Part shown: positions 1-64,000 of the stretch, one piece after another | Numbering within the stretch: the first letter of the stretch is position 1 | Layout: every line of letters starts with the position of its first letter | Assembly (NCBI RefSeq): GCF_003002925.1 | Contig: NZ_PVTK01000009.1 | Coordinates: 62,001 to 126,000 of the forward strand | Length of the DNA stretch: 64,000 bases | Direction: 5' to 3' | Origin: Vreelandella songnenensis | Lineage (GTDB): Bacteria; Pseudomonadota; Gammaproteobacteria; Pseudomonadales; Halomonadaceae | Translations under genes and position numbers: made by a program | Notes under the pieces: model-generated | Database searches by the model: none | What the model was told of the DNA's origin: nothing | Seen by the model: only the letters and a program-made list of their open reading frames with translations

Positions 1-149
1 CGCTGGCTGGATATCTGCCGCGCGAGTGCTGCCTCTATTGCTACGCTCTGGCGCAGCTGGGCGGGCGTGGGTAACAGCGTGGCGGTACTGGCTTCAGGGG
101 CCGAGGCAGTACGTTTCATGTTCAGGGCTGGGCTTATGGGGGCGTTCAT
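1..149 (-). CDS. aroF: 3-deoxy-7-phosphoheptulonate (DAHP) synthase, N-terminal fragment
   Basis: The first 49 codons of a minus-strand gene are present; the rest lies beyond the left edge. The visible part has a poorly conserved Ala/Thr/Ser-rich start and then the segment LPTPAQLRQ followed by ALARQISSQ. This matches the N-terminal pattern of class I (AroF/G/H type) DAHP synthases, where a TPxQL segment precedes the first helix. The family condenses phosphoenolpyruvate and erythrose-4-phosphate, the first step of aromatic amino-acid synthesis. The ATG (147-149) overlaps the stop of an upstream Tyr-rich leader ORF as ATGA, and a GGAG lies about 8 nt before it. The aromatic leaders upstream independently support an aromatic-pathway gene. 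Which paralogue it is, and its feedback specificity, cannot be read from this fragment. Confidence 0.7.
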   Translation of the reverse strand, partial: MNAPISPALNMKRTASAPEASTATLLPTPAQLRQSVAIEAALARQISSQ

Positions 150-307
150 AAAGGATTCTCCGGACTCGCATGACATCGTTGACTGGCGTTACCACCCAGG
201 CTGGCGCGGTCGGAGGTGGCAGCTTGCACCGACCGCGCGTCGCTAAATCGCCAGCCATAGCCCACATAGCCGGTTGCAGTAGCGTATTGATAAGCGCGAT
301 AAGTCAT
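146..307 (-). CDS. Second leader peptide, Tyr-rich, overlapping the aroF start
   Basis: This is a 53-codon ORF with a strong ribosome site (AAGGAG, about 7 nt before the ATG). Tyr occupies residues 3, 6, 8, 14 and 17, followed by Trp19 and Phe21, so aromatic codons are heavily concentrated in the first 21 positions. The rest is low in aromatics and looks unconstrained. The stop TGA overlaps the ATG of the DAHP synthase gene (ATGA), so the two are probably translationally coupled. The segment GYGWRFS resembles GYWFS in the upstream leader peptide. By analogy with pheL and trpL leaders I infer that ribosome progress over the Tyr codons senses charged tRNA-Tyr. Unlike a classical attenuator, no U-tract terminator follows; only a hairpin (204-238) lies inside the ORF. 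A structural role for the peptide is not excluded. Confidence 0.6.
   Translation of the reverse strand: MTYRAYQYATATGYVGYGWRFSDARSVQAATSDRASLGGNASQRCHASPENPL
204..238 (-). promoter_or_regulatory. Hairpin inside the second aro leader
   Basis: A perfect 10-bp inverted repeat (GCGCGGTCGG and its complement, 204-213 and 229-238) with a 15-nt loop lies just downstream of the Tyr/Trp/Phe codons of leader 2. No T-tract follows on the transcribed strand, so it is not an intrinsic terminator. It could be a ribosome-responsive structure controlling coupling to aroF. Confidence 0.5.
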
Positions 308-377
308 GGTGCCGCTCCTTGATGACGTTTCTATGGCGTTGAAAAGCCGATAGCATTGAACAAAGGGTGCTAAACGC

Positions 378-409
378 AAAAACCCCGGCTGGGTTACCAA
401 CCGGGGTTC
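378..409 (-). terminator. Intrinsic terminator (attenuator) between the two aro leader peptides
   Basis: On the minus strand the RNA reads AACCCCGG, an imperfect inner stem, CCGGGGTT and then more U residues (five A's on the plus strand at 378-382). The outer stem is 8 bp, with a C-A mismatch and three further pairs inside. It sits downstream of leader peptide 1 and upstream of leader peptide 2 and aroF, where a transcription attenuator would be. I did not identify the alternative antiterminator pairing with certainty. Confidence 0.75.
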
Positions 410-433
410 AGACATTCGGCAGGCAACCTAGTG

Positions 434-478
434 GGTGTGCCTGGTGGCGCGACGTCAGACGTCGGCCGCGGGCACACC
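434..478 (-). promoter_or_regulatory. Hairpin spanning the end of leader peptide 1
   Basis: The arms GGTGTGCC/GGCACACC (434-441 and 471-478) enclose a second small stem (450-454 with 460-464). The loop of that inner stem contains the stop codon of leader peptide 1. The 5' arm on the RNA starts directly after the Tyr-Phe-Gly-Tyr-Trp-Phe codons. A ribosome stalled on those codons would therefore mask the arm, as in classical attenuation. Confidence 0.55.
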
Positions 479-580
479 GCCGCTAAACCAATATCCAAAA
501 TAGGCAACACCACGCGCGCTCGCGCCAACCGCCGCCAAGGGCAGGCATTTAGCACGGTGAGCAAAGGCGAGTGTTGGCAT
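455..580 (-). CDS. First leader peptide, aromatic-rich (Tyr/Phe/Trp)
   Basis: This is a 41-codon ORF starting at the ATG at 578-580, with AGGA six nt upstream. Residues 27-32 read YFGYWF, so five of six consecutive codons are aromatic. They are followed by SGG and the stop, which lies in the loop of a hairpin. An intrinsic terminator starts about 45 nt after the stop. This arrangement of small ORF, aromatic codon run, hairpin and terminator upstream of an aromatic-pathway gene fits a transcription-attenuation leader. That it senses aromatic aminoacyl-tRNAs is inference. The N-terminal half has no recognisable features. Confidence 0.6.
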   Translation of the reverse strand: MPTLAFAHRAKCLPLAAVGASARGVAYFGYWFSGGVPAADV

Positions 581-762
581 ATCAATCCTGGTTATTGGCA
601 GGCCGGAAGCGCTGCGAAAATAAGCGTTCAACGTGACGTTTGATGCCACGCATTGGTAAAGCGTTGCTTTATCCTGCCTTCAAGCGTGACAAATGGCAAC
701 TGTTCGTCGCGAAACAGTGGCGCTATTCGATCTTGGCAGGACGTTTAATGCCCCAGGCGTGT

Positions 763-1527
763 TCAAGGACGCGGGGCGTAGGCAAACACATCCGAGAAGA
801 CGCGCTCGGCCGTGGCGCCTTTGGCCTCCAGCACGTCCAGACAGGCGTATACCATGCCAGGCGAGCCTGACAGGTAAATGTCGTAATCGCTGAATGCAAG
901 GCCCGACTTTTCCAGCACCAGGTCAACTCGGCCCTGATGATGGTGAATGCGCTCACCGCTTGCCAGAGGCTCGGTCAGAGGGAACTCGGTCACTGCCTGG
1001 AAGCTTACCTGGGGGTAGCGCTGGGCCCAGTCAGAGGCCAGGTTCTCGGCGTAGATATCCCGATGCTCGCGGGTCGCCCACCAGAGCGCAATGGAGCGCT
1101 TCGGCTGGTCGCGCAGCGTTGCCTCAATGATGGCCTTCATCTGAGCAAAACCGGTACCGGCGGCAATCAACAGAAGCGGACGCTCGCTTTGCGGGTCCAC
1201 TACGCACGCGCCGCTTGGCAGTCGCAGGGTAAGCTGGTTGGCCACCTGAAGCAGGTTGCGCAGACGTGCCGAGTTGTCGCGCTCGGGCCAGTGCTGGATA
1301 TGCAGCTCGATCACCCCATCACCCTTCTCGGCGCTGGCAATCGAAAACGGCACCCAGGTATTTTCGTCCAGTTGAAGCTCAAGATACTGGCCGGGCGCAT
1401 GGGCCATCGCTTCGGCGCGGCCTTCCAGGGTGACGCCAAACACATCGGGATTCAAATCCTCAACGGCCGTTACCTGGCAGGTTAACGTCCTGCACGGAGC
1501 AGTCTCTAGTAACGTCCTTGCGCTCAT
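763..1527 (-). CDS. fre: NAD(P)H-flavin reductase, Fre/LuxG type
   Basis: A 254-residue soluble ferredoxin-NADP reductase-like flavin reductase, which transfers electrons from NAD(P)H to free flavins. An N-terminal beta-barrel FAD/flavin-binding domain contains VPFSIAS (about residues 59-65), the position of the RxYS-like flavin motif; Fre of E. coli has a similar PFSMAS. The C-terminal nucleotide-binding domain contains IAAGTGFAQMKAI and ends with a Phe-Ala-Tyr tail. It starts 42 nt downstream of the ubiD stop, the same ubiD-fre order as in E. coli. A flavin reductase here could supply reduced FMN for prenylated-FMN formation used by UbiD; that link is inference. The start is ATG with GAGG upstream. 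Confidence 0.88.
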   Translation of the reverse strand: MSARTLLETAPCRTLTCQVTAVEDLNPDVFGVTLEGRAEAMAHAPGQYLELQLDENTWVPFSIASAEKGDGVIELHIQHWPERDNSARLRNLLQVANQLTLRLPSGACVVDPQSERPLLLIAAGTGFAQMKAIIEATLRDQPKRSIALWWATREHRDIYAENLASDWAQRYPQVSFQAVTEFPLTEPLASGERIHHHQGRVDLVLEKSGLAFSDYDIYLSGSPGMVYACLDVLEAKGATAERVFSDVFAYAPRP

Positions 1528-1569
1528 GAAAGCCTCTTTGTAGAAAATCGATCCGTATGGGCGGCCGCG

Positions 1570-3066
1570 TTAGCCGCCGTGCCGGGGCGCGGGCAGCGGG
1601 ATATCGATACCCAGCTCTTCCCAGCGCTCGTTCACACGGTTTTTTACCGCTTCGTCCATCACAATGGGAGTGCCCCACTCGCGATCGGTCTCTCCCGGCC
1701 ACTTGTTGGTCGCATCCAGGCCCATCTTGGAGCCAAGCCCGGATACCGGGGAGGCGAAATCCAGGTAGTCGATGGGTGTATTTTCGACCATGACAGTATC
1801 CCGGGCCGGGTCCATCCGCGTGGTGATGGCCCAGATCACGTCTTCCCAGTTGCGCGCGTCCACGTCGTCATCCAGCACGATCACGAACTTGGTGTACATG
1901 AACTGACGCAGAAAGCTCCATACCCCCATCATCACGCGCTTGGCGTGGCCGGGGTACTGCTTCTTCATGGTGACGACGGCCATGCGGTAGGAGCAGCCTT
2001 CCGGGGGCAGATAGAAGTCGACGATCTCCGGAAACTGCTTGCAGAGAATGGGCACGAACACTTCATTCAGCGCCAGGCCCAGCACCGCCGGCTCATCCGG
2101 GGGCCGCCCGGTATAGGTGGAGTGATAGATCGCATCCCGGCGCATGGTCATGCGCGTGACGGTAAACACCGGGAAGTGATCCACCTCGTTGTAGTAACCG
2201 GTGTGATCACCGTAGGGGCCTTCCGGTGCCATGTCATCAGGATGAATGAAGCCTTCCAGAATGATCTCGCTGGAGGCCGGCACTTCAAGGTCTGAATGGC
2301 CGCACTTGACGAGTTCGGTGCGCGAACCGCGCAATAGCCCGGCAAACGCGTACTCGGAAAGAGAATCGGGAACGGGGGTTACGGCGGCCAGGATAGTGGC
2401 GGGATCCGCCCCCAGAGCCACGGCGACCGGGAACGGCTCACCGGGGTGGGCCTTCTGGAACTCCAGGAAATCCAGCGCCCCTCCCCGATGGGAGAGCCAG
2501 CGCATGATCAGGCGGTTCTTGCCGATCTTCTGCTGGCGGTAGATCCCCAGGTTCTGGCGCTTTTTATGCGGCCCGCGGGTAATGACCAAGGGCCAGGTCA
2601 CCAGGGGCGCTGCATCGCCTGGCCAGCAGTGCTGAATGGGCAGCCGGCCAAGGTCGACCTCGTCACCTTCGTACGCGACCTCCTGCACCGGGGCGCGCTT
2701 GACGCTCTTCGGCCCCATGCTCAGCACCTGCTTGAAGATCGGCAGCTTGTCCCAGGCGTCTTTCAAGCCCTTGGGCGGGTCCGGCTCTTTCAGAAACGCC
2801 AGAAGCTTGCCCACTTCCCGCAGCGCTTCGACCGACTCCTGCCCCATCCCCAGCGCCACGCGCTTCGGCGTACCGAACAGGTTGCCCAGAAGCGGCATGT
2901 CGTGACCCTTCACGTTCTCGAACAACAGCGCCGGGCCACCGGCACGCAGCGTACGGTCGCAGATTTCGGTGATTTCCAGGTAAGGATCGACTTCGGCCTG
3001 GATACGCTTGAGCTCACCGCGCGCCTCCAGCGCCGCTACGAACTCGCGCAAGTCGTTATACTTCAA
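1570..3066 (-). CDS. ubiD: 4-hydroxy-3-polyprenylbenzoate decarboxylase UbiD
   Basis: UbiD removes the carboxyl group of the polyprenyl-hydroxybenzoate intermediate in ubiquinone synthesis, using prenylated FMN. The sequence begins [21 protein letters not shown] and carries the highly conserved block [18 protein letters not shown] and [17 protein letters not shown] place the start at the TTG at 3064-3066, which has GGGGAG 6 nt upstream. This gives 498 residues, essentially the E. coli length of 497. An in-frame upstream ATG at 3096 would add ten unconserved residues and lacks support. The gene lies 42 nt after rho on the same strand and is followed by fre. Confidence 0.95.
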
Positions 3067-3108
3067 GACACACTCCCCGGTAGGCCTACGCCGCAACGCC
3101 CGGTGGCG

Positions 3109-4368
3109 TTAGCGGCGCTTCATCGCATCAAAGAATTCGAGATTCGTCTTGGTATCCTTCAGACGATCGATCAGGAATTCCGTGGCAGCAGTATCTTCCA
3201 TGGGGTTCAAGAGCTTGCGCAGAATCCACATGCGCTGCATCTCGTCCTCGGAGGCCAGCAGATCTTCACGACGCGTGCCGCTGCGGCGAATGTTGATCGC
3301 CGGGAAGACGCGTTTTTCCGCCAGCTTGCGGTCAAGGTGCGCTTCCATGTTGCCGGTACCCTTGAACTCCTCGAAGATGACTTCGTCCATCTTGGAGCCG
3401 GTATCGACCAGGGCCGTGGCGATGATCGTCAGGCTACCGCCCTCTTCGATGTTACGTGCGGCACCGAAGAAGCGCTTGGGCTTCTCGAGCGCGTGGGCGT
3501 CGACACCACCGGTGAGCACCTTGCCGGAGCTCGGAACTACGGTGTTGTAGGCACGCGCCAGGCGGGTGATGGAGTCCAGCAGAATCACCACATCCTTCTT
3601 GTGCTCGACCAGACGCTTGGCCTTTTCGATGACCATTTCGGCCACCTGAACGTGGCGCGCCGGCGGCTCGTCAAAGGTAGAAGCAACCACTTCGCCACGC
3701 ACGGTACGCGACATTTCGGTCACTTCCTCCGGCCGCTCATCGATCAGGAGAACGATCAGATGACACTCGGGGTTATTGCGCGTGATCGAGGTGGCGATGT
3801 TCTGGAGCATCAGCGTCTTACCCGCCTTGGGCGGCGACACCAGCAGACCCCGCTGACCTTTACCGATCGGCGCGGTCAGATCGATGATACGGGCCGTCAG
3901 GTCTTCGGTCGAGCCGTTGCCGATCTCCATGCGCAGACGCTCATCCGGGAACAGCGGCGTCAGGTTCTCGAAGAGAATCTTGTGCTTGGCGTTTTCCGGA
4001 CGGTCAAAGTTGATCTGACTGACCTTGAGCAGGGCAAAATAGCGCTCGCCCTCCTTGGGCGGACGGATCTTGCCGGAAATGGAGTCGCCTTTGCGCAGGT
4101 TGAAACGGCGGATCTGCGAGGGCGATACGTAGATGTCATCCGGACCGGCAAGGTAGGAGCTGTCGGCGCTGCGCAGGAAGCCAAAGCCATCCTGAAGAAT
4201 TTCCAGCACACCGTCGCCGTAGATATCCTCACCGCTCTTGGCGTGTTTCTTGAGGATGGCGAAGATGATGTCCTGCTTGCGCGAACGGGCCAGGTTATCG
4301 ATACCCATTTCGCGGGCGATATCGAGCAGCTCGGGAACGGATTTTTGCTTGAGTTCAGTGAGATTCAT
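3109..4368 (-). CDS. rho: Transcription termination factor Rho
   Basis: A 419-residue hexameric RNA helicase that ends transcription at Rho-dependent sites. In order it has the N-terminal helical domain starting MNLTELKQ, the cold-shock-like primary RNA-binding domain (GFGFLRS near residue 63), Walker [11 protein letters not shown], Walker [11 protein letters not shown], and the Q/R-loop region with [13 protein letters not shown]. Length and sequence are near-invariant in gammaproteobacteria (E. coli 419). A strong sigma-70-like promoter lies about 420 nt upstream, leaving a long untranslated leader. Rho autoregulates through its leader in E. coli, and the same is inferred here. There is no trxA immediately upstream, unlike E. 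coli; ppx lies divergently instead. Confidence 0.98.
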
Positions 4369-4955
4369 CGGTGTGTTAGAAAATTGCTCATGGAAGCTAG
4401 GCGCGAAGCGCCGGAATAAGACAGGAGGCGTAGCGCGTGAAGATAAGGCTAGGCGCCGTGTGATGCGTTCAGATTCCGATAAGGCACGTACTCGAATGAG
4501 GCACTAAGCACAGGTTGGCTCATGGTGGCATACAGTAAGACAATGAGTATTGCTCAGCTCGAGGGTGCTAGCAGTTGTTTGCTCTGATTGGCATAAGGAA
4601 AGAACCAATCAACGGGCTATCTGACGACTTGGAGTTCTGGCTGACGGTATGTGGACAGGTGGTATCTAGTCAACACTAATCATCTAATCGGCATCGAATC
4701 ACTTAACGAAGCGGCGCCCGTGCTCAATATTCAGAAGCGCCTGAAACTAGATCGCCACAGGATGACCATCACCTGCCCTCTTTAGCGAGGCTATTTTAAA
4801 AAGATGATTTTAAAATGACAACGCAGTGCTGCGACAGGCTGAATCAAGCCAGTAGTCCGATGGTAGTCAAGCGCCGCTATAAACGCAAGCCTTTGCCAAT
4901 TGACAATAACTACCCCGCGCCGCAACCTTGGCATAGCCAATACGAAGGATAGCTC
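4369..4955. other. Intergenic region between rho and ppx (rho leader)
   Basis: These 587 bp hold no convincing gene. The minus strand carries the rho promoter (4793-4821) and then about 415 nt of leader. The last 100 nt or so of that leader RNA is rich in pyrimidine-C dinucleotides and poor in G, as expected of a Rho-utilisation site. On the plus strand a TATAAA (4878-4883) lies upstream of ppx but lacks a good -35. Base composition is lower in GC than the flanking genes. Confidence 0.6.
4793..4821 (-). promoter_or_regulatory. Sigma-70 promoter for rho
   Basis: On the minus strand TTGTCA (4816-4821), a 17-bp AT-rich spacer and TAAAAT (4793-4798) match five of six bases of each consensus hexamer. 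The predicted start lies about 415 nt before the rho ATG. Confidence 0.7.
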
Positions 4956-6515
4956 ATGCCCAAGGACATTTCGCCCTCTCTTACCCCCCCGGCCAGCGAG
5001 CCAGAAGGCGCCACACCCCAGCGTCTGGCCGCCATTGACCTGGGTTCCAACAGCTTTCACCTGCTGGTGGCCAACTACCAGAACGAGCGGCTTCAGGTGG
5101 TCGCGCGGCTAGGCGAAAAAGTCCAGCTGGCGGCGGGTCTGGACGAAGACGGCAGGCTCAATGAAGCGGCCATGCAGCGCGCCCTGGACTGCCTGAGCCG
5201 CTTTGCGCCTTTTCTAAGCGATATCGAAAGCGCCAACCTGCGCGTGGTGGGTACCAATGCGCTGCGCGATGCGCGTAACAGCCAAGCCTTTATCGAGCGC
5301 GCCGAGGCGCAGCTGGGCCATGCCATCGAGATTATCGCCGGCCGCGAAGAGGCCCGGCTCATTTATCTGGGCGCAGCCCACGCACTGGCGGAAAACGGCC
5401 GCCGCCTGATCGTCGATATCGGCGGCGGTTCAACGGAGTTCATTATTGGTGAAGCCTTTGAGCCCAAGGCGCTGGAGAGCCTGCGCATGGGCTGCGTCAC
5501 CTTTACCAGCCGCTTCTTTGCCGATGGCGAGCTAAACGAGAAGCGCCTGCGCCGCGCCGAACTTGCCGCTCTTTCAGAACTTGCCAACATCCAGCGCCCC
5601 TACCAGCGCCTGGGCTGGGACGACCCGGTCGGCTCAAGCGGCACGATCAAGGCGGCGGCCAGCGTGCTGCTGGCCTACGGCGATACGCCCAGCGAAGGCG
5701 TGATCACCCGCAGCGGGCTGAAGAAGCTGCGCGAGCGGCTGCTCAAGTGCAAACATCTGGACAAGGTGGAGCTTGACGGCTTGAAACCGGACCGCGCGCG
5801 GGTATTCCCGGCCGGCATTGCCATTCTGGGGGCGATCTTTGAAGCCTTTGAGCTCGAGCAGATGCGCTTTGCCGACGGCGCCCTGCGCGAAGGCGTGCTT
5901 TACGACATGGCCGGGCGCAACAGCGCCGAGGACACCCGCTCAAAAAGTCTTGAAGCCTTGAAGCGCACCTACGATGTGGACACACGCCAGGCGGATAACG
6001 TGGCCGATACCGCCAAGCGGCTGTTTCAACAGGTCAAGCGCGCCTGGGCCTTGACCCGGGAACACGACCATTATCTGCAGTGGGCAAGCCATATGCACGA
6101 AATTGGCCTGGCGATTTCCCACAGCCAGTTTCATCGCCATGGCGCCTACCTGCTCGAGCACTCGGACCTCGCGGGCTTTTCACGCCCGGAGCAGCATCAG
6201 CTGGCGTTTCTGGTGCGCGCCCACCGGCGCAAGTTTCCGCTCAAGGAGTGGCAGGCGCTTCCCAAGAGCCAGCAGCCCCACACCGCCAAGCTCGCCCAGC
6301 TACTGCGTCTGGCGGTACTGCTCAACCATTCGCGCCCCGAGAACGCCCCCGCGCTACCCGAGATCAGCGCCAGCGCCACCGGCCTGACGCTGACCCTGCC
6401 CGTCAGCGAAGAGCCGACGCTGCTGAGCACCGATATCGAGCAGGAGCAGGCCTACATGGCGGCAGCCGGCCTCACTCTGAACGTCGTGCTGGAGAACGAC
6501 ACGACTACCCCGTAG
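4956..6515 (+). CDS. ppx: Exopolyphosphatase / pppGpp phosphatase
   Basis: A 519-residue member of the Ppx/GppA family, which releases phosphate from polyphosphate ends and may act on pppGpp. The ASKHA ATPase fold is shown by AAIDLGSNSFHLLVANY (from residue 25), the second phosphate loop VDIGGGSTEFIIG and the conserved GREEARLIYLG. The C-terminal half is the HD-like helical domain typical of the long Ppx form. An extra hydrophilic Pro/Ser-rich N-terminus of about 24 residues precedes the domain. ppk is not nearby, although the two are often adjacent. The gene converges on tilS and their 3' ends overlap by 11 bp. Confidence 0.93.
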   Translation: MPKDISPSLTPPASEPEGATPQRLAAIDLGSNSFHLLVANYQNERLQVVARLGEKVQLAAGLDEDGRLNEAAMQRALDCLSRFAPFLSDIESANLRVVGTNALRDARNSQAFIERAEAQLGHAIEIIAGREEARLIYLGAAHALAENGRRLIVDIGGGSTEFIIGEAFEPKALESLRMGCVTFTSRFFADGELNEKRLRRAELAALSELANIQRPYQRLGWDDPVGSSGTIKAAASVLLAYGDTPSEGVITRSGLKKLRERLLKCKHLDKVELDGLKPDRARVFPAGIAILGAIFEAFELEQMRFADGALREGVLYDMAGRNSAEDTRSKSLEALKRTYDVDTRQADNVADTAKRLFQQVKRAWALTREHDHYLQWASHMHEIGLAISHSQFHRHGAYLLEHSDLAGFSRPEQHQLAFLVRAHRRKFPLKEWQALPKSQQPHTAKLAQLLRLAVLLNHSRPENAPALPEISASATGLTLTLPVSEEPTLLSTDIEQEQAYMAAAGLTLNVVLENDTTTP

Positions 6516-7785
6516 CCCGCGAGATGATCACGCCAGCCGCCTGCCAGAGCACACGAGCAGGCGGCTGGATGACCCCCAGGCACGTCTGTCCCTGCATGAT
6601 CATCACCAGCCGCTCGCGCTCCCAGGGCGGAATACCGGCTTCCTGAAGCAGCCTTTTCACATCGCGCCGCCCCCGCTTGGCAAGCGTGATGATTTCCCCG
6701 CCCTGACGCCAGCAAAGCGTCAGTGGCGCTCTGGCGTTCATGGCAAGCTCAAGCGTGCCAAGCGGCGTGACAAGCCCCGGTTGGCCGTTCCAGGTAGCTT
6801 GCCAGGCGGCTAACGGTTCCAGTGGCGCCATCAGGTAAAGCCGCCGACGCCATACCCGGGCCTCGGCCCCGGGCCAGGCAACGCATACGCTCGCATCGGC
6901 CGCCGCGCCGAGCTGCACGACAAGCGTTTCCAGCCGCCGGCGTGGCGGTGTCGGCAGGTGCAGGGCCTGACAGAAAGTACGTATCAATAATCGCTGACGC
7001 GGGTGAGCGTGCGCCGATAGCGCGGCAGCATCCAGGCACGCCTCGCCTAGCCGCAATGTTTCCAGTTCGGCCCTGGCATACTCACCGAGCAGCGCATCCG
7101 CCTCGCTGGCGTGAGCAGCACTTTGCGCCAGCGCATCGCCGGCCTTGGGCCAGCGCGCCTTGACCGCGGGCAGGACTTCATGGCGCAAGCGGTTGCGGTC
7201 AAAGGTAAGGTCACGATTGGTGGGATCTTCGCACCAGCGCAGGTCACGCTCACGAGCGCAGGTTTCAAGCTGCTCGCGACCGATCGACAGCCAGGGGCGA
7301 ATAAAACAGAGCCCCTCGGATTCACGCCGATACGGCATGCCTGCCAGCCCCCGAAGGCCGCTGCCACGAAGTACAGCCAGCAGCAGCGTTTCTGCCTGGT
7401 CATCCTGATGCTGGGCAAGCCAGATGTCATCGCCTTTCGGCACCTGAGCGCGAAATGCCGCGTAGCGCGCCTCGCGGGCCGCGGCTTCAATACCGCCCTT
7501 GCCGGAATCGACCGCTACGTGCACTACCGTCAGCGGTACCTCGAGCGACTCGCAAAGCGTCTGGCAGTGCACGGCGAAATCATCCGCAGCGGCCTGCAGA
7601 CCATGATGGACATGAATCGCGTGAAGCGGACGCCCGGCCTGCCGGCAGACCCGGCTTGCCAGCAGCAGCAGCAGAGAGGAGTCCAGACCGCCCGAAAGGG
7701 CTACCCAAATAGAGCGCCCCGGCGGGGTTTCCGCCAGGGCGTCGTTCAGCAAGCGTTCAAGCGGTTCAGGCGGCCGGGGCGCCAT
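6505..7785 (-). CDS. tilS: tRNA(Ile)-lysidine synthetase
   Basis: TilS attaches lysine to C34 of the tRNA-Ile with a CAU anticodon, changing both its codon reading and its charging identity. The N-terminal PP-loop ATPase motif SGGLDSS is at residues 31-37, followed by HxHHGLQ and the NRLRHEVLP segment. The C-terminal TilS domain ends at residue 426, close to the usual length. The ATG lies 20 nt inside the 3' end of accA, so translation is probably coupled. No strong SD is visible. The 3' end overlaps ppx in convergent orientation. Confidence 0.93.
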
Positions 7786-8719
7786 AGCTCATCAGGCGCT
7801 TGTAGCGGCGCTCGATCAGCGCATCGGTATCCAGCGCCTGCAGGCGCTCAAGGCTCGCCGTCAGGGTCTCCTTGACCCGCTCTGCGGTGCTGATCGGGTG
7901 GCGGTGCGCGCCGCCCAGCGGCTCCTTGATCAGCGTGTCCACAAAGCCCAGCTCCTTGAGGCGCTCGGCGGTGATACCCATGGCTTGCGCGGCGTCCGAG
8001 GCCTTCTCGGCGCTTTTCCACAGAATCGACGCACAGCCTTCCGGTGAAATCACCGAGTAGGTGGAGTACTGGAGCATGTTGAGCTCATCGCATACGCCAA
8101 TCGCCAGCGCCCCGCCGGAGCCGCCTTCACCCACCACGGTGGAGATGATCGGCGTCTTGAGGCGCGACATGACCGCAAGATTGTAGGCAATCGCCTCGCT
8201 CTGACCGCGCTCTTCGGCATCGATACCCGGGTAGGCACCGGGCGTATCGATGAAGGTCAGAATGGGCATCTTGAAGCGCTCGGCCATTTCCATCAGGCGG
8301 CACGCCTTGCGGTAGCCTTCCGGGCGCGGCATGCCGAAGTTGCGGCGTACCTTCTCTTTGACATCACGGCCTTTCTGGTGGCCAATCACCATCACCGGCT
8401 TGTCGTTCAGGCGCGCAATGCCGCCAACCAGTGCAGCATCGTCGGCGAAATTGCGGTCGCCGTGCAGCTCGTCAAAATCGCTGAACACGTGCTCAAGGTA
8501 ATCCAGCGTATAGGGACGCTGCGGATGACGCGACAGCTGGGAAACCTGCCAGGGCGTCAAATCCTTGAAGATCGATTCTGTCTGCTTGCGGCTCTTCTCC
8601 TCCAGCCGGGATATCTCATCGGAGAGGTTGACGCTGTCGGAGCTGACCAAACGCAGCTCCTCAATTTTTGCCTGAAGTTCGGCAATGGGCTGTTCAAAAT
8701 CGAGATAATTAGGATTCAT
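7766..8719 (-). CDS. accA: Acetyl-CoA carboxylase carboxyltransferase, alpha subunit
   Basis: With AccD this subunit transfers CO2 from carboxybiotin to acetyl-CoA, giving malonyl-CoA for fatty-acid synthesis. The 317 residues begin [15 protein letters not shown], the usual family start. They include [20 protein letters not shown] and [10 protein letters not shown], which form the CoA/oxyanion site, and [12 protein letters not shown]. Length matches E. coli AccA (319). It lies 139 bp after dnaE, as in E. coli, with a promoter of its own in that gap. Confidence 0.97.
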
Positions 8720-8783
8720 CGGCTTTGCCTGTAAGCTGCCTATTAAAAAAAGAAGCCTTCGAAACGAGCATCAATTGGGGCGT

Positions 8784-8811
8784 ATTATCGCACCCTGGCC
8801 CTGCCACGCAA
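8784..8811 (-). promoter_or_regulatory. Promoter for accA-tilS
   Basis: On the minus strand TTGCGT (8806-8811), a 16-bp spacer and GATAAT (8784-8789) lie about 65 nt before accA. An A-tract (8744-8750 on the plus strand) gives a U-rich stretch in the leader, but I see no stable hairpin with it. Confidence 0.6.
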
Positions 8812-8858
8812 GTTAAGGCCCGTTCAATTCATTGCCTGAGCGCCGATAACGCCCAGGG

Positions 8859-11800
8859 TTAGCGATAGCGAAGCTGAACCCCCGCCTGCCCTTGCACATC
8901 GCGAAGCGCCAGCAGCAGGTCATCGCTGGGCGCGACTTTCCACTCATCAGAAAGCTCCAGCCAGCCCACCGCGTCAACGTGGCGATACTGTACCCGTACC
9001 GGCAAACCCTCGCTATCCCGGTAGGGGCTCAGGCTATCGCGCAGGCTTTCAACCAGCCGCCCGTTGATCTGGCTGGCATCCAGCGCAAGCTCCACGGCCT
9101 GGCCGTAGCGAGTGCGGGCGGTCACCATCGGTGTGACATCCTTGCCCCGCAGCTTGAGCCCGCCGGAGAAATCGTCGCTGGAGACTTCGCCTTCCACGAT
9201 CAGCACCTGGTCCGAGGCTATCTGGCCGCGCAGCTGTTCGAACATTTCACCAAACAGCGAGGCTTCGATACGTCCGGTGCGGTCATCCAGAGTGATGAAC
9301 GCCATGGTATCGCCGCGCTTGGACTTCATGGTGCGCATGGCCACCACCAGTCCGGCCACCCGCTGGGGCTCGCGGGAGGGTTTGAGATCGCTGATCCGGG
9401 TCGAGACAAAGCGCTTCAGCTCGCGTTCGTACTCGTCGATCGGGTGCCCAGTGAGATAGAGCCCGAGGGTGTCCTTCTCACCGGAAAGGCGCTCGCGATC
9501 GGTCCATTCGCGCACGCCCCGGTACTCGGCGTAGACATCGCTGTCCTCGACCTCGGAAAAGGCTTCGCCGAACATGTCGAGCATGCCCAGGCTCTGGTTA
9601 GTGTGGTTCTGGGCGGCCGCTTTCAGGGCATCCTCCATCGAGGCTGCCAGCACCGCCCGGTTGGGGCCGAGATTGTCCAGCGCGCCGGAGCGGATCAGCG
9701 CCTCGAGGGTGCGCTTGTTCATGCGCTTGGGGTCCATGCGGCGGCAGAAATCGAACAGGTCGGTAAACGGCCCGCCGGTTTCCCGCGCCTCGACGATCGC
9801 CCCGATCGGGCCTTCACCCACACCGCGAATCGCGCCCAGGCCGTATACCACGCGGCCTTCGGTATCCACGGTGAACTTGTAGCCGCCCACGTTGACATCC
9901 GGCGGCGTGACGGTGAGCTTGAGGTTGCGACACTCCTCGATCAGCGGCACGACCTTGTCCAGGTTGTCCATTTCGGTGGACATTACCGCGGCCATGAAGG
10001 GCCCCGGGTAGTGCGCCTTGAGCCACGCGGTCTGGTAGGAAACCAGCGCGTAGGCCGCGGAGTGCGACTTGTTGAAACCGTAACCGGCGAATTTCTCTAC
10101 CAGATCGAAGATGTTACCCGCCAGATCCTTGTCGATACCGTTGGCCGCGCAACCCTCCATGAAGCCGTCGCGCTGCTTGGCCATCTCTTCGGGCTTTTTC
10201 TTGCCCATTGCCCGGCGCAGCATGTCGGCCTGGCCCAGCGTGTAGCCGGCCATCACCTGGGCGATCTGCATGACCTGCTCCTGGTACAGGATAATCCCGT
10301 AGGTCGGCGCAAGTACCGGCTTCAACAGCTCGTGCTGGTAATCCGGGTGTGGATAAGAGACTTCTGCGCGGCCGTGTTTCCGGTTGATGAAGTCGTCCAC
10401 CATGCCGGACTGCAAGGGCCCGGGGCGGAACAGTGCCACCAGGGCGATCATGTCGTCGAGGGAGTCCGGCAACAGGCGCTTGATCAGCTCCTTCATGCCG
10501 CGAGATTCAAGCTGGAACACCGCGGTGGTTTCGGCGCGCTTGAGCATCTCGAACGTCTTGCCGTCGTCCAGCGGAATGGCGTCGATATTGAGCGGCGCCT
10601 GACCATGCACGTCGCGCACCTTGTCGACCATCTCCAGCGCCCAGTCGATGATGGTCAGCGTACGCAGACCCAGGAAGTCGAACTTGACCAGCCCCGCGTC
10701 TTCGATATCGTTTTTATCGAACTGAACCACCAGGCCGTTACCGTTTTCATCGCACAGAAGTGGCGAGAAGTCGGTCAGCTTTGTGGGTGCGATGACCACG
10801 CCCCCGGCGTGCTTGCCGGTACCCCGAGTGGTGCCCTCAAGCTTGAGCGCCATCTCCCAGATCTCTTCGGCTTCTTCGTCGGACTCGATGAACTCCTTGA
10901 GCGCCGGTTCCTGCTCGATCGCCTTGCCAAGGGTCATGCCCACTTCAAAAGGGATCAGCTTGGAGAGCTTGTCACCCAGCGAGTAGGGCCGCCCCTGAGC
11001 GCGTGCCACGTCACGCACCACGGCCTTGGCAGCCATGGTGCCGAAGGTGACGATCTGGGAGACCGCATCGCGCCCGTAGCGCTCGGCCACGTACTCGATG
11101 ACGCGGTCGCGCTTCTCCATGCAGAAATCGACGTCAAAGTCGGGCATGGAAACACGTTCGGGGTTCAGAAAGCGCTCGAACAGCAGGTCGTAGCCGATCG
11201 GATCAAGGTCGGTGATCTTCTGGGCGTAGGCAACCAGAGAGCCGGCACCGGAGCCCCGCCCCGGGCCCACGGGTACGTCGTTATCCTTGGCCCACTGGAT
11301 GAAGTCCATCACGATCAGGAAGTAGCCGGGAAACCCCATCTGGATGATGACGTTGAGCTCGAACTCCAGCCGGTCACGATAGCGCTGGTCGATGGCCTGG
11401 TATTCTTCGCTGTCGCGCGGGTAGCGATCAGCGGGAAACAGAAAGTCGAGGCGGTCGGTCAGGCCATCGTGGGAAACCTTGCGGAAGAATTCGTCCTGGG
11501 TCATACCCTCGGGAATTTCGAATTCGGGCAGGAAGATCTCGCCCAGGCGTACATCGACGCTACAGCGCTCGGCAATCATCACGCTGTTTTCCAGCGCCTC
11601 GGGAATATCCGAGAACAGCGCGGCCATTTCCTCGGGGCTTTTCAGGTACTGCTCTTCGGTGTAGCGGCGCTCGCGGCGCGGGTCATCCAGCGCCTTGCCT
11701 TCACCGATGGACACGCGCGTTTCGTGGGCCCAGAAGTCTTCCCGTTCAAGGAAGCGCACGTCGTTGGTAGCGACTACCGGCGTACCGGTCTCGAGGGCAA

Positions 11801-12359
11801 GCGAGACGCTTGCGTGTACGCAGGCCTCCTCCAACGGACGGCCAGTGCGGATAAGTTCGAGATAGAAGCGGTCAGGAAACGCCGACTGCCACTCCTCCAG
11901 CAGCTGGCGCGCTTCGCGTTCGTGATCCGATAGCAGGTGGCGACCGATATCCCCTTCGCGCCCGCCAGAAAGCGCAATCAGGCCGTCGCTCTGTTCGAGC
12001 ACCCAGCGCTTGTCGAGAATCGCCCGGCCCTGGCGCTGGCCGTGGGTCCAGCCCTTGGAGATCAGCTCGGTCAGGTTGCGGTAGCCGTCGGCATTCATCG
12101 CCAGCAGCGTGATGCGATACGGATGAGCTTCGTCATGAGGATTGGCAAGCCACAGGTCGGAGCCGATGATCGGCTTCAACCCGGCGCCCTGGGCACCCTT
12201 GTAAAACTTGACCAGGCCGAACAGGTTCGTTTCGTCGGTCAGTGCCAGCGCCGGCATGCCGCGATCAAAGGTGGTACTGACCAAGGACTTAAGTTTTACC
12301 AAGCCGTCGACCAGGGAGTATTCACTGTGCAAACGTAGATGAACAAACGGTACCGTCAT
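8859..12359 (-). CDS. dnaE: DNA polymerase III alpha subunit (replicative polymerase)
   Basis: This is the catalytic subunit of the replicative DNA polymerase. The start used is the ATG at 12357-12359 with GAGAG upstream, giving 1166 residues and the conserved beginning [19 protein letters not shown] (E. coli 1160). An upstream in-frame start would add 24 unrelated residues. Domains in order are an N-terminal PHP domain, the polymerase palm with [15 protein letters not shown] and the catalytic-aspartate block MPDFDVDFC, the fingers, the helix-hairpin-helix region, and a C-terminal OB fold. It sits between rnhB and accA as in other gammaproteobacteria. Confidence 0.97.
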
Positions 12360-12396
12360 GACACTCTCGGCAAAATCTCGGTAAAAAGGAACGGGC

Positions 12397-13014
12397 TTAC
12401 AGCAGTGCCAGCTGGCGCTGAACCGGCGCAAAGCTGCGGCGGTGCTCGGCTAGTGGCCCGTGCGCCGCCAGCGCTTGAAGGTGTTGTTTCGTGGGGTAGC
12501 CCTTGTGGCGTGCAAAGCCATACTCAGGATAGCGCATATCCAGCGCCATCATCTGGGCATCGCGGGCTACCTTGGCGATAATCGACGCCGCGGCAATGGC
12601 CGGATGGCGGGCATCGCCCTTAACCACCGCCTGACCGGGAAGCGCATGCCCGGGCATCCGGTTGCCGTCCACCAGCAGATATTCGGCACCCGGCGCCAGG
12701 CCATCGATCGCACGACGCATGGCCAGGTGCGTGGCGTGGTAGATATTGAACTGATCGACCTCGGCGGCGCTGGCCTCGGCCACTACAAACGCCAGCGCCT
12801 GCTCGCGGATCAGAGCATCGAGCGCTTCGCGCTTGCGCGCGGTCAGTTTCTTGGAGTCGGTAAGCCCTTCGATGGGGCGCGCCGGGTCCAGAATCACCGC
12901 CGCGGCCACGACGCTGCCGATCAGCGGGCCGCGGCCCACTTCGTCCACGCCGGCCAGGCGCTCGCCGGTATAGGCAATCTCCAGCGGCGGATAGTCGAGC
13001 GGCTTACTCGCCAT
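12397..13014 (-). CDS. rnhB: Ribonuclease HII
   Basis: RNase HII removes single ribonucleotides and RNA from DNA duplexes. From the ATG at 13012-13014 it has 205 residues. It shows the acidic active site in [11 protein letters not shown], then LTDSKKL, the [16 protein letters not shown] block and KVARD. A longer reading from 13122 would run deep into the overlapping end of lpxB and is not supported. The start overlaps the lpxB stop by 11 nt, suggesting coupling; dnaE follows after 37 nt. Confidence 0.95.
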
Positions 13015-14176
13015 GGTGCTGCTCCAGCGGCTGACCGGCGGCGATGGCGGTGACCGCCTCGGCGGCGCGGCGGCTGGCATCACGCTGAAGCCCTTCGTGC
13101 ATGGCGGCAAAGCGCGCCTCAAGAGCGGTTCGAGCGTCGTGATCTACCAGCAGCGCATCCAGCTGATCGGCAATGGCGTCAGGTGTGGCTGCTTCCTGAA
13201 TAAGCTCGGGCACCAGGCTCTGCTGGGCGATCAGGTTGGGTAGCGATACCCAGCGCGTCTTGACCAGCCGCTTGGCCAACCAGTGGGTCGCGGGCGCCAT
13301 CTTGTAGGCCACCAGCATGGCGCGATGGCAAAGCATCGCTTCAAGAGCCGCCGTACCCGAGGCCAGCAGCACGGCATCACTTGCCACCATGGCCTCGCGC
13401 GCCTGACCATCGAGCAAATGCACCCTTGACGCCAGGGCCGGGTAATCGACCAGCAGTGCCTGGATCTCCGCATGGCGCTGCGCCGTGGCGGCCGGGATCA
13501 CCACGCTGAGCGTGGCATGGCGCTGGCAGAGAAGCTCGGCGGCGGCGAGGAAGGTATGGCCCAGAAAGCGCACCTCGTTGCCACGCGAGCCCGGCAGCAT
13601 GGCCAGCACCGGCGCATCCGGCTCGAGCTTGAGTGCCTGGCGAGCAGCCAGCCGGTCGTTTTCCAGAGGCAGCTCATCGGCAAGCGGATGACCAACAAAC
13701 GCCACGGGCACCTGGTGTTCGCGATAGAAATCCGCTTCAAACGGTAAAAGCGTCAGCATGCCATCCACCGACTGGGCAATGCCTTTCACCCGGCCCTGGC
13801 GCCATGCCCACACCGAGGGGCTGACGTAGTGCGCCGTCTTGATGCCTTCACGGCGCAGCTGCTTTTCCAGGCCAAGGGTAAAGTCCGGGGCATCGATACC
13901 CACCATGATGTCCGGCTGCCAGGCAAGCGCCTCGCGGCGCAGCGTGCGGCGCACGCCCACCAGCTCCGGCAGATGCTTGATCACCTCGACCAGCCCCATC
14001 ACCGAAAGTGTTTCCAGCGGAAAGCGGCTCTGCATGCCTTCGGCGATCATGCGGGGGCCGCCGATCCCCTGAAACTCGACACCGGGATGGCGCGCCTTCA
14101 GCGCGCGCATCAGGCCAGCGCCGAGAATATCCCCCGACAGCTCGCCGGCGACGAGGTATACGCGTTGCAACGTCAT
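13004..14176 (-). CDS. lpxB: Lipid-A-disaccharide synthase
   Basis: LpxB, a family 19 glycosyltransferase at the inner membrane, joins UDP-2,3-diacylglucosamine and lipid X. The ATG at 14174-14176 gives 390 residues starting [22 protein letters not shown], the standard family start. Other conserved blocks are [50 protein letters not shown] and ASGTAALEA. It follows lpxA by 13 nt in the lpxD-fabZ-lpxA-lpxB order. Confidence 0.97.
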
Positions 14177-14189
14177 GAGAGAAACACGC

Positions 14190-14957
14190 CTAGCGGATGA
14201 TGCCGCGAGTTGAACGCTCGATGGAAGCGGCAAAGTGGCCCACTTCTTCCAGGTCAAAACGCGCGCGCATCTCTTCAAGCGCCTGCTCAACGGTCAGACC
14301 CTGACGATAGACCATCTTGTAGGCGGCGCTCAGCGCATTGATGGCCTCACGACTGAAGCCGCGCCGCTTGAGACCGACCAGGTTGAGGCCCCGCGCTTCT
14401 GCGGGATTGCCGTTGATCATGATGTAGGCAGGCGTATCCTTGGTGATGATCGAGCCGCCGCCGGCCATGGCGTGATCGCCAAAATGGCAGAACTGGTGCA
14501 CGGCGGACAGCCCGCCGAGAATGGCGTGATCACCCAGCGTGACATGGCCTGCAAGCGTGACCTGATTGGCCAGGATGCAGTCGTTGCCGATCACGCAATC
14601 GTGACCGACATGAACATAGGCCATGAACAGGTTGCGCGAACCGATAGTGGTTTCACCGCGATCCTGAACGGTGCCGCGATGCAGCGTGACGCCTTCGCGC
14701 ACCACGTTGTCATCTCCCATTACCAGGCGAGTCGGTTCACCGGCGTACTTCTTGTCCTGGCAATCCTCGCCAACGGAGGCAAACTGGAAAATACGCGTGC
14801 GCTTGCCAAGCACCGTGGGGCCTTTGACCACCACGTGCGGACCAATGACGGAGCCTTCGCCGATCGTGACGTCTGGCCCGATGACGCTAAAGGGGCCAAC
14901 TTCGACGTCATCGGCAAGCCGGGCTGCCGGGTCGATCAGTGCAGTAGGGTGTATCAA
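14190..14957 (-). CDS. lpxA: UDP-N-acetylglucosamine acyltransferase
   Basis: LpxA catalyses the first step of lipid A synthesis, moving a hydroxyacyl chain from ACP to UDP-GlcNAc. The 255 residues form hexapeptide repeats (left-handed beta helix), with the catalytic-His region [11 protein letters not shown] and the C-terminal helical domain after [11 protein letters not shown]. The start codon is TTG (14955-14957), overlapping the fabZ stop as TTGA, with GAGGAAGG upstream. The TTG start probably lowers LpxA output and couples it to FabZ. Confidence 0.97.
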
Positions 14958-15397
14958 GCAACCTTCCTCTCGGCACAGATGATTTCTGCTTCGCAGGCCA
15001 GCTCACCGTCAACGGTGGCGCGACAGGCGAACTTCCAGATACCGCGCTTGCCGCGAATCACGTTGGCTTCCAGCGTCAGCTGGTCGCCCGGCATGACCGG
15101 GCGCTTGAAGCGAACGTTGTCGCTGCCTACCAGGTAGTAGACGTAGCCGTCGGCGGGCAGCTTGTTGACCGTCTTGAAACCCAGAATACCGCACACCTGG
15201 GCCAGCGCTTCCACGACCAGCACGCCGGGCATGATCGGATGATGAGGGAAATGCCCGTTGAAGAAAGGCTCGTTGATGCTAACGTTTTTAAACGCAACGA
15301 TGGATTCACCTACGGTCAATTGCGTTACTCGATCCACCAGCAAGAACGGATAGCGGTGGGGCAAGTATTCGCGAATTTCGTTAATATCCATAACCAT
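14954..15397 (-). CDS. fabZ: 3-hydroxyacyl-ACP dehydratase FabZ
   Basis: FabZ dehydrates 3-hydroxyacyl-ACP in fatty-acid elongation and competes with LpxA for hydroxyacyl-ACP. I use the ATG at 15395-15397, preceded by GAGGT at 7 nt, giving 147 residues. It is a single hot-dog domain with [33 protein letters not shown] (catalytic His and Glu) and [15 protein letters not shown]. Just upstream are a sigma-70 promoter and a terminator-like hairpin that are not shared with lpxD. Confidence 0.96.
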
Positions 15398-15416
15398 CGT
15401 AACGACCTCAAAAATG

Positions 15417-15440
15417 AAAAACGCCTGATAGTCATCAGGC
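15417..15440 (-). terminator. Terminator-like hairpin directly before fabZ
   Basis: The minus-strand RNA reads GCCTGAT-GACT-ATCAGGC followed by GTTTTTC. This is a perfect 7-bp stem with a 4-nt loop and a five-T tract, ending about 20 nt before the fabZ start. It could end lpxD transcription or act as an attenuator for fabZ-lpxA-lpxB. Confidence 0.6.
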
Positions 15441-15475
15441 AAATACCAGCGCCCCGGCTGGTTAAAAGGCAGGGA

Positions 15476-15503
15476 ATTATAACCCGTGGCGATAACGCCT
15501 CAA
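15476..15503 (-). promoter_or_regulatory. Internal promoter upstream of fabZ
   Basis: On the minus strand TTGAGG (15498-15503), a 16-bp spacer and a perfect TATAAT (15476-15481) lie in the lpxD-fabZ gap. Transcription would start near 15469, upstream of the hairpin at 15417-15440. Confidence 0.65.
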
Positions 15504-15531
15504 GCTACCTACCCAGCAAATAATGTGACCT

Positions 15532-16569
15532 TTATGTATCACCCGTGTTTTTTTCCAGCCGCGACAAGCGCTTGGCAATATCGTCAAGCTGTTTAAAACG
15601 TACCGCATTTTTACGCCACTGGGTGTTGCCCATGGCGCCGGTGCCTGACGAGTACACCCCAGGCTTGTGAATCGAGTTGGTAACCAGGCTCATGCCGGTT
15701 ACCTGCACGCCATCACACAACGTCAGATGCCCGGAAAGCCCCACGCCGCCGCCCAGCATGCAGTGCTTGCCCACCTTGGTCGAGCCGGCAATTCCCACGC
15801 ATCCCGCCAGCGCGCTATGCGCACCTATCGTCACGTTATGGGCAATCTGGACTTGGCTGTCGATCTTGACGTCATCACCGATCACGGTATCGCCAAGCGC
15901 GCCCCGGTCAATGCTCGAACAGCTGCCGACTTCCACGTCATCACCCAGCACCACGCCGCCCAGCTGGGCGATCTTGTGCCAGCCTTCACCATCGTGAGCA
16001 AACCCGAAACCATCGCCACCAATCACGCAACCGCTTTGCAGAATGGCCCGCTTGCCGATCACGACGCCATGGCACACGGTGACGTTGGCATGCAGCCGTG
16101 TGCGCTCACCAATGATGCAGTCGGCACCAATCACGCTGCCCGCACCTACCACGACGTCATCGCCCAGGGTCACGCCCTCTTCCACCACGGCATGCGCCTG
16201 AATGGAGACGTTCTTGCCCAGGGTAACGCCGGGTGCCACTACGGCGGTGGAATGAATGCCGGGCTTGTCACGCGCGGGAAGCGGGTCGAATAACTGCGAG
16301 AGATGGGCATAACCCAGATAGGGGTTTTCGATCTCAAGGCGCGGCACCGGGCAGTGCTTGGCGTGCTCTGGGTGAAGCAGCACGGCGGCCGCCTGGGTCG
16401 TGGCCAGATCCTTCAGATAGGCCCGGTTCGCCAGAAAGGCCACCTGGTCCGGCGTGGCCTCCTTGAGCGTTGCCAGGCCGCGGATAGGTTGGTCTGCATC
16501 ACCTTCGAAGGTGATGTCCAGATGGCGAGCGATGTCCGCAAGAGTGAGATGGTCAGGTGCGTGCGTCAT
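15532..16569 (-). CDS. lpxD: UDP-3-O-acylglucosamine N-acyltransferase
   Basis: LpxD adds the N-linked hydroxyacyl chain in the third step of lipid A synthesis. The ATG at 16567-16569 gives 345 residues. An N-terminal uridine-binding domain (TLADIARHLD, then LANRAYLKDLATTQAAAVLL) is followed by a long hexapeptide-repeat helix with catalytic His in the GDGFGFAHDGEGWHKIAQLG and SQVQIAHNVTIG regions. The C-terminal RFKQLDDIAKRLSRLEK helix matches the ACP-binding tail. It lies between skp and fabZ. Confidence 0.96.
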   Translation of the reverse strand: MTHAPDHLTLADIARHLDITFEGDADQPIRGLATLKEATPDQVAFLANRAYLKDLATTQAAAVLLHPEHAKHCPVPRLEIENPYLGYAHLSQLFDPLPARDKPGIHSTAVVAPGVTLGKNVSIQAHAVVEEGVTLGDDVVVGAGSVIGADCIIGERTRLHANVTVCHGVVIGKRAILQSGCVIGGDGFGFAHDGEGWHKIAQLGGVVLGDDVEVGSCSSIDRGALGDTVIGDDVKIDSQVQIAHNVTIGAHSALAGCVGIAGSTKVGKHCMLGGGVGLSGHLTLCDGVQVTGMSLVTNSIHKPGVYSSGTGAMGNTQWRKNAVRFKQLDDIAKRLSRLEKNTGDT

Positions 16570-16625
16570 GGGAGCCCAGGAAACAGTGGTGCGGCAGCGC
16601 CGCACCGGCATTCATTGAGAATTAG

Positions 16626-17132
16626 TTACATTGAATCAAAGATTTGCGTAACCTCTTCGGTCACGTTGGGCAAATCCATTGACGAGTGGAGCACGCCTTG
16701 CGGCTCAACCAGCACGTCGATGTTGTGGCGCGCGAGCACCTGTTCGACCGCCTGCTCAAGCTTCGACTCGGCGCTTTCCAGGAACTGCTGCTCTGAGCGC
16801 TGCTGCGCCTGAATCACTTCACGGCGCAGTTGCTCAAAGCGGCTACCCTTCTGCTGAAGCTCGGCAATCAGCGAGTCGCGCTCGGACTGCGCCATGGACT
16901 GCCCATCGCGCTGCAAACGTTCCTGCAGCTGCTGCAACTCGTTCCCCAGGCTCTGGGCTTCCTGCTGCTGGCTGCCGATCTGGCCTTCCAGCTGGCTTAG
17001 CGAGGATTGGGCGGACTGGGTATTCATCAGTGCGGCACGCCAGTCGAGCACGGCCACTTCTGCAGCCTGGGCGGCATGAACCGGTAACACCATAACACCG
17101 AAAAGGCACACCGCCGCTGTCAGTTTACGCAT
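16626..17132 (-). CDS. skp: Periplasmic chaperone Skp (OmpH family)
   Basis: Skp holds unfolded outer-membrane proteins in the periplasm on their way to the Bam complex. The start is the ATG at 17130-17132, with AAGGAG 8 nt upstream; a TTG one codon earlier is possible. The 168 residues have a signal peptide (RKLTAAVCLFGVMVLPVHA, cleavage near AQA-AE). The rest is a long Gln/Glu/Arg-rich coiled coil of about 100 residues forming the tentacles, then a short C-terminal strand. Downstream of bamA, its usual partner. Confidence 0.92.
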   Translation of the reverse strand: MRKLTAAVCLFGVMVLPVHAAQAAEVAVLDWRAALMNTQSAQSSLSQLEGQIGSQQQEAQSLGNELQQLQERLQRDGQSMAQSERDSLIAELQQKGSRFEQLRREVIQAQQRSEQQFLESAESKLEQAVEQVLARHNIDVLVEPQGVLHSSMDLPNVTEEVTQIFDSM

Positions 17133-17191
17133 CAAGTCAACTCCTTGTCATTCAGGCTGGAGCGCACTTTCAGATGCGCTCGCTGGCAATA

Positions 17192-19543
17192 TTAGAACGT
17201 TTGTCCCAGAGAGAACTGGAAGAACTGCGTATCATCGCCGCTTTCATCATTGAGCGGCTCGGCGATGCTGAAGGTCAGCGGGCCCACCGGTGTCAGCCAG
17301 GACAGACCAACGCCCACACTATACCGCAAGTCGCCCAGGTCTACCCCGGAGCTGCAGCGCTGACGCCCCTGGTCCTCTTCCAGCACATCGTAGCAGGAGC
17401 TCAGGAAGGTGTTACCCGCATCCACGAACAGCGAAGGCTGTACCGAGCGCTGATTCTCGACAAACGGCATCGGGAAGATGATTTCTGCGCTGCCTTCTAC
17501 CTGGACGTTACCCCCCAGCGTACGGTCACGACCGCCCTCGACGGCAGGCGTGGTGCGCTGGCCCAGCGTATTGGAGGTAAAGCCACGTACCGAGCCCAGA
17601 CCACCCGAGTAGAAGTTCTCGTAGAAGGGGTAAGGATCGCTCGAGTTCAGCGTATTGGCGTAGCCCAGGTTTCCGCTGAATTTCAGCGCCCAGGTTTCGT
17701 CGTCATTGATCGGGAACAGCTGCTGGGCACGCGCGCGCAGCTTGTAGTACTCGGCATCGCTGCCCGGCACGCCGGTTTCAAGCGAAAGACGCTGATAGTT
17801 ACCAGCGGTAGGCATCACACCCCGGTTCAGGTTGTTGCGCGTCCAGCTGGCGGTCAGCTTGAGAGCCTGGGCATCTTCGCCTTCGTCATCGACGTAGCGG
17901 CGAATTTCCGAGGCCGTATCGTTATAGGTTTTTACCGAGATATCTTCAATGCTCGCCCCGAAGTTGAGCCTTGAGAGTTCGCTGATCGGGTAGCCAAAGT
18001 TGATACCCGCGCCGTAGGCATCCGTCGAGTAGGTCGAGATATCCGAGTCGGCGTAGTCGGTTTCGCGGTAGAACACGTTATAGCCGCGGGAAATGCCGTC
18101 AAGTGTCCAGTAAGGATCGGTAAAGGCAAAGTTGACGCTGGTGAAGGTATCACTGCGCTGGGCGCCGATATTCACGCGGTTACCCGTACCCAGGAAGTTG
18201 TTCTGGGCAAGGCCCACGCCGTAGATCACGCCGGCACTTTGCGAGAAGCCCACGCTTGCCGAAACCGAGCCTGAGGGCTGCTCTTCGACGTTATAGGTCA
18301 CGTCCAACTGGTCGGGCTGGCCCGGCACCTGCTGGGTATCCACTTCGACCTGGCTGAAGAAGCCCAGGCGCTCCAGGCGCTGGCGCGACTGGGTAATCGA
18401 CTCGGTAGACGCCGGGGCGCCTTCCATCTGGATCATTTCACGACGCAGCACTTCGTCCTGGGTCGTGGTGTTGCCGAAGAACTCGATCCGGCGCACGTAG
18501 GTACGCTGGCCCGGGTCGACGGCAATGACCAGATCGACGGTCTCACCATCGTCGGCCATTTCCGGGATGCCCTGAATATCGGCAAAGGCAAACCCTTCAG
18601 CGCCCAGGCGCAGACGCAGCGCTTCGGTCGACGCATTGACCTGTCCACGCGAGAAGATATCGCCGCTCTTGATTTCCAGAAGCTCGCGCGCTTCGCTTTC
18701 ACTGATCTGCAGATCGCCGGCAAAGCGCACGTTGCCCACGCGGTACTGATTGCCCTCGTCGATATTGAGCGTCACGAAGATCTCGGACTTCTCAGGGCCG
18801 ATGGACACCTGCGTGGAGGTCACGTCAAAGTTGACGTAGCCGCGGTCAAGGTAGAAAGAGCGCAGCCGCTCGATATCGCCGGAAAGCGCCTCGCGCGAGT
18901 ACTCATCGCTTGAGAACCAGCCGAAGAAGCGTCCGGGGCGGTCGTTCAGCTCGAATACTTCGCGCAGCGTTTCATCGTCAAAGTCTTCATTACCCACGAT
19001 GTTGATCTGGCGGATCTTGGCCACTTCGCCTTCGTTGATATTGATGTTGACCTGAACGCGGCCTTCGTCGATCTGCTCGACATCGGTCGAGATACGCGCG
19101 CTGTAGCGGCCCTGGGACTGATAGACGCCTTCCAGCTCGCGCTGAATTTCTTCAAGGGTGGAAAGCTGTAACACCTGGCCTTCGGAGAGACCGGACTGGC
19201 GCAGACCGTTGCGCAGGTCTTCTTCCTTGAGCTGCTTGTTGCCGGTAAGGTTCAGGCGGGCGATGGTCGGGCGCTCCACGACCTGAATCACCAGGACATC
19301 GCCTTCACGGGCAAGGGATACGTCTTCAAACAGGCCGGTGGCAAAGAGATCGCGGGCGGCAGACGCTAGCTGCTGTTCGCTAACGCGGTCGTTAGCACTG
19401 ACAGGAAACGCATTGAAGACCGAGGCGGCGGATACCCGCTGTAGTCCTTCCACCCGAATGTCCGAAACATCAAAGGATTGTGCCTGGGCGCCGCCGGCAG
19501 CCGCCAGCAAGAGTGCCGCCATTCCAAGGGTCTTGATTTTCAT
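17192..19543 (-). CDS. bamA: Outer membrane protein assembly factor BamA
   Basis: BamA is the central beta-barrel of the Bam machine that inserts outer-membrane proteins. The 783 residues start with a signal peptide ending AGGAQAQS and continue with five POTRA domains (about residues 24-420). The 16-strand barrel contains the conserved GSVRGFTSNTLG loop (the VRGF motif of lid loop 6). The final residue is Phe (SLGQTF), the outer-membrane sorting signal. It lies between rseP and skp, with a hairpin and promoter-like hexamers in its 100-bp leader. Confidence 0.97.
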   Translation of the reverse strand: MKIKTLGMAALLLAAAGGAQAQSFDVSDIRVEGLQRVSAASVFNAFPVSANDRVSEQQLASAARDLFATGLFEDVSLAREGDVLVIQVVERPTIARLNLTGNKQLKEEDLRNGLRQSGLSEGQVLQLSTLEEIQRELEGVYQSQGRYSARISTDVEQIDEGRVQVNININEGEVAKIRQINIVGNEDFDDETLREVFELNDRPGRFFGWFSSDEYSREALSGDIERLRSFYLDRGYVNFDVTSTQVSIGPEKSEIFVTLNIDEGNQYRVGNVRFAGDLQISESEARELLEIKSGDIFSRGQVNASTEALRLRLGAEGFAFADIQGIPEMADDGETVDLVIAVDPGQRTYVRRIEFFGNTTTQDEVLRREMIQMEGAPASTESITQSRQRLERLGFFSQVEVDTQQVPGQPDQLDVTYNVEEQPSGSVSASVGFSQSAGVIYGVGLAQNNFLGTGNRVNIGAQRSDTFTSVNFAFTDPYWTLDGISRGYNVFYRETDYADSDISTYSTDAYGAGINFGYPISELSRLNFGASIEDISVKTYNDTASEIRRYVDDEGEDAQALKLTASWTRNNLNRGVMPTAGNYQRLSLETGVPGSDAEYYKLRARAQQLFPINDDETWALKFSGNLGYANTLNSSDPYPFYENFYSGGLGSVRGFTSNTLGQRTTPAVEGGRDRTLGGNVQVEGSAEIIFPMPFVENQRSVQPSLFVDAGNTFLSSCYDVLEEDQGRQRCSSGVDLGDLRYSVGVGLSWLTPVGPLTFSIAEPLNDESGDDTQFFQFSLGQTF

Positions 19544-19567
19544 GCAGTCAGTTCGCTCGCGTTGGTC

Positions 19568-19589
19568 TGCCTATCGTTCCAGATAGGCA
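19568..19589 (-). promoter_or_regulatory. Hairpin in the bamA leader
   Basis: A perfect 8-bp inverted repeat (TGCCTATC ... GATAGGCA, 6-nt loop) ends 25 nt before the bamA ATG. There is no T-tract, so it is not a terminator. It could affect mRNA stability or ribosome access. Confidence 0.4.
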
Positions 19590-19590
19590 C

Positions 19591-19618
19591 CATATACATT
19601 TGTGCAGGCAGATGACAA
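19591..19618 (-). promoter_or_regulatory. Possible promoter for bamA-skp-lpxD
   Basis: On the minus strand TTGTCA (19613-19618), a 16-bp spacer and TATATG (19591-19596) lie in the rseP-bamA gap. The -10 match is moderate. In E. coli the corresponding promoter depends on sigma-E; I cannot confirm a sigma-E motif here. Confidence 0.4.
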
Positions 19619-19643
19619 GGCATCCTGCGCGCTACACGCGTCA

Positions 19644-21002
19644 TTACCAAAGGCGCATCAGATCGAAATACAGGGCCATCGCCATCAAGCCACCTACCAT
19701 GGCAAGCCCGATGCGCAGCCCAATTGCCTGGGTTTGTTCAGAAACCGGCCGCCCACGCACGATTTCTAAAAAATAGTAAAGTAAATGTCCACCATCGAGC
19801 ACCGGAATAGGCAGAAGGTTGAGCACTCCGAGGCTGATGGAGAGATAGGCCAGAAAGCCGACAAACGCTTCAACGCCTGCCCGGGCCGAATCACCGGAAA
19901 TCTGGGCTATCGTGATCGGCCCGGACAAGTTGGAGGGCGAGATCAGCCCCACCAGCATCTTGCGAATCGCATCAACGGTCAACACTACCATATTGCCGGT
20001 ACGCGAAAGCGCCTGGCCTACTGCTTCAATCGGCCCATAGCGAATTTCACGCTGCATCGATTCGGGCCAGGAAACCGGCTCGACGCCTGCTCCAATGTAC
20101 CCAACCTCGCCGCCACTCTCCAGCGCCGTGCTGCCGGGTGTCAACGAAAGCTCACCCTGCTGGTCACCGCGCTGATAGGCCACACTCAGCGTTTCACCTG
20201 CGCTGCGCCGGATCATGGTGACAAACTGCATCCAGTCCTCCACCGGCGTGGCGTCAATCGCCATAATACGGTCGCCTGGCTGCAGGCCAGCATTGGCCGC
20301 CGCTTCACCCTCGACCACCTGGCCCAATACGGCCGGGAACTCGGGTTGCCAGGGCGCCATGCCGAGTGTTTCCAGCGGCTGCGGCGGGTCCTGACGGGTC
20401 AGGTAATTATCGACCTCAAGGGCGTAGCTGCGTTCACTGCTGCTGCCTTCGGGCAGGGCATTGATGGTGAGCGTGCCGCTGAAGCCGATCATGGAAACCA
20501 GCTTCAGATTGATCTCTTCCCAGGAGCGCACCGGATCGTTCTGGATGGCGGTGATTTCATCGCCATGGGCAAGACCTGCTTCGGCAGCCGGTGAATCGGG
20601 CAGAACGTCACCCACCATCGGAATGATCGTGGTCGTGCCGGAGACGAACAGCGCCCAGTAGGCAACGATGGCGAGCAGGAAGTTGGCCAGCGGGCCAGCG
20701 GCAACAATCGCAATACGCCGCCAGACACTCTTGCGGTTAAAGGCCTGATCGAGCTGGTCATCGGGCACCGGCGCTTCGCGCTCGTCTAGCATCTTGACGT
20801 AGCCGCCCAGCGGAATGGCCGCCACGGCGTACTCCGTTCCCTGACGATCCACGGTTGACCACAGCGGCTTGCCGAAGCCCACGGAGAAGCGCAGCACCTT
20901 GACGCCGCAGCGCCGTGCCACCCAGAAGTGCCCAAACTCGTGGAAGGTGACCAGAAGCCCCAGCACGACGATGACCGCTAAAACGTTTTGTAACAGGCCC
21001 AC
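19644..21002 (-). CDS. rseP: Site-2 intramembrane protease RseP
   Basis: RseP is the zinc metalloprotease that makes the second cut of anti-sigma-E and clears signal-peptide remnants in the inner membrane. The 452 residues have the zinc motif HEFGH at residues 21-25 in the first membrane segment and two periplasmic PDZ domains (around 120-300). The second metal-site motif is PVLDGGHLLYY near the C-terminus, between the last membrane helices. The start codon is GTG (21000-21002). It sits between dxr and bamA as in E. coli, so the envelope-stress protease and the assembly machine are co-transcribed. Confidence 0.96.
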   Translation of the reverse strand: MGLLQNVLAVIVVLGLLVTFHEFGHFWVARRCGVKVLRFSVGFGKPLWSTVDRQGTEYAVAAIPLGGYVKMLDEREAPVPDDQLDQAFNRKSVWRRIAIVAAGPLANFLLAIVAYWALFVSGTTTIIPMVGDVLPDSPAAEAGLAHGDEITAIQNDPVRSWEEINLKLVSMIGFSGTLTINALPEGSSSERSYALEVDNYLTRQDPPQPLETLGMAPWQPEFPAVLGQVVEGEAAANAGLQPGDRIMAIDATPVEDWMQFVTMIRRSAGETLSVAYQRGDQQGELSLTPGSTALESGGEVGYIGAGVEPVSWPESMQREIRYGPIEAVGQALSRTGNMVVLTVDAIRKMLVGLISPSNLSGPITIAQISGDSARAGVEAFVGFLAYLSISLGVLNLLPIPVLDGGHLLYYFLEIVRGRPVSEQTQAIGLRIGLAMVGGLMAMALYFDLMRLW

Positions 21003-21054
21003 ACTGTACTCCTTGGCACCATACCTACCAGCCGCCGATGCTCAAGCGACCAAC

Positions 21055-21094
21055 TCTGTACCCATTAATTCTGTACCCATTAACGCTGTATCCA
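21055..21094. repeat. Short tandem repeat, 15-bp unit, about 2.7 copies
   Basis: Two copies of TCTGTACCCATTAA (21055-21068 and 21070-21083), each followed by one variable base, and a degraded third copy (GCTGTATCCA) fill the gap between dxr and rseP. No function is visible. Confidence 0.6.
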
Positions 21095-21098
21095 GCGC

Positions 21099-22298
21099 TC
21101 ATGACCGCGAATGCCTGCCTAGCTGCTCTACCGCCTGCTGACGCGCCCACTGATCCGCCGCCAGAACATTCTCGATGGTGTCTGCGTTACCCGCGTAGGG
21201 CAGCGCCAGCACCTGGGCCACGACCTTGGCGATCGCCTCGAAGCCCAGGGTACCGGCCAGAAACGCCTCGACCGCTATCTCGTTGGCCGCATTGAGAATG
21301 GCCGGCGCCGCACCGCCTGTCTGCATGGCCTCTCGGGCCAGGCGCAGGCAGGGAAAACGCGCCTCATCCGGCGCCTCGAAATCCAGCCGGGCTACCTGAA
21401 ACAGATCCAGCGTTTCCACCCCGGCATCGATACGCTCAGGCCACGCCAGTCCGTAGGCAATCGGCGTACGCATATCCGGATTACCCAACTGGGCGATGAC
21501 CGAGCCGTCGGTGTAAGCCGCCATGGAGTGAATCACACTCTGTGGATGCACTACCACCTGAATTTGTTCGGGCGTGGCATCAAACAGCCAGCACGCCTCG
21601 ATCAGTTCCAGCCCCTTGTTCATCAGCGTGGCGCTGTCGACCGAAATCTTGCGCCCCATCGACCAGTTGGGATGCGCGCAGGCCTGATCCGGCGTGACCT
21701 TGGCAATCTCCTCTGCGCCCCAGGTCCGAAACGGGCCGCCCGAGGCAGTCAGCAGAAGCTGGCGAACGCCGTAACGCTCAAGCCCACCGCGATGGACCGC
21801 CGGCAGGCACTGGTAGATGGCATTATGCTCGGAATCAATCGGCAGCAGCGTAGCACCAGCGCGCTCGACAGCCTGCATGAACAGCGCGCCGCTCATCACC
21901 AGCGCTTCCTTGTTGGCCAGCAGCACACGCTTGCCGGCTTCTGCCGCGGCCAGCGCAGGCATCAGGCCGGCAGCACCTACAATCGCGGCCATCACGGCGT
22001 CAACGCACGCCTCGCGAGCCACCTGACAGAGCGCCTCGTGGCCTGCGCGCACCGCTGTTGACTGGCCGGCGCCTTCAAGCGCCCGGCGCAGCCATTCAGC
22101 GTCGGCGTCGCTATCGAGGACGGCGACTTGGGGGTGGTGCGCCAGGCATTGATCGAGAAGTGCTTCTTTCGAAGTGTGCGCAGTCAATGCATAAACCCGA
22201 TAGCGCTCGGGGTGGCGGGCAATCACATCCAGCGTACTGACACCAATGGAGCCCGTCGAGCCGAGTACGGTAACCCACTGACGGGGCAAAGCACTCAT
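21099..22298 (-). CDS. dxr: 1-deoxy-D-xylulose 5-phosphate reductoisomerase
   Basis: Dxr makes 2-C-methyl-D-erythritol 4-phosphate, the committed step of the non-mevalonate isoprenoid pathway, using NADPH and a divalent metal. The 399 residues show the NADPH loop [13 protein letters not shown] (from residue 13), [11 protein letters not shown], the metal/substrate block [14 protein letters not shown], and [10 protein letters not shown] and [21 protein letters not shown]. The ATG overlaps the cdsA stop as ATGA. It supplies precursors for the undecaprenyl synthase encoded two genes upstream. Confidence 0.97.
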
Positions 22299-23116
22299 AG
22301 CGGCGCTACCTGTGCCTGAAGCACCAGCAGGTAAAGCAGCGCAAACAGCGGGATGGCGGCGGTAAGGCTATCGATACGATCCAGCACCCCGCCGTGGCCC
22401 GGCAGAAGCTGGCTTGAGTCCTTGATGTCCCGGTAACGCTTGAGCATGCTTTCGAGCAGATCGCCCAGCACCGAGGTAAGCGTGACCACGGCCGTCATGA
22501 CCACCAGGGTGATACCGCCGGTGAAGCCCAGCGACTGCCAAAAGGCAAAGATAACCGCCAGCAGCGTGGTCGCCACCAGCCCACCGATCACGCCCTCCCA
22601 GGACTTGCCGGGGCTGACGCGCGGCGCGAGCTTGCGCTTGCCAAAGCGGCGGCCGGCAAAATAGGCGCCGATATCCGCCGACCACACCAGCAGCAGCACG
22701 AACAGCAACCATACCGCGCCGCTTTCGCGCAGGATATTGAACCCGACCCAGCAGGGCAGCAGCACCCAAAGCCCCATCGCCAGCCGGCGTGACGTTGCCT
22801 GCCACTGAGCCCCCTTCTCCGGGTACTGGGTGACCCAGAAAAGATTAAGCAGCCAGCCAAGGGCGGCGCACCACAAGGGCCACACGGCAAACGCGGCGCC
22901 GCTAAGCCACATCAGCAGCATGATGACGCCAAGCGCGGCCACCAGCTGGATACGCGAGGCTTGGCGCATGACGCCGGAAAGATTCGTCCACTCCCAGGCG
23001 CCAAGCAGCACCATGACAGCGGTAAAAAGCGCAAATGCGCCGCCTTGCAAGCCAAACAGGCCAGCCAGCACCAGCGGTGCCAGCCAGGCTGCGGTGATAA
23101 TCCGCTGTCTAAGCAC
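22295..23116 (-). CDS. cdsA: Phosphatidate cytidylyltransferase (CDP-diglyceride synthase)
   Basis: CdsA converts phosphatidic acid and CTP to CDP-diacylglycerol for phospholipid synthesis in the inner membrane. The 273 residues are strongly hydrophobic with about eight membrane segments. The C-terminal family signature region is [18 protein letters not shown] followed by [15 protein letters not shown]. The start is GTG (23114-23116), lying 8 nt inside uppS. It is the middle member of the uppS-cdsA-dxr-rseP block. Confidence 0.96.
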
Positions 23117-23900
23117 CTTGCGCCTCTATTTGTTGGTCGGTCATACCAAAGCGCCGGCGTCGCTTGCAGAAATCGTTTAGCGCAACGTCCAGGGCTTCGG
23201 CGCCGAAATCGGGCCAGAGTAAGGGCGAGAAATGCAGCTCGGCATAGGCCAACTGCCACAGCATGAAGTTGGAAAGCCGCTGCTCGCCGCTTGTTCGAAT
23301 ACACAGATCAATGGGCGGCACGTTGCTGCTGCCCATTGCTTCATCAAAGCAGGTTTCATCGATCTCGTCAGGTTTGAGCTCGCCCCGGGCTACCTGTTCG
23401 GCCAGCGTTTGCGCTGCCCGGGCGATATCCCACTGCCCGCCATAGTTGGCGGCAATCACCAGATGCATGCCGGTATTGTTGGCGGTCAGTGCCTCTGCAC
23501 GATGAATATACTTTTGAATCGCATGAGAAAAGCCGCGCTGTTCGCCAATGATCGACAGCCGGATATTGCGGTCGTTGAGCTTCTTGACTTCGCGCTTGAG
23601 CGCCATCAGGAAAAGCTCCATCAGCGCGTTGACTTCAGCCGCGGGGCGTCGCCAGTTTTCGCTTGAAAAGGCAAACAGGCTCAGGGTCTTTACCTGGCGT
23701 TCGGCGGCGCGCTGAATCACCGCTCTGACGGCTTCGACACCCGCGCGGTGACCGCGTACGCCGGATAGCCCACGGGCGCGGGCCCAGCGGTTATTGCCGT
23801 CCATGATGATGGCAACGTGCGACGGCATGACTTCCCCTGCGGTGAGAGGTGGCGTGCTGGCGTCGCTCGGCTGTTCTTCGGGAAGCTGCGGTGACGTCAT
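23109..23900 (-). CDS. uppS: Undecaprenyl diphosphate synthase
   Basis: UppS is the cis-prenyltransferase making the C55 lipid carrier for peptidoglycan and O-antigen. The core motif HVAIIMDGNNRWARARGL carries the Mg-binding Asp, and GVEAVRAVI, LFAFSSENWRRP and RTSGEQRLSNFMLWQLAYAE follow. The start is uncertain: a GTG at 23912, the ATG at 23898-23900 used here (263 aa), or an ATG at 23826-23828 with the best SD (AGGGGA), which would start right before HVAII. The extra N-terminus is Pro/Ser/Thr-rich and not conserved. Confidence 0.93.
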   Translation of the reverse strand: MTSPQLPEEQPSDASTPPLTAGEVMPSHVAIIMDGNNRWARARGLSGVRGHRAGVEAVRAVIQRAAERQVKTLSLFAFSSENWRRPAAEVNALMELFLMALKREVKKLNDRNIRLSIIGEQRGFSHAIQKYIHRAEALTANNTGMHLVIAANYGGQWDIARAAQTLAEQVARGELKPDEIDETCFDEAMGSSNVPPIDLCIRTSGEQRLSNFMLWQLAYAELHFSPLLWPDFGAEALDVALNDFCKRRRRFGMTDQQIEAQGA

Positions 23901-23942
23901 GGGGTCTCGCACAAAAGCTCAGTCATAATAAAGCCATAGGCC

Positions 23943-23967
23943 CAGCGGGCAGCCTGGCTGCCCGCTG
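23943..23967 (-). promoter_or_regulatory. Intercistronic hairpin between frr and uppS
   Basis: A perfect 10-bp inverted repeat (CAGCGGGCAG, 5-nt loop) lies 20 nt after frr. It lacks a T-tract, so it more likely stabilises RNA or weakly attenuates than terminates. Confidence 0.4.
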
Positions 23968-23986
23968 CTAAGTAAAAACAGGCGGT

Positions 23987-24544
23987 TTATACCTGCATCA
24001 GATCCTGTTCTTTTGCGACAAGCGCCTTGTCGATCTCGGCGATATATTTGTCGGTCAGCTTCTGGATTTCATCTTCACCCTGGCGCTGATCATCTTCGGT
24101 GATCTCTTTTTCCTTGAGCAGGTCCTTGAAGTCACCGTTGGCGTCGCGACGCACGTTGCGTACGGCCACGCGAGCGTGCTCAGCCTCAGAGCGCGCCTGC
24201 TTGATGTAGCCCTTGCGCGTCTCTTCGGTCAGCATGGGCATGGGTACGCGAATGACGTTACCGGCGCTTGACGGGTTCAGACCGAGATCGGCGATCATGA
24301 TGGCCTTTTCGATCTTCGGCACCATGCTCTGCTCCCAGGGTGCCACGGCAAGCGTGCGCGCATCTTCAACGTTCACTGACGCGACCTGGTTCAGCGGCAC
24401 CTGGCCACCGTAGTACTCAACGGTCACCGCATCCAGAATGCTGGGATGCGCGCGTCCGGTACGAATCTTGTTGAAGTTGCTTCCCAGCGCTTCAACGCTT
24501 TTTTTCATGCGAGATTCAGCATCTTTCTTGATATCGTCGATCAC
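23987..24544 (-). CDS. frr: Ribosome recycling factor
   Basis: RRF works with EF-G to split post-termination ribosomes. The 185 residues match the universal length. They include [43 protein letters not shown] and [30 protein letters not shown]. The start codon is GTG (24542-24544), one base after the pyrH stop, in the conserved rpsB-tsf-pyrH-frr order. Confidence 0.98.
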
Positions 24545-24545
24545 G

Positions 24546-25322
24546 TTATAACCCTCTGTCTATCAGCGTGCCTTCCTTGCCCCCTACTACCAGATTCAGC
24601 AGGGCACCAGGCTTGTTCATATCAAATACCCGCACCGGCATATTATGGTCACGTACCAGGCAGATAGCGGTCAAATCCATGATACCCAGTTTCTGATCCA
24701 GGGCATCATCGTAGGAGAGCTGGTCATATTTTACCGCGTCGGCATGCTTGACCGGGTCCTTGTCGTAGACACCATCGACCTTGGTGGCCTTGATGACAAC
24801 GTCAACATCGACTTCGATGCCGCGCAGACAGGCGGCGGAGTCGGTGGTGAAGAAAGGATTGCCCGTGCCTGCCGAAAACAGTACCACGTCTCCCGACGTC
24901 AGATAACGGATGGCGGTACGGCGGTCGTAATGCTCGACCACGCCGCTCATGGGAATCGCTGACATGACCCGTGAGCGTATATTGGAACGCTCGAGGGCAT
25001 CACGCATGGCAAGTGCATTCATCACGGTTGCCAGCATTCCCATGTGATCGCCGGTCACCCGATCCATTCCGGCCTCGTTCAGGGCAGCGCCACGGAACAG
25101 ATTGCCACCTCCGATCACGATGCCTACCTGAACGCCGATGCCTACCAGCTGGCCGATTTCCAGCGCCATGCGGTCCAGCACTTTCGGGTCGATACCAAAA
25201 TCGTGCTCGCCCATCAGCGCTTCGCCGGAAAGCTTCAGCAGAATACGCTTGTACTTTGACTTGGACTTGCCAATCTGGCTTCCGGCAGCAAGGGGGGTGG
25301 GCTCTTGAATATCACGTGACAT
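24546..25322 (-). CDS. pyrH: Uridylate kinase
   Basis: PyrH phosphorylates UMP to UDP as a hexamer regulated by GTP and UTP. The ATG at 25320-25322 with AGGAGAG gives 258 residues. There is a hydrophilic 20-residue extension before [15 protein letters not shown], then [27 protein letters not shown] and [16 protein letters not shown]. The core is amino-acid-kinase fold and typical of gammaproteobacteria. It lies between tsf and frr; a 9-bp hairpin occupies the gap to tsf. Confidence 0.97.
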
Positions 25323-25397
25323 GGCATCTCTCCTGAGGCAGACCTGGACACAGGTGGGCGAAGCGGCCCCAGGTTTAGCAGGGGCCGGATACACGAA

Positions 25398-25419
25398 GGC
25401 GTGCGCTTACGCGCACGCC
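25398..25419 (-). promoter_or_regulatory. Intercistronic hairpin between tsf and pyrH
   Basis: A perfect 9-bp stem (GGCGTGCGC, 4-nt loop TTAC) begins 25 nt after tsf. There is no T-tract downstream on the minus strand, so full termination is unlikely. Confidence 0.45.
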
Positions 25420-25443
25420 ATCTTCTGACTGAAACGTCTGACC

Positions 25444-26313
25444 TTAACGACGGCCAGCCTGTTCCATAACTTCCTTGGCGAAGTCGACTTCTTCTTTCTC
25501 GATACCTTCACCCACGACAAAGCGTGTGAAGCTGACCACTTCACCACCGGCTGCCTTGACGAACTCGGCAACGGTCTGGTTCGGGTCTTTAACGAACGGC
25601 TGCTCGGTCAGGCTGTTTTCCGCCAGGTACTTCTTCAGACGGCCTTGAACCATCTTCTCAGCGATCTGCTCGGGCTTGCCCGCCATGTCCGGCTGCGCCA
25701 GGATGATGGCTTTTTCTTCATCCAGCTGCTCCTGCGGCATCTCTTCAGGATGCGCAACCGCCGGATTGATGGCTGCCACGTGCATGGCAACGTCCTTGGC
25801 CGCTTCTGAAGTACCACCTTTCAGAACGGTCAGAACGCCGATGCGGCCGCCGTGGACGTATTCGCCCACCAGACCACCTTCGACCGCGTTGACAACAACG
25901 GCACGACGCACGCCGATGTTCTCGCCGATCTTCTGAACCAGCTGCTCGCGCGTGGATTCCAGATCGCCGGCCATGACGGACGCCACGTCTTCGCTTTTGG
26001 CAGCAAAGAAGGCATCGACAATCTTTTTGGAGAAGGCAATGAAGTTATCATCGCGAGCAACGAAGTCGGTCTCGGAGTTGATTTCAACCATTACACCGTA
26101 GCTGCCGTCTTCGGCAACACGCGTAACCACCGCGCCTTCAGCGGCGGTGCGATCGGCTTTCTTCGCGGCTTTTAGGCCCGAGCTCTTGCGCAGGTTTTCG
26201 ATCGCGACGTCGATATCGCCGTCGGCTTCGGTGAGTGCTTTTTTACACTCCATCATGCCGAGACCGGTACGTTCGCGCAGTTCCTTGACCTGAGAGGCGC
26301 TGATAGCTGCCAT
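25444..26313 (-). CDS. tsf: Translation elongation factor Ts
   Basis: EF-Ts exchanges GDP on EF-Tu. The 289 residues start with the UBA-like domain containing [22 protein letters not shown]. The core domain carries the near-invariant [13 protein letters not shown]. The C-terminal part ends [12 protein letters not shown]. Length is close to E. coli (283). It lies downstream of rpsB across a gap of about 220 bp that contains a terminator-like hairpin. Confidence 0.98.
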
Positions 26314-26465
26314 GAGAATTCACCTCGGAAATGGTTCTATGAGAGTTAAACGCCCTACAGAGTATAGGCATGACAGATGACCATCATGTATCACTCCGAA
26401 GGCCGCTTGCCGGCATACATTGCCCGGCGCAATCGGCCCGCCAGGATGGGTTCATCCCAAGCGGG

Positions 26466-26487
26466 AAAAAGGGGGCACAGGCCCCCT
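26466..26487 (-). terminator. Partial terminator between rpsB and tsf
   Basis: The minus-strand RNA reads AGGGGGC-CTGT-GCCCCCT followed by four more T's, a 7-bp GC stem with a U-tract, 45 nt after rpsB. Because tsf must be transcribed, it is probably leaky and sets the S2:EF-Ts ratio. Confidence 0.7.
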
Positions 26488-26531
26488 CTTGTCACGATGC
26501 GGCCCAACTGCCCGCCGCATCCACTGCAACC

Positions 26532-27281
26532 TTACTCGGCAGCAGCGTCAGTCTCGGCGGAAGCAGCCTCGTCGGTCACTTCAACAAACTCGTCCGGACG
26601 ACCTTCTTTGGCGCGACCACACGCGTCGGCAATGGCCTTCACGTAGATCTGGATAGCGCGAATGGAGTCATCGTTACCCGGGATCACGTAATCAACGCCA
26701 TCCGGGTTTGAGTTGGTATCAACCACGCCAATGACCGGGATACCCAGCTTGTTGGCTTCGTTGATCGCGATGCGCTCGTGGTCAACGTCGATCACGAACA
26801 GTGCGTCCGGCAGGCCGCCCATGTTCTTGATACCACCGATAGAACGCTCGAGCTTCTCTTGCTCGCGAGTCGCCATCAAGACTTCTTTCTTGGTCAGCTT
26901 CTCGAACGTGCCGTCTTCGCGCATGGTTTCAAGATCACGCAGACGCTTGATGGACTGGCGGATGGTCTTGAAGTTAGTCAGCATGCCGCCCAACCAGCGA
27001 TGGTTGACGAACGGCTGATTAACGCGATTCGCTTCTTCTTTGATGATCTTGCTAGCGCTGCGTTTGGTGCCAACAAACAGGATCTTGTTGTTGGATGCCG
27101 ACATCTTCTCGACCACGTCGATCGCTTCGTTCAGCGCCGGCAGGGTGTGTTCGAGGTTGATGATGTGAATCTTGTTGCGCGCGCCGAAGATGAATTTGCC
27201 CATCTTCGGGTTCCAGTATTTGGTCTGGTGACCGAAGTGAGCGCCTGCTTTGAGCAGGTCACGCATATTGACGTGAGACAT
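26532..27281 (-). CDS. rpsB: 30S ribosomal protein S2
   Basis: S2 is a late-assembling protein of the small subunit. I place the start at the ATG at 27279-27281 (AGGAG 7 nt upstream), giving 249 residues and the standard beginning [20 protein letters not shown]. Other blocks are [28 protein letters not shown] and [18 protein letters not shown]. The C-terminus is an acidic Ala/Glu tail. It is the first gene of the superoperon. Confidence 0.98.
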
Positions 27282-27510
27282 GGTAAAACTCCTGAAACTC
27301 GGGTTAGGCCTCCACGCACCCCATGGATCCGACCGTTGACCGCGTCTAGCGCTGCCAGCGGCACCCGGGACCATGTGCCGGTGCATGTGTGTTTTCAAGG
27401 CTTGCTATTAAGCAGCGCGCCCAAACAAGCGCACTGCAGGTTGTTCGCCTCGCCATGATCGCCGACTCACGTTAAAGAAGCGAGCGAGCGATTGCAGGAA
27501 AGCGCGCGGC

Positions 27511-27539
27511 TTTATACCATAGATCCTTGCCAAGATGAA
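27511..27539 (-). promoter_or_regulatory. rpsB promoter
   Basis: On the minus strand TTCATC (27534-27539), a 17-bp spacer and TATAAA (27511-27516) are followed by a very GC-rich discriminator (GCCGCGCGC). That is typical of stringently controlled ribosomal-protein promoters. The -35 match is weak. Confidence 0.55.
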
Positions 27540-27605
27540 GCCACAGCCTGCGTAACGCGCAATATTTGCCGCGTGATACGGCTAATCAAGACGGTTACCT
27601 GCATA

Positions 27606-27647
27606 CTGTCATTTACTACCTGTCATTCACTACCTGTCATGTACGAC
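27606..27647. repeat. Triplicated 14-bp direct repeat upstream of map
   Basis: Three head-to-tail copies of CTGTCATTYACTAC (27606-27619, 27620-27633, 27634-27647, the last diverged) end 33 bp before the map start. The spacing is not an exact helical-turn multiple. It could be a regulator site or a slippage product. Confidence 0.65.
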
Positions 27648-27680
27648 GACAGTCTGAATCTGAACCCATATCGAGAATTC

Positions 27681-28472
27681 ATGAACGTTCCTATCAAGAC
27701 ACCTTCAGAAATCGAGAAAATGCGCGAAGCTGGGCGCCAGGCCGTCAGTGTGTTCGAAATGATCACGCCTCATATACAGGCGGGCGTCAGCACCGGCGAG
27801 ATCGACCGACTGTGTCATGAATATATTGTCAATGAACTGGGCTCCACTCCCGCCCCGCTCAACTACCACGGCTACACCCACGCTACCTGCATCTCCTTGA
27901 ACCATGTCGTGTGCCACGGCTTTCCGGATTTCAATAAGATCCTTAAAAACGGCGACATCATGAACCTCGATGTCACCGTCAAGACGCCAGACGGCTACCA
28001 CGGCGACTCCAGCATGATGTTCATCATCGGCGACACCATCCAGGGCGAGCGGCTGTGCCGGATTACCCAGGAGTGCCTTTACAAGAGCATCGCGCTGGTC
28101 AAGCCTGGCGTGCGCCTTTCCGAGCTTGCCCGCGTCATCCAGAAGCACGCCGAAGGTCACGGCTACTCGGTGGTTCGCGACTTCTGCGGCCACGGCATTG
28201 GTGCAGACTTCCATGAAGACCCGCAGTTTCTGCATTACGACGGCTACGCGCCCGATGCGGATATCGCGCTGGAAGCGGGCATGTGCTTTACCATCGAGCC
28301 GATGATCAACGTGGGCGGCTACAAGACCAAGGTACTGCGCGATGGCTGGACCGCCGTCACCAAGGACAAGAGCCTTTCGGCGCAGTGGGAGCATACTCTG
28401 CTGGTGACCGAGACCGGGGTTGAAGTGCTGACCGCGCGCAGCGATGAAGACTTCAGTTTCCTGAACGCCTGA
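27681..28472 (+). CDS. map: Methionine aminopeptidase, type I
   Basis: Map removes the N-terminal Met from new proteins. I use the ATG at 27681, giving 263 residues beginning MNVPIKTPSEIEKMREAGRQ, the family start (E. coli 264). Metal ligands are visible in NLDVTVKTPDGYHGDSSMMF (two Asp), GHGIGADFHEDP (His), FTIEPMINVG (Glu) and QWEHTLLVT (Glu). It is divergent from rpsB, as in E. coli, and its stop overlaps the glnD start by one base (TGATG). Confidence 0.97.
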   Translation: MNVPIKTPSEIEKMREAGRQAVSVFEMITPHIQAGVSTGEIDRLCHEYIVNELGSTPAPLNYHGYTHATCISLNHVVCHGFPDFNKILKNGDIMNLDVTVKTPDGYHGDSSMMFIIGDTIQGERLCRITQECLYKSIALVKPGVRLSELARVIQKHAEGHGYSVVRDFCGHGIGADFHEDPQFLHYDGYAPDADIALEAGMCFTIEPMINVGGYKTKVLRDGWTAVTKDKSLSAQWEHTLLVTETGVEVLTARSDEDFSFLNA

Positions 28473-31147
28473 TGCTTCTCCACCACTACCGGTTCGAACC
28501 GGACACGTCGCTTTACGACCTCGACGCCTTTCGCGAGGAACTTTCCGGTTCGCGCTCACCCATTGCGCCCTTCAAGACGGCGCTGCGCGAGCTTCAGGCG
28601 CGTCTGGACGAGCGCTTTCGCGCAGGTGCGGACATCCGTGACCTGGTACGCGGGCGCGCCTGGTATCTGGACCAGCTGTTGGCGATTGCCTGGGCACGCC
28701 ACGCCTGGCCGGACGACGGTATCGCGCTGGTAGCGGTGGGCGGCTATGGCCGCGGCGAGCTGCACCCTCATTCGGATGTCGATCTTCTGCTGCTGCTTGA
28801 AGATGACGACGACACCGCCTACCGCGAACCGCTGACTGCCTTTATCACCTTTTTGTGGGATATCGGCCTGGAAATCGGCCACAGCGTGCGTTCGCTGAAC
28901 GACTGCGAGCGCGAGGCGCTGGCGGATGTCACGGTGATTACCAACCTGCTGGAATCACGCCTGATCGCCGGCCCCGAAACGCTGCGGGAAAAGATGCGCG
29001 AGCGCCTGAGCGCCGAGCACGTCTGGCCGGCCGATCGCTTCTTTGAAGCCAAGTGGCAGGAGCAGATCACCCGCCACTACCGTTACAACAACTCTGAATA
29101 CCATCTGGAGCCCAATCTCAAGAGCTCCCCCGGCGGGCTGCGCGATATCCAGATGATCGGCTGGGTGGCCAAGCGCCACTTCGGCACCGAACAGTACGCT
29201 GACATCGTGGCCAACGGCTTCATGAACGATGCCGAGCTGCGCATCCTGAGCCAGGGTCAGGCGTTTCTGTGGCAGGTGCGCTACGCCCTGCACATGCTGA
29301 CCGACCGCGCCGAAGACCGCCTGCTGTTTGATCATCAGCGCACCATCGCCGAGCTGTTCGGCTTTCGGGATACCCCCGAACGTCTGGCCGTCGAGCAGTT
29401 CATGAAGCGCTACTATCGCCATGTCACCGCACTTGCCGGGCTTAACGACATGCTGCTGCAGCACTTTGACGAAGTCATTCTGCGCGGCAAGCAAGCGCTT
29501 GAGACCGTGCAGCTCAACGAGCGCTTCGAGACCACCGGCGGCTACATTCAGGTGCGTTCGCGTTCGCTGTTCCGCGAACAGCCGGCGGCCATGCTGGAGC
29601 TTTTCCTGCTCATGGCCCGGCATCCGGAGATCGAGGGCGTGCGCGCTGACACCATTCGCCTGATTCGTGATCACCGCCACCAGATCGACGACCACTACCG
29701 TGACGACCCGCTTCACCAGCGGCTGTTCATGGAGATTCTGCGCGCCCCCGGCAACGTGCCACGCCAGCTGCGGCGCATGAACCGCTACGGCATTCTGGGC
29801 AAGTACCTGCCGGAGTTTGGGCGCGCGGTAGGGCTGATGCAGCACGACCTGTTCCATATCTATACCGTGGACGCCCACACCCTGCGCCTGCTCAAATTCC
29901 TCCACGGCTTTCGCAAGCCCGACGCCAAGGATGAGTTTCCGGTAGCTGCGGCGCTGATTCACCAGCTGCCCAAGCTGGATCTCTTGTGGATAGCAGGGCT
30001 TTTTCACGACATCGGCAAAGGCCGCGGCGGCGACCACTCGGAGATTGGCGCTCGGGACGTCGAGCAGTTCTGCCAGCGCCACCATATTTCCACCCACGAC
30101 ACGCGGCTGGTCAGTTGGCTGGTTGAGCATCACCTGCTGATGTCGATGACCGCACAGAAGCGGGATATCAGCGACCCGGACGTGATTCGCGATTTTGCCC
30201 TGGTGGTGCGCAACGAAGCCCGGCTTGACTACCTTTACGTGCTTACCGTCGCCGATATCAACGCCACCAACCCCACGCTCTGGAACGGCTGGCGAGCGTC
30301 GCTTTTGCGCCAGCTCTACGCCGAGACCAAGCGCGCCCTGCGACGCGGCCTCAAGAACCCGCCGGATCGCGACGCCTGGGTGCGGGAAACCCGCAGCGAG
30401 GCGCGCTCACTTCTGCGCAGCATCGGAATTGGCAGCGCCCAGATCGAACCGCTCTGGGAGTCGCTGGGCGAGGATTACTTCCTGCAGTACGCGCCCAGTG
30501 AAATCGTCTGGCAGACCCAGGGCATCCTGGCCCACAACGCTTCGCCGCTGCCGCTGGTGCTGATCAGTGCCCCCACCGCAGACATGGCCGAAGGCGGCAC
30601 GAAGGTCTTCATCCATACCCGCTCGGTGGATGACCTGTTTGCCGCCACCGCCGCTGCCATGGAGCAGCTGGGACTCTCGATTCACGATGCGCGTATCGTC
30701 ACCTCGCACAACAACTGGACGCTTAACACGTTCATCGTGCTGGATAGCCAGGGCCAACCGATTCGGGATCCAGAGCACATCGAGGAGATGCGCAGCCACC
30801 TTGTCGAGGAGCTGGACGACCCGGACGACTACCCGGAAATCGTTACCCGGCATACGCCGCGCCAGCTGAAGCATTTCAAGGTGCCTACCGAAGTGCTGAT
30901 CGAGCAGGACCCGGCCAACGACCGCACCCTGCTGGAACTGACCGCACCGGACCGGCCGGGGCTTCTGGCCCGGGTCGGGCGCATCTTCATGGAGCAGGAT
31001 ATTGCTCTTTCGACCGCCAAGATCGCAACGCTTGGCGAGCGCGTGGAAGACGTATTCTTCATCACCACCAAGGCGGGAGAACCACTGACCGACCCCATGC
31101 GCCAGCAGCAGCTGCGCGAGCGGCTGATCGAAGTCCTCGGCGTGTAA
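28472..31147 (+). CDS. glnD: PII uridylyltransferase / uridylyl-removing enzyme
   Basis: GlnD senses glutamine and adds or removes UMP on PII proteins, controlling nitrogen assimilation. The 891 residues have the nucleotidyltransferase signature GGYGRGELHPHSDVDLLLL (residues 90-108). An HD phosphohydrolase domain follows (LFHDIGKGRGGDHSEIGA, and later VEHHLLM). Two ACT domains lie at the C-terminus (PLVLISAPTADMAEGGTKVF and LELTAPDRPGLLARVGRIF). All four domains look intact. map-glnD-dap order is common in gammaproteobacteria. Confidence 0.97.
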   Translation: MLLHHYRFEPDTSLYDLDAFREELSGSRSPIAPFKTALRELQARLDERFRAGADIRDLVRGRAWYLDQLLAIAWARHAWPDDGIALVAVGGYGRGELHPHSDVDLLLLLEDDDDTAYREPLTAFITFLWDIGLEIGHSVRSLNDCEREALADVTVITNLLESRLIAGPETLREKMRERLSAEHVWPADRFFEAKWQEQITRHYRYNNSEYHLEPNLKSSPGGLRDIQMIGWVAKRHFGTEQYADIVANGFMNDAELRILSQGQAFLWQVRYALHMLTDRAEDRLLFDHQRTIAELFGFRDTPERLAVEQFMKRYYRHVTALAGLNDMLLQHFDEVILRGKQALETVQLNERFETTGGYIQVRSRSLFREQPAAMLELFLLMARHPEIEGVRADTIRLIRDHRHQIDDHYRDDPLHQRLFMEILRAPGNVPRQLRRMNRYGILGKYLPEFGRAVGLMQHDLFHIYTVDAHTLRLLKFLHGFRKPDAKDEFPVAAALIHQLPKLDLLWIAGLFHDIGKGRGGDHSEIGARDVEQFCQRHHISTHDTRLVSWLVEHHLLMSMTAQKRDISDPDVIRDFALVVRNEARLDYLYVLTVADINATNPTLWNGWRASLLRQLYAETKRALRRGLKNPPDRDAWVRETRSEARSLLRSIGIGSAQIEPLWESLGEDYFLQYAPSEIVWQTQGILAHNASPLPLVLISAPTADMAEGGTKVFIHTRSVDDLFAATAAAMEQLGLSIHDARIVTSHNNWTLNTFIVLDSQGQPIRDPEHIEEMRSHLVEELDDPDDYPEIVTRHTPRQLKHFKVPTEVLIEQDPANDRTLLELTAPDRPGLLARVGRIFMEQDIALSTAKIATLGERVEDVFFITTKAGEPLTDPMRQQQLRERLIEVLGV

Positions 31148-31178
31148 ACGCTTAAATACGCTTGTATGGCGCTTAAGT

Positions 31179-31206
31179 TTGAGCCCACTCCGGGGATTGT
31201 TATAAT
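31179..31206 (+). promoter_or_regulatory. Promoter for dapC and downstream dap genes
   Basis: TTGAGC (31179-31184), a 16-bp spacer and a perfect TATAAT (31201-31206) lie about 75 nt before dapC, in the gap after glnD. Confidence 0.7.
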
Positions 31207-31279
31207 CGCTGCTTTACGCCTGCCGTTCTGAACACGCTTTGCAGGGCACGCTATCCAAAATGCGCTCAACGGACACACT

Positions 31280-32476
31280 ATGAATCCTGATCTCGCCGCC
31301 CTACACCCCTATCCGTTCGAGAAGCTGGCCGCGCTGAAAGCCGAACTGACGCCTCCGGCACAGCTGACCCATATCCCGTTGACCATTGGCGAACCCCAGC
31401 ATGCCCCCTACCCCGCAGCGCTTAAAGCCCTGACGGCCCATCAACTGGAGATGGCCCGCTACCCGGCCACCAACGGTCTGCCCGCACTGCGTGACACCCT
31501 GGCACAGTGGGCTACCCGGCGCTTTAACCTGGCAGGCCTTGATGCCGAACACCAGGTGCTGCCGGTGAACGGCACGCGCGAAGCCATTTTTGCGTTTGTG
31601 CAGGCCGCGCTGGACCGCACCCGCCCTGCCAAGGTCGCCGTGCCCAACCCGTTCTACCAGATTTACGAAGGCGCCACGCTGCTGGCCGGCGGCGCGCCCT
31701 TGTACCTTGACTGCACTGCCGAGAACGGCTTTCGCCCGGATTTCTCCACGATCAGCCCGGCCGCCTGGCGCGACGTACAGATCGTGTTCGTCTGCTCGCC
31801 GGGCAACCCGACCGGCGCGGTGAACTCGATCAGCGAGTTCAAGCAGCTGATTGCCCTGGCCGACGAGCACGACTTCATCATTGCTTCCGACGAGTGCTAT
31901 TCGGAGCTCTATCTGGATGAAAGCGCACCGCCGCCCGGGCTCTTGCAGGCCTGCGCCGAGCTTGGCCGCGACGACTACCGCCGCTGCGTAGTGTTTCATT
32001 CGCTCTCCAAGCGCTCTAACCTGCCGGGCTTGCGCTCGGGCTTTGTGGCCGGGGACGCCGAGATTCTGGCGCCGTTCAAGCGCTACCGCACCTACCACGG
32101 CTGCGCCATGTCGCTGCCGGTACAGCACGCCTCCATCGCCGCCTGGCAGGATGAAGACCACGTGCGCGCCAACCGCGACGCCTACCGCGAAAAGTTCAGC
32201 GCGGTAACGGACGTGCTGACGCCGGTGATGGACTTCCCCACGCCGGAAGCGAGTTTCTACCTGTGGCCCGCCGTACCCAATGGTGACGATATCGCGTTTA
32301 CCCAGCGTCTCTACACCGAGCAGCACGTGAGCGTACTGCCGGGCAGCTTGATGGGCCGGGCCGACGCTCAGGGCATCAACCCGGGCGCAGGCCGGCTGCG
32401 CCTTGCGCTGGTAGCCGAGCTGGCCCCCACTCTCGAGGCGGCCCAGCGTATCCGGCAGTTGATTGAACGCGGCTGA
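31280..32476 (+). CDS. dapC: Succinyldiaminopimelate transaminase
   Basis: DapC is a PLP aminotransferase making N-succinyl-LL-2,6-diaminopimelate from its keto precursor, in lysine and cell-wall synthesis. The 398-residue fold-type I aminotransferase has LTIGEPQHAPYP, ARYPATNGLPALR, VFVCSPGNPTGAV, SDECYSELY and the PLP-lysine region HSLSKRSNLPGLRSGF. The family call rests on these motifs and on dapD and dapE two and three genes downstream. A strong promoter precedes it. Confidence 0.93.
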   Translation: MNPDLAALHPYPFEKLAALKAELTPPAQLTHIPLTIGEPQHAPYPAALKALTAHQLEMARYPATNGLPALRDTLAQWATRRFNLAGLDAEHQVLPVNGTREAIFAFVQAALDRTRPAKVAVPNPFYQIYEGATLLAGGAPLYLDCTAENGFRPDFSTISPAAWRDVQIVFVCSPGNPTGAVNSISEFKQLIALADEHDFIIASDECYSELYLDESAPPPGLLQACAELGRDDYRRCVVFHSLSKRSNLPGLRSGFVAGDAEILAPFKRYRTYHGCAMSLPVQHASIAAWQDEDHVRANRDAYREKFSAVTDVLTPVMDFPTPEASFYLWPAVPNGDDIAFTQRLYTEQHVSVLPGSLMGRADAQGINPGAGRLRLALVAELAPTLEAAQRIRQLIERG

Positions 32477-32542
32477 CCGGGACGGGTTACCCCATACACT
32501 TGAGCATGCCGCTTACGGCACACAGCAAGCGAGTGAGGTTAT

Positions 32543-32890
32543 ATGTTCACGCTCTATATCATCGACACCTGCGATACGTGCCGCAAGGCGCGCAAGGCGC
32601 TGGAAGCAAACAGCATTCCCTTCAAGGCCCACGACCTGCGCAAGGACGGCCTGTCGGCCACCCTGCTGGAGCATATTCTGGAGCGCGTACCGCTTGCAGA
32701 GGCCATCAACAAGCGCAGCAAGACCTGGCGCGACCTTCCCCAGGAAGAGAAGGACGGCCTGGATGCAAACTCCGCTCGTCGACTGCTCATCGAGCACCCG
32801 ACCCTGCTCAAGCGTCCGCTTCTGGATATGGGGGGCGATGCCATCAAGGTGGGCTACCGTGACGGCGATTACGATAATCTGAGCGCCTGA
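32543..32890 (+). CDS. ArsC/Spx-type reductase family protein (YffB-like)
   Basis: A 115-residue thioredoxin-fold protein of the ArsC/Spx superfamily. It starts FTLYIIDTCDTCRKARKALE with a CxxC motif (Cys10 and Cys13). It continues DLRKDGLSATLLEHIL, the family motif NKRSKTWRDLP, and LLIEHPTLLKRPLLDMGG. The substrate is unknown. The family includes arsenate reductases and the glutathione-linked YffB. Its conserved position among dap genes in related bacteria suggests a link to diaminopimelate synthesis, but no mechanism is visible. Confidence 0.85.
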   Translation: MFTLYIIDTCDTCRKARKALEANSIPFKAHDLRKDGLSATLLEHILERVPLAEAINKRSKTWRDLPQEEKDGLDANSARRLLIEHPTLLKRPLLDMGGDAIKVGYRDGDYDNLSA

Positions 32891-32928
32891 CCGGGCGCTT
32901 TTACCTGATTTACTGCCATACACTGCTG

Positions 32929-32957
32929 GGCGCTGTTGACGCACCGCTGACAGCGCC
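32929..32957 (+). promoter_or_regulatory. Hairpin upstream of dapD
   Basis: An 8-bp inverted repeat (GGCGCTGT ... ACAGCGCC, 13-nt loop) lies 22 nt before the dapD ATG. There is no T-tract. It may restrain dapD translation or stabilise the mRNA end. Confidence 0.4.
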
Positions 32958-32979
32958 ATTAACCAAAGGATGAGATTTT

Positions 32980-34005
32980 ATGCTGAGCTTTGCGCTTGGA
33001 ATCGGCACGCAGAACACCCAGGGCGACTGGCTGGAAATTTACTACCCGGCACCGCTTTACAGCCCCCAGGAGAGCCTGGTGAGCGCCGCTCGCGAAGCGC
33101 TTGACGCGCCTGCCGGCAACGCGGCCGTCAGCTTCCTGCCGGAAGACTGCACTCGCCTTGCCAAAGCGCTTGAAGCCGCCGGCCACGCCGAGCAGGCCGA
33201 GCTTGCCGAATCGCTGGCGGAAAGCCAGCGCCCGCTGGTCGCCATGTTCCTGGAAAGCGACGAAGCGCCGCAAACTGCCCCCGAGGTGTACCTCAAGCTG
33301 CACCTGCTTTCGCATCGTCTGGTCAAGCCGCACGGCGTTGATCTGACCGGCATGTTTGGCCTGCTGCGCAACATTGCCTGGACCAGCGAAGGCGCCATCG
33401 ATATCGAGGAGCTGCCCGCACGCCGCCTGAAAGCGCGCCTGGCAGGGCGTGCCCTGTCCGTCGACTGCGTGGATAAATTCCCCAAGATGACCGACTACGT
33501 CGTACCGACCGGCGTGCGCATTGCCGATACCGCGCGGGTACGTCTTGGCGCGCACCTGGGCGAAGGCACCACGGTGATGCATGAAGGTTTCGTCAACTTC
33601 AATGCCGGCACTGAAGGTCCCGGCATGATCGAAGGGCGCATCTCTGCGGGCGTCATGGTCGGCAAGGGCTCGGACCTGGGCGGCGGCTGCTCGACCATGG
33701 GCACCCTCTCGGGTGGCGGTAACATCGTGATCAAGGTAGGCGAAGGCTGTTTGATCGGCGCCAACGCCGGTATCGGCATTCCGCTCGGCGACCGCTGTAC
33801 AGTAGAGTCCGGCTTGTACATCACCGCAGGTACTAAAGTGGCCTTGCTGGATGACCAGGGCAACGAAGTAAAAACCCTGGCGGCGCGTGAACTGGCCGGC
33901 CAAAACGATCTGCTGCTGCGCCGCAATTCTAAAAATGGCCGTGTCGAGTGTCTGACGAACAAGAGTGCGATTGCGCTGAACGAGGCGCTGCATGCCCATA
34001 ACTGA
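32980..34005 (+). CDS. dapD: Tetrahydrodipicolinate N-succinyltransferase (long form)
   Basis: DapD succinylates tetrahydrodipicolinate from succinyl-CoA. This is the roughly 340-residue form found in Pseudomonas and relatives, not the 274-residue E. coli type. An N-terminal domain of about 170 residues precedes a left-handed beta helix. Helix features include [40 protein letters not shown] and [15 protein letters not shown]. It is followed immediately by dapE, whose start lies 14 nt inside dapD. Confidence 0.94.
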
Positions 34006-35164
34006 GCCTGACACGCTGTCGCCCACGCTTCAGCTTGCCTTTGCGCTTTTAAGCCGTCCATCCGTCACGCCGGACGACGAAGGCTGCCAGGACGTCATGA
34101 TCGAGCGCTTGAGTGCGCTCGGTTTTCATATCGAGCGTATGCCGTTCGGCGATATCAAGAACTTCTGGGCGGTACGCGGGCATCACGGCCCGGTCATCGC
34201 TCTGGCCGGCCATACCGACGTGGTCCCCAGCGGCCCCCCGGCTGGGTGGGAGTTTCCGCCGTTTTCGCCCTGTATCGACGAGCACGGCATGCTCTGCGGG
34301 CGCGGCGCGGCGGATATGAAAGGCAGCCTGGCAGCCATGGTCACCGCGGTCGAGCGCTTTGTCGAGCGCTACCCGGACCACGACGGCCGAATCGCCTTCT
34401 TGATCACCTCTGACGAGGAGGGCCCGGCGGTGGACGGCACTCGCGCAGTGGTCGAACAGCTTCGTGAGCGTAACGAGCGGCTGGATTACTGCATCGTGGG
34501 CGAGCCCTCCTCCACCGAGCGGCTGGGCGATGTGATCAAGAACGGCCGGCGCGGCTCGCTGGGCGGGGTACTGCATATTCACGGCATTCAAGGCCACGTG
34601 GCCTATCCGCACCTGGCGCGCAACCCGATTCATCAGGCGATGCCGGCACTCGATGCGCTGGTCAACGAGCACTGGGATGCGGGCAACGACTTCTTCCCGG
34701 CAACCAGTTTCCAGATCTCCAACCTGCGCGCCGGCACCGGGGCCACCAACGTGATCCCCGGCGATGTAGAAGTGGTCTTCAACTTCCGCTTCTCGACCGA
34801 AGTGACCCACGAGCAGCTCAAGGCGCGTACGGAAGCCATTCTGGCCCAGCACGGCCTCGAGTATCAGCTGGACTGGACGCTGAACGGCGAGCCGTTTCTG
34901 ACCGCCGAAGGCGCGCTTGTAGAAGCGGCAATACGCGGCGTGGAGGCGGTGACCGGCAAGCGCCCGGCGCTTTCTACCAGCGGCGGCACCTCCGACGGGC
35001 GCTTTATCGCTACCCTGGGCGCTCAGGTGGTGGAGCTTGGCCCACTCAACGACACCATCCACAAGGTGAACGAGCGCGTACGCGCCAGCGACCTGGATGA
35101 CCTGAGCCGCATCTACGAGGCAACGCTTCAGGCACTGCTGACAACCGATGAGGTAAGCGTTTGA
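33992..35164 (+). CDS. dapE: Succinyl-diaminopimelate desuccinylase
   Basis: DapE is the di-zinc M20 peptidase-family enzyme releasing succinate to give LL-diaminopimelate. The 390 residues carry the zinc and catalytic motifs [37 protein letters not shown] (catalytic Glu-Glu) and IVGEPSS. Also present are [14 protein letters not shown] in the dimerisation domain, and [10 protein letters not shown] and [12 protein letters not shown] near the C-terminus. It overlaps dapD by 14 nt and ends TGATG into the next gene. Confidence 0.96.
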
Positions 35165-35550
35165 TGGATCGCTATCCGGATATTGAAGTGTATGTGGCAA
35201 GCGTCTCGCACGAGACGCTCAATGCCTGGCTTGCCGAGGCACTGCTGGCATCGCCGCTCTCCCCGGCGGGCAAGGGCAAGTGGAAGACCCGCGGCACACA
35301 CCAGGGCGAGGAGGTGCCGGTACTGCTGGTGGAAAACGCCGCTGACGGCTTTTCAAGCCTCTGGTTCGATAGCGCACAGACGCCCTGGGCGACCGACCAG
35401 GAGTGCGCCCAGCACGCAGCCGTTGCCCTGCAAACGGAAATCCGCTGCTCGCTTGGCGGCTGGCACCCCGGTGCCGACCCCGACCGCTTCTGGCAGGTGC
35501 TGCCGGATGGCCGCGAAGGCGCTATCGAGTGGCCGGACTCAGGCCGTTAA
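35164..35550 (+). CDS. Conserved-looking protein of unknown function downstream of dapE
   Basis: A 128-residue soluble protein starting at the ATG at 35164, which shares one base with the dapE stop (TGATG), so it is co-translated with dapE. It is Trp-rich (W at LNAWLAE, GKWKTRG, SSLWFDS, TPWATDQ, GGWHPG, RFWQV, IEWPDSG). It has a compact alpha/beta composition, no signal peptide and no membrane segment. I do not recognise the family. Tight coupling suggests a role near the dap pathway, but that is only positional. Confidence 0.8.
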   Translation: MDRYPDIEVYVASVSHETLNAWLAEALLASPLSPAGKGKWKTRGTHQGEEVPVLLVENAADGFSSLWFDSAQTPWATDQECAQHAAVALQTEIRCSLGGWHPGADPDRFWQVLPDGREGAIEWPDSGR

Positions 35551-35563
35551 ACGCGCTAAACGA

Positions 35564-35589
35564 ATCGACCCCGCCGGGGCGGGGTCGAT
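35564..35589. terminator. Perfect GC hairpin between two convergent genes
   Basis: ATCGACCCCGCC and its exact complement are separated by two bases, a 12-bp-arm palindrome 13 bp after the unknown gene and 38 bp before the end of the next minus-strand gene. U-tracts are poor on both sides. It is well placed as a bidirectional terminator, but strength is uncertain. Confidence 0.5.
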
Positions 35590-35627
35590 GGGCATCACGC
35601 CAAAGGCGCTTTTGAACGTAGCGTTTT

Positions 35628-36179
35628 CTACTCGATGATACTGACGTCATCTGCCTGCAGACCACGGTCGTTCTTGATGACGTGGTAACGCACGATCTGA
35701 CCTTCTGCCAACATGCGCGGGCCACGGCCGCGAATAGCGCGAAAGTGAACGAACACGTCTTCGCCGTTATCGCGGGTAATAAAACCGTAGCCCTTGTTGG
35801 TGTTGAACCACTTCACTTCACCCTCTTCCCGACCGTCATTGGGGTCGATGATATCTTCCTCTTCATCGTCCAGTTCTTCGACCGGCTGGGGGCGAGGTGC
35901 CGCCTTGGCACGAGCAGCCTCTGAACGCTCGACGCCGGCTGCGACGACCATTGGCGGTGCCAAAGCGGCAGAAGCCAATGTACCGATACACAAAACGATA
36001 AAACTTCCCAAGGCTACGGCGATATAGATACCGCTGACGCCACTGATGGCCAGTTCAGCCTGCCACAGTTCAGCCAGGGGTGCGTTGGTTAAATGAACAA
36101 TCCCCGCCAGCAGAAGCGGCGTGGGGGCGGCTAGCAATACACTGATCAATAAACAGCGAAACACAACTTTTGGATTCAT
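35628..36179 (-). CDS. Membrane-anchored cold-shock-domain protein
   Basis: A 183-residue protein with two predicted membrane segments (about residues 8-28 and 45-72). A 45-residue charged linker (about 78-118) follows, with Ala/Arg/Pro then the acidic run [15 protein letters not shown] complete C-terminal cold-shock domain begins [15 protein letters not shown] (RNP1) and contains DVFVHFRAI (RNP2). The domain should bind single-stranded RNA or DNA on the cytoplasmic side. Classical Csp proteins are about 70 residues with no membrane part. It is divergent from slyX. The function is unknown; an RNA-chaperone role at the membrane is inference. Confidence 0.85.
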
Positions 36180-36289
36180 AGATGATAAAAGCTCTCTTGT
36201 TGTATGGGTAACAGACGAAGGACAATACCCGAACTGCCAGGCCCATTCCCGACAGTACCGGACATACTACACAAGGTTGCCATGTTACC

Positions 36290-36538
36290 ATGACACAAGA
36301 CTTTTCTCCTGCCGAGCTAACGCAACACCTTGAAGCGCTGGAAAGCCGGCTCGCCTACCAGGAACACTGGCTGGATACCCTTGATCAGGCGGTAGCCCAG
36401 CAGGAACGCCGACTTGAAAAACTCGAGCAGCTAAGCGTCCTGATGCGCGAACGCCTGCGCGAGCAGCACCAGGCCCTGCAGGATAACGATAGCCAGGGCG
36501 CAGGCCGCCCGGAAGACGAAGTGCCCCCTCACTATTAG
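36290..36538 (+). CDS. slyX: SlyX family protein
   Basis: An 82-residue coiled-coil protein: residues 8-65 are a continuous heptad-like helix (LEALESRLAYQEHWLDTLDQ, then RRLEKLEQL). The typical family ending PPHY closes the C-terminus. SlyX has no established function. The start is the ATG at 36290 with AAGG upstream. It is a single gene between divergent and convergent neighbours. Confidence 0.88.
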   Translation: MTQDFSPAELTQHLEALESRLAYQEHWLDTLDQAVAQQERRLEKLEQLSVLMRERLREQHQALQDNDSQGAGRPEDEVPPHY

Positions 36539-36562
36539 AAGAGTCTGCTTCAACGTCAAGTA

Positions 36563-37678
36563 TTAGCCAAGGGCACTTGCCGGGTCGTGGCACTCAAGGC
36601 CAAAGGCCTTTGCCACGGCCGGGTAGGTGATTTTTCCTGCGTGCACGTTAAGCCCCGGCAGAAAGTGGCGATCATCGCGCAGTGCCTGCTGCCAGCCCTG
36701 GTTGGCAAGGGCCAGCACGAAGGGCAGCGTGGCGTTGGTCAGCCCAAGCGTCGAGGTGCGTGCCACCCCGCCCGGCATGTTGGCCACGCAGTAGTGCACG
36801 ATCCCATCCACCATGTAAGTAGGCTCAGCGTGAGTGGTGGGCCGACTGGTTTCAAAGCAGCCGCCCTGGTCGATGGCCACGTCCACCAGCACGCTGCCCG
36901 GCTTCATGTCGGCCAGCATGGCGCGCGTGATCAGCTTGGGGGCTGCGGCACCGGGAATCAGCACCGCACCAATGATCATGTCGGACTCGCGCACGGCGTG
37001 ATCCAGCGCATCCGCCGTGGAGTAGACCGTCTTGATACGCCCCTGGTAGCGGTCATCCAGTACGCCCAGGCGTGCCAGTGACCTATCCAGAATGGTCACC
37101 TCGGCCCCCAGTCCCAGCGCCATGCGTGCAGCGTTCTCGCCGACCACGCCGCCGCCAATCACGGTGATCTTGCCAGGTGACACCCCCGGCACCCCGGGCA
37201 GCAGCACGCCGGAGCCGCCCTGAGCTTTCTCCAGGCTATGCGCTCCCGCCTGCACCGCCATACGCCCGGCCACGGTGCTCATGGGCGCCAGCAGCGGCAG
37301 ACCGCCCTGGGCATCGGTGATGGTTTCGTAGGCGATGCAGGTCGCCCCGCTCTCCATCAGCCCACGCGTCAGCGCCTCTTCAGCGGCAAGGTGCAGATAG
37401 GTAAACAGCGTATGCTGCGGCGTCAATCGGGCGACCTCCTCCGGCTGGGGCTCCTTGACCTTCAGAATCAGCTCGGCACCTTGCCACAGCGCATCGATAT
37501 CACCTTCGATCTGCGCGCCGGCCGCTTCAAAGTCGCCATCGCTGAAGCCTGCACCCTCACCCGCGCCAGCCTGCACAGTCACGGTATGGCCCTGGCCGAC
37601 AAGTTCGCGCGCCCCGGTGGGGGTCAGCGCCACGCGGTACTCGTGGTTCTTGATTTCCTTGGGAACGCCAATCTGCAT
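36563..37678 (-). CDS. ald: Alanine dehydrogenase
   Basis: Ald reversibly deaminates L-alanine to pyruvate and ammonia with NAD. The 371 residues begin [20 protein letters not shown], the family signature. They contain ILKVKEPQ and FTYLHLAAE (substrate-binding Lys and His), the NAD-binding [25 protein letters not shown], and [12 protein letters not shown]. Length matches the family. It converges with slyX at the 3' end. No regulator of the Lrp/AsnC type, often beside ald, is adjacent here. Confidence 0.96.
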
Positions 37679-37763
37679 GGTGATCTCTCCTGAGCCAGAA
37701 TATAAGTTCCTCTAGCATTACAGCACAGCGAGAGAGCGCCGCTAACGCATGGCCTTAAAACAG

Positions 37764-37787
37764 AAAAAACGCCTATAAAGGCGTTTT
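37764..37787 (-). terminator. Intrinsic terminator after the thioesterase gene
   Basis: The minus-strand RNA reads AAAACGCC, a 6-nt loop, GGCGTTTT and more T's (six in total). This is an 8-bp stem with a clear U-tract, 43 nt after the gene ending at 37830. Confidence 0.8.
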
Positions 37788-37829
37788 CATACAGCATTAT
37801 TTAACGCGATGACACTCTTTAACAGGCAT

Positions 37830-38270
37830 TTAGCTATCCTCTATCACCAGCACTGCGCCGTAGATTTTCTGATACTCATCGGGCAGACGCTTGGGCCGCC
37901 CGCTGGAAAGCGCGATGCAGGCAAACCGGGTGCGCGCGTTCAGCAGGGTCTTGCCATCCTCGCGCCGCTTGAGCTGAAAGCGGCGCGTCAGGGTAAAGCG
38001 CCCGTCGCATTCGACGATCCAGGTGGCGAGCGCCAGCTCGTCACCGGCAAACGCCGGGGCCAGGTAGTCAAGCTCGTGACGATGCACCGCCATGGCGCGA
38101 TCCAGTTCGCGGTAGCGCTCGATGGAGAGCCCCAGCGCTTCAGAGTGAGCCCAGCTGATCTGCTCGACCCAGCGCAGATACTCGCTGTTGTTCACGTGCC
38201 CGTAGGCATCGATCGAGGCACGCTCGACGAGAATATCGATCACGTAGGGATCTGGCAGTGCCCACTCCAT
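37830..38270 (-). CDS. Acyl-CoA thioesterase, hot-dog fold (YbgC/FadM-like)
   Basis: A 146-residue single hot-dog domain. The 4-hydroxybenzoyl-CoA thioesterase-type signature is DAYGHVNNSEYLRWVEQ, with the Asp expected to be catalytic and the helix following it typical. YLAPAFAGDELALATWIVE and RTRFACIAL complete the fold. The family hydrolyses acyl-CoA; the acyl chain here cannot be read. It lies 58 nt downstream of rlmI on the same strand and is followed by a terminator. Confidence 0.88.
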   Translation of the reverse strand: MEWALPDPYVIDILVERASIDAYGHVNNSEYLRWVEQISWAHSEALGLSIERYRELDRAMAVHRHELDYLAPAFAGDELALATWIVECDGRFTLTRRFQLKRREDGKTLLNARTRFACIALSSGRPKRLPDEYQKIYGAVLVIEDS

Positions 38271-38328
38271 AAGCCTCTCCTGTATCGCGCGCCCGCCTAT
38301 GCCAGCGCGGGCTTAGGCTTGGCGCTGA

Positions 38329-39519
38329 TTAATCGCGAAACACTCGAACGCCCAATGCCTTCAGGTACGCGGTTTCCGGAATCGCCGGGTGTACCGGATG
38401 ATCCGGCCCCTGATGGCCCTGGAAGATCACCTGGCCGTGGCGGTCCTGATGGCGTACCGCGCCGCGTACTACATCTACCAGACGATCGCTTGCCAGGTGC
38501 ATGGAGCAGGATGCCGAGAGCAGCAGGCCGTCGCGGCCCAGCAGGCGCATGGCCTCGCGGTTCAGGCGTGCATAGGCGCGCTCGCCGTTGGGAATGTCCT
38601 TGCGCTTCTTGATGAACGCCGGCGGATCCAGAATCACCACGTCGAACTGTTCGCCGTCGGCTTTCAGAGCGGCCAGCGCTTCAAAGGCGTCGCCTTCGCC
38701 AATCGCCACCTGCTCGGCCACGCCGTTGAGTTCAGCGTTGCGGGCCACCTGCTCAAGCGCCGGGCCGGAAGCATCGATGCACAGCACTTCGCTTGCGCCG
38801 CTGGCCGCGGCCTGCACGCCCCAGCCGCCAACGTAGCTGAACACGTCCAGCACACGCTTGCCGGCCACCTGGTTGTTCAGCCACGCGCGGTTTTCGCGGT
38901 GATCGAAGAACCAGCCGGTCTTCTGGCCATTGAGCACCGGCACCACGAAGCGGGTACCGTTCTCTTCGATGATGACTTCATCAGGCAGCGTGCCCTTGAC
39001 CACGTCAACGTGGGCTTCCAGGCCTTCCTGACGGCGCCCGCCGGTATCGTTACGGAAGACGATCACCTCAGGCTTGATGACTTTCTCGAGCGCATCGACG
39101 ATTTCATCGGCCAGGGCCTGCATACCCGCGGTGTTGAGCTGCACGACCAGCACATCGCCAAAGCGGTCGATCACCAGCCCCGGCAGAAGATCACCTTCGC
39201 CGTGAATCAGGCGATAGAACGGCTTGGCGTAGAGACGCTCACGCAAGGCCAGAGCCTGGTTGAAGCGATGCACGAACAGTGAGCGGTCAAGGCGCATTTC
39301 CGGGTCGCGGGACATCACGCGCCCGGCAATCAGCGAATGCGGATTGATGTAAGCAACCCCCAGCGTTTTACCGTTGGACGCCTCCACCAGCGCGGCCTCG
39401 CCGGGGGTAAAGTTCTTGAGCGGCGTTTCCTTGATATCCACTTCGTTGGAGTAGATCCACAGATGGCCGGCTTTCAGGCGGCGATCGGCGTTTTTATTCA
39501 AGCGCAGGCGTTGGGTCAC
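38329..39519 (-). CDS. rlmI: 23S rRNA (cytosine-1962-C5)-methyltransferase
   Basis: RlmI methylates C1962 of 23S rRNA using S-adenosylmethionine. The GTG at 39517-39519 with GGAG upstream gives 396 residues, identical to the E. coli length. The N-terminal PUA domain (LKAGHLWIYSNEV) is followed by an EEHEE-type domain. The Rossmann methyltransferase core has VLDVFSYVGGWGVQAAASGA (motif I), VILDPPAF and the SCSMHL segment with the expected catalytic Cys. A longer start at 39546 adds nine residues upstream of the SD and is unlikely. Confidence 0.92.
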   Translation of the reverse strand: MTQRLRLNKNADRRLKAGHLWIYSNEVDIKETPLKNFTPGEAALVEASNGKTLGVAYINPHSLIAGRVMSRDPEMRLDRSLFVHRFNQALALRERLYAKPFYRLIHGEGDLLPGLVIDRFGDVLVVQLNTAGMQALADEIVDALEKVIKPEVIVFRNDTGGRRQEGLEAHVDVVKGTLPDEVIIEENGTRFVVPVLNGQKTGWFFDHRENRAWLNNQVAGKRVLDVFSYVGGWGVQAAASGASEVLCIDASGPALEQVARNAELNGVAEQVAIGEGDAFEALAALKADGEQFDVVILDPPAFIKKRKDIPNGERAYARLNREAMRLLGRDGLLLSASCSMHLASDRLVDVVRGAVRHQDRHGQVIFQGHQGPDHPVHPAIPETAYLKALGVRVFRD

Positions 39520-39567
39520 AACAGTCTCCAAAAACGTAGACAACAAAATAGGGGGTGCGGCCAGCGC

Positions 39568-40395
39568 TCATCGCTGGCAGACGGGGCAAAATACGCTGGC
39601 ACGCTGGCCAAGCGTAATACGCTGAAGCGCTGCCCCGCAGCGTAGACAGGGCTCGCCCTGACGCCCATAGACATTCAGCCGCTGGGCAAAATAACCCGGC
39701 TCGCCCTGGCCGCTGACAAAATCGCGCAGCGTGGTGCCGCCCTGGGTAATCGCCGCCGCCAGCACTTCCTTGACGGCGGCGGCAAGCGCCTCATAGCGCG
39801 CCACGGAGATACGCCCGGCCGCGCGGCGCGGGTCGATACCCGCCATGAACAGCGCTTCCGACGCGTAGATATTGCCCGCCCCGACGACCACGCGGTTATC
39901 CATCAAAAAGGGTTTGACCGCCATGCGTTTACCGCGTGAAAGCGTATACAGCCAGCGGCCGTCGAACGCATCGTCCAGAGGCTCCGGCCCAAGGTGTACC
40001 AAACGGCGATCCGCCGTGCCATCGCCCAGCTGCCAGTCAACGAAGCCAAAGCGCCGCGGGTCGTGATAGCGCAGCACGTGTCCATTGGCGGTTACCACGT
40101 CAATATGGTCGTGTTTCTTGGGAATATCACCTACCTGGGCAATCCGCAGGCTGCCCGACATGCCCAGATGCCACAGGAGCGTGGCGTCACCGCTTGCCTG
40201 GTGCACCGGCACCTGAAGGTATTTGGCGCGCCGGGTCAGAGTACCGATGCGCGCGCCGATCAGGCGCTCGGCCAGATCGTCAGGCACGGGAATGCGCAGC
40301 CGCGGCTGGCGAACCAGCACCTCGGTGATTTCCTGGTCTTCAAGATAGGGGGCGACGCCGCGTTTGGTAGTTTCGACTTCGGGCAGTTCGGGCAT
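39568..40395 (-). CDS. mutM: Formamidopyrimidine-DNA glycosylase
   Basis: MutM (Fpg) excises 8-oxoguanine and ring-opened purines and nicks the DNA. The ATG at 40393-40395 makes Pro the residue exposed after Met removal: MPELPEVET, with catalytic Pro and Glu. The 275 residues include LTRRAKYL (catalytic Lys), the helix-two-turn-helix region, and a C-terminal zinc finger with four Cys (CLRCGAAL and FCPVCQR). The end at QR is typical. Confidence 0.96.
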
Positions 40396-40502
40396 GAAGG
40401 GGACCTGGTAACGATATCGGTACGTGCAGGGCGGGCAGGCAGGCACATCAAGTTCTTAAAAAGGTACTTAAAAAAGCCGCCTTGCGCAAAGCCCATACAT
40501 GC

Positions 40503-40528
40503 AAAAACCCGGCGTGAGGCCGGGTTTT
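40503..40528 (-). terminator. Terminator after rpmB-rpmG
   Basis: AAAACCCGGC and its complement GCCGGGTTTT with a 5-nt loop form a 10-bp stem followed on the minus strand by a further T (five in all), 45 nt after rpmG. The A-tract on the other side makes it potentially bidirectional. Confidence 0.75.
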
Positions 40529-40573
40529 CAACAGGCGCTCGCCTGCGGTGAAAGCCGATCATCGCTTACGCGA

Positions 40574-40729
40574 TTACTTGATCTTGGCTTCCTTGTAGAT
40601 AACGTGCTTGCGGACCACCGGGTCGTATTTCTTGAATTCGAACTTGTCCGGGGTATTCCGCTTGTTTTTATCCGTGGTGTAGAAGTGGCCTGTACCGGCA
40701 CTGGACACCAGCTTGATCTTATCGCGCAT
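40574..40729 (-). CDS. rpmG: 50S ribosomal protein L33
   Basis: A 51-codon gene with the L33 sequence [19 protein letters not shown], then [18 protein letters not shown] and the C-terminal YKEAKIK. It is the zinc-free type, lacking CxxC pairs. It lies 26 nt after rpmB on the same strand, the usual rpmB-rpmG pair. AGAG lies upstream of the ATG. Confidence 0.97.
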
Positions 40730-40755
40730 GGTTTAACTCTCCCAATAATGCTGTC

Positions 40756-40992
40756 TTAGATGGCGTCGCCGCGCTTACGGATATCAGCCAGAACCGTCTC
40801 GATACCTTTCTTGTCAATGATACGCATGCCCTTGGAAGAGACGCGCAGCTTGACGAAGCGGTTTTCGGATTCAACCCAGAAACGATGGGTGTGCAGGTTC
40901 GGCAAGAAACGACGACGTGTCTTACGCTGGGAGTGTGAAACGTTATTACCAGTTACCGGACGCTTGCCGGTAACCTGACATACTTTGGACAT
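40756..40992 (-). CDS. rpmB: 50S ribosomal protein L28
   Basis: 78 residues starting [20 protein letters not shown], with [20 protein letters not shown], the L28 signature and exact E. coli length. The ATG is at 40990-40992; an in-frame ATG at 41097 would add 35 residues in leader sequence and is not used. A strong promoter lies 140 nt upstream. Confidence 0.98.
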
Positions 40993-41130
40993 GAGAGCCT
41001 CCAACCGCTTGGCCAGGGTATAAGCCTGAGTGTTCAAAACTGTCGGGCAAACCGGAAGAGAGGGAGTCGACGCCGTTAACCGCCTAGCTGTGCCCAAATC
41101 CGTTATTCAACCCAAGTTTAAAGGTGGCAC

Positions 41131-41159
41131 TTTATACCAGAGCACCCGGCCATCGACAA
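41131..41159 (-). promoter_or_regulatory. Promoter for rpmB-rpmG
   Basis: On the minus strand TTGTCG (41154-41159), a 17-bp GC-rich spacer and TATAAA (41131-41136) lie downstream of radC. Confidence 0.7.
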
Positions 41160-41248
41160 GCAAAACCATCCAAAAAGGCCAAAAAAAGCCGTTTTAGAGG
41201 CATTTGGTGGGTAAAGCCAACGCGATACGCCTGCTTTCCATCCACTGC

Positions 41249-41923
41249 TTATAGCCAGCCGCGCTCGGCAAAAGAGACCACGTCTCCATCTCCCACCACA
41301 AAATGATCCAGTACGCGCACGTCAAAGAGGCCAAGGGCCTCCTTCAAGCGTTCGGTGATACGACGATCAGCATCACTTGGCTCAGCCACACCGGAAGGGT
41401 GATTGTGAGCAAGGATAACGGCGCCAGCGCTAAGTTCTAATGCGCGCTTGGCAACTTCGCGGGGGTAAACGGATGCGCTGTCTAGGGTACCGCGAAACAG
41501 GGATTCATAGCGAATAATTCGGTGCTGTGTGTCCAAAAAAATTACCGCGAACTCCTCATGCCCCAAATGGCGCAGCTGAGAACTCAGGTAGTGGCGCACC
41601 AGCTCCGGCGAGGTTAGCGCGTTACCCCGAGCCAGCTGGCTTGCCAGATGACGCCGGGAAATCTCAAGCGTGGCCTGAAGTTGGGCAAACTTGGCGCTGC
41701 CAAGCCCGTGGGCGGCACAAAAGCTTGCCTGATCGGCTTCAAGCAGCGGACGCAGGCCGCCAAATGTACTCAGCAGGTCGCGCGCCAAGTCGACCGCCGA
41801 GCGCCCCTGCACGCCCACGCGCAGAAAAATCGCCAGCAGCTCAGCGTCTGAAAGCGTCTGCGCCCCCATGGTCAGAAGCTTTTCGCGTGGCCGCTCGCCC
41901 TCCGGCCAGTGATTGATCCCCAT
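41249..41923 (-). CDS. radC: RadC family protein (JAB1/MPN domain)
   Basis: A 224-residue protein with a helix-hairpin-helix N-terminal part ([20 protein letters not shown]) and a JAB/MPN metalloprotease-like domain. That domain has [18 protein letters not shown] and the metal motif [14 protein letters not shown]. Historically linked to DNA repair, its true activity is unsettled. It lies divergent from coaBC and upstream of rpmB, as in E. coli. Confidence 0.94.
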
Positions 41924-42057
41924 CTGCCCTCCTCACAGCATGAACGCCCTAAAAGCTCAGTAAACCTAGCTTAACCGTTATTCGCTTCAACATGCCAAAT
42001 TAGCAGGACGGATGGTATGGTAAGCCTCCCAAAGAACGCTCATGTGGACTTCCTGCC

Positions 42058-43305
42058 ATGGTTTCTGACACTCCATCGATAGCAACGCTTGCCGGCAAAC
42101 GTATCCTTCTGGGCGTAAGCGCAGGTATTGCCGCGTACAAAAGCGCGCTGATCGTACGTCTGCTCAAGCAGGCGGGCTGCGAGGTACGCGTGGTGATGAC
42201 CGATGGCGCCCAGGCGTTCATTACGCCGCTGACGCTTCAGGCCCTGTCCGGGGAGCCAGTGCGCACCTCGCTTCTCGACCCGGAGGCCGAAGCCGGCATG
42301 GGGCATATCGAGCTTGCCCGCTGGGCGGACCTGGTGCTGATTGCGCCCGCCACCGCCGACCTGATCGCCCGGCTGGTCAACGGCATGGCCGATGATCTAC
42401 TCACCACGCTGTGCCTGGCCTGCGAAGCGCCCAAGCTGATTGCCCCCGCGATGAACCAGGCCATGTGGCGCCACCCGGCCTCCCAGCGCAATGCCCAGCA
42501 GCTGGCGCTGGATGGCTGGCAGTTGATCGGCCCGGCTTCGGGGGATCAGGCCTGCGGCGACGTCGGCCCCGGGCGCATGAGCGAACCCGAGACGATCGTT
42601 GACGCAGTGGCGAGCCACTTTACACGCGCCCTTGCCCCCAGCCGTGGCCCCCACGTGGTAATTACCGCAGGCCCCACCCGCGAAGCGCTGGACCCGGTAC
42701 GCTATCTCTCCAACCACAGCTCGGGAAAGATGGGCTACGCCCTGGCCGCTGCGGCCGTGGCCCAGGGCGCCCGGGTGACCCTGATCAGCGGGCCGGTGGG
42801 CCTGCCCACGCCCCAGGGCGTCACGCGTATCGACGTTGAATCCGCGGTGCAGATGCATACCGAGGCTCTACGCCTGGCACCGGACGCCGCGCTGTTCATC
42901 GGCTGCGCGGCGGTCGCGGATTACCGCTCGGCCTCACCTGCAGAACACAAGCTTAAAAAACAGGAAGATAGCGACACACTGACGCTCACATTGATCAAGA
43001 ATCCGGATATCATTGCCGAGGTCGCGGCGCTGCCTGCCGATAGCCGTCCGCTGGTAGTGGGATTTGCTGCGGAAACTCAACAGATCGAGCGCTACGCCGC
43101 CGACAAGCTCGCGCGCAAGAACCTGGACATGATCGTCGCCAACGACGTCTCACAGGCCGGCCTGGGCTTTGGCAGCGACGAAAACGCCGCGCTGCTGCTG
43201 TGGCGCACCGCCACGGGCATCGAGCAGCGCAGCGAGCCACCACAGCCAAAGACCCAGCTGGCCCAAGGCATCGTTCGCCAGGCGCTGACGCTACTCTCTG
43301 TTTAA
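42058..43305 (+). CDS. coaBC: Bifunctional phosphopantothenoylcysteine decarboxylase / phosphopantothenate-cysteine ligase
   Basis: CoaBC performs two successive steps of coenzyme A synthesis. The N-terminal FMN decarboxylase half (about residues 1-190) has LLGVSAGIAAYKS, the PXMNXXMW-type motif APAMNQAMWRHP, and DQACGDVGPGRM. The C-terminal ligase half has VITAGPTREALDPVRYLSNH, SSGKMGYALAAAA, and the KLKKQED catalytic Lys region. It is first in a plus-strand run with dut, algC, argB and slmA. Confidence 0.96.
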   Translation: MVSDTPSIATLAGKRILLGVSAGIAAYKSALIVRLLKQAGCEVRVVMTDGAQAFITPLTLQALSGEPVRTSLLDPEAEAGMGHIELARWADLVLIAPATADLIARLVNGMADDLLTTLCLACEAPKLIAPAMNQAMWRHPASQRNAQQLALDGWQLIGPASGDQACGDVGPGRMSEPETIVDAVASHFTRALAPSRGPHVVITAGPTREALDPVRYLSNHSSGKMGYALAAAAVAQGARVTLISGPVGLPTPQGVTRIDVESAVQMHTEALRLAPDAALFIGCAAVADYRSASPAEHKLKKQEDSDTLTLTLIKNPDIIAEVAALPADSRPLVVGFAAETQQIERYAADKLARKNLDMIVANDVSQAGLGFGSDENAALLLWRTATGIEQRSEPPQPKTQLAQGIVRQALTLLSV

Positions 43306-43347
43306 CCTACCGTTTTTAACACCCCTGCTTAATCCTGGAGTTTCTTC

Positions 43348-43806
43348 ATGACGACCCGCCCCCGCCTGCAGTGCAAAGTGCTCGACGAGCGCCTGCGTGA
43401 TCACATGCCGCACTACGCCACCGAAGGCTCCGCCGGCATGGACCTGCGCGCGCTGCTCGACGCGCCGCTGACGTTGCAGCCCGGCGAATGCCAGCTCGTA
43501 CGCACGGGGCTTGCCATCTATATTGAAGATCCAGGCCTTGCGGGCATGATCCTGCCGCGCTCGGGCCTGGGTCACAAGCACGGCATCGTGCTGGGCAACC
43601 TGGTCGGCCTGATCGACTCGGATTATCAGGGCGAGCTGATGATATCGGTCTGGAACCGTGGGCAGGATGCCTTCACGCTTTCGCCCTTCGAGCGTCTGGC
43701 CCAGTACGTGCTTGTGCCCGTGGTGCAGGCCGAGCTTTCCATCGTTGACGCCTTTACCGATTCCACCCGGGGCAGCGGCGGTTTTGGCAGCACCGGCCGC
43801 CAGTAG
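43348..43806 (+). CDS. dut: dUTPase
   Basis: Dut hydrolyses dUTP to dUMP, keeping uracil out of DNA and feeding thymidylate synthesis. All five trimeric dUTPase motifs are present: [49 protein letters not shown], and the flexible C-terminal [12 protein letters not shown]. The length is 152 residues (E. coli 151). It lies 42 nt after coaBC. Confidence 0.97.
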
Positions 43807-43837
43807 CCCGCGCGACCCGTTTGACAGGACATAGCCC

Positions 43838-45244
43838 ATGGACGTACCCGCTTCGATTTTTCGTGCCTACGATATCCGCGGCATCGTGGACAAGACGCTG
43901 AGCGAGTCCACCGCCGAATGGATAGGCCGAGCCATTGGCGCCGAGGCCGCGGCCCGCGGCGAGCAGAGCGTGATTGTTGCCCGCGATGGCCGGCTGTCCG
44001 GACCGGCCCTGCAAGCGGCGCTCATCCGTGGCCTGACGGCGGCCGGGCGCGACGTCATCGATATCGGCATGGTGCCTACCCCGGTGCTCTACTTCGCCAC
44101 TCATACGCTGTCCGAGAGCCGCTCAGGCGTAGTGGTCACCGGTAGCCACAACCCGCCGGACTACAACGGCTTCAAGATCGTGCTGGCCGGCGAGACGCTA
44201 TCCGGTGAGGCGATCAGGGCGCTCTTTACGCGCATCGAATCCAATGACTTGACCAGCGGCCAGGGTAGCGTGCGCACACTGGATATACGCGCGACCTACC
44301 TTGCCCGCATTCTGGATGACGTTCACGTCAAGCGCCCCTTGAAGGCGGTGGTGGACTGCGGCAACGGCGTGGCGGGCGAACTTGGCCCGCAGCTGATCGA
44401 ACAGCTGGGGGTCGCCACCACCGCCCTGTTTGCCGAGATCGACGGCAGCTTTCCCAATCACCACCCGGACCCCGGAAAACCCGAAAACCTTCAGGACCTG
44501 ATCAACAAGGTGCAGGAAACCGGCGCCGATATCGGGCTTGCCTTTGACGGCGACGGCGACCGCGTAGGTGTGGTCACGCCGCGCGGGCGGATGATCTACC
44601 CTGACCATCTGCTGATGGCGTTTGCCACGGACATGCTCTCGCGCAACCCGGGCGCCCGGGTGATCTTTGATATCAAGTGCACCGGCAATCTGGCCCGGGT
44701 CATCGAAGAGGCGGGCGGCGAACCCGAAATGTGGCGCACCGGCCACTCGCTCATCAAGGCACGCATGCAGGCGACCAATGCGCAGCTTGCCGGGGAAATG
44801 AGCGGACATATTTTCTTCAAGGAGCGCTGGTACGGTTTTGATGACGGGCTTTATGCCGCCGCACGTCTGTTGGAAATATTGGCGCTTTACCATGAAGATG
44901 CCGATGCGTTTTTCGACCGTTTCCCCCAGGATCCCAGCACGCCGGAAATCAATATCCCGGTCAGCGATGAAGAGAAGTTTGGCCTGATAGAAGCGCTTGC
45001 CCGCGAGGGCGACTTCGGCGAAGGTATCAAGACCACGCTGGACGGCATCCGGGTCGATTACCCCGATGGGTGGGGCCTGTGCCGGGCCTCCAACACGACC
45101 CCGGCCCTGGTACTACGGTTTGAAGGCAAGAGCATCGAAGCCCTGGCGCGTATAAGGGAGCGCTTTGCCGCCGCGCTGGCACGCGTGGCGCCAACGCTGG
45201 AGATTCCCGTCACGCCGATTCAGGCGCCGGCCACGATACGATAA
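43838..45244 (+). CDS. algC: Phosphomannomutase / phosphoglucomutase, AlgC type
   Basis: AlgC interconverts the 1- and 6-phosphates of mannose and glucose for polysaccharide, LPS and alginate precursors. The 468 residues show IFRAYDIRGI, the phosphoserine loop VVTGSHNPPDYNGFK, the metal loop FDGDGDRVGVV, the sugar-binding region GEMSGHIFFKERW, and the phosphate-binding RASNTTPALVLRFEG. It sits between dut and argB as in Pseudomonas. Confidence 0.94.
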   Translation: MDVPASIFRAYDIRGIVDKTLSESTAEWIGRAIGAEAAARGEQSVIVARDGRLSGPALQAALIRGLTAAGRDVIDIGMVPTPVLYFATHTLSESRSGVVVTGSHNPPDYNGFKIVLAGETLSGEAIRALFTRIESNDLTSGQGSVRTLDIRATYLARILDDVHVKRPLKAVVDCGNGVAGELGPQLIEQLGVATTALFAEIDGSFPNHHPDPGKPENLQDLINKVQETGADIGLAFDGDGDRVGVVTPRGRMIYPDHLLMAFATDMLSRNPGARVIFDIKCTGNLARVIEEAGGEPEMWRTGHSLIKARMQATNAQLAGEMSGHIFFKERWYGFDDGLYAAARLLEILALYHEDADAFFDRFPQDPSTPEINIPVSDEEKFGLIEALAREGDFGEGIKTTLDGIRVDYPDGWGLCRASNTTPALVLRFEGKSIEALARIRERFAAALARVAPTLEIPVTPIQAPATIR

Positions 45245-46204
<960 letters not shown>

Positions 46205-46225
46205 CCGCGACGGAGGGCTAACGTC

Positions 46226-46834
46226 ATGAGTGACGACCGTAAACCTCGCCGCCGCGAGCAGATTCTTCAGGCGCTGGCCTTGATGCTGGAAGAAGACAGC
46301 GGAAAGCGCATCACCACGGCGGCCTTGGCCCGCCAGGTCGGCGTTTCCGAAGCCGCGCTTTATCGCCATTTTCCCAGCAAGGCGCGCATGTTCGAGGGTT
46401 TGATCGATTTTATCGAAGAAAGCCTGTTTGCGCGTATTACGCGGATTCTGGAAGACGTGCCCGACGCCACGGCGCGCTGCGGCACGATTCTGGCGCTATT
46501 GCTGGGCTTTGCCGAAAAGAATCCCGGGCTTGCCCGGGTCATGGGCGGCGATGTGCTGACCGGCGAAACCGCCCGCCTGCGCCAGCGCGTCCATCAGCTG
46601 TTCGAGCGCATGGAAACGCAGCTCAAGCAGATCATTCGCGAAGCCGAATTACGCGAAGGCCGCCGCCCCAGCATTCCCGCCTCGGCGGCGGCCAATTTGC
46701 TGATCGCCCAGGCCGAAGGGCGTATTTCCCAGTACGTGCGCAGCGACTTCAAACGCGCACCCACCGAGTACTGGGAAGATCAGTGGGCGCTGCTGGCAGG
46801 GCAATTATTGAGCGAAGCGCCTCAGCCTGCCTGA
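46226..46834 (+). CDS. slmA: Nucleoid occlusion factor SlmA (TetR family)
   Basis: SlmA binds sites across the chromosome and blocks FtsZ assembly over the nucleoid. The 202-residue TetR-fold protein starts [19 protein letters not shown]. The helix-turn-helix [21 protein letters not shown] is followed by the SlmA-typical [19 protein letters not shown]. The C-terminal helical domain is intact. GGAGG precedes the ATG, 21 nt after argB. Confidence 0.93.
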
Positions 46835-46904
46835 CTCTGCAAGGTGGCCGACAGGCGGTCAGCCACCTTCCAGACCATGCCCCCATAGCCAAAGGACGGC
46901 GCTT

Positions 46905-47204
46905 TTGAACATTACCCACCTTGAACACACGGTTATCGCCCTGCTCTTTCAAGCCTTGTTCTGGCCATTGGTGGGCCGCTGGGTGGCGGGGTCGTTGATT
47001 GTCGCGGTCTTTCTGGGCCGCGAAATCGCTCAGCACGAGTACGCGGGCGGCGGCGCCAACGAAGTGTGGTACCTCTACGGGCTGTTCAATCACTGGTCGC
47101 TGGATTCGGTGCTGGATGTGCTGACACCGGCCATCGCTTGCACGGTGCTGGCGCTGCTGATGCCCGGCAGCCCGCTCTGGAAGCGGGTTAAAGCGCGCCG
47201 CTAG
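46905..47204 (+). CDS. Small membrane protein of unknown function
   Basis: A 99-residue protein with a TTG start (46905-46907; AAGGA about 8 nt upstream). Membrane segments are predicted at about residues 8-38 and 70-92. A conserved-looking hydrophilic stretch GREIAQHEYAGGGANEVWYL between them precedes an FNHWSLDSVLDVLTP motif, and the tail is basic (KRVKARR). I do not recognise a characterised family. It lies 70 nt downstream of slmA and before a strong terminator. Confidence 0.75.
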   Translation: MNITHLEHTVIALLFQALFWPLVGRWVAGSLIVAVFLGREIAQHEYAGGGANEVWYLYGLFNHWSLDSVLDVLTPAIACTVLALLMPGSPLWKRVKARR

Positions 47205-47222
47205 GCGCGCCATGCAGGTTAT

Positions 47223-47261
47223 AAAAAAACCGGCGCTGCCAAGGCAGCGCCGGTTTTTTTT
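47223..47261. terminator. Strong bidirectional terminator between convergent operons
   Basis: Seven A's, an 11-bp perfect stem CCGGCGCTGCC/GGCAGCGCCGG with a 2-nt gap, and eight T's. It lies 18 bp after the small membrane gene and 18 bp before the end of rpoH, so it serves both directions. Confidence 0.92.
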
Positions 47262-47279
47262 GAAGTACGCCAATCGTGC

Positions 47280-48146
47280 TTAGGCGGCGAGAGCGTCGCC
47301 CATCTTCTGACGCAGCTTCTTCATGGCGTTCTTTTCAAGCTGACGGATACGCTCGGCGCTTACGCCGTAAACATCGGCCAGATCGTGCAGCGTAGCCTTG
47401 TTATCGGTCAGCCAGCGGCGCTGAAGGATGTCCCGGGAGCGCTCGTCCAGATCCTTTAGTGCCAGCTGCAGACGGCGCGTCGAATCTTCTTCAAAGTCAC
47501 TGTCTTCAAGCTTGGTCGCCGGGTCAGCCGAGGCGTCGTCCAGAAAGTAGGCCGGCGCCTGGTAGGTGCTCTCTTCGTCGTCGCTTGGCGAAGCATCGAA
47601 ACCTGCATCGTAAGCCGAAAGGCGCCCTTCCATGTCACGCACGATCTCGGGCTTGACGTCGAGGTCCTTGGCAATTGCCGCGACTTCATCGTTGTTCAGC
47701 CACGCCAGGCGCTTCTTGGCACTGCGCAGGTTGAAGAACAGCTTGCGCTGAGCCTTGGTCGTGGCAATCTTGACGATGCGCCAGTTGCGCAGCACGAACT
47801 CGTGAATCTCGGCCTTGATCCAATGCACCGCAAACGACACCAGACGCACGCCCTGATTGGGGTCAAAGCGCTTGACGGCCTTCATCAGGCCCACGTTGCC
47901 TTCCTGAATCAGATCGGCCTGAGGGAGCCCGTAGCCTGAGTAGCTTCGGGCGATGTGTACCACAAAGCGCAGGTGCGAAAGCACCAGGCGGCGCGCAGCC
48001 TCTAGGTCGCCTTCATCGTACAGGCGGAACGCAAGCTCGCGCTCTTCTTCAACACTCAGCACCGAAATGCCGTTAACCGCTTGAATATAGCCGCCCAGGT
48101 CGTGACCTGGAGAAAGCTGTCCCACCGGTAGAAGACTAGTGCTCAT
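47280..48146 (-). CDS. rpoH: RNA polymerase heat-shock sigma factor (sigma-32)
   Basis: RpoH directs transcription of heat-shock genes. The 288 residues contain sigma region 2 ([19 protein letters not shown], then [20 protein letters not shown]). The RpoH box QRKLFFNLR is unique to sigma-32 proteins. Region 4 contains [10 protein letters not shown] and [19 protein letters not shown]. The start is the ATG at 48144-48146; a TTG two codons earlier has the better SD spacing (GGGAG) and cannot be excluded. Like E. coli it is downstream of ftsYEX. Confidence 0.97.
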
Positions 48147-48228
48147 GTGCAAACGGTCTCCCTATTGATCTGCCGTGACGGGCGAACGTGGTTGAAATCA
48201 CACATTACGCCTCAATTAATCTGTAAGA

Positions 48229-48247
48229 CCTTGTCTGCGTGACAAGG
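48229..48247. promoter_or_regulatory. Inverted repeat upstream of rpoH
   Basis: CCTTGTC-N5-GACAAGG is a perfect 7-bp inverted repeat about 85-100 nt before rpoH. A TTGTCA within its minus-strand copy could be a -35, but no good -10 follows at 16-18 bp. It could be a repressor operator or an RNA hairpin. Confidence 0.45.
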
Positions 48248-48352
48248 TTCACTTGTTTGCAGGCTTACTTGTTACCTTGAATGTGCCTGGACGACTGCGT
48301 CTCTCTCAGCTTAACCCGGTAGTGTTACCGTTAGCGGACACCCTGCTGAAAC

Positions 48353-49408
48353 CTAGCGCGGGCGAATACTGGTCAGGTGACGCGTAACGGCAAGCCAGGC
48401 GCCCAGCCAGCCCAGCAGTGTACTGCAGGATAGCAAAATTGTGGCGCCTGTCATATCCAACTGCGGCAATGAGAAGCTTGCACCGTAGCTTGCCGCCAGT
48501 GCGGCTACGGGCAGCGACAGCCAGTGATTGCCCAGCCCAAGCAGGCCAAGGGCTAACAGTCCCCCGCCCAGGCCGTACCAGGCACCGCTGTACAGAAACG
48601 GCCGGCGCACGAAGGCATGGGTGGCACCAATCAGCATGACCACCTCGATTTCCCGCCGCCGGCTTTCCACTGCCAGGCGAATGGTATTGCCGACCACCAG
48701 CAGCACTCCGAGCCCGAACAGAACACCAAGCGCCAGCGCCACGCGCCGCCCAAGAGCTGCCAGATGCCGCAAGCGCTCGACCCAGGCCAGATCCACGCGC
48801 ACTTCATCGACGCCGGCCAGAGCCTCCAGCGTACCGGCCAGCTGCTGCATGGCCGCGGGTTCCACACTTTGCGGGCGCACCACGATGCTGGCAGGCAGTG
48901 GATTATCGTCAAGTCCAGCCAGCGCGTCGTCCAGCCCCAGCGACTGCTGAAACTCCGCCATGCCCTGCTCGGCGCTGATCATACGGGTATCGAGCACCGC
49001 CTCTTCGGCGCTAACCGCCTGCTCGATACGCTCCGCCTGGGCAGTATCCACGGCGGTTTGCAGATACACCGTGAGCGTGGCGCTCTCATCTAGCTCGGCA
49101 TCCAGCAGGCGGGCGCTATCCAGGGTCAGCCACAGGGCGGCGGGTAGCACCAGGGCAATCGCGATGGCAAGCATCGTCAGCAGATTGCCCACCGGGTGGC
49201 GCACCAGGCGGTAAAAGCTGTCCCAGCTCATGGCCCGGTGATGGCGACCCCAGGCACGCAGCCGGCTTGAAAAGCGCGTCTGATGGCTGTTGGCGCCCCC
49301 CCGCGACCGGGGTTTGGTTGCTTCCTGGCGAACAGGTGCGCGGGCCTTGGCCCTGGACGCCTTGGGTGCGGCCCCCTTGGGGCGCTTGGGCGTGGCTGAA
49401 GGCTTCAT
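48353..49408 (-). CDS. ftsX: Cell-division protein FtsX
   Basis: FtsX is the membrane half of the FtsEX ABC-type complex that activates septal peptidoglycan hydrolases. The 351 residues have a long basic Ala/Pro/Lys-rich cytoplasmic N-terminus (about 70 residues). After one membrane segment comes a periplasmic loop of roughly 110 residues. Three more membrane helices lie in the FtsX permease domain (RREIEVVMLIGATHAFVRRPF). The start overlaps the ftsE stop as ATGA. Confidence 0.95.
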   Translation of the reverse strand: MKPSATPKRPKGAAPKASRAKARAPVRQEATKPRSRGGANSHQTRFSSRLRAWGRHHRAMSWDSFYRLVRHPVGNLLTMLAIAIALVLPAALWLTLDSARLLDAELDESATLTVYLQTAVDTAQAERIEQAVSAEEAVLDTRMISAEQGMAEFQQSLGLDDALAGLDDNPLPASIVVRPQSVEPAAMQQLAGTLEALAGVDEVRVDLAWVERLRHLAALGRRVALALGVLFGLGVLLVVGNTIRLAVESRRREIEVVMLIGATHAFVRRPFLYSGAWYGLGGGLLALGLLGLGNHWLSLPVAALAASYGASFSLPQLDMTGATILLSCSTLLGWLGAWLAVTRHLTSIRPR

Positions 49409-50073
49409 ACGGCTCCCTCGTCGGCCACCAGGCGGCCATCGCGCAGGCGTAGAATGCGGTGGCGCAGGCGGGCAATCAGCGCCAGATCGTGGCTTGCAAT
49501 CATCACCGTGGTGCCGATGCGATTGAAGTCTTCGAAAAGCCCCATGATGTCGGTGGAAAGCTGCGGGTCAAGGTTGCCCGTGGGCTCGTCGGCGAGCAGT
49601 AGCGAGGGCTTGTTGACCACCGCGCGGGCAATGCCCACCCGCTGCTGCTCGCCACCGGAAAGCTCGACAGGCAGCGCCTTTTCACGATGCAGCAGGCCGA
49701 CCTTGTCGAGCGCGGCACGCACCCGGCGCGCCGTTTCACGCGGCTCGATTCCCTGAATTTCCAAGGGCAGCGACACGTTGTGAAACACGCTTCTATCAAA
49801 CAGCAGCTGATGGTCCTGAAACACCACGCCGATCTGGCGGCGGTAAAACGGCACCTGGCTTGCGTGCAGCTGGGCAATATCGTGCCCGGCCACCATGACA
49901 CGACCGCGACTGGGTTTTTCAAGGCGCATGATCAGGCGCAGAAGCGAGCTTTTTCCTGCCCCGGAGTGGCCGGTCAAGAACACCATCTCGCCGCGTTCGA
50001 CGCGAAAATCCAGATGAGCCAGAGCTTCAAAACGCCCGCCGTAGCGCTTGCCCACATGCTCGAAAGCGATCAT
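49405..50073 (-). CDS. ftsE: Cell-division ATP-binding protein FtsE
   Basis: FtsE is the ATPase that drives FtsX and links to FtsZ. The 222 residues contain Walker [14 protein letters not shown], the FtsE-typical [16 protein letters not shown], signature [14 protein letters not shown], Walker [14 protein letters not shown] and the H-loop ASHDLALI. It overlaps both ftsY and ftsX by 4 nt. Confidence 0.97.
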
Positions 50074-51476
50074 GCGCGGCCGTCATCCCCTTGGCGGTCA
50101 AACAGTGCGTTGACGAAGTCTTCCGCCTCGAAGGGACGCAGGTCGTCCAGGCCTTCGCCCACGCCGATAAAGCGAATGGGCGTTTTCAGCTGCTTGGCCA
50201 GGGCAAAGATGATCCCGCCCTTGGCAGTACCGTCGAGCTTGGTCAGCGTGATGCCGGTCACCGGCACGGCTTCGTTGAAGGTGCTGGCCTGGGAGATGGC
50301 GTTCTGCCCGGTGCCCGCATCCAGCACCAGCATCACTTCATGAGGCGCGGTATCGTCGAGCTTCTTCATCACCCGATGGACCTTTTTCAGCTCCTCCATC
50401 AGGTGGCTCTTGTTGTGCAGACGCCCGGCGGTGTCGGCGATCAGCACATCCACCCCACGCGCCTTGGCCGCCGCCACCGCGTCATAGATGACCGAGGCGC
50501 TGTCGGCACCGGTGTGCTGGGCAATGACCGGCACCTTGTTGCGCTCGCCCCACACCTTGAGCTGCTCGACCGCCGCCGCCCGGAAAGTATCACCGGCGGC
50601 GAGCATGACGCTCTTGCCTTCGCGCTGAAAACGCTGAGTGAGCTTGCCGATGGTAGTGGTCTTGCCCACGCCGTTGACCCCGACCACCAGAATGACGAAG
50701 GGTCCGTCCGCCTGGCGGTTCAAGTCCAGCGGTGTCGCCACCGGACCCAGCATGGCGGCAAGCTCCTCCTGCAGGCCACGGTAGAGCGCCTCGGGGTTGT
50801 TGAGCTCCTTGCGCGACACTCGCGCCTCGAGCCGCTCGATGATCTCGCTGGTCGCTTCGATGCCCACGTCCGCCATCAGGAGCTGGGTTTCCAGGTCTTC
50901 CAGCAGCTCGTCATCGATCTGCTTTTTACCCAGAAACAGATCGGCGATGCCGTCGGTCAGGTTGGCGCGGGTCTTGCCCAGGCCCGACTTGATACGCGCA
51001 AACCAGCCCTTCTTCTCAGCTGTCTCGGCAACCGGCTTCTCCTGCAAGGCAGGCTTGGTGCCGGCCTCTGCTACCAGAACAGGGGTGGGCTTTAGCTCCG
51101 GCTCGGGGTCGGGTGTCGGCTCGGACTCGGGTTCACTCTCTGGCGCTGACTGAATTTCCGGCTCAGGCTCAGGTTCGGGGGCAATCTCGGGCTCGGGCTC
51201 GGGCTCAGGGACTATTTCAGGCTCGGGCTCACTGTCAGGCTCAGGCGCCAGCTCAGGCTCAGGAGCGGGTTGAAGCGCTTGCTCGGAGGCCTTTTCAGCC
51301 TCGGGTGCCGGGATGGCGGCGTCTGCGTCACGCGCGGAGGTTTCCGGCGCTATCACCGGCTCCGGGGCGGGGAGTTCTTCGCCTGCTGGTGCCTGCGCGT
51401 CCTGGTCCTGCGGCGCTTGCTTGTTTACATCTTCCTGGGAGTCATGCTTTTTCTTACGCTTGAAAAAACCAAACAT
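50070..51476 (-). CDS. ftsY: Signal recognition particle receptor FtsY
   Basis: FtsY is the SRP receptor GTPase that docks ribosomes making membrane proteins. The 468 residues have a short basic N-terminus ([11 protein letters not shown]). A very acidic A domain of about 140 residues is dominated by Pro-Glu repeats ([17 protein letters not shown]). The N domain ([16 protein letters not shown]) and G domain follow, with [39 protein letters not shown] and [10 protein letters not shown]. The E-P repeat is longer than in E. coli and may vary in length by slippage. Confidence 0.97.
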
Positions 51477-51565
51477 GGGGGCATCCGACTAAAAAGGTGA
51501 ACATTGTGACCATCCTACCACCGCCAACCAAGACTTTGGATAAGCAGCCCGCTACAATCCACGAT

Positions 51566-52198
51566 ATGACACGACAACGCTCCTCTCGCTCCTCTTCTCG
51601 ACCAGGCACTCGCCCAACTGCTGCGCGCGGCACACCCGCCAAGCCGCCGGGCAAGCTGCGTATTATCGGCGGTGATTACCGGCGCCGCCAGCTGCCCGTG
51701 CTCGACCGCCCCGGCCTTCGTCCCACGCCGGACAGAGTTCGCGAAACGCTGTTCAACTGGCTGGGCCAGGCCCTTTACGGCCAGCGCGTGCTGGACCTGT
51801 TTGCGGGTACCGGCGCCCTCGGCATAGAAGCGCTCTCGCGCGGTGCCGCTCAGGTCGACTTTGTCGAACGCGACAGCAGTGTGGCTGCGTATATCACTCA
51901 AAACCTGGCGACCCTTGGCGCTGCCCGTGGCCAGGTAGCCCCACGCGATGCGCTTGCGTTTCTCGAACAAGGCGCAAGCCCTTATGACCTGGTATTTCTC
52001 GACCCGCCCTTTCATCAAGCGCTTGCCGAACCCTGCTGCAACGCGCTGGAAGCCAAAGGGTGGCTTGCGCCTGACGCCATGATTTACCTGGAAACCGAGC
52101 GCTCGCTCACACCCAGGGTACCCGCCAACTGGCAACTGCATCGTGAAACCCAGGCGGGCGAAAGCACCGCCCGTCTCTACCGGCGGCAAACACCCTAA
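51566..52198 (+). CDS. rsmD: 16S rRNA (guanine-966-N2)-methyltransferase
   Basis: RsmD methylates G966 of 16S rRNA. From the ATG at 51566 it has 210 residues with a Ser/Arg-rich N-terminal extension, then LRIIGGDYRRRQLPV, RPTPDRVRETLFNWL, motif I LDLFAGTGALGIEALSRGA, and catalytic LVFLDPPFH. A GTG at 51497 would lengthen it by 23 residues but is less like the family. A TACAAT just upstream of the ATG may be a -10. It is divergent from ftsY as in E. coli. Confidence 0.92.
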   Translation: MTRQRSSRSSSRPGTRPTAARGTPAKPPGKLRIIGGDYRRRQLPVLDRPGLRPTPDRVRETLFNWLGQALYGQRVLDLFAGTGALGIEALSRGAAQVDFVERDSSVAAYITQNLATLGAARGQVAPRDALAFLEQGASPYDLVFLDPPFHQALAEPCCNALEAKGWLAPDAMIYLETERSLTPRVPANWQLHRETQAGESTARLYRRQTP

Positions 52199-52220
52199 AC
52201 AGCGCTTGCCGACAGCGGCT

Positions 52221-52237
52221 GCGAGCGTTACGCTCGC
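52221..52237 (+). promoter_or_regulatory. Small hairpin between rsmD and zapB
   Basis: GCGAGCG-TTA-CGCTCGC forms a 7-bp stem 22 nt after rsmD. It lacks a T-tract and may only weakly affect transcription. Confidence 0.35.
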
Positions 52238-52292
52238 CTCATTCGCCCGGTGGGCACCTTAGTTGTTCGTTTTTTCAACCTTGGAGGTTTAC

Positions 52293-52487
52293 ATGAGCCT
52301 GGAACTGTTCAATCAGCTCGAACAGAAAGTCACCGATACGGTGGAAGCGCTGGAAATGATGAAGCTCGAAAACGAAGAGCTGCGTGATGAGAACGCCCAG
52401 CTCAAGCAGGAGCGCGAAGAGTGGGAACGCCGCCTGAACGGTCTTTTGAGCAAGTTCGAATCCAGCGACACCGGCAGCAACGCTTAA
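52293..52487 (+). CDS. zapB: Cell-division protein ZapB-like coiled coil
   Basis: A 64-residue protein that is almost entirely coiled coil: SLELFNQLEQKVTDTVEALE then LENEELRDENAQLKQER. ZapB stabilises the FtsZ ring through ZapA. GGAGG lies directly upstream of the ATG. Small coiled coils are hard to assign, so the name rests on the characteristic start and length (E. coli 81). Confidence 0.75.
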   Translation: MSLELFNQLEQKVTDTVEALEMMKLENEELRDENAQLKQEREEWERRLNGLLSKFESSDTGSNA

Positions 52488-52936
52488 TTCAGCACCAGCG
52501 ACATCAGTAGCGCATCTTCACGCCCGGCGGTTTGATCGACAGCCGGGTAGTAGCCTTTGCGCTGCCCATCATGAACAAACCCGAAGTGTCGATAAAGCGC
52601 AATCGCCGCCTGATTACCGGCGCGCACTTCAAGCAGCAGACGCTCGCTTTGCCACTCACTCGCCTTGACCAGCACCGCCTGCATGAGCGCGCGACCCACC
52701 CCCTGATGACGACAGCTGGGCAGCACGCCAATGGCTTGAAGCTCTGCCTCGAACGGTAAGCGTGCCAGCAGGGCGTAGCCCACCAGCGTCTGCTCTTGAA
52801 AGCACCCAAGCACGCTACTGTCTGCGCGGGTAGCCATTAACGCTTCTTCAAGCAGGCTTGCGCTGACGCCACTCTGAGCCTGGGCTTCAAGCGCCGCCAA
52901 CGGCGCGTAATCGCGTTGCGAAAGCTCAGTCACCAT
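52484..52936 (-). CDS. rimI: Ribosomal protein S18 alanine N-acetyltransferase (GNAT)
   Basis: RimI acetylates the N-terminus of S18. The ATG at 52934-52936 gives 150 residues of GNAT fold: ELQAIGVLPSCRHQGVGRAL (acetyl-CoA loop), LLLEVRAGNQAAIALYRHF, and GFVHDGQRKGYYPA, the RimI-typical C-terminal block. It overlaps the upstream holD-like gene by 11 nt and zapB (convergent) by 4 nt. The rimI-after-holD order is as in E. coli. Confidence 0.92.
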   Translation of the reverse strand: MVTELSQRDYAPLAALEAQAQSGVSASLLEEALMATRADSSVLGCFQEQTLVGYALLARLPFEAELQAIGVLPSCRHQGVGRALMQAVLVKASEWQSERLLLEVRAGNQAAIALYRHFGFVHDGQRKGYYPAVDQTAGREDALLMSLVLN

Positions 52937-53768
52937 GTGGGGCGTCTTGTTTTGCACGTGCCTGCCACGCTTGCGCCAGAGCGCTCAGCATCGGCCAGAG
53001 CGCGCGCTTCGCCTCACCGCTTTGCAGCAGATGTTCAAGCGCAGGTCCTTGCCAGAGCGGCAGTGCCAGCGTCTGGCTTTGCGCATCCTGCACATTCAGC
53101 ACGCGCAGGGTATCGGCAACGCTCTCGCTCTCTGCTCCCCCCCACCAGAGAACGCGCTCAAGCGCCCACTGCTTACGGCTGGCACTGCCGGCAATAAACG
53201 CCGAAAGCCCCTCGCGGGCCTCTTCCAGCGGCTCTTCCACGGCAAAGGTGTTGGCCATGGGCGGCCACTTGAACTGCGTGACCTCCGTTACGTCCTGCTC
53301 GATACCCGCAGCCAACAGCAGATTGCCCAGCAGGCGCTGCGCCTGGGGCGTGAGTTCGCCGGGGTGCAGGCTCAGCCAGCGATTGCCGATACACACGCAG
53401 GAGAGCGTAAAGTGCAGCGGTCTGGCAGGTGTCGCAGGTGAAGGTCTGGCAGCCGGCTCGACAGGCTTTTCAGCCTCCTGAGTGGCCGGCACTTCGGGCG
53501 CCGGCTGGCCAAGCAGTGCGCGCACCGCGGAAGGCGATGCCGAGGCGGGCGGCGGCTCGGCCTGCCGGGGTCTGGCGGGTTCAGCACGCGGAGCCGGGGC
53601 GTCGTCCAGCAGCGCCTGGAGGCGCTCGCGCGGCGGCGGCGCGGCTTGTGGCGTCTCATCCCACTCGCAGGCCTCGGTGGGCCGCGCATTGGGCAACTGA
53701 TAGCGCGCCACCCACCCGGTAATGCCCATGGCATCCAGATAGTGGCGCCTTGCAACCTCCGGTGTCAC
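52926..53768 (-). CDS. holD: Putative DNA polymerase III psi subunit (HolD-like)
   Basis: This 280-residue protein directly precedes rimI, the position of holD in E. coli. The N-terminus RRHYLDAMGITGWVARYQLP resembles the clamp-loader-binding start of HolD (LQQLGITQW). The C-terminal half has features in the same order as HolD: LLGNLLLAAGIEQDVTEVTQ and, near the end, EAKRALWPMLSALAQAW. Between them lies a Pro/Ala/Glu-rich linker (about residues 42-118) that makes it twice the E. coli length of 137. The start is GTG, overlapping the BolA-family stop as GTGA. Similarity was judged by eye, so the name is provisional. Confidence 0.6.
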   Translation of the reverse strand: MTPEVARRHYLDAMGITGWVARYQLPNARPTEACEWDETPQAAPPPRERLQALLDDAPAPRAEPARPRQAEPPPASASPSAVRALLGQPAPEVPATQEAEKPVEPAARPSPATPARPLHFTLSCVCIGNRWLSLHPGELTPQAQRLLGNLLLAAGIEQDVTEVTQFKWPPMANTFAVEEPLEEAREGLSAFIAGSASRKQWALERVLWWGGAESESVADTLRVLNVQDAQSQTLALPLWQGPALEHLLQSGEAKRALWPMLSALAQAWQARAKQDAPHGD

Positions 53769-54073
53769 TGGCCGCCGCCACGGCAGTTGGGCGAGTCCGG
53801 ACGTTCACCGCCGCGCGCCTGCCACTCTGCAGGCGTATAAAGATGCAGCGCCAGGGCGTGTACCGGGCCCGACAGTTCGTCGGCCAGCAGGGCGTAGATC
53901 TTCTGGTGGCGCTTGACCGGCATCAGACCGTCGAAGCTCTCGCTTACCAGCGTCACCTTGAAGTGGGTTTCGGCGTTGGCGGGCACATTGTGCATATGGC
54001 TTTCATTCTCCACACGCAGCACGTCCGGCGTCAGCGCCGCCAACTTCTGCTCGATCTGTGCTTGCACTGTCAT
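53765..54073 (-). CDS. BolA family protein
   Basis: A 102-residue BolA/IbaG fold protein. VENESHMHNVPANAETHFKV contains the family His and the loop. SFDGLMPVKRHQKIYALLADEL is the conserved helix segment, followed by VHALALHLYTPAEWQ. BolA proteins pair with monothiol glutaredoxins in iron-sulphur handling. The ATG at 54071-54073 has AGGAG 8 nt upstream. It is translationally coupled to the holD-like gene. Confidence 0.9.
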   Translation of the reverse strand: MTVQAQIEQKLAALTPDVLRVENESHMHNVPANAETHFKVTLVSESFDGLMPVKRHQKIYALLADELSGPVHALALHLYTPAEWQARGGERPDSPNCRGGGQ

Positions 54074-54113
54074 GCAGATTCTCCTCGACATTCAACGTTG
54101 TTATTGTACGCGC

Positions 54114-55517
54114 TTACTTGCCGCCAGACGATGCCCGGCGTTCAACAAGCGCGCGTCTTGCAAGCGGCATTCTGGAAAGACTGGCCAGCAGCGCAAGCCC
54201 GGATGTGGCCGCCCCCAGCCACAGCGTGACCTGAACCGCCAGGCCAAGCGCCAGAGCCGCCCCGACCAGCGCCACGCCAATCGATTGGCCGACGGTACGT
54301 ACGGTACTCATCACCCCGGACACGTTGGCGCTGCGCTCAGCGGGCAGGCTACTCATCATTTCCCGGTTGTTGGGCGGCTGGAACAGGCCAAAGCCGATCC
54401 CGCACAGCGCCGTGCGCCACAGGCTTTCAGCCACGCCCATGGATTCATCCACCAGCGCCAGAGCCACCAGGCCCACAATCAAGAACCCAAGCCCGACACT
54501 GGATAAAACGCTTGGGTTGATACGATCAGCAAGCCGCCCGGCAAGCGGGCCTACCAGCATGATGGCGAGTGGCCAGGGAGTAAACAGCCAGGCGGTTTCC
54601 AGGGGCGTAAAGCCCATCTGCTCCTGGTAGAAAAACGACAGCGCCACGAAGGTCAGGCCCTGGCCGATAAACGCAAGCCCGGAGGCGGAAACGGCCAGGG
54701 TAAAGCGCTTTTCGGCAAATACGCTAAGCGGCAGCAGCGGATAGGGCGCGCGGCGCTGGCGGGCAATGAAGCCTGCGCCGCTGGCAACCGACAGCGTCAC
54801 CCAGGCACCCGCCTGCCAAAACGGTGCAGCGTGCCCCACAGTATCCATGGCCAGAAAGAAGCTTGCCAGCATCAGCATGGAAAGCAGCGCCCCCAGAACA
54901 TCGAAGCTTCCCAGGCGAGGCTTGTCGCGGGGCAGCGCACGGTGGGCAAGCCACAGCGAGCAAAGCCCGAGCGGCAGGTTGAGCGCAAACAGCCACGGCC
55001 AGTTCACAAAGGATAAAATCACGCCGCTCAGCGTAGGCCCGGCTGCATAGCCGCCCGCGACCACCAGTGCACTCAATCCCAGAGCGCTGCCCAGCAGGCG
55101 CGAAGGGAAGATTGCCCGGTACAGTGAAGGTCCGATGGAGAGCGTGGCCGCCGCGCCCAGCCCCTGCAGGGCGCGAAACGCCAGCAGCACCTCCAGATGA
55201 CGGGAAAGTGCGGCGCCCAGCGCTCCCAGCATGAACGTGGTCAGTCCGAACAGATAGATACGCCGTCGGGTCGCAAGCTCGCTGATACCGGCGAACACCA
55301 GCAGAAAGGCCGCGCACACCACCTGGAACATGTTGGTGATCCATACCGCCCGCGCCGGGGAGGCGTCCAAGTCGGCGGCGATGGTGGGCAGGGCCAGGTT
55401 GATCATGGTGGTGTCGACCACCGCCATCAGTGTACCGGTGATCAGCGCCAGCACGGCCAGGGCGCGTTTTGGCCCGGGCAGGCCATCGTCACCGGGACGG
55501 GTTTCAAACAGTCGCAT
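54114..55517 (-). CDS. MFS drug-efflux type transporter (DHA2 family)
   Basis: A 467-residue membrane protein with about 14 predicted helices. Helix 1 has the DHA2 motif MAVVDTTMINLALPTIAADL. Motif A is degraded (GISELATRRRIYLFGL), and motif C-like Gly/Pro spacing is present in GGYAAGPTLSGVILSFVNWP. Such proteins export drugs or metabolites by proton antiport. No regulator or periplasmic partner gene lies beside it, so the substrate is unknown. It is 40 nt upstream of the BolA-family gene and may be co-transcribed with it. Confidence 0.88.
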   Translation of the reverse strand: MRLFETRPGDDGLPGPKRALAVLALITGTLMAVVDTTMINLALPTIAADLDASPARAVWITNMFQVVCAAFLLVFAGISELATRRRIYLFGLTTFMLGALGAALSRHLEVLLAFRALQGLGAAATLSIGPSLYRAIFPSRLLGSALGLSALVVAGGYAAGPTLSGVILSFVNWPWLFALNLPLGLCSLWLAHRALPRDKPRLGSFDVLGALLSMLMLASFFLAMDTVGHAAPFWQAGAWVTLSVASGAGFIARQRRAPYPLLPLSVFAEKRFTLAVSASGLAFIGQGLTFVALSFFYQEQMGFTPLETAWLFTPWPLAIMLVGPLAGRLADRINPSVLSSVGLGFLIVGLVALALVDESMGVAESLWRTALCGIGFGLFQPPNNREMMSSLPAERSANVSGVMSTVRTVGQSIGVALVGAALALGLAVQVTLWLGAATSGLALLASLSRMPLARRALVERRASSGGK

Positions 55518-55550
55518 GGGCGGGGTTGTTCCTGAACGAAACGGCTAACA

Positions 55551-55580
55551 CGTTAAAACCGGCCTGGGCCGGTTTTAACG
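55551..55580 (-). terminator. Palindromic hairpin downstream of the acidic unknown gene
   Basis: CGTTAAAACCGGCC and its complement with a 2-nt centre form a 14-bp-arm palindrome, 38 nt after the gene that ends at 55619. The T-tract (TTTT) is part of the stem, so it is a plausible but not textbook terminator. Confidence 0.6.
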
Positions 55581-55618
55581 TTTACAAGTGCTTTGACATC
55601 ATGCCGAAGCGCTACGCG

Positions 55619-56005
55619 CTATTCCTGCTCGCTATCCAGCAGAAGCGCGTCATCCACATCGGAGATTTCCAGCGCCGTTTCGTCATCCAGATCGATGGCC
55701 AGATAGCTGTGCTCGACGCGTAGAAAGTGCTGAAACAGTGCCCAGTCAATCGAGTCCGGCCACTGGCGCTCGTCCTCTTCCCAGGCGCGAAGCTCGGTTT
55801 CGAGGATCTCGACATGGCGGTCGCGCACGAAGGTTTCGAGCGCTTCCGGGGTGTCCATTTCAGGAATCAGGTAAATGGTACTTTCACGTTCGACGTCGTC
55901 CAGTGTCAGGTCGTCGTCTCCCATGGTGGGTTCCAGCGCATTGATCCAGTCCACGAAGGGCTGGGTCGGCCTGACGCTCAGAGCGGAGCGGTTAAGCAGT
56001 TTCAT
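55619..56005 (-). CDS. Acidic conserved-type protein of unknown function
   Basis: A 128-residue soluble protein from the ATG at 56003-56005 (GAGGAG upstream). It begins MKLLNRSALSVRPTQPFVDW and is very acidic (GDDDLTLDDVERE, RAWEEDERQWP, and a C-terminal run of Asp/Glu including DLDDETALEISDVDD). It contains YLIPEMDTPEALETFV. There is no signal peptide or membrane segment. I recognise no characterised function. It lies 90 nt downstream of lysS on the same strand. Confidence 0.78.
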   Translation of the reverse strand: MKLLNRSALSVRPTQPFVDWINALEPTMGDDDLTLDDVERESTIYLIPEMDTPEALETFVRDRHVEILETELRAWEEDERQWPDSIDWALFQHFLRVEHSYLAIDLDDETALEISDVDDALLLDSEQE

Positions 56006-56095
56006 GGGATTCTCCTCGCCGTCGAAACGTTGACCATTATGGGCGCTAAAACGCGCCCTTACCAACTTTTACTCTACCTCTTTCGATATGGGGCG

Positions 56096-57607
56096 TTACT
56101 CCACTTCCGGGCGCATGGCCGGGAACAGCAGCACATCGCGAATCGAGGCGCTGTCGGTAAACAGCATCACCAGCCGGTCGATACCGATGCCCTCGCCCGC
56201 CGTGGGTGGCATGCCGTACTCGAGTGCCCGCACGTAGTCGGCATCATAGTACATGGCTTCCAGGTCGCCGGCGTCCTTCTCGGCGGCCTGCTCGCGGAAG
56301 CGCTCGGCCTGATCTTCGGCATCGTTGAGCTCCGAGAAGCCGTTGGCGATTTCGCGCCCGCCGACAAAGAACTCGAAGCGGTCGGTAACGAACGGATTGG
56401 CATCGTTGCGCCGCGCCAGCGGGCTGACCTCGGCCGGGTATTCGGTGATGAAAGTCGGCTGGTCGAGCTTGTGCTCGGCCACTTCTTCGAAGATTTCCGT
56501 CTGAACCTTGCCAAGCCCCCAGCTCTCCTTGACCTTGATACCAAGCTTCTGGGCGGTGGCGCGCGCCGCCTCGAGGCTATCCAGATCCGCCTCAACAATG
56601 CCGTCACCATGATCCAGAATCGACTGCTTGAGCGTGAGGCGCCTGAACGGCTGGCCGAAGTCGTAGCTTGCGCCCTGGTACTCAAGCGTCGTGGTGCCCA
56701 GCACTTCCTCGGCGGCCGTGCGCAGCATCGCCTCGGTCATGTCCATCAGGTCATTGTAATCAGCGTAGGCCCAGTAGAACTCGACCATGGTGAATTCAGG
56801 GTTGTGGCGCGTGGAAAGCCCTTCATTGCGGAAGTTGCGGTTGATCTCGAAGACCTTCTCGAAACCACCCACCACCAGGCGCTTGAGGTAAAGCTCCGGG
56901 GCGATACGCAGATACATGTCCATGCCCAGCGCATTGTGATGGGTCACGAACGGACGCGCCGTGGCCCCGCCAGGAATCGCCTGAAGCATCGGCGTTTCCA
57001 CTTCCATGAAGCCACGGGTTTCAAAGAAACGTCGCATGGAGCTGATCACAGCGGCCCGCGTCTCGAACGCCTTGCGCGACTGCGGGTTCATGATCAGGTC
57101 CACGTAGCGCTGGCGATAGCGTGCTTCCTGATCGGTCAGGCCGTGGAACTTGTCCGGGAGCGGGCGCAGGCTCTTGGTCAGAAGCTGGGCATCGATCATC
57201 ATCACGTACAGATCGCCCTTGCCGGATTTATGCACCGGGCCGCGGGCGGCAACGATATCGCCGATATCCCAGCCCTTGACGTCTTCGAGCACGGCTTCCG
57301 GCAGGCCTTTCTTGTCCACGTAGAGCTGGATCTGGCCGGCCACGTCCTGAATCACGATGAACGGGCCGCGCTTTCGCATGATGCGCCCGGCCACCGAGAC
57401 GTGATGGTCAAGCGTCTCGAGCTCGGCCTTGTCCTTGTCGCCGAACTGCTCCTGCAGCTCGACGGTCAGGCTATCGCGGCGAAAGTCGTTCGGAAAAGCG
57501 CTCTTTCCTTGCGCTGCTGCCAGCTCACGACGCGCGGTGAGCTTGGCGCGACGCTCGGCGATAAGATGGTTTTCGTTGTCCGGAGAAGACGCGTCTTGAT
57601 TGGCCAT
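56096..57607 (-). CDS. lysS: Lysyl-tRNA synthetase (class II)
   Basis: LysS charges tRNA-Lys. The 503 residues have an OB-fold anticodon domain ([19 protein letters not shown]). The class II core follows: motif 1 region [15 protein letters not shown], motif 2 [20 protein letters not shown], and motif 3 [16 protein letters not shown]. It lies 33 nt after prfB, the same prfB-lysS order as in E. coli. Confidence 0.98.
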
Positions 57608-57640
57608 GGGGCACCCTATTCATGTTCGAACGCTGAAAGA

Positions 57641-58739
57641 TTACAGACCCTGCTTGAGACTGGCGACGATGAACTGATCCAGATCGCCGTCGAGTACCTT
57701 GTCGCAGTTGCTGGACTGGACGCCGGTGCGCAGATCCTTGATGCGCTGGTCATCGAGCACGTAGGAGCGAATCTGACTGCCCCAGCCGATATCGGCCTTG
57801 GAGTCTTCCGCTTCCTGCTTGGCCGCGTTGCGTTTTTGCATCTCGTGCTCCCAGAGCTTCGCCTTCAGCTGCTTCATGGCGAAATCCCGGTTGGCGTGCT
57901 GGCTGCGCTGGTTCTGGCAGGCCACGACGATGCCGGTGGGCTCGTGGGTGATCCGCACCGCCGAGTCGGTGGTGTTGACGTGCTGACCGCCGGCGCCGCT
58001 GGAGCGGTAGGTATCCACGCGCAGATCCGAGGGGTTGATCTCGACTTCGAAGCTGTCATCGATCTCCGGGGAGAGAAACACCGAAGCAAACGAGGTGTGA
58101 CGCCGGCCGCCGGAGTCGAACGGGCTCTTGCGCACCAGGCGATGAACGCCGGTTTCAGTACGCAGCCAGCCAAAGGCGTGATCGCCCTGCACGTGGATCG
58201 ACGCCGACTTGATACCCGCCACTTCGCCAGCGGACGCTTCAATGATCTCGGCCTTGAAACCGTGACTTTCCGCCCAGCGCAGGTACATGCGCAGAAGGAT
58301 ATTGGCCCAATCCTGGGCTTCGGTGCCGCCGGAGCCGGACTGAATATCCAGATAGGCGTTGTTTTCGTCCATCTCGCCGGAGAACATGCGGCGAAACTCG
58401 AGCTTCTCGAGGGAGGCCTGCATGCCGTCGAGCTCGCGCTTCACTTCCTCGACCGTGCCCTCGTCCTCTTCCATCTCGGCAAGTTCCAGAAGATCGCGGC
58501 TGTCGCCGAGCCCCTGGTCCAGCTCATCGATGGTGGCCACGATAGCCTCAAGGGAGGAGCGCTCCTTGCCCAGCTTCTGGGCGTAGTCCGGGTCGTTCCA
58601 GACATTCGGGTCTTCAAGCTCGCGGGAGACTTCTTCTAGCCGATCCTTCTTCTCGGCATAGTCAAAGATACCCCCTAAGAACATCTGTCCGCTCAGACAG
58701 GTCCTTGATCTGGTTGTGAATCGGGTTGGTTTCCAACAT
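57641..58739 (-). CDS. prfB: Peptide chain release factor 2, with programmed +1 frameshift
   Basis: RF2 ends translation at UGA and UAA. Codons 1-25 run from the ATG at 58737-58739 ([13 protein letters not shown] ... VLRGYL) to an in-frame TGA at 58662-58664. The ribosome must skip one base and continue GAC-TAT in the +1 frame to give a 365-residue protein, the E. coli length. The catalytic GGQ lies in [18 protein letters not shown], and the SPF codon-recognition motif in [14 protein letters not shown]. The coordinates cover both frames. Confidence 0.97.
58661..58676 (-). other. prfB recoding site
   Basis: The minus strand reads AGGGGGTATCTTTGAC: an internal SD-like AGGGGG, a short spacer, the slippery CTT and the weak stop context TGAC. 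This is the classical autoregulatory RF2 frameshift element. Confidence 0.95.
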
Positions 58740-58902
58740 GGGTCGCCCTAGCCTTGGTCAGTGCCGCACGGTTCAAAAGAGAGACGCGCCGCTGGGGTGA
58801 CCAGGCTTGATGACGAAGCCCGCACCCCAGCGGCGAAATTCCAGACGCGTATTGTAACGAAACCCCGCGCTCCCCGCACCCACCACGCGTAGGGCCTCAA
58901 CG

Positions 58903-58930
58903 CATGAACCCGGCGAAAGCCGGGTTCATG
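58903..58930 (-). terminator. Hairpin downstream of the fadL-type gene
   Basis: A 12-bp perfect stem (CATGAACCCGGC) closed by a GAAA loop on the plus strand, TTTC in the minus-strand RNA, lies 45 nt after the porin gene. No U-tract follows, so termination strength is uncertain. The rest of the 236-bp gap to prfB shows nothing else I can name. Confidence 0.5.
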
Positions 58931-58975
58931 AAGATGTCTTGATCAACGCGCAAGCGCTTTTCGCGCAGCTCGCGC

Positions 58976-60331
58976 CTAGAAGCGGTAGGTCAGCTGGGCA
59001 CCAAAGCCATGGGCTTCGTTCTTGTAGTCAGCCGCGTAGGTGGCGCCACCGACAGGACGACCGCCGGTGGCCGCGCTTGCCAGCAGGTCGCTACGCTCCT
59101 GCTCGACCTGGGTGCTACGCTCGGTCAGGTAAGAGTAGGCGAAATCGAGCGTCAGATCCGGCGTCGGGCTCCAGCCAGCGCCAATCGAGAAGATGCGCCG
59201 GTCGTCGGAAGGAATCCGCACGCTGCGGTGCTCATCGTTGGTTGGCGTGTAGTCCAGGGTAACGCCGGCACGCAAGGCCAGGGAAGGCGTCAGCTGATAT
59301 TCGCCGCCGGTCGCAAAAGCCCAGGCGTTGGAGTACTCCTGCTGCTCGTCGGTAATGTTACCCAGCTGATCGCCGATTACGCGGATCTCGTCGAAGTGGC
59401 TCCAGCGTACCCAGGAGGTGCCGAACATCAGCTTCAAGCGATCGGTCATCTGCTGGGTCAGCGAGAAGTTGACCGTTTCCGGCGTGGTCAGCTTCAGGCT
59501 CGCGCTGTCGTCGGCACGCACTACGTTACCCGCCGGGTCGCGCGCCACGAAGCTGCCTTCCAGGGTGTAATCGACCTTCGAACGGTAGGTCAAGCCGAAC
59601 GTGGTTTCCGGCACGGGCTGATAGATCACCCCGAGGTTATAGCCCCACGCATCATCATCGCCTTCGACTCGCGAATCGATATCGGTGGCGGGATTGAAGC
59701 CGGCGCCTGAGGGCAGTTTGCGGCGCAGCTCACCATCCACCTTGTTGTAGGTAACGCCGGCACCCACGGCCCACTGATCATTCAGGCGGTAGGAGACCGT
59801 CGGCTGGGCGGAAACCACCTTGACCTCGGTATAGTCACCAAAGTAACGACCCTGAAAGTCGTTTTCATACTCGGTCTTGGATCCAAACGGCGCGTAAACC
59901 CCGAAGCCGAAGGCCAGACGATCCGTGACCGGCTGAGCATAGAAGGCAAACGGTATCAGCGTGCCGGGCACCATATCGCCCTCGTTGCCCCCGGGAATGG
60001 CGCCTACCGGCACCTGCACGCCCGCGGGTGCACCGCCAGTTGCCACGCCGGCATCCAGCGTGCGGTTAGCCCGGACGTTGTCGATATCAGTATTGACGTT
60101 CAGGTAAGTGCCACCCGCGGTTACCTGGGCGCGGTCAAGAAACGACATGCCCGCCGGGTTGCCGTAAACGATAGTGGCATCGTTCACGTTGGAGCTGCGG
60201 CCCGCGTGCCCGTAACCCTGGCCGCTGACACTCTGCTCGTTGACCTGATAGCCACCGGCATTGGCGTGGCTTGTGAAGACAGCTGCCGAAACCGCAGCTG
60301 CCAGCGTGAGCTTGTTGAATTTATTATTCAT
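58976..60331 (-). CDS. fadL: FadL/TodX family outer-membrane transporter
   Basis: A 451-residue outer-membrane porin for long-chain fatty acids or other hydrophobic compounds. The ATG at 60329-60331 (GAGG upstream) starts a signal peptide ending SHANA before GGYQVNEQSVSGQG, the N-terminal hatch region typical of FadL. NPAGMSFLDRAQVTAGGTYL is the family NPA motif. The C-terminus is AQLTYRF, ending in Phe as outer-membrane barrels do. The substrate cannot be read; FadL is the best general name. Confidence 0.9.
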   Translation of the reverse strand: MNNKFNKLTLAAAVSAAVFTSHANAGGYQVNEQSVSGQGYGHAGRSSNVNDATIVYGNPAGMSFLDRAQVTAGGTYLNVNTDIDNVRANRTLDAGVATGGAPAGVQVPVGAIPGGNEGDMVPGTLIPFAFYAQPVTDRLAFGFGVYAPFGSKTEYENDFQGRYFGDYTEVKVVSAQPTVSYRLNDQWAVGAGVTYNKVDGELRRKLPSGAGFNPATDIDSRVEGDDDAWGYNLGVIYQPVPETTFGLTYRSKVDYTLEGSFVARDPAGNVVRADDSASLKLTTPETVNFSLTQQMTDRLKLMFGTSWVRWSHFDEIRVIGDQLGNITDEQQEYSNAWAFATGGEYQLTPSLALRAGVTLDYTPTNDEHRSVRIPSDDRRIFSIGAGWSPTPDLTLDFAYSYLTERSTQVEQERSDLLASAATGGRPVGGATYAADYKNEAHGFGAQLTYRF

Positions 60332-60488
60332 GGTCGGCCTCTTGTCCCATTGATCCCGCGGATAGGTGCACCCGCCTGCGATATTTTTATAGCGTGATCC
60401 CACCCTGCAGTTTTCGCCCAATGTGGCCTGGGGTTCAAGAGGCAAACGGGCGTTTTATTTTGTTTTTTGCTTATACATTAGTCGCACG

Positions 60489-60504
60489 AACGTTTTAAAA
60501 CGTT
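60489..60504. promoter_or_regulatory. Perfect 16-bp palindrome between fadL and merR
   Basis: AACGTTTTAAAACGTT is a complete palindrome about 160 bp upstream of fadL and 60 bp before the copper-type promoter. Its AT-rich centre and symmetry suggest a dimeric repressor operator, but I cannot assign a regulator. Confidence 0.5.
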
Positions 60505-60551
60505 GTTTTGATCGTATTAAGTCTTTTTTGGGACATCTGACATTATCTCGC

Positions 60552-60583
60552 TTGACCTGTGTGTAACCCATAGGTTTTACACT
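60552..60583 (+). promoter_or_regulatory. MerR-type promoter and operator for merR-copA
   Basis: TTGACC (60552-60557) and TACACT (60578-60583) are separated by 20 bp, too long for ordinary sigma-70 promoters but typical of MerR-activated ones. The dyad ACCT-N13-AGGT (60555-60575, 21 bp) lies within this spacer, the same length and outer bases as CueR-type operators. The promoter faces merR, implying autoregulation of merR-copA. Confidence 0.7.
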
Positions 60584-60617
60584 GAGGGCATTGCAAACGG
60601 CTATACGGGAGAGCGCG

Positions 60618-61046
60618 ATGAAAGTCAGTGAGCTTGCCAAACACGGCGACGTGACCGCAGAAACAGTGCGCCACTACACCCGCGAGGGGCTGCTTTCCCC
60701 GAAGCGTCATCCGGATAACGGCTACCAGCTATATTCCAGCGCGGATCTCGAGCGGCTGCACTTCATACAGCGGGCACGCAAGCTCGGCTTCAGCGTCAGC
60801 GAAATACGCGACATTCTGCTTCACGCCGACCACGGCGACTCGCCCTGCCCGCTGGTACGCGACCTGCTGGCCAGCCGTTTACCGCAGATCCGCGCACGCA
60901 TCGAAGAGCTTGAAGCCTTGGCCCAGCGCATGGAACAGGCGCTCGAAAGTTGGCAACACATGCCTGACGGCACGCCGGATGGGCACAGCCTGTGCCGCCT
61001 GATCGAAAGCTTTCCCGATGACGCATCTTCCAGGGAGGCGTTATGA
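60618..61046 (+). CDS. MerR family metal-responsive regulator
   Basis: A 142-residue MerR protein. The winged-helix N-terminus [20 protein letters not shown] is followed by [20 protein letters not shown] and [19 protein letters not shown], then the dimerisation helix. It has only two Cys, Cys77 (SPCPLV) and Cys126 (SLCRLI). CueR has a Cys-x7-Cys pair at the C-terminal loop and ZntR four Cys, so neither ligand set is complete. Given the copA partner it most likely senses Cu(I) or Ag(I), but the ligand pattern is unusual. It overlaps copA by 4 nt. Confidence 0.85.
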
Positions 61047-63562
61047 GTACCGCCCACGATTCCCGCCACCTGCTCACGCGTACCGTCGGCAAAATGAGCT
61101 GCCAGGGCTGCGTCAAGCGCATGCGCGAGGCCATTCAGGCAGACGACCCGACGGCCGAGGTCACCGGCACCCCCGCCGAAAAACGCCTGGAGGTGGCCAC
61201 CTCGCTGAGCGAGTCGGCGCTGGATGAGGCGCTGGCCAGAGCGGGTTATCCGGCAGATGTCGCCAGCCCAGCGCTAGCGACGCCAGAGGAACCCGCCGCG
61301 CTACCGGCAAGCCCGGCACCAGCCGCCAGCGCGTCCTCTGTGCGCCTGGCCATCAGCGGCATGACCTGCGCGGGCTGTGTCAAAAGCGTCCAGAGTGCTC
61401 TTGAGCAGACTCAAGGCGTGGCGTCGGCCAGCGTCAATTTCGCCACTCACATCGCCCAGGTGTCGGGCAGCGCCGAGCCGCAGGCGCTGATCGACGCCGT
61501 GGCCAGCGCCGGTTACCACGCCGAGCCGATCGTGGACATGCGTGAGGCCGAGCGCGTGCGCGCCGAGCAGGACGCCACTACCTACAAAAAGCGACTCAGA
61601 GGCAGCGCCGCCTCGCTGGCACTTGCGGTACCACTGATGCTCAGCATGTTTATCTACCACCCGCACCCGATGGGCACAGGGCGGCTTTACTGGCTGGCCG
61701 TGGGCCTTCTGACGCTTGGCGTGCTGGCCTTTCCGGGGCGCCACTTCTTCGTCAACGCCTGGCAGAGCCTCAAGCGCCACCAGGCCAACATGGATACGCT
61801 GGTGGCCATGGGCACGGGCACCGCGTGGCTCTACTCCATGGCGGTGGTGGCATTTGCGCCCTGGCTGCCGGAGGCGGCTCAGGGTATCTATTTCGAAGCC
61901 GCGGCCATGGTGATCGGGCTTATCCTGCTGGGCAACGCTCTGGAGCTTCGCGCCCGGGGGCGTACCAGCAATGCCCTGAAACGCCTGCTCGATCTACAAA
62001 GCCGTACGGCGCGGGTAATCCGGGACGGCGTCGAGCAGGAGATCGACGTGGACGAGGTGCGCGCAGGCGACCATATCCGCGTACGTCCCGGCGAGCGCCT
62101 TCCCGTGGATGGGGAGGTAACCGAGGGCCAGAGCCATATCGATGAATCGATGCTGACCGGCGAGCCGCTGCCGATCGCCAAGTGTCGTGGCGATGAGGTC
62201 AGCGCAGGCACCGTGAACGGCAAGGGGGGGCTTGTGTATCGCGCCACTCGCGTGGGCCACGATACCCGCCTTGGCCAGATCACCGAACAGGTGGCCAGCG
62301 CCCAGAACTCCCGCCCGCCAATCGGCGAGCTGGCCGACAAGGTCTCCGGCGTGTTCGTGCCTGCGGTGATGATCATCGCCGTACTGGCCGCACTCGTGTG
62401 GTTCAACCTCGGCCCCGAGCCGCGCATCATCCATATGCTGGTAGCGGCGACCACCGTGCTGATCATCGCCTGCCCCTGCGCGCTCGGTCTGGCGACGCCC
62501 ATTTCCACCATGATCGGCGTGGGCAAGGCAGCCGAGCAGGGTGTGCTGGTCAGAAGCGGCGAGGCGCTGCAAACCGCCAGCCGGCTGACCACGCTGGTGG
62601 TGGATAAAACCGGCACGCTCACCGAAGGCAAGCCCAGCGTCACCGATGCCCATGTGTTCGGCGTCGAGCCTGCCACCGCCCTGGGCTGGGTGCACGCCCT
62701 CGAGCGCAGCTCTGAACATCCGCTGGCCTCGGCGCTGGTGAACTACGCCGAGCAGCACGGCGCCGTGACGCGCGAGATTAGCGATTTCGACAGCGTGACC
62801 GGTGGCGGCGTAAAAGCTCACACCCGCGATGGAAAAGCGCTGCTGCTGGGCAACGCACGCCTGCTGGAAGCGGCCGGCGTGGATCTCGCAGCCGCCAGGC
62901 AGCAGACGCAGACGCTCGAGGAGCAGGCGCGCACCCTGGTGTACCTGGCGCTGGATGGCGAGCTGATCGCTCTGTTCGGGATCAGCGACGCGCTGCGCGC
63001 GGACGCCGCCGCGGCAGTCAAGCGCCTGCAGGAAGATGGCCTGAACGTGATCATGCTGACCGGCGATAACGCGCGCACCGCCGCCGCCATTGCCCGAGAG
63101 GTAGGGATTACCACTTTCAAGGCGGGGCTGACGCCGGATGACAAGCACGCGGAGATCGAGCGCCTGCAACAGGCGGGAGACGTTGTCGGCATGGTGGGCG
63201 ACGGCATCAACGATGCCCCGGCGCTGGCCCGCGCCAACGTCGGTTTTGCCATTGGCCAAGGAACCGATATCGCCATCGAGAGCGCGGGCATGACGCTGAT
63301 GCGCGGCTCGCTGCACGGGGTGGCGTCGGCGATTGAAATAAGCCGCGCCACGCTTGCCAATATCAAGCAGAACCTGGCAGGCGCCTTTGGCTACAACGTG
63401 CTGTGCATTCCCATCGCTGCTGGGCTTCTCTACCCGCTGACCGGCATGCTGCTGTCACCGATCATCGCCGGGGTTGCCATGTCGCTCTCCTCCATCACCG
63501 TGGTCAGTAACGCCAATCGCCTGCGGCTATGGCAACCCACCCAACAGGAGAAAACCCCATGA
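61043..63562 (+). CDS. copA: Cu(I)-exporting P1B-type ATPase
   Basis: CopA pumps Cu(I) out of the cytoplasm. The 839 residues begin with two heavy-metal-binding domains, [11 protein letters not shown] (about residues 17-27) and [11 protein letters not shown] (about 105-115), joined by an Ala/Pro-rich linker. The membrane CPC motif is [11 protein letters not shown], the phosphorylation loop [11 protein letters not shown], and the ATP-site HP motif [10 protein letters not shown]. The hinge is [13 protein letters not shown]. The last two helices carry GYNVLC and AMSLSS, the YN and MxxSS signatures of Cu(I)-specific pumps. The ATG overlaps the merR stop. Confidence 0.96.
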
Positions 63563-63630
63563 GCCTACTGGTGAACGCGGCCGGGCTTGGCTTGATCGCC
63601 CTGGTCGTATGGTGGTTCTGGCTGAGCTAG
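63559..63630 (+). CDS. 23-residue single-helix membrane microprotein coupled to copA
   Basis: A complete small ORF: its ATG overlaps the copA stop as ATGA and AGGAG lies 9 nt upstream, so it is very probably translated. It encodes MSLLVNAAG, a hydrophobic stretch and the end VVWWFWLS, enough for one membrane helix with an aromatic cap. From general knowledge it resembles the membrane anchor of small cupredoxin-domain proteins found beside copA genes, but no such domain follows here. It may be a CopA accessory peptide or a truncated remnant. Its stop overlaps the convergent gene's stop. Confidence 0.6.
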
Positions 63631-64000
63631 CTGACGCCGATATAGCGCCCCGGCTTGTGATTGAGCGCGATGATCAGGTTGAGCGTGAGCGCCCCCAGCA
63701 CCGAGTAGCCGACTCGGTCAAGCGGCAGCTGGGTAAGTGCGAGCAGCAATATCAGCCCGTCGATGCCCAGCTGCACGTAGCCGGCGCGCAGGCCGTGGCG
63801 GTCCTGCAGATAGAGCGCCAGAATGTTGATGCCCCCGAGGCTTGTACGGTGGCGAAACAGCATCAGCATGCCGATACCCATCAGCGCCCCACCCATCAGC
63901 GCTGCATACAGCGCCGGCACGCGCTCGAAGACCACCCAGCTCTGGGTCAATTCAGAAAACAGCGACACCAGACCAATGGCGGCAAAGGTGCGCAGCGTAA
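63627..64000 (-). CDS. YitT family membrane protein, C-terminal part
   Basis: The reading frame is open to the right window edge, so the N-terminal part is missing; a GTG at 63966-63968 is probably internal (TLRTFAAIGLVSLF precedes it). The visible 124 codons have about three membrane helices. The YitT-family hallmark is FRHRTSLGGINILALYLQDR, then AGYVQLGIDGLILLLAL and a final [11 protein letters not shown]. The family has no firmly known transport substrate. It converges on the copA operon with a 4-nt overlap of stop codons. Confidence 0.85.
   Translation of the reverse strand, partial: TLRTFAAIGLVSLFSELTQSWVVFERVPALYAALMGGALMGIGMLMLFRHRTSLGGINILALYLQDRHGLRAGYVQLGIDGLILLLALTQLPLDRVGYSVLGALTLNLIIALNHKPGRYIGVS

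Follow-up and report, generated by a model that had tools for sequence, protein, structure and literature searches.

The aroF locus and its two upstream reading frames

The window, the whole 64,000-nucleotide stretch of Vreelandella songnenensis DNA analysed here, begins within aroF, a DAHP synthase gene. Two small open reading frames (ORFs) with ribosome sites lie 5' of aroF, and every feature described below is on the minus strand. A first-pass annotation had already noticed both ORFs and good ribosome sites for them, without stating the strand. The basic features are as follows.

1..149, minus strand: start of aroF (DAHP synthase), the gene being truncated at the window edge
158..161, minus strand: aroF ribosome site GGAG, within leader 2, by direct reading
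146..307, minus strand: leader 2 ORF, 53 amino acids, ending in the ATGA overlap with aroF
315..320, minus strand: leader 2 ribosome site AAGGAG, by direct reading
455..580, minus strand: leader 1 ORF, 41 amino acids, with YFGYWF control codons at 502–485
586..589, minus strand: leader 1 ribosome site AGGA, by direct reading

The full AroF protein, taken from the organism's own genome, has 356 residues and is a class I DAHP synthase by family search (TIGR00034, 433.5 bits; PF00793, 265.7 bits), and the AroF of the closest relative, G102, is 93% identical to it. Neither leader peptide matched an NCBIfam or Pfam family. The leader 2 stop codon (TGA, 148–146) and the aroF start codon (ATG, 149–147) overlap as ATGA, confirming the earlier description of a 53-residue leader 2 that overlaps the aroF start and has five Tyr in its first 17 residues (residues 3, 6, 8, 14 and 17). 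Upstream of leader 1, the segment 763–4368 on the minus strand holds ORFs of 254, 508 and 419 amino acids, which we take to resemble flavin reductase, UbiD and Rho. The same genome carries a second DAHP synthase gene (G000:C1:29801-30778), whose product is 49% identical to AroF across the matched part.

Two sets of loci underlie the counts that follow. A search with AroF matched 109 of 121 Halomonadaceae genomes, and 90 of the matched places were read to give the Halomonadaceae set, which was picked by AroF alone. The pseudomonad set comprises L033 and 29 further loci, 30 in all, that belong to the family of genome G282, where 55 of 79 genomes had a match to the Rfam family P15; this set was chosen via leader 1 and is therefore uninformative on the frequency of leader 1 there. 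The label ‘pseudomonad’ (Pseudomonadaceae-like) rests on P15 being a Pseudomonas family. For both leaders, the motif lists were drawn up after examples had been seen, and the relatives within the locus sets are non-independent. The aroF start of each locus is a script prediction, which is doubtful in L059, L066, L069 and L112, and perhaps in others.

Leader 1 and its terminator

Leader 1 carries the YFGYWF codons ahead of a hairpin and an intrinsic terminator, as first annotated; YFGYWF is encoded at 502–485 and the terminator spans 409–380. The annotation lacked the antiterminator and the leader 2 pseudoknot described below, both of which were found in the follow-up. The elements of leader 1 are listed here.

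471..478, minus strand: segment 1, GGTGTGCC, partner of segment 2; helix 1:2 is paired in 99.5% of cells in 48 sequences
434..441, minus strand: segment 2, GGCACACC, partner of segment 1
422..428, minus strand: segment 3, GGTTGCC, the antiterminator strand; 3:4 is paired in 96.5% of cells
391..398, minus strand: segment 4, GGTAACCC, inside the terminator hairpin, partner of segment 3
380..409, minus strand: intrinsic terminator, 13 pairs followed by a T run, with 95.7% of cells paired
382..509, minus strand: sub-threshold match to Rfam P15 (31.1 bits, cut-off 70)

With a broad motif list, the YWF-type motif of leader 1 was present in 90/90 Halomonadaceae loci, and it lies 5' of aroF in 120/120 loci, 30 of which contain leader 1 by construction. 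A script detected the terminator in 79 of the 90 Halomonadaceae loci, and the pairing statistics for leader 1 come from 48 of those 79. The antiterminator is formed by GGGUUGCC paired with GGCAACCC within the terminator (96.5% of cells). As the same bases are used by the antiterminator and the terminator, the two structures are mutually exclusive, which points to a classical attenuator.

Helix 1:2 and the antiterminator jointly showed 37 double-change cells, compared with 11.6 in shuffled and 0–4 in slid controls, while the further pair types of these two helices showed no excess over shuffles (13 vs. 12.8; 323/500). The terminator had 39 double-change cells, against 9.8 shuffled and up to 13 slid; for the number of terminator pairs with a double change, 68 of 500 shuffles reached the same value, so the shuffles were not clearly beaten. 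With an ORF, a ribosome site and a control-codon cluster, followed by a terminator and a mutually exclusive antiterminator, the assignment of leader 1 as a putative ribosome-mediated transcription attenuator is well supported at the level of sequence, its dependence on stalling being carried over from the classical mechanism. In genus g4, all 13 loci (L071–L074, L076–L078, L080, L082, L083, L086, L087 and L089) have leader 1 and its terminator close before aroF and lack the ten fixed bases of leader 2 (see below), and they form a natural single-leader control.

The Rfam family P15 (RF00627) spans leader 1 and the terminator, and its consensus can itself be read as an aromatic leader, although leader 1 of the window does not reach the gathering cut-off of 70 bits. 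In the pseudomonad loci that were read, P15 lies upstream of aroF. The cut-off was reached in 52 of 79 genomes from the family of G282, and a search across the class matched 7 of 369 genomes, one of them above the cut-off. The catalogue lists P15 as an sRNA, not an attenuator; the passages that deal with it suggest a possible riboswitch (PMC2527527) or place it among the sRNAs detected by Livny et al. (PMC2375449). If our reading of leader 1 is true, this catalogued small RNA would be the stub of an attenuator.

Leader 2, its fixed bases and the pseudoknot

Leader 2 contains a short, invariant run of codons, immediately followed by two crossing stems.

244..253, minus strand: fixed ten bases TGG CGA TTT A, containing the W-R-F codons
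176..178, minus strand: second in-frame CGA codon of leader 2
229..238, minus strand: stem S1, 5' strand, core CGGTCGG at 235–229
215..220, minus strand: stem S2, 5' strand, GCCACC
204..213, minus strand: stem S1, 3' strand, core CCGACCG at 213–207
191..196, minus strand: stem S2, 3' strand, GGTGGT

The ten bases TGGCGATTTA were found before aroF in 70/90 Halomonadaceae loci, with L020 having TGGCGATATA, and a protein-level motif for leader 2 was found in 65/90. Every one of the 70 occurrences sits inside an ATG-initiated ORF of 40–61 codons with W-R-F in frame, and in all 70 the frame stays open for at least 30 codons beyond W. The 20 loci that lack the ten bases comprise all 13 of genus g4, four of the 12 of g19, both of g8 and the one of g3; both g8 loci have a different aromatic ORF at the position of leader 2. 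All 30 pseudomonad loci have a W-R-F leader 2, and 29 have the exact ten bases. Across 24 loci from other families of the order, both leaders were present in one (L136), L138 and L146 had one ORF each, and 20 had neither leader at the setting used. L147, also from another family of the order, has two aromatic-rich small ORFs of unrelated sequence lying between 431 and 114 bases upstream of the aroF match and is perhaps a separate two-leader case. The comparison with relatives that the first-pass annotation proposed has thus found the aromatic codons and frames to be kept, and leader 2 is well supported as a conserved leader. As a general element, TGGCGATTTAGC, the ten bases, was rejected, with a single occurrence in its own genome, yet it occurs twice in G010 and G692.

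The 70 Halomonadaceae leader 2 loci were selected by the ten bases, and codon counts were instead based on the protein-level motif. In the 100 in-frame W-R-[F/Y] leaders so defined, Arg is encoded by CGA in 100/100 and the next codon is TTT in 99/100; the following base is A in 99/100, and 99/100 have a further in-frame CGA downstream. For comparison, over 26 long ORFs of the window, 5.1% of all Arg codons are CGA and 38.6% of all Phe codons are TTT. Downstream of W, CGA occurs 105 times in the leader frame of the Halomonadaceae loci compared with 48 and 49 times in the other two frames, and 44 times compared with 21 and 9 in the pseudomonads, where the last CGA starts 12 nt 5' of the stop codon in 27/30. 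Our guess is that CGA is fixed as a slow codon, and leader 2, if it works as proposed below, would provide a directly testable case for why one rare codon is fixed in a leader. By script, the leader 2 stop codon and the aroF start are no more than 7 nt apart in 41 of the 70 Halomonadaceae loci, 12 of which share the 4-nt overlap; in the 30 pseudomonad loci, the stop is mostly 40–48 nt upstream of the start.

The stems 3' of the ten bases, S1 (CGGUCGG/CCGACCG) and S2 (GCCACC/GGUGGC), cross to form an H-type pseudoknot. Across 67 distinct rows, 88.3% of cells are paired, compared with 28–48% when slid; there are 76 double-change cells against 32.5 shuffled and 17–54 slid, and the covariation score is 0.249 against at most 0.096 slid. 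When the sequences were searched one by one, 69/70 pseudoknots were at or under the 5% level of shuffles, and only L005, which has a mismatch, missed it. This search used single-base shuffles only and took the best-scoring register per sequence, so that counts of distinct stems include register shifts, and the MAFFT alignment (A1) misaligned the most divergent pseudoknots. The layout is highly regular: the inner S1 begins 18 nt 3' of the first W base in 62/70, the junction is 0–2 nt in 69/70 and loop 1 is 6–8 nt in 67/70, while the loop sequences vary. Six loci (L084, L085, L093, L094, L095 and L098) keep this layout with other stem sequences. The fixed loop lengths suggest that both stems form at once, rather than as alternative hairpins.

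A scan of further genomes returned at least 118 stretches. Among the 80 listed, 76 encode the leader 2 peptide (the exceptions being L184, L186, L193 and L225). A rough check for aroF no more than 900 bases away was passed by 53 of these 80, and the leader is nevertheless encoded in 23 of the remaining 27. Three pseudomonad loci of genus g343 (L104, L109 and L111) have the same stem pair by eye, with scripted scores that reach only 4–9% of shuffles. Matches to a covariance model of S1 only (R1) were confined to genomes of the organism's own family (4/145 in the order and 2/340 in the class), in a search whose stricter filters may miss divergent forms.

We considered whether the pseudoknot sequesters the aroF Shine–Dalgarno sequence (SD) through its CCUCC and rejected this as a general rule (mean z approximately −0.46, 13/70); CCUCC is absent from the six divergent pseudoknots named above. 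Masking the CCUCC region moved the median accessibility in Halomonadaceae from 0.41 to 0.47, a small gain that leaves room for some role of CCUCC. The consensus nested fold of 62 Halomonadaceae leaders contains S1 and a short outer stem, with nothing closing the aroF start.

In 18 of the 27 pseudomonad loci without the pseudoknot, the Trp-codon segment of leader 2 is able to base-pair with the region of the aroF start (5% level, shuffles), as opposed to 0/3 pseudomonad pseudoknot loci and 2/70 Halomonadaceae loci at the same level, and the pseudomonad complementarity peaks at the Trp codon itself (mean z −2.23 at offset −6). Masking this segment, which mimics a stalled ribosome, raised start accessibility in 16/30 pseudomonad loci and lowered it in 0–1, counts that are non-independent because several of these loci are closely related. 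The same masking gave no accessibility gain in Halomonadaceae (4–5 up and 7–8 down, n = 70), in nested folds that ignore the pseudoknot. The complementarity predicts that stalling at the Trp codon would open the start in pseudomonads, and their leader 2 fits well with a putative erm-type translational attenuator that is on when the cell is starved. In Halomonadaceae, complementarity to the start region was not consistent for any part of leader 2, and sequestration of the start by the control-codon segment, as in erm-type systems, was not found. Pairing partners sought for the ten bases gave only moderate signals, the strongest lying ∼144 nt upstream in pseudomonads (mean z −2.16, 15/27 below −1.5), with a best window of mean z −1.06 in Halomonadaceae. 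By direct reading, the pseudomonad segment complementary to UGGCGA of leader 2 at this distance is segment 3 of leader 1, which may reflect cross-talk or chance.

A proposed two-stage sensor and its relation to known systems

On balance, we favour a two-stage aromatic sensor, in which transcription attenuation would be followed by translational attenuation, both stages reading aromatic aminoacyl-tRNA. In the first stage, scarcity of Tyr-, Trp- or Phe-tRNA would stall the ribosome in YFGYWF and allow helix 1:2 to form, leaving segment 3 free to pair with the terminator loop so that transcription continues; with ample aromatic tRNA, the terminator would form. In the second stage, leader 2 would repeat the aromatic check at translation on those transcripts that escape. 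The aromatic codons of leader 2 end in TGG CGA TTT directly 5' of the pseudoknot, whose core presumably starts near the mRNA entry point of a ribosome that holds CGA in its P site and TTT in its A site. A ribosome waiting there for aromatic tRNA would leave the pseudoknot folded and the start of aroF accessible. Ribosomes finishing leader 2 would instead stop over the ribosome site of aroF and occlude it, as in rtpA, with the net effect that AroF would be made when aromatic amino acids are short. For this second layer, we infer both the action of the pseudoknot and the direction of control.

Of the serial control first suggested for this locus, transcription attenuation followed by a translation-level leader stands as the best reading, but simple stop–start coupling is not general (stop within 7 nt in 41/70; 40–48 nt away in pseudomonads). 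The idea that each leader reads a different tRNA is not supported, as Tyr, Trp and Phe codons are clustered together in both, with leader 2 here the richer in Tyr. Several results weigh against the two-stage sensor itself. In Halomonadaceae, the nested folds show no gain in start accessibility on stalling, consistent complementarity of leader 2 to the start region is lacking, and leader 1 does not clearly beat shuffles on the two measures given above. The leader 2 element is missing from 20/90 Halomonadaceae loci, and in 29/70 the stop is more than 7 nt from the predicted start, which blocking by finished ribosomes cannot fully account for.

More tentatively, leader 2 may be a sensor of a new type acting at translation, with CGA-TTT held at the mouth of the pseudoknot so that the pause time reports aromatic aminoacyl-tRNA and, rather than sequestering of the SD, decides aroF initiation, in series with a transcription attenuator for the same amino acids. 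On this possible scheme, Halomonadaceae and one pseudomonad genus would use the pseudoknot, and in many other pseudomonads these codons would base-pair to the start of aroF instead. If the two-stage sensor is real, an essential pathway would be controlled at its first step once in transcription and again in translation, through two leader peptides reading the same amino acids, and two unrelated RNA solutions (a pseudoknot and start-site pairing) would serve one conserved leader.

The main rival of the two-stage sensor is positive coupling, in which ribosomes that complete leader 2 start again on aroF at ATGA, with the pseudoknot doing no more than tuning throughput. Translation of aroF would then be raised by leader 2 at times of plentiful aromatic tRNA, leaving starvation control to leader 1 alone. 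We regard this as rather unlikely. The ATGA overlap of the window and a frame held through to the stop are what coupling would produce; the 41/70 loci with a nearby stop fit blocking and coupling alike, and the distant-stop loci fit neither simply. Against coupling, the stop in the 30 pseudomonad loci is mostly 40–48 nt upstream. Coupling would also control a biosynthetic gene in the direction opposite to the usual one and leaves the aromatic codons of leader 2 unexplained. It is improbable that the ten bases and pseudoknot are a protein or small-molecule binding site to which leader 2 translation is secondary: the ten bases are indeed fixed at the nucleotide level while the stems change, and most pseudomonad loci read have them without the pseudoknot, but W-R-F is in frame within an ATG ORF in 70/70 loci, the frame is kept to the stop, aromatic codons precede the ten bases and the loop sequences are variable. 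Programmed frameshifting at CGA TTT A, stimulated by a pseudoknot whose constant spacing (18 nt in 62/70) is like that of known frameshift signals, was rejected as highly improbable, as the site has no canonical slippery heptamer (by direct reading) and no conserved shifted frame: only 46 and 44 of the 70 loci keep the other two frames open over 20 or more codons (minima 8 and 3 codons).

The two-stage sensor has parallels among known systems. The trp, his and pheA leaders are ribosome-mediated transcription attenuators, and leader 1 resembles these and the aroF attenuators in placing an aromatic-codon leader, a terminator and, as found here, an antiterminator before a DAHP synthase gene. In Corynebacterium glutamicum, aroF (aroR-aroF) is attenuated by one aromatic leader (PMC11802643), and a Shewanella table lists aroF with an ‘attenuator sensing tyr-tRNA’, with a 1980 E. 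coli reference (PMC2659441). Unlike the single leader described there, the present locus has a second aromatic leader 3' of the terminator. The rtpA (anti-TRAP) gene of Bacillus subtilis has as its second control a leader peptide whose control codons lie near the gene start, which finishing ribosomes block, and it is not known to have a pseudoknot. Text on rtpA in PMC11255114 describes sensing of uncharged tRNA-Trp at transcription and translation, and cites ribosome stalling. The aroF locus shares with rtpA two serial controls and, in the window, a leader that stops where the ribosome site of its gene lies; the first layer of rtpA is a T-box for tryptophan only, whereas here a leader peptide comes first, and no T-box was among the Rfam matches up to E 5 in positions 1–2000 of the window.

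In Actinobacteria, the LEU element before leuA has a conserved pseudoknot beside Leu codons that pair with the SD, although its authors think leader translation unlikely to matter and propose a binding protein (PMC1262725). Here too a pseudoknot lies beside control codons, and in many pseudomonads the Trp-codon segment is predicted to pair with the aroF start; the LEU element concerns leucine, leuA and one leader, as opposed to aromatic codons before aroF. Searches of open-licence papers turned up no report of two aromatic leaders in series before aroF at two levels, of P15 as an aroF attenuator, or of a fixed CGA-TTT with a pseudoknot, and a term search found neither aroF nor P15 in the main text of a premature-terminator survey (PMC2965389). 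The first-pass annotation knew of no two-leader design of this kind; Salmonella mgtCBR (tandem leader ORFs; PMC3641672) and ermB (two leader peptides; PMC8274638) do have two short ORFs in one leader. Their signals are ions or metabolites and erythromycin, and neither has, as proposed here, a pair of aromatic leaders that control a single biosynthetic gene at two levels. Single-leader aroF attenuation, tandem leaders, sensing of one tRNA at both transcription and translation, and a pseudoknot by control codons are all known.
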